In this document: in pieces, positions 1-12,279 of the stretch
How the letters are laid out: each line of letters begins with the position of its first letter
How positions within the stretch are numbered: position 1 is the first letter of the stretch
Source of the DNA: Acetobacteraceae bacterium
GTDB lineage: Bacteria > Pseudomonadota > Alphaproteobacteria > Acetobacterales > Acetobacteraceae
NCBI GenBank assembly: GCA_947462945.1
Contig: CANHTE010000007.1
Coordinates: forward strand, 1 to 12,279
Direction: 5' to 3'
DNA length: 12,279 nt
Position numbers and translations under genes: made by a program
Notes under the pieces: model-generated
What the model saw: the letters and a program-made list of their open reading frames with translations, nothing else
Databases searched by the model: none
Told to the model about the DNA's origin: nothing

Positions 1-593
1 AGGGTGGCATCGCGCCCCGAGGGGTCGGCCGGGTGCAGGCCGATCACGGCCGCTTCCAGCGGCGGCTCGCGCTCGGAGACGAAAGGCAGGCGGGCGATCA
101 CCGAAAGATGCTGTGCATCGAAGCGCGTCCACCATTCTTCGGCGCGGTTGTCGCTCTCGCGCGGCCAGGGCAGCACGGCGATGCTGGCCTCGCGCCCGCC
201 GAGCGTGGCCAGGGCTGCCCCGAGCGAGGGATGCTGGCGCTGCGGCGTGGCCACGCCGAAATGCTCGGTGGCCAGGCGCACCAGGGCAGGGTCTGCCGGC
301 AGGGCCACGGAAAAATTGCCCTGTTGGGCGACCGAGCTGGCAAAGAGTTCACGCCAGAGGCGCACCAGGGCGGCGCGCGGCATGGCGCCGGCATGGCGGG
401 CCAGCAGGCGGCGCAGAATGGCGGCCTCACGCCCCGGGCGAAGGACGGTTCCGGCCGGCTTCGCCTGGCTGGCGCTGAGGCGCCCCACCACCTCGGCGCG
501 GCGCATCAGAAGGTCATGCAGCGCGTCATCAAGGGTGTTGATCTCGGCGCGCAACCCGTCCAGCGCTTCAGGGTTTGGTTGTGTTTCGGACAT
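1..593 (-). CDS. Chorismate mutase (AroQ-type N-terminal domain), C-terminally extended; partial, runs off the left edge
   Basis: Reading leftwards from an ATG at 593, the frame stays open to the window edge (197 codons, no stop). Residues about 11-92 fit the all-helical AroQ chorismate mutase (chorismate to prephenate, cytoplasmic, Phe/Tyr synthesis): 'LRAEINTLDD', Arg15, Arg32, Lys45, the Arg55-Glu56 pair and a final helix ending in 'SSVAQQG' match the family's active-site pattern. Residues 93-197 continue past the usual ~90-residue catalytic unit. Segments such as 'FSVALPADPALVRLATEHFG' and 'ASIAVLPWP' look like a degenerate prephenate-dehydratase-type regulatory domain; this is inference. 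A second in-frame ATG at 608 would add five residues, and neither start has a clear Shine-Dalgarno. The gene is divergent from metX. In related genomes such a gene often precedes hisC and tyrA, which would lie left of the window. The chorismate mutase domain is well supported; the second domain is not. Confidence 0.82.
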   Translation of the reverse strand, partial: MSETQPNPEALDGLRAEINTLDDALHDLLMRRAEVVGRLSASQAKPAGTVLRPGREAAILRRLLARHAGAMPRAALVRLWRELFASSVAQQGNFSVALPADPALVRLATEHFGVATPQRQHPSLGAALATLGGREASIAVLPWPRESDNRAEEWWTRFDAQHLSVIARLPFVSEREPPLEAAVIGLHPADPSGRDAT

Positions 594-673
594 GAGGAGA
601 TGACGCATAGCCGCGCCAGCGGGTTACGCCAAGTTGCCCGAAGCGGAAGCAGGCCCTATCTTTGGCTGACAGG
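594..673. promoter_or_regulatory. Short divergent intergenic region between the chorismate mutase gene and metX
   Basis: These 80 bp are the only space for promoters of two divergent amino-acid biosynthesis genes. No convincing -35/-10 pair was recognised on either strand. I looked for a SAM-II-like aptamer, which often precedes alphaproteobacterial metA/metX, but saw neither its conserved core nor enough room for a full leader. A GCAGG motif at 649-653 sits 8 nt before a TTG at 662 that is in frame with metX. Function as a promoter region is inferred from gene orientation only. Confidence 0.4.
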
Positions 674-1822
674 ATGAACGCAAACGCTCCCTTCCCCGAG
701 GTCACCCACCAGCGGGCGCTCCTGCCCGAGGGGCTGACCCTGGATTGCGGCGCCGTGATCCGCCCCCTGGCCGTCGCGTATCGCAGCTATGGCACGCTCA
801 ATGCCGCGCGCAGCAATGCCATCATGGTCTGTCACGCGCTCACCGGCGATCAATACGTGGCCGAGCGCCAGCCGGTAACCGGCAAGGATGGCTGGTGGGA
901 TGCCATCATCGGTCCCGGCAAGCCTGTGGATACGGATCGCTTCTTCGTCATCTGCGCCAATGTCCTCGGGGGCTGCATGGGCTCGACCGGCCCGCGTGAG
1001 GAAATGACGGATGAGAATGGCGTGCCCCAGGGCCGCCCCTGGGGGACGGATTTCCCCGTTGTCACCATCCGCGACATGGTCCGTGCCCAAAAGAAGTTGA
1101 CCGACCATCTGGGCATCACCCGGCTGCTGGCGGTGATCGGCGGCTCCATGGGCGGCATGCAGGTGCTGGAATGGGCAGCGACCTTCCCCGAGGCCGTCTT
1201 CGCCGCGGCCCCCATCGCCTGTGCCTCGCATCATTCGGCGCAAAACATCGCCTTCCATGAGGTGGGCCGTGCCGCCATCCATTCCGACCCGGACTGGAAG
1301 CAGGGCCGCTATTGGGAGGATGGGCGCATCCCGGCCCAGGGCCTTTCGGTCGCGCGCATGGTGGCGCATATCACCTATCTCTCGGAGGCCGCGCTGACGC
1401 GCAAATTCGGCCGCCGCCTGCAAGGCGCCAGCGCGCTGACCTTCCTGGAGGATGTGTTCCAGGTGGAGAGCTATCTGCGCCACCAGGGCAGCACCTTCGT
1501 GCGCCGTTTCGATGCGAATTCCTACCTGACCATCACCCGTGCGATGGATTATTTCGACCTGGCGCATGAGCATGGCAGCGTCGCGGCCGCCTTCCGGAAC
1601 ACGCCCACGCGCTTCTTCGTCGCAAGCTTCTCCTCCGACTGGCTGTTCCCCACCGGTGAGAGCCGTGCCTTGGTGCGCGCGCTGAACACGGCCGCCGCGC
1701 GCGTCAGCTTCATCGAGGTCACGACCGACAAGGGGCATGATGCCTTCCTGCTGGATGAGCCTGAATTCCATCGTGCACTCGGCGGCTTCCTGACGGGCGC
1801 CGCCCGGGACGCCGGGCTATGA
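674..1822 (+). CDS. metX: Homoserine O-acyltransferase (O-acetyltransferase family) MetX
   Basis: This 382-residue alpha/beta-hydrolase fold enzyme acylates homoserine with an acyl-CoA, the first committed step of methionine synthesis, in the cytoplasm. Visible signatures are the N-terminal 'YRSYGTLN' and 'CHALTGDQY', the oxyanion/substrate segment '[11 protein letters not shown]', the nucleophile elbow 'GGSMGGMQ' with Ser158, Asp322 in 'SSDWLFP' and His355 in 'KGHDAFLL', which complete the Ser-Asp-His triad. Length is normal for the family. ATG 674 is chosen as start; an upstream in-frame TTG at 662 adds four residues and has a better-spaced GCAGG, so it remains possible. The stop overlaps the next start (ATGA at 1819-1822), placing metX first in a metX-dinB-metW unit. 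Acetyl- versus succinyl-CoA preference cannot be read safely from the sequence; acetyl is the default for MetX. Confidence 0.95.
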
Positions 1823-2373
1823 GCGGCGCGTTGCTGATGCGCGCACAGGCGCGCAACAATGCCTGGGCCAACCAGCGCCTGCTGAATGCCGTCCAGGTGC
1901 TGGATGCGGAGGAGTTTGACGCGCCGCGCCAGGGCTTCTTCCCATCCTTGCGGGCGACGTTGAACCATATCCTCATCGTGGACCGGTTCTATGTGGATGC
2001 GCTGGAGGGCGGCACGCTTGGCCCCGCCGCCTGGGCCAATGCCGAACCCTGCCAGGACGTCCCAAGCCTCTACGCCGCGCAATCCGCCGTGGATTTCCGC
2101 CTGATCGCCTGGTGCGAAGCGATGACCGAGGCGGACCTCTCCCGCATCATCGAGGTTCAGCGCGGCCACCGCGTGCAGCGCGAGCGGGCCGACCGGCTGC
2201 TGCTGCACCTGTTCCAGCATCAAATCCATCATCGCGGCCAGGCGCATACCATGCTGGGCCGCGCGGCACCGCAGCTCGACGAGTTCTATTGCTGGGCGGA
2301 GCAACCGAAGCGTGTCTCTGAATTCGCCAGGCTCGGTTGGAGCGAGGATGATCTCTGGCAGGAGCGCCGCTGA
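1819..2373 (+). CDS. DinB superfamily protein (putative metal-dependent enzyme)
   Basis: The 184-residue protein has the four-helix-bundle DinB pattern: an N-terminal '[16 protein letters not shown]' helix, '[11 protein letters not shown]' carrying His50, and a C-terminal '[10 protein letters not shown]' motif (residues 134-143). His50, His134 and His138 form the usual metal-binding triad of the superfamily. Known relatives include bacillithiol S-transferases and mycothiol-dependent maleylpyruvate isomerase, but many members carry only the generic DinB label, and nothing here fixes a substrate. The start overlaps the metX stop (ATGA) and the stop overlaps the metW start (TGATG), so it is embedded in the methionine unit and probably translationally coupled on both sides. 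The position hints at a role in thiol or sulfur chemistry; this is inference. Family membership is secure, function unknown. Confidence 0.88.
2360..2364 (+). promoter_or_regulatory. Ribosome-binding site of metW inside the dinB coding end
   Basis: AGGAG lies 8 nt upstream of the metW ATG at 2373, within the last codons of the DinB gene. This supports the TGATG overlap as the real metW start, with its own initiation signal as well as coupling. Confidence 0.6.
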
Positions 2374-3008
2374 TGCCGGATGACGCCATCCAGTATGTCG
2401 CGAAGAACATGCGCCTTGATCTGCGCCTGATCGCGGAGATGATCCCCCAGGATGCGCGCATGCTCGACATCGGCTGCGGCGATGGCGCGCTGATGGCGCA
2501 TCTGGCGGCCGAGAAGCGGGTCGATGCGCGGGGCATCGAGATTGACATGCAAGCCGCGACCGAGGCGGTGGCCCAGGGCCTGGCCGTCATTCACGGCGAT
2601 GCCGATAACGACCTCGCTTTCTATCCCGATGGCGCCTTCGACTATGTGGTGCTGAGCCGCACCTTGCAGGCGGTGGAACGCCCGCGCGAGGTGCTGCGCC
2701 AGATGCTGCGCATCGGCCGCCATGCCATCGTCAGTTTTCCCAATTTCGGCCATTGGGAAGTGCGCTGGAAGCTGCTGCTGGGCGGCCGCATGCCAGATAC
2801 CGAGACATGGACCCGCCCCTGGTACGAAACACCCAATATCCATCCTTGCACCATCCTCGATTTCTTTGCCCTGGCCGAGCTGGAGGGCTATGCGATCGAA
2901 CGATGGCTCGCAGTGGATGAGCGCGGCCTGAAAGCGCCCTGGACGCGGTCTGTCCGGCTGGCGAATTTATTCGGACAGCAGGCGCTGTTTCAGCTGCGGC
3001 GCAAATAG
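2373..3008 (+). CDS. metW: Methionine biosynthesis protein MetW
   Basis: The 211-residue protein has a class I SAM-dependent methyltransferase fold: motif I 'MLDIGCGDG' near residues 30-38, the acidic strand end 'GIEID', 'FDYVVLSRTLQAV' and the MetW-typical 'VSFPNFGHWEVR' followed by 'TRPWYETPNIHPCT'. These last two segments distinguish MetW from generic methyltransferases. MetW works with MetX in methionine synthesis in many proteobacteria; in the literature it is associated with MetX activity rather than a firmly proven methyl transfer. The start overlaps the preceding stop (TGATG) and has a good AGGAG. Length is normal for the family. Usually metW directly follows metX; here a DinB gene separates them. 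Identification is strong. Confidence 0.95.
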   Translation: MPDDAIQYVAKNMRLDLRLIAEMIPQDARMLDIGCGDGALMAHLAAEKRVDARGIEIDMQAATEAVAQGLAVIHGDADNDLAFYPDGAFDYVVLSRTLQAVERPREVLRQMLRIGRHAIVSFPNFGHWEVRWKLLLGGRMPDTETWTRPWYETPNIHPCTILDFFALAELEGYAIERWLAVDERGLKAPWTRSVRLANLFGQQALFQLRRK

Positions 3009-3109
3009 CCCCTCAGTTTCAGTGGCGCCGCGCGGTGGCGCTTGTTACAGATCAAGGTGGGCGGTCCAAACATCCGCCAAATAAAGGCACATCCTAGGGA
3101 GGGTTGAAG
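3009..3109. other. Intergenic region metW-phaB
   Basis: This 101-bp gap contains a weak inverted repeat, GCGCC at 3025-3029 and GGCGC at 3037-3041, with a 7-nt loop and no U tract. It is a poor terminator candidate. The right part is relatively AT-rich (about 3066-3092) and could hold the phaB promoter, but no convincing -35/-10 pair was found. The change of gene function and the gap suggest phaB is transcribed separately from the met unit. Confidence 0.4.
3096..3103 (+). promoter_or_regulatory. Strong ribosome-binding site of phaB
   Basis: AGGGAGGG ends 6 nt before the ATG at 3110. It is the strongest Shine-Dalgarno in the window and fixes the phaB start at 3110 rather than the in-frame TTG at 3104. 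Confidence 0.8.
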
Positions 3110-3832
3110 ATGGCACGAGTGGCGTTGGTAACGGGCGGGCAGCGGGGCATTGGCGCTGCGATCAGCGAAGGCCTCAAGGCTGCCGGGCGCAAGGTGGTCG
3201 CCAGCTATGCCGGCAATGACGCCGCCGCCGCCGCCTTCACCGAACGCACCGGCATTGCCTGCATCAAGTTCGATGTCTCCGATTTCGAGGCCTGTGTCGC
3301 TGCCGTCGCCAAGGTGCAGGAAGAGCACGGCCCGATCGAGATTCTGGTGAACAATGCCGGCATCACCCGCGATGCCATGATGCGCAAGCTGACACGGCAG
3401 ATGTGGGATGACGTGATCGATACCAACCTGGGCTCCTGCTACAACATGTGCAAGGCGGTCTGGGATCCGATGAGTGCTGCGAAGTTCGGCCGCATCGTGA
3501 ATATCGGCTCGGTCAATGGCCAGGCGGGGCAGCTGGGCCAGGTGAATTACGCCGCCGCCAAATCCGGCATCCATGGCTTCACGAAAGCCCTGGCGCAGGA
3601 AGGTGCCCGCAACCAGATCACGGTGAACGCCATCGCGCCCGGCTATGTGGACACGGAAATGGTGCGCGCCGTGCCGGCGGATGTGCTGGAAAAGATCATT
3701 GCCCGCATCCCGCGTGGCCGCCTGGGCACCGCCGAGGATATTGCGCGCGGCGTGGTGTTCCTGACGGCCGATGAGGCGGATTTCATCACGGGCTCCACGC
3801 TCTCCATCAATGGCGGGCAGCATATGTATTGA
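3110..3832 (+). CDS. phaB: Acetoacetyl-CoA reductase (short-chain dehydrogenase) PhaB
   Basis: The 240-residue classical SDR has the nucleotide-binding 'TGGQRGIG' (residues 8-15), 'NNAG' at 81-84, structural Asn106, and catalytic Ser134, Tyr147 and Lys151 in 'SVNGQAGQLGQVNYAAAKSG'. The 'SVNGQxGQxGQxNY' stretch, 'ITRDAMMRKLT' and the ending 'SINGGQHMY' are typical of PhaB rather than FabG. PhaB reduces acetoacetyl-CoA to (R)-3-hydroxybutyryl-CoA with NADPH for polyhydroxybutyrate synthesis. It has its own strong ribosome-binding site. The partner genes phaA and phaC are not in the window, so it is locally an orphan; in many alphaproteobacteria phaA sits beside it. A FabG-like role is the main alternative but less likely. 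Confidence 0.9.
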   Translation: MARVALVTGGQRGIGAAISEGLKAAGRKVVASYAGNDAAAAAFTERTGIACIKFDVSDFEACVAAVAKVQEEHGPIEILVNNAGITRDAMMRKLTRQMWDDVIDTNLGSCYNMCKAVWDPMSAAKFGRIVNIGSVNGQAGQLGQVNYAAAKSGIHGFTKALAQEGARNQITVNAIAPGYVDTEMVRAVPADVLEKIIARIPRGRLGTAEDIARGVVFLTADEADFITGSTLSINGGQHMY

Positions 3833-3885
3833 TGCGTCGGCACACTTTCTTTCCCGTGGGGGCAGCGCCTGCTAACTTGTAGGCC
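3833..3885. other. Intergenic region phaB to glycosyltransferase
   Basis: These 53 bp separate the metabolic block from the glycosyltransferase block. No hairpin terminator and no clear promoter boxes were seen. An in-frame TAG at 3880-3882 limits how far upstream the next gene can start. Confidence 0.35.
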
Positions 3886-6800
3886 TTGCAGCCGCGGGAC
3901 CAGAGTGTGCAGGCGCTTCGCGACCTTACCCAGCCAGCCGAGCTGACCGACGCCGAAATGGCCTTCCGGCTGGTGCTCGGCCGACCCCCCGCCCGTGCGG
4001 CCGATCTGGAAGCGCATCCCGGACGTCCGTTGCGGGAGGTGCTGCTGCATTTTCTTCAATCTCGCGAGTTCCGGGAGAGGGTGCTGCCGCGCCTCACCCC
4101 ACGGGCCATTCCCATGCCCGAGACCTTGCTCGATCCCGCGCTGGTCGCCTGGTGCGGGCGGGTATTGGGCCTGGCGGGCGCGCGGCGGTGGCCGGCGGCG
4201 CTGGCCGCATGGCTGCGCGATCCCGGGCAGCTTGCAGCGCTGTCGGGCGTGGATGCAGCGTTGAGTAAGGCACTCGGCGCTGCGCCGCCCGCCGCAACCA
4301 GGCCTCCGCCGGAGGATTGGCGCGGATTGCTGCCGGTGCTGCTCTGTGGCCCCGCCGCGGCCTTGCCTGTGACCGAGGCTTTGCTGCTGGCCGCTGCCCG
4401 GCAGATGATCCTCTCGCCCGCCTGGCAAGAGGCTGTTCTGGCCCCACTCGCCGGCGGGCGCTTGCCGCCGCTGGTGCTGCCGCCTGCAGCGCGGGCGCTG
4501 GCCACTGCACAGCTTTGCCCGGGCAGAACTGAGGGGGGGGATTGGCAGGCGCTACTGCTGCGCCTGCTGGGCGATGCACAATCCCGGCTTCGGCTGGAAG
4601 CGGCGGGCGACTGGTTTGAGTGCACGCCGGCGCATGCGGCGCGGCTGCCCGCGCTGCTTTCGCTGCGGAACCAGGCCCTGGCCAGGCTGGCAACACCCCG
4701 GCAGCCATCTGCGGCCCGGGAGGAGACGGCTCCGCCCCGCCAACTTCCGCATGCGCGGCAGTTGGCGCTCTCCGGCCAGGTTGGCGCCGCGCTGAAGCTG
4801 CTGGCCCGCATCACCCAGGACGCCCCTGCCAGCGCCGAGGCGTGGCTGCTCCGGGCCGAGCTTCTGGCCTTGACGAACGATTGGCCGGCCGCCGAGGCCG
4901 CGCTGGAAAAGGCGCCGCCCGGCCCTGCCCGCTGCCAGCTGGCCGCGCGCTTCGCCCTCCACGCCAACCGCCCGGATGAGGCCGCGTACCTCTTGGCAGG
5001 CCTTCCCCCCGATGCGCCGGAGCGCGAGGGGTTGCTGGCTTCCGGCGTCACCTCGCCCCTGCATCTCGCCCTGACCTTCGCGCCTGCCGGGGCGCTCGCC
5101 GCTGCCCTTGCCGCCGATCCGCTGGCGCCGCTGGCCGCGCCCGCCTTGCAGGGGCGCGATTACCTGCTGCACCCGGCCCTGGCCCGTTTGCCGCCACCGC
5201 CAGGCGCGCCCCATGCGCTGCTCCAGGCGCTGGCCCGCTGTGCCGCCGAGCCACGCCTGAAGGGCCAATTCGCCGAGGCCGCGCTGGCCCATCGCCCCGA
5301 TGATGCCGAGACATTGATGCTGCTGGCCCTGGCCCTGCGCGCGGGCGGTGATCATCAGGGCGCCGCCGATGCGCTGGACCGCCTGTTGCGCCATCACCCG
5401 GCGCATGAGCGGGGGGTGGAGCGTCGCCTCGCCTATGAGCTGGATTTGTGCCGGGCGGACCCGTTGCGCCCGCGTGGCCGGCTGGCGGATTTGCTCATCC
5501 AGCGGCGCATTGCGCTGCACCGCAGGCTGGCGCTCGACCCTCAAGCCCGGGCCTTGCGACTGGATCAGGCGCGCCTCGCGCTGGCGGCGGGTGAGGACGG
5601 GGAAGGCCGCGCCGTACTCGAAGCGCTGGCCACGGATCATCCCGGCTGGGCGCCCCCCATCGCCACGCTGATGTATCTGGCCCAGGAACAGGCCGATCAC
5701 GCTGGCGTGCTGGCCGCCTTTGCCCGGTTACCGGTGGAGGAGCGGGGCCAGCGCGCGGTCGTTGCCGCCGCCAAGGCGCTGCGCCTCTCGGGCGATGTGG
5801 AGGCGGCCCAGGCGCTCCTGGCCGCCGAATTGCCGCGCGGCCTGCCCGAAATCCGCCGCGAGCACGCGCGCAATCACTTCTTTGCCGGTCGCTTCGCCGA
5901 GGCCGCGCGCGAGGCCGCAGACTGGCCCGCCGAGGACCCGGAATTCGGCCTGCTCGCCACCGCCATCGCGCTGGAACAGGGCGACCCTCAAGCGGCGCTG
6001 CGCCATGTGGCCAGGCTGCAGGCCACCGGCGCCGAGCGCGCCTTCCCGCTGGAATTTTCGCTGTTCTGCTGCGCCGCGTTGACGAGGGCCGGGGATTGGG
6101 CGGCGGGCCTCACGGCGCTGGATGCGATGTTCGCCCGCTATGGTGCGCGTCCCCTGCGGCGCGATTCGGCCCTGCCAGGCGCTGCCTTTGATCAGCTGCG
6201 CGGCCTGGGCGGGCCGGCCGGGGCCAGTGTCGAGGCCCCGGTTTTCGACGGGCCGAAGATTTCGGTGGTGATGACCAGCTTCAACAGCGCCCCGTATATC
6301 GCCACGGCGATCCGCTCCATCCTGGAGCAGAGCTACCGCAACCTCGAACTCATCATCGTGGATGATGCCAGCACGGACGGGACGGCCGCCCTTCTGGTCG
6401 AGATGGAGCCGCACGATCCCCGGCTGCGGGTGGTTCTGAAAACCAGCAATGACGGCACCTATGTCAGCAAGAATCTCGGGCTGCTGCACGCCACGGGCGA
6501 GTTCGTCGCCTTGCAGGATTCTGACGACTGGTCCCATCCGGATCGTCTTGCCTGCTCGGTCGGGCTGCTGCTGCGCCGGCCTGAATTGATCGGCCTGACC
6601 ACGGATTGGCTGCGGATGACGAGCGAGGGTGAAGTCATCATCAAGGCGGGCGGGCAGATTGCGCATCTCTGCTGCATTTCCCTGGTGTTTCGCCGCGCGC
6701 CGGTGCTGGACCGCATCGGCTTTTTTGACAGCGTGCGCGTCGCGGCCGATTTGGAATTCATCCAGCGCCTGAACCTCGCCTTCGGCGAGCGCGCCTGCCC

Positions 6801-7038
6801 GCGCCTGCGCTGGCCCCTCCTGGTGGGCCGCGCCCGCGCCGATTCGCTCACGGCCCATGAAGATTACGGCCTGGTCCGCACCGGCTTCACCGCCATCCGA
6901 CGCGACTACCACGCCAGCGCCGGGGGCTGGCATGACCGCATTCGCGCGGGCGAGGTCACGCCGCGCATGCCCTTCCCGCTGACCACCCGGCGCTTCGACG
7001 CCCATGCGCTGATCCTGCCGGAAGCGGTGGCTCCATGA
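3886..7038 (+). CDS. Large modular glycosyltransferase: DUF4214-like segment, TPR-like repeats, C-terminal GT2 domain
   Basis: About 1050 residues. Residues 20-70 ('DAEMAFRLVLGRPP' then 'LLHFLQSREFRERVLPRL') resemble the DUF4214-like segment at the N-terminus of many proteobacterial glycosyltransferases. Residues ~289-780 are Ala/Leu-rich helical repeats of TPR type (such as 'SAEAWLLRAELLALTNDWPAAEAAL'). Residues ~791-1030 form a GT2 domain: 'KISVVMTSFNSAPYI', Asp826-Asp827 in 'IVDDAST', the metal-binding Asp878-Ser879-Asp880, and a late 'HEDYG' near 991. It should transfer a nucleotide-activated sugar to a glycan or protein; donor and acceptor are unknown. No signal peptide or membrane helix is seen, so it is probably cytoplasmic. 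The start is uncertain: TTG 3886, GTG 3907 and ATG 3958 are in frame, but the last would cut into the N-terminal segment. A run of eight G (4533-4540) lies in the coding region. The stop overlaps the next start (ATGA). Confidence 0.85.
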   Translation: MQPRDQSVQALRDLTQPAELTDAEMAFRLVLGRPPARAADLEAHPGRPLREVLLHFLQSREFRERVLPRLTPRAIPMPETLLDPALVAWCGRVLGLAGARRWPAALAAWLRDPGQLAALSGVDAALSKALGAAPPAATRPPPEDWRGLLPVLLCGPAAALPVTEALLLAAARQMILSPAWQEAVLAPLAGGRLPPLVLPPAARALATAQLCPGRTEGGDWQALLLRLLGDAQSRLRLEAAGDWFECTPAHAARLPALLSLRNQALARLATPRQPSAAREETAPPRQLPHARQLALSGQVGAALKLLARITQDAPASAEAWLLRAELLALTNDWPAAEAALEKAPPGPARCQLAARFALHANRPDEAAYLLAGLPPDAPEREGLLASGVTSPLHLALTFAPAGALAAALAADPLAPLAAPALQGRDYLLHPALARLPPPPGAPHALLQALARCAAEPRLKGQFAEAALAHRPDDAETLMLLALALRAGGDHQGAADALDRLLRHHPAHERGVERRLAYELDLCRADPLRPRGRLADLLIQRRIALHRRLALDPQARALRLDQARLALAAGEDGEGRAVLEALATDHPGWAPPIATLMYLAQEQADHAGVLAAFARLPVEERGQRAVVAAAKALRLSGDVEAAQALLAAELPRGLPEIRREHARNHFFAGRFAEAAREAADWPAEDPEFGLLATAIALEQGDPQAALRHVARLQATGAERAFPLEFSLFCCAALTRAGDWAAGLTALDAMFARYGARPLRRDSALPGAAFDQLRGLGGPAGASVEAPVFDGPKISVVMTSFNSAPYIATAIRSILEQSYRNLELIIVDDASTDGTAALLVEMEPHDPRLRVVLKTSNDGTYVSKNLGLLHATGEFVALQDSDDWSHPDRLACSVGLLLRRPELIGLTTDWLRMTSEGEVIIKAGGQIAHLCCISLVFRRAPVLDRIGFFDSVRVAADLEFIQRLNLAFGERACPRLRWPLLVGRARADSLTAHEDYGLVRTGFTAIRRDYHASAGGWHDRIRAGEVTPRMPFPLTTRRFDAHALILPEAVAP
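4533..4540 (+). repeat. Homopolymer tract G8 inside the large glycosyltransferase gene
   Basis: Eight consecutive G encode part of Glu216-Gly217-Gly218-Asp219. The reading frame is intact on both sides as given. Gain or loss of one G would truncate the protein before its GT2 domain, so the tract is a possible slippage hotspot. Confidence 0.7.
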
Positions 7039-8102
7039 ACGGGGCCGGCATCCCGGTGGTGAATGCCACCATCTACCAGGACAACCCCTATCACGCGCTG
7101 CTTTATGCCGGACTGGCTGGGCGCTATGACCCGATCCGCGGCGGGATCGAGGAGGCATTTTCACTGCTGCCGGACGGCCCGGCCCTGCTGCATATCCATT
7201 GGGAGGAACACGCGCTGCGCGGCGCGGCCAGCCCGGCCGAGGCGATGTTGACCGCACGGCACCTCGGCGCGCGTCTGGCGGCCTTCCGGCAGGCGGGCGG
7301 ACGCATCCTCTGGACGCTGCACAACGCCGAACCGCATGAGGCCCTGCCCGGGGCCGCCTTCGTGGAATGGCGCCGTGCCATCGCGGCGCAGGCGCATCGC
7401 ATCCTCATCCACAGCACCGAGGCCCTGACCATACTGGAAGCGGCCGTCGGACCCGTGGCGGAAAAGGCCTTCCTGCTGCCGCACCCCGCCTATCTGGGCG
7501 TCCATGAGGCCGAGGCCGCCGCCCCCGCCTTCCCCGAAGGGCGCGGGTTGCTCTGCTTCGGCAAGCTGCGCGGCTATAAGCGGCTGGACCGTGTGCTGGC
7601 CGCCCTGCCGGAAGAGTTTCTGCAATCCCACAACGCCCGCCTCACCATTGCGGGCGAGGCGCTGCCCGGAGATGCCGCTTTGGCGGCGCTGCAAGCGGCC
7701 ACGGCGGACCGCCTCACCCTCGACTGGCAAACCCGCCGCATTCCGGATGCCGAGACAGCCCAGTTCTTCCGGGCCAGCCGTGCCGTGGTGCTGGATTATG
7801 AGCGGCATCTCAGCTCGGGCGTGGCGCTGCTGGCGCTCAGCTTCGGCCGCCCGCTGCTCGCCCCGCGCTTGCCGGGCCTGCTCGAAATCCTGCCCGCTGC
7901 CGCGCATCCTCTGCTTTTCATTCCCGGCTCGGCTGAGGATTTGCGCCGCGCGGCGGCCGAAATCCTGGGCATGGAGGCGGGCGAATATGCGGCGCTGGCC
8001 CAGGCCTGCCTGGAACGTGCCCGGCATTACCATCCGCTGCGCATCAGCCGCATTCTGGGTGCGCTGTATGATGAGGTGCTGGGCCCCGCCTACAGCTCAT
8101 AA
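7035..8102 (+). CDS. Glycosyltransferase, GT-B fold (GT4/family 1-like)
   Basis: The 355-residue protein reads as a two-lobed GT-B enzyme. The N-terminal lobe carries 'LLHIHWEE' (His53, His55) and 'ILWTLHNAEPHE' (His96-Asn97). The C-terminal lobe begins near residue 172 with 'LLCFGKLRGYKRLDRVLAAL', where Lys177/Arg179 are placed like donor-phosphate-binding residues. It continues with 'VVLDYERHLSSGVALLALSFGRPLLAP' (residues ~251-275), which occupies the place of the GT4 donor-binding motif, although the classical E-x7-E is not clean. Some resemblance to polysaccharide mannosyltransferases is possible, but I cannot name the sugar. The start overlaps the upstream stop (ATGA at 7035-7038), so it should be co-expressed with the large glycosyltransferase. 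Its 3' end overlaps the convergent minus-strand gene by 13 bp. The fold class is well supported, the specificity is not. Confidence 0.85.
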   Translation: MNGAGIPVVNATIYQDNPYHALLYAGLAGRYDPIRGGIEEAFSLLPDGPALLHIHWEEHALRGAASPAEAMLTARHLGARLAAFRQAGGRILWTLHNAEPHEALPGAAFVEWRRAIAAQAHRILIHSTEALTILEAAVGPVAEKAFLLPHPAYLGVHEAEAAAPAFPEGRGLLCFGKLRGYKRLDRVLAALPEEFLQSHNARLTIAGEALPGDAALAALQAATADRLTLDWQTRRIPDAETAQFFRASRAVVLDYERHLSSGVALLALSFGRPLLAPRLPGLLEILPAAAHPLLFIPGSAEDLRRAAAEILGMEAGEYAALAQACLERARHYHPLRISRILGALYDEVLGPAYSS

Positions 8103-9895
8103 TCCGGCAGATGCCAGCGATAGGTCCGCGCCGCCATTTCGAGCGTGCGGGTCTTTTGGAAATCCGAACTGCCGATATCGCTATCCTCCAGCACCTGGAT
8201 CGCGGCATTGGGCGTCGTCACGAAGCAGCGCTCCCGAAAAGCCAGCGTGGCGGCTGAGAGTGGACCCGTGTCGAAGGGCAGGTCCCGCCGTTTCACCAGT
8301 TCCAGAAGGAAGGGGAAGACCTCGAAACGCAGCCCGACCGCGTGGGAGCCGATGGCACTGCCCTCCGTGCGATGGAGATGCCGCGCGACCGGGACGCTGG
8401 CCGTCCGGTCCCAGTTGTATTGCAGCGTGCCCAGTTGCAGGACCAGCCAATCGGCCGGCAATGCCGCATGGGCGGCCGCCAGCAAGGCCTGGAACTCGCG
8501 ATGGAAGGCGACATCGTCATCCAGCACCAGCAGGGTTTCCACGCCATCGGCCAGGGCGCGCTCCAGGATGCTCTGCCAGGTGATGAGATAGGCCAGCGCC
8601 CCGGCCGAGGTGATGGCCTTGCGGCCGATTCGCGCCTCCTCGAAGGCGATGCGGGCCTGCTGGCTGTCATGGTCGCGATAGAATTGCCAGGAGGAGGTGA
8701 CGGCCCGCACGCCCGCCGGGCGCGGCAGGGGCGGTTGTGCCGCATATTCGGCGAATTCGGCCGCAATGCCCGGAAATTGCCCATCCATTGCGGCCACACG
8801 CTCCGCCGTGATGCCAGCCTTTGCGAGGCGTCCCTGCATGGCCGCCCAGCGATCCGGCCGACGGTCCAGATTGATCACGCAGATTCGCTGAAACATGTCC
8901 TGCACGCCACGCAGCAGGCGTGGCGCCGGAGGAATGCCGCGCCAGCCCACCTTGCTGCGCACCGCATCTGCTTCCGGGACCGGCAGCGCCTGGTTCCCGG
9001 CCGCCGCCGCGCAAAACATCCAGCGGCCGAGATCGGGCAGTTCGGCTGCTGGTCCCGCGCCGGATTGCGCGAGGGCGAGGCGCGCGAACCATTCGGGCAG
9101 GGCATCGGGCTGCTGGGGGTCCAGATCACCTGCCGCCAGTGCCAGGGAGGGCGCCATGGCGGCGAAGCAGGGGGGCATCCCCCGCGCATCGGCGGCTTCC
9201 CGGCCCAGGGCAAGTTGCCCCGCGCCGCCGCGATGCCCGAACAGCGCAAGGCCCGGCTGGCGTGTCACCAGGCCGAGCGCGGCCTTGGCCCATTCGCCGC
9301 CGGAGAAGCGGATTTCCCCCCCCAGCATGGCCAGCAATGCGCCATCCAGCCGCAGCGCGAGGTTCAGCGCCTCCGCCAACCGCGCCTGGGGGCTTCGGCC
9401 GGCAATGGGCACGAGATGCAGCTCTGCCGGCAGGCGCAACTCGGCGCTCCAGCCGGCCAGCGCCGCATCCTCGGAGAGCGGGCAGAGCACCACGACCCAA
9501 TCGAGTTCCGCCCAGGCCTGGGCCTGCCAGGTCTCGATCAGCGCCTGGGTGGCGTCCAGGCTTTCGGCCAGTACCAGCAGGACCAGCTTGGGCCGCAGAG
9601 TGGGTTGCAATGTGAGCGGCCCGCCGCGCTGCATCAGCGCGTCCTGGACCAGCGACGAATCAAAACGGGAGCGCGTCGCCTTCAGCGAGTGATCATAGAT
9701 CGTGTCAAAGCCGCCCTCGCGCTCATTCTGCCAAGCCAGGTGGCGCGGACGTTCGAGCGCGATCATCGGAATGCGCTGGCGCTGTGCATGCAGCGCCACG
9801 AAGATATCGGCCATGTTGCGATAACCGAAATCCGCCCAGCGCAGCTTCAGCCTGTCGCTATGGGCGCAGAAGGCATTGGTGCCCAGCACATGCAC
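8090..9895 (-). CDS. C-terminal part of a frameshifted multidomain glycosyltransferase: end of GT-A domain, degenerate GT-A-like domain, GT25 domain
   Basis: This 601-codon frame starts without an ATG or ribosome-binding site; its first possible start is GTG 9895. Its first residues ('HVLGTNAFCAHSDRLKLRWADFGYRNMADIFVA', given here only by its ends HVLGTNAF and NMADIFVA) continue the GT-A domain of the upstream frame. Numbered on the rejoined 950-residue protein, ~430-650 is GT-A-like ('PKLVLLVLAESLDAT', 'AMLGGEIRFSGG') but lacks a DxD motif. Residues 683-950 are a glycosyltransferase family 25 (LPS-type) domain: 'ICVINLDRRPDRW' (687-699) and acidic Asp808-Asp810 in 'LVLDDDVAFH'. The family transfers sugars to lipopolysaccharide or protein. 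It ends with TAG at 8090, inside the convergent gene's last codons. It is unlikely to be translated independently and is best read as the 3' half of one gene with the frame ending at 9847. Confidence 0.75.
   Translation of the reverse strand: MHVLGTNAFCAHSDRLKLRWADFGYRNMADIFVALHAQRQRIPMIALERPRHLAWQNEREGGFDTIYDHSLKATRSRFDSSLVQDALMQRGGPLTLQPTLRPKLVLLVLAESLDATQALIETWQAQAWAELDWVVVLCPLSEDAALAGWSAELRLPAELHLVPIAGRSPQARLAEALNLALRLDGALLAMLGGEIRFSGGEWAKAALGLVTRQPGLALFGHRGGAGQLALGREAADARGMPPCFAAMAPSLALAAGDLDPQQPDALPEWFARLALAQSGAGPAAELPDLGRWMFCAAAAGNQALPVPEADAVRSKVGWRGIPPAPRLLRGVQDMFQRICVINLDRRPDRWAAMQGRLAKAGITAERVAAMDGQFPGIAAEFAEYAAQPPLPRPAGVRAVTSSWQFYRDHDSQQARIAFEEARIGRKAITSAGALAYLITWQSILERALADGVETLLVLDDDVAFHREFQALLAAAHAALPADWLVLQLGTLQYNWDRTASVPVARHLHRTEGSAIGSHAVGLRFEVFPFLLELVKRRDLPFDTGPLSAATLAFRERCFVTTPNAAIQVLEDSDIGSSDFQKTRTLEMAARTYRWHLPDYEL
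9316..9323 (-). repeat. Homopolymer tract G8 (minus strand) in the degenerate GT-A-like domain
   Basis: On the coding strand it reads CTG followed by GGG GGG G, encoding Leu-Gly-Gly-Glu in 'AMLGGEIRF'. It has the same CTG-plus-G context as the tract at the frameshift, but with eight G, and here the frame is kept. Confidence 0.7.
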
Positions 9896-10941
9896 CGTGC
9901 GGTCCCCCCCAGCGGATTGCCGAAATGGAAGGTGCTGCGGGATTCGGGCGCGTAATAGGTCGAAAGCGGCTGGCGCAGCAGCACGCCATGCAGCGCGACG
10001 AAGGCCGCATCGCCGTAGCGCCTCGCGCCTTCCACCATGTGCCGGGCGAAATGCGGCGCAAAGATCAGGTCATCATCCACGATGATGCGGTAGCCGGGCG
10101 CCTCCAGCACCTCCACCCAGCCGAATTTTCCAGCATCGCCCTTATCGTCCCAATCCTGCGAGCGGCGGGTCTCCACGCGCGGATGACGGAGGAAATCCGG
10201 CACATCGGGATAGCCGTTGAGGAAGACGCGCACGCGGTCGCATTGGGCCAGCAGGCTGGTGACCGCATCGCGCAGCATCTCACGCCGGTCAGGGATGGAC
10301 GCCATGGAGGCGATGACCGGTGCGCCCAGATCATGCCGCAGCCGCGCCTGATGGCTCTCGGGGTCCAGCTGGAACCAGGCGAAGTGGCCGAGGGTGAAAC
10401 CAGACCCGATCCCGGGCCGCAGCGCCAGGACCTGGGCGCGCAGGCGCTGTGCCTGCATCGGCACATAGAAGACGTGTTCGGAGTTGCCTTCCGGCAAGGG
10501 CATGTCAGGGCCAAGCGACTGGCCGCGCTCATTGATCAGGCGCAGAACGGGCTGCACGCCTTGCGCTCGCTCGTTCAGGCCGAGGGTAAGCCTCAGGCAT
10601 AGCAGCGCCCCTCCCGGCGCCGGCCGATACGCCGAGCTGACGCCAGGCGTCCCCTCCGCCTGGCATAATTCCACCTCCCCCCCTGGCTTGAGTCGGACCG
10701 CCTGATGATGGCTCCAGCCCGCCCAGTCATGGGTGAGATCCTCTTCGCTCAGGGGGGTGAGGTGCAGCGCCGGGGCCGGGCCGGGTGACGGCACCAAGGG
10801 GGGGGCGGGCACCACGCCAGATGTTGCCCCTTTCAGGAGGGCTTCGCCCCAGGCTTCCAGTCGGGCTTCCATCTCGGCCAGATGCACGCCCAGCAGCGCA
10901 GCCAGCACGGCTTCGCTCACGGGCTTTTCCGCCTCGCTCAT
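9847..10941 (-). CDS. N-terminal part of the frameshifted multidomain glycosyltransferase: accessory module and first GT-A domain
   Basis: From ATG 10941 (overlapping the previous stop as ATGA) the frame codes 364 residues, of which the last 18 are out of the ancestral frame. Residues 1-60 are a short helix plus a Pro-rich linker. Residues ~70-200 look like an all-beta accessory module ('GGALLCLRLTLGLNE', 'HVFYVPMQAQRLRAQVLALRPG'). From ~205 a GT-A glycosyltransferase domain begins: 'APVIASMASIPDRREMLRDAV', 'VRVFLNGYPDVP', 'DKGDAGKFGW' and Asp289-Asp291 in 'YRIIVDDDLIFAP', the likely metal/donor site. The domain is cut at Gly346, where seven G follow 'FHFGNPL'. The out-of-frame tail then ends at 9847. 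With the shift corrected, 'GGDRTVHVLGTNAF' follows naturally into the next frame. As encoded, the product would be a truncated, probably inactive GT-A domain. Confidence 0.78.
   Translation of the reverse strand: MSEAEKPVSEAVLAALLGVHLAEMEARLEAWGEALLKGATSGVVPAPPLVPSPGPAPALHLTPLSEEDLTHDWAGWSHHQAVRLKPGGEVELCQAEGTPGVSSAYRPAPGGALLCLRLTLGLNERAQGVQPVLRLINERGQSLGPDMPLPEGNSEHVFYVPMQAQRLRAQVLALRPGIGSGFTLGHFAWFQLDPESHQARLRHDLGAPVIASMASIPDRREMLRDAVTSLLAQCDRVRVFLNGYPDVPDFLRHPRVETRRSQDWDDKGDAGKFGWVEVLEAPGYRIIVDDDLIFAPHFARHMVEGARRYGDAAFVALHGVLLRQPLSTYYAPESRSTFHFGNPLGGTARCMCWAPMPSAPIATG
9904..9910 (-). other. Frameshift site: G7 tract joining the two halves of the glycosyltransferase gene
   Basis: On the coding strand the frame reads AAT CCG CTG GGG GGG ACC. 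The seven G form a perfect X XXY YYZ heptamer, G GGG GGG, in the zero frame. A -1 slip, or one extra G, gives Gly-Gly-Asp-Arg-Thr-Val-His-Val-Leu-Gly-Thr and enters the downstream frame with no stop. The rejoined gene has 950 sense codons. A modest hairpin (GGTGC 9896-9892 with GCACC 9882-9878, 9-nt loop) starts 7 nt after the tract. Whether this is a real indel, programmed frameshifting or a sequencing error cannot be settled here. Confidence 0.8.
10798..10805 (-). repeat. Homopolymer tract G8/C8 in the Pro-rich linker of the frameshifted glycosyltransferase gene
   Basis: On the coding strand eight C encode 'APPL' in the Pro-rich linker near residues 45-50. The frame is intact as given. A length change here would abolish both downstream catalytic regions. 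Confidence 0.65.
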
Positions 10942-12279
10942 GAGAGGGCCGCCGGCAATTCGACGGCCGCGCGGGAAAACAACACGATATCCTCGGAGCC
11001 GAGCGGCAGATGCGGCAGCACGGCGGCGACGATCTCAGGCAATTGGCCGATGATGGCGGTGATGGCCGCGCGGTCCCCCGCTTCCGGGATCAGGGCCATC
11101 ACCTTGGCGCGGGGCCCGCCGGGGCCCACGCGAAAGACCGGGCCGAAATGATCCGCCTCCTCGCCAGGCCAGGCCTTGGCGAAAAGCGGCCAGCCGGGTC
11201 CAGGGCGGAATTCCAGCCGCGGGGCCACGCCGCTCAGCCCCAGCTTGAAGCGGACGGCGATGCTTTGGCCATCCTCCAGCGGCAAGTCTGGGATGGTGAG
11301 GTCAAGGTGGCGGTAGGTGGGGGGCTTCGAACGGTATTCATTCACCGTCACGGTGAACCGCCCGTCGCGCGCCTGGGCCATGGGGGATGTGGGGCGGATG
11401 GTGGTGGCCGCACCGCCGGGGGGCGGGGCGGGCTTGGGCGCCGCGATGCTGACGCGCGGGGCAAAAGACGCGGGGGTTGCAAGTGCTTCCGGCGCGTGGG
11501 GCGTAAAGGGCAAGGCGGCGGCCAGGGCCGCGCGATGGGCCCGTGCGGCGGCCAGCATCGCGTGAGCGCGGCCCGAAGGGCGCGACCAGCCGATCCGGGC
11601 GATCAGCCCGCGCGACACCAGACCCTCCGGTGATTCATAACGGGCGCTGATGGACCCGTGCAGGCTGAGATCAGGCGCCTGGCTCAGCACCTCGTGGTAG
11701 CAGCGATACTCTGCGCTGCCGCCCCAGTAGTTCTTCTGGACCAATGCGCGCTGGATGCGATCGGCCACGTCCGGCAGGAATTTGAAATGAAGAATAGCCA
11801 AAAACCGGGGCGAAAGGAAGTTTGCATCATAGGGCCATATATGATGCGGATTGGCCACCAAATCGCCGGGCTTCAGGCGAAAGAGCGGATACTTCACCAT
11901 CTCGGGATTGAAGGAAGCATCGGCCGCGGCGAAGACCCGCCGGCGCGGCCCGCCCTTCACCGAAAGCACCTCCTTGTAGCGGCTCTCCACATAGCCGGCG
12001 GCGTCATGGAACGCATAGCTCTCCAGCAGGGCATCGCCCGCCCGATAGCGGGATTGCAGCAGCGGACCCTCCGCATACATGTCCAGCATGAAGCCGCGCA
12101 CGCGCCACAGGTCGCGCCGCTCCATCTCCGCCGCCAGCTCCTCAAAGCCGCGCCGTGCGCAATCTTCGAAGACAATGTGCTCATCCGCGTCCACATGGAT
12201 GAACCAGCGATCCATTCCGTACTGGGCGATGGCACGGTTGATCCAGCCTTGCTTCAGCTTCCATTCAAAGATGCCGGGG
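10938..12279 (-). CDS. GT2-like glycosyltransferase with Pro/Ala linker and C-terminal accessory module; partial, 5' end beyond the right edge
   Basis: The frame is open from the right edge to TGA at 10938-10940 (446 codons in window). The start lies outside, because residues before the first internal ATG (12215) fit the family: 'GIFEWKLKQGWINRAIAQYG' leads into 'MDRWFIHVDADEHIVFED', whose Asp30-Ala31-Asp32 (numbered from the first full codon) is a DxD metal site as in the Glyco_tranf_2_4-type GT2 family. The segment 'LAILHFKFLPDVADRIQRAL' and the Trp/Tyr-rich 'NYWGGSAEYRCYHEVL' complete the catalytic half, ending near codon 230. A Pro/Ala linker follows (~257-290), then a ~120-residue C-terminal module of beta type ('SIAVRFKLGLSGVAPRLEF', 'HFGPVFRVGPGG') that I do not recognise. 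The stop overlaps the next gene's start (ATGA), so both minus-strand genes form one operon. Donor and acceptor are unknown. Confidence 0.8.
   Translation of the reverse strand, partial: PGIFEWKLKQGWINRAIAQYGMDRWFIHVDADEHIVFEDCARRGFEELAAEMERRDLWRVRGFMLDMYAEGPLLQSRYRAGDALLESYAFHDAAGYVESRYKEVLSVKGGPRRRVFAAADASFNPEMVKYPLFRLKPGDLVANPHHIWPYDANFLSPRFLAILHFKFLPDVADRIQRALVQKNYWGGSAEYRCYHEVLSQAPDLSLHGSISARYESPEGLVSRGLIARIGWSRPSGRAHAMLAAARAHRAALAAALPFTPHAPEALATPASFAPRVSIAAPKPAPPPGGAATTIRPTSPMAQARDGRFTVTVNEYRSKPPTYRHLDLTIPDLPLEDGQSIAVRFKLGLSGVAPRLEFRPGPGWPLFAKAWPGEEADHFGPVFRVGPGGPRAKVMALIPEAGDRAAITAIIGQLPEIVAAVLPHLPLGSEDIVLFSRAAVELPAALS

Follow-up and report, generated by a model that had tools for sequence, protein, structure and literature searches.

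One copy of a two-domain glycosyltransferase gene in an Acetobacteraceae draft genome carries a frame break at a run of seven Gs, and the break is probably recent and of an ordinary kind. On balance, the evidence leans slightly towards a recent, lineage-specific change of one base in the length of the run, which would inactivate the first domain; a consensus error in the assembly is nearly as likely. The gene does not show programmed frameshifting as a conserved trait, and phase variation is unlikely. The case carries a caution: an in-register slippery heptamer followed by a small stem at a frame break resembles recoding, but the genome is GC-rich, G7 heptamers turn up in frame repeatedly, and the stem does not exceed what chance gives. 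Were the run to vary within a population, the gene would exemplify the recent birth of a phase-variable glycan locus in a non-model bacterium.

Frame break and domain architecture

The window, the whole 12,279-nucleotide stretch of DNA analysed here, corresponds to C7, one of the 442 contigs of a draft genome that totals 2,234,870 bases and is 57% complete. Two overlapping minus-strand frames share the gene (Table 1), the upstream one starting with ATG and the downstream one having GTG as its first start, and coding passes between them at the G7 run. A Viterbi scan based on codon usage (249,030 bases of the same genome) placed the frame switch at this run as well. Beyond it, the upstream frame continues into an unrelated tail that does not align with the relatives and ends at a TGA (9849-9847). 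The frame break is thus real in the sequence as given. The zero-frame codons over the run are CTG GGG GGG ACC, which puts G GGG GGG in register for a -1 slip. The original prediction had described the two frames switching at seven Gs, the in-register heptamer and a 5-bp stem starting 7 nt 3′ of the run, and all three were recovered here, in the ORFs and the sequence, the zero-frame codons and the minimum-energy RNA fold, respectively.

Table 1 Features of the broken glycosyltransferase gene and its upstream neighbour in the window
Feature	Position	Strand	Basis
Upstream neighbour gene, overlapping the glycosyltransferase start by ATGA	10938..12215	-	ORF listing
Upstream frame (364 aa), covering the N-terminal portion of the glycosyltransferase	9847..10941	-	ORF; aligns with P0001 residues 2-347 at 96% identity
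Heparosan synthase B/KfiA-like glycosyltransferase domain, interrupted by the break	9695..10326	-	PDB sequence search; P0001 residues 206-416 (coordinates converted by hand from P0001 numbering)
G7 run, point of frame loss	9904..9910	-	Sequence and codon-usage frame switch
5-bp stem GGUGC/GCACC	9878..9896	-	Minimum-energy RNA structure; starts 7 nt 3′ of the run
Downstream frame (601 aa), carrying the remainder of the first domain and the GT25 domain	8090..9895	-	ORF; 97% identity with the C-terminal region of P0001
Glyco_transf_25 (Pfam PF01755), intact in the downstream frame	8396..8890	-	E 4.8e-9, residues 336-500

The gene is predicted to encode a two-domain glycosyltransferase, in which a KfiA/heparosan synthase B-like domain is followed by a GT25 domain. 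In the closest relative, P0001, a PDB sequence search matched the first domain to heparosan synthase B (E 1.5e-25) and, over residues 209-411, to KfiA (E 9.5e-11), and the similarity spans the domain including its DDD stretch, which supports the assignment at the sequence level. A profile of full-length relatives (936-1043 aa) matched both proteins in its first half; it comprised 24 of the 28 relatives, leaving out P0008, P0022 and P0027, which are short or partial, and the distant P0028. The PF01755 match in the downstream frame scored 36.8 bits against a curated cut-off of 24, which places it in GT25, and 23 of the 24 full-length relatives likewise matched this family with an E value of at most 0.1 (residues 685-849 in P0001). 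Weak matches to Glycos_transf_2 occurred in eight of the 24, the best with an E value of 0.0033. Across P0001-P0026, the heparosan synthase B/KfiA-like domain is fused to GT25, and the first domain has weak Pfam matches only. The break falls at residue 346-347, after the DDD stretch and before a conserved HVLGTNAF...RNMADIF region. It had been expected to lie within a glycosyltransferase domain, and the PDB search indeed sets it in the middle of the heparosan synthase B/KfiA-like one.

The relative of the upstream neighbour adjoins the orthologue in both genus genomes in which an orthologue was read. On the plus strand of the window, genes for a TPR plus GT2 protein (3886-7038) and a group 1 glycosyltransferase (7035-8102) overlap each other by ATGA and are convergent with the broken gene.

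Uninterrupted relatives and orthologues

P0001, from a metagenome, is a single uninterrupted protein of 950 aa. All 18 relatives (of 28) aligned with both halves from the window run through the break site, and the two genus orthologues, L007 and L008, are single open frames of 1082 and 984 codons from stop to stop. At the break site these two read CTGCGGGGTGAC and TTGCGTGGCGAC, both without a G run. Neither the frame transition nor the slippery site is therefore conserved among the 18 aligned relatives and the DNA of L007 and L008, and the G tract is not retained in these two orthologues. A break that is unique while the relatives examined are whole is what a singleton null mutation or an assembly error would produce. 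The original prediction had looked to orthologues to separate its candidates, and they told against programmed frameshifting.

The gene is sporadic, with a match in three of 21 genus genomes including the window's own, some of these genomes being incomplete, and a family-wide search at E 1e-60 or better gave a match in one of 150 sampled genomes, again the window's own. Both protein searches scored the 8000 candidates that shared most words, and the source names of the relatives include Roseococcus, Sediminicoccus and Falsiroseomonas, with Hyphomonadaceae for one partial sequence. The search for proteins the size of the N-terminal fragment gave a single one, P0029 (44% identical), whose sequence continues across the site and stops well beyond it.

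The residue before GD of NPLGGD is R in five of the six next relatives listed (P0002 and P0004-P0007) and G in both the window and P0001; for this reason, the G run may have arisen by substitution in the window's lineage. Divergence from the orthologues is of the coding type, biased towards third positions, in both halves of the gene. Substitutions per site at the first, second and third codon positions were 0.159, 0.139 and 0.400 in the upstream part and 0.116, 0.093 and 0.368 in the downstream part against L007, and 0.251, 0.175 and 0.379 and 0.171, 0.161 and 0.421, respectively, against L008, the bias being weakest in the upstream part against L008. Since this bias is kept on both sides, the break, if real, would be recent.

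Recent mutation or assembly error

On the favoured reading, a one-base length change in the G run would break the frame of the two-domain gene in the organism and not only in its assembly. The first protein would end inside the first catalytic domain, so that this cell or strain would lack the full-length enzyme. The half with GT25 is undamaged, and at most a low-level product might arise from an internal start. In the GeneTack survey, frameshifted genes without frameshifted relatives are regarded as likely indel mutations or sequencing errors, and its authors expect one class of such singletons to be sequencing errors instead of real mutations (PMC3711429).

An error in the consensus or the assembly of the G run, or the inclusion in the contig of a variant from a minority strain, would leave the organism's gene whole and give the same picture as a real mutation; this is a serious contender, with somewhat less than an even chance. 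The assembly is an incomplete and fragmentary draft, the break sits in a homopolymer, the relatives examined have an intact gene, and signs of constraint persist on either side of the break. Against it stands the behaviour of other homopolymers in the same assembly. The codon-usage scan covered 21 of the 442 contigs, C1 in part; breaks close to the end of a gene, or in a short gene, would escape it. The sampled contigs hold 42 G/C runs of at least 7 nt, of which 34 lie within one unbroken coding segment, seven lie at edges or outside, and one is the present break. On reading, one of these 34, which is 13 Gs long, seems to lie between genes, and 33 are left. As 33 or 34 such runs keep frame against a single break, errors of this kind seem uncommon and the assembly is not generally unreliable in G/C runs, which argues against a homopolymer-prone assembly. 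An assembly riddled with homopolymer errors was accordingly ruled against by the scan, runs of 7-9 elsewhere keeping frame. One break in this much sequence is probably no more than ordinary mutation could give.

The scan flagged 17 of 95 same-strand junctions; by reading, with a closer look at C3, C9, C10 and C13, these were judged not to be frame breaks, except for the G7 site and one on C18 near 3020. On C18 (L026), a second candidate frame switch lies at about 2761-3215 on the minus strand. It has no long homopolymer, and the relative in G005 matches the region in two pieces about 750 nt apart, for which reasons it was not counted among homopolymer breaks, although the frame may really be broken there a second time in this genome. 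On C10 (L018), a minus-strand frame stays open for more than 9 kb (about 830-10546), an unusually long gene for the sample, and the scan's odd segment sits within it.

Possible but unlikely phase variation

Slipped-strand changes in the G run could toggle the full-length enzyme, although we consider this unlikely. The enzyme is of a surface-glycan type by family, the run lies in the coding region, P0001 is whole at 96-97% identity, and, in classing phase-variation clusters, the authors of GeneTack took homopolymers of 7 nt or longer as an indication (PMC3711429). Yet L007 and L008 are without the run, which is only 7 long; a single state, with no second allele, was seen in the genome assembly; and runs of at least 7 nt are common in the genome (42 in 249 kb). 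Among the matches listed in the literature on phase variation and related terms, Acetobacteraceae were not named. A more specific version has, if anything, a slimmer chance: a young contingency locus, in which a G run born by substitution in a capsule- or LPS-type glycosyltransferase would toggle the first catalytic domain while the GT25 half could still be made. The run of 13 Gs on C18 (L026; 7522-7534), the longest in the sampled contigs, was called coding by the scan and appears intergenic on reading; it is a better candidate for length variation than the G7 run of the window. Of the explanations listed in the original prediction, a recent inactivating deletion and a homopolymer error fit the evidence, phase variation gained no positive evidence, and programmed frameshifting was set aside in view of the uninterrupted orthologues.

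Programmed frameshifting and separate genes as rejected readings

Programmed -1 ribosomal frameshifting on G GGG GGG would yield the full protein from the sequence as it stands, and the heptamer in register with a stem 7 nt downstream is what draws attention to it; we regard it as very improbable. In a survey of heptamers in E. coli, 61 motifs (95.3%) passed the threshold when the strong IS3 pseudoknot followed them, and the three that it names as failing do not include G7 (PMC4066793). In the same survey, the lowest frequency of all, 0.018%, was that of G_GG.G_GG.U without a stimulator, and the most efficient motifs that its text lists do not include G7 (PMC4066793). G7 could therefore slip given a strong stimulator, and none such was seen at this site. 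The 78 nt from the run onward, folded without pseudoknots, were no more stable than shuffled sequences (141 of 200 shuffles at least as stable, z 0.58), and the centroid structure holds a different 5-bp stem, 3 nt after the run. By reading, the GGUGC/GCACC stem is also present in L007, and its outer pair is lost in L008. As L007 is uninterrupted, lacks the G run and needs no frameshift, the stem appears to follow the conserved TVHVLGTN coding sequence. A downstream structure stronger than chance was thus not found in this 78-nt region. In the coding segments sampled (231,414 bases), GGGGGGG accounts for 15 of the 194 in-frame X XXY YYZ heptamers, the 15 lying elsewhere than at the break. Because such heptamers recur and shuffles fold equally well, the combination of slippery heptamer and stem is not unusual in the sampled genome. 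Programmed frameshifting was rejected on the evidence of the 18 aligned relatives and two orthologues that read through the site, the two orthologues without the heptamer.

An arrangement as two genes, in which translation of the GT25 part would have a start of its own, is the least probable and was likewise rejected. In its favour, the downstream frame has a GTG at 9895, 8 nt beyond the G run, a tract that might pair weakly with the ribosome, and the start of P0022 (614 aa, 45% identical) lies a little beyond the equivalent site; P0022 is on a contig of 2,529 bases, however, is indistinguishable from a partial gene and may be one. Against it, the split falls inside one domain, and the orthologues and the full-length relatives aligned are single proteins through the site.

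Comparison with known systems

The gene resembles heparosan synthase B and KfiA in its first domain only, the GT25 domain of P0001 having no reported match to either in the PDB sequence search, and it resembles GT25 proteins (Pfam PF01755) in its second. Phase-variable glycosyltransferases of Campylobacter, Neisseria and Helicobacter carry a homopolymer in the gene. The likeness of the window's gene to them lies in this feature, a homopolymer within a glycosyltransferase gene; in contrast to them, its run is absent from L007 and L008 and has no second length in the genome. With the singletons of the GeneTack survey (PMC3711429), which was based on complete genomes whereas the window's gene comes from a fragmentary draft, it shares a single break in a gene whose relatives are whole.
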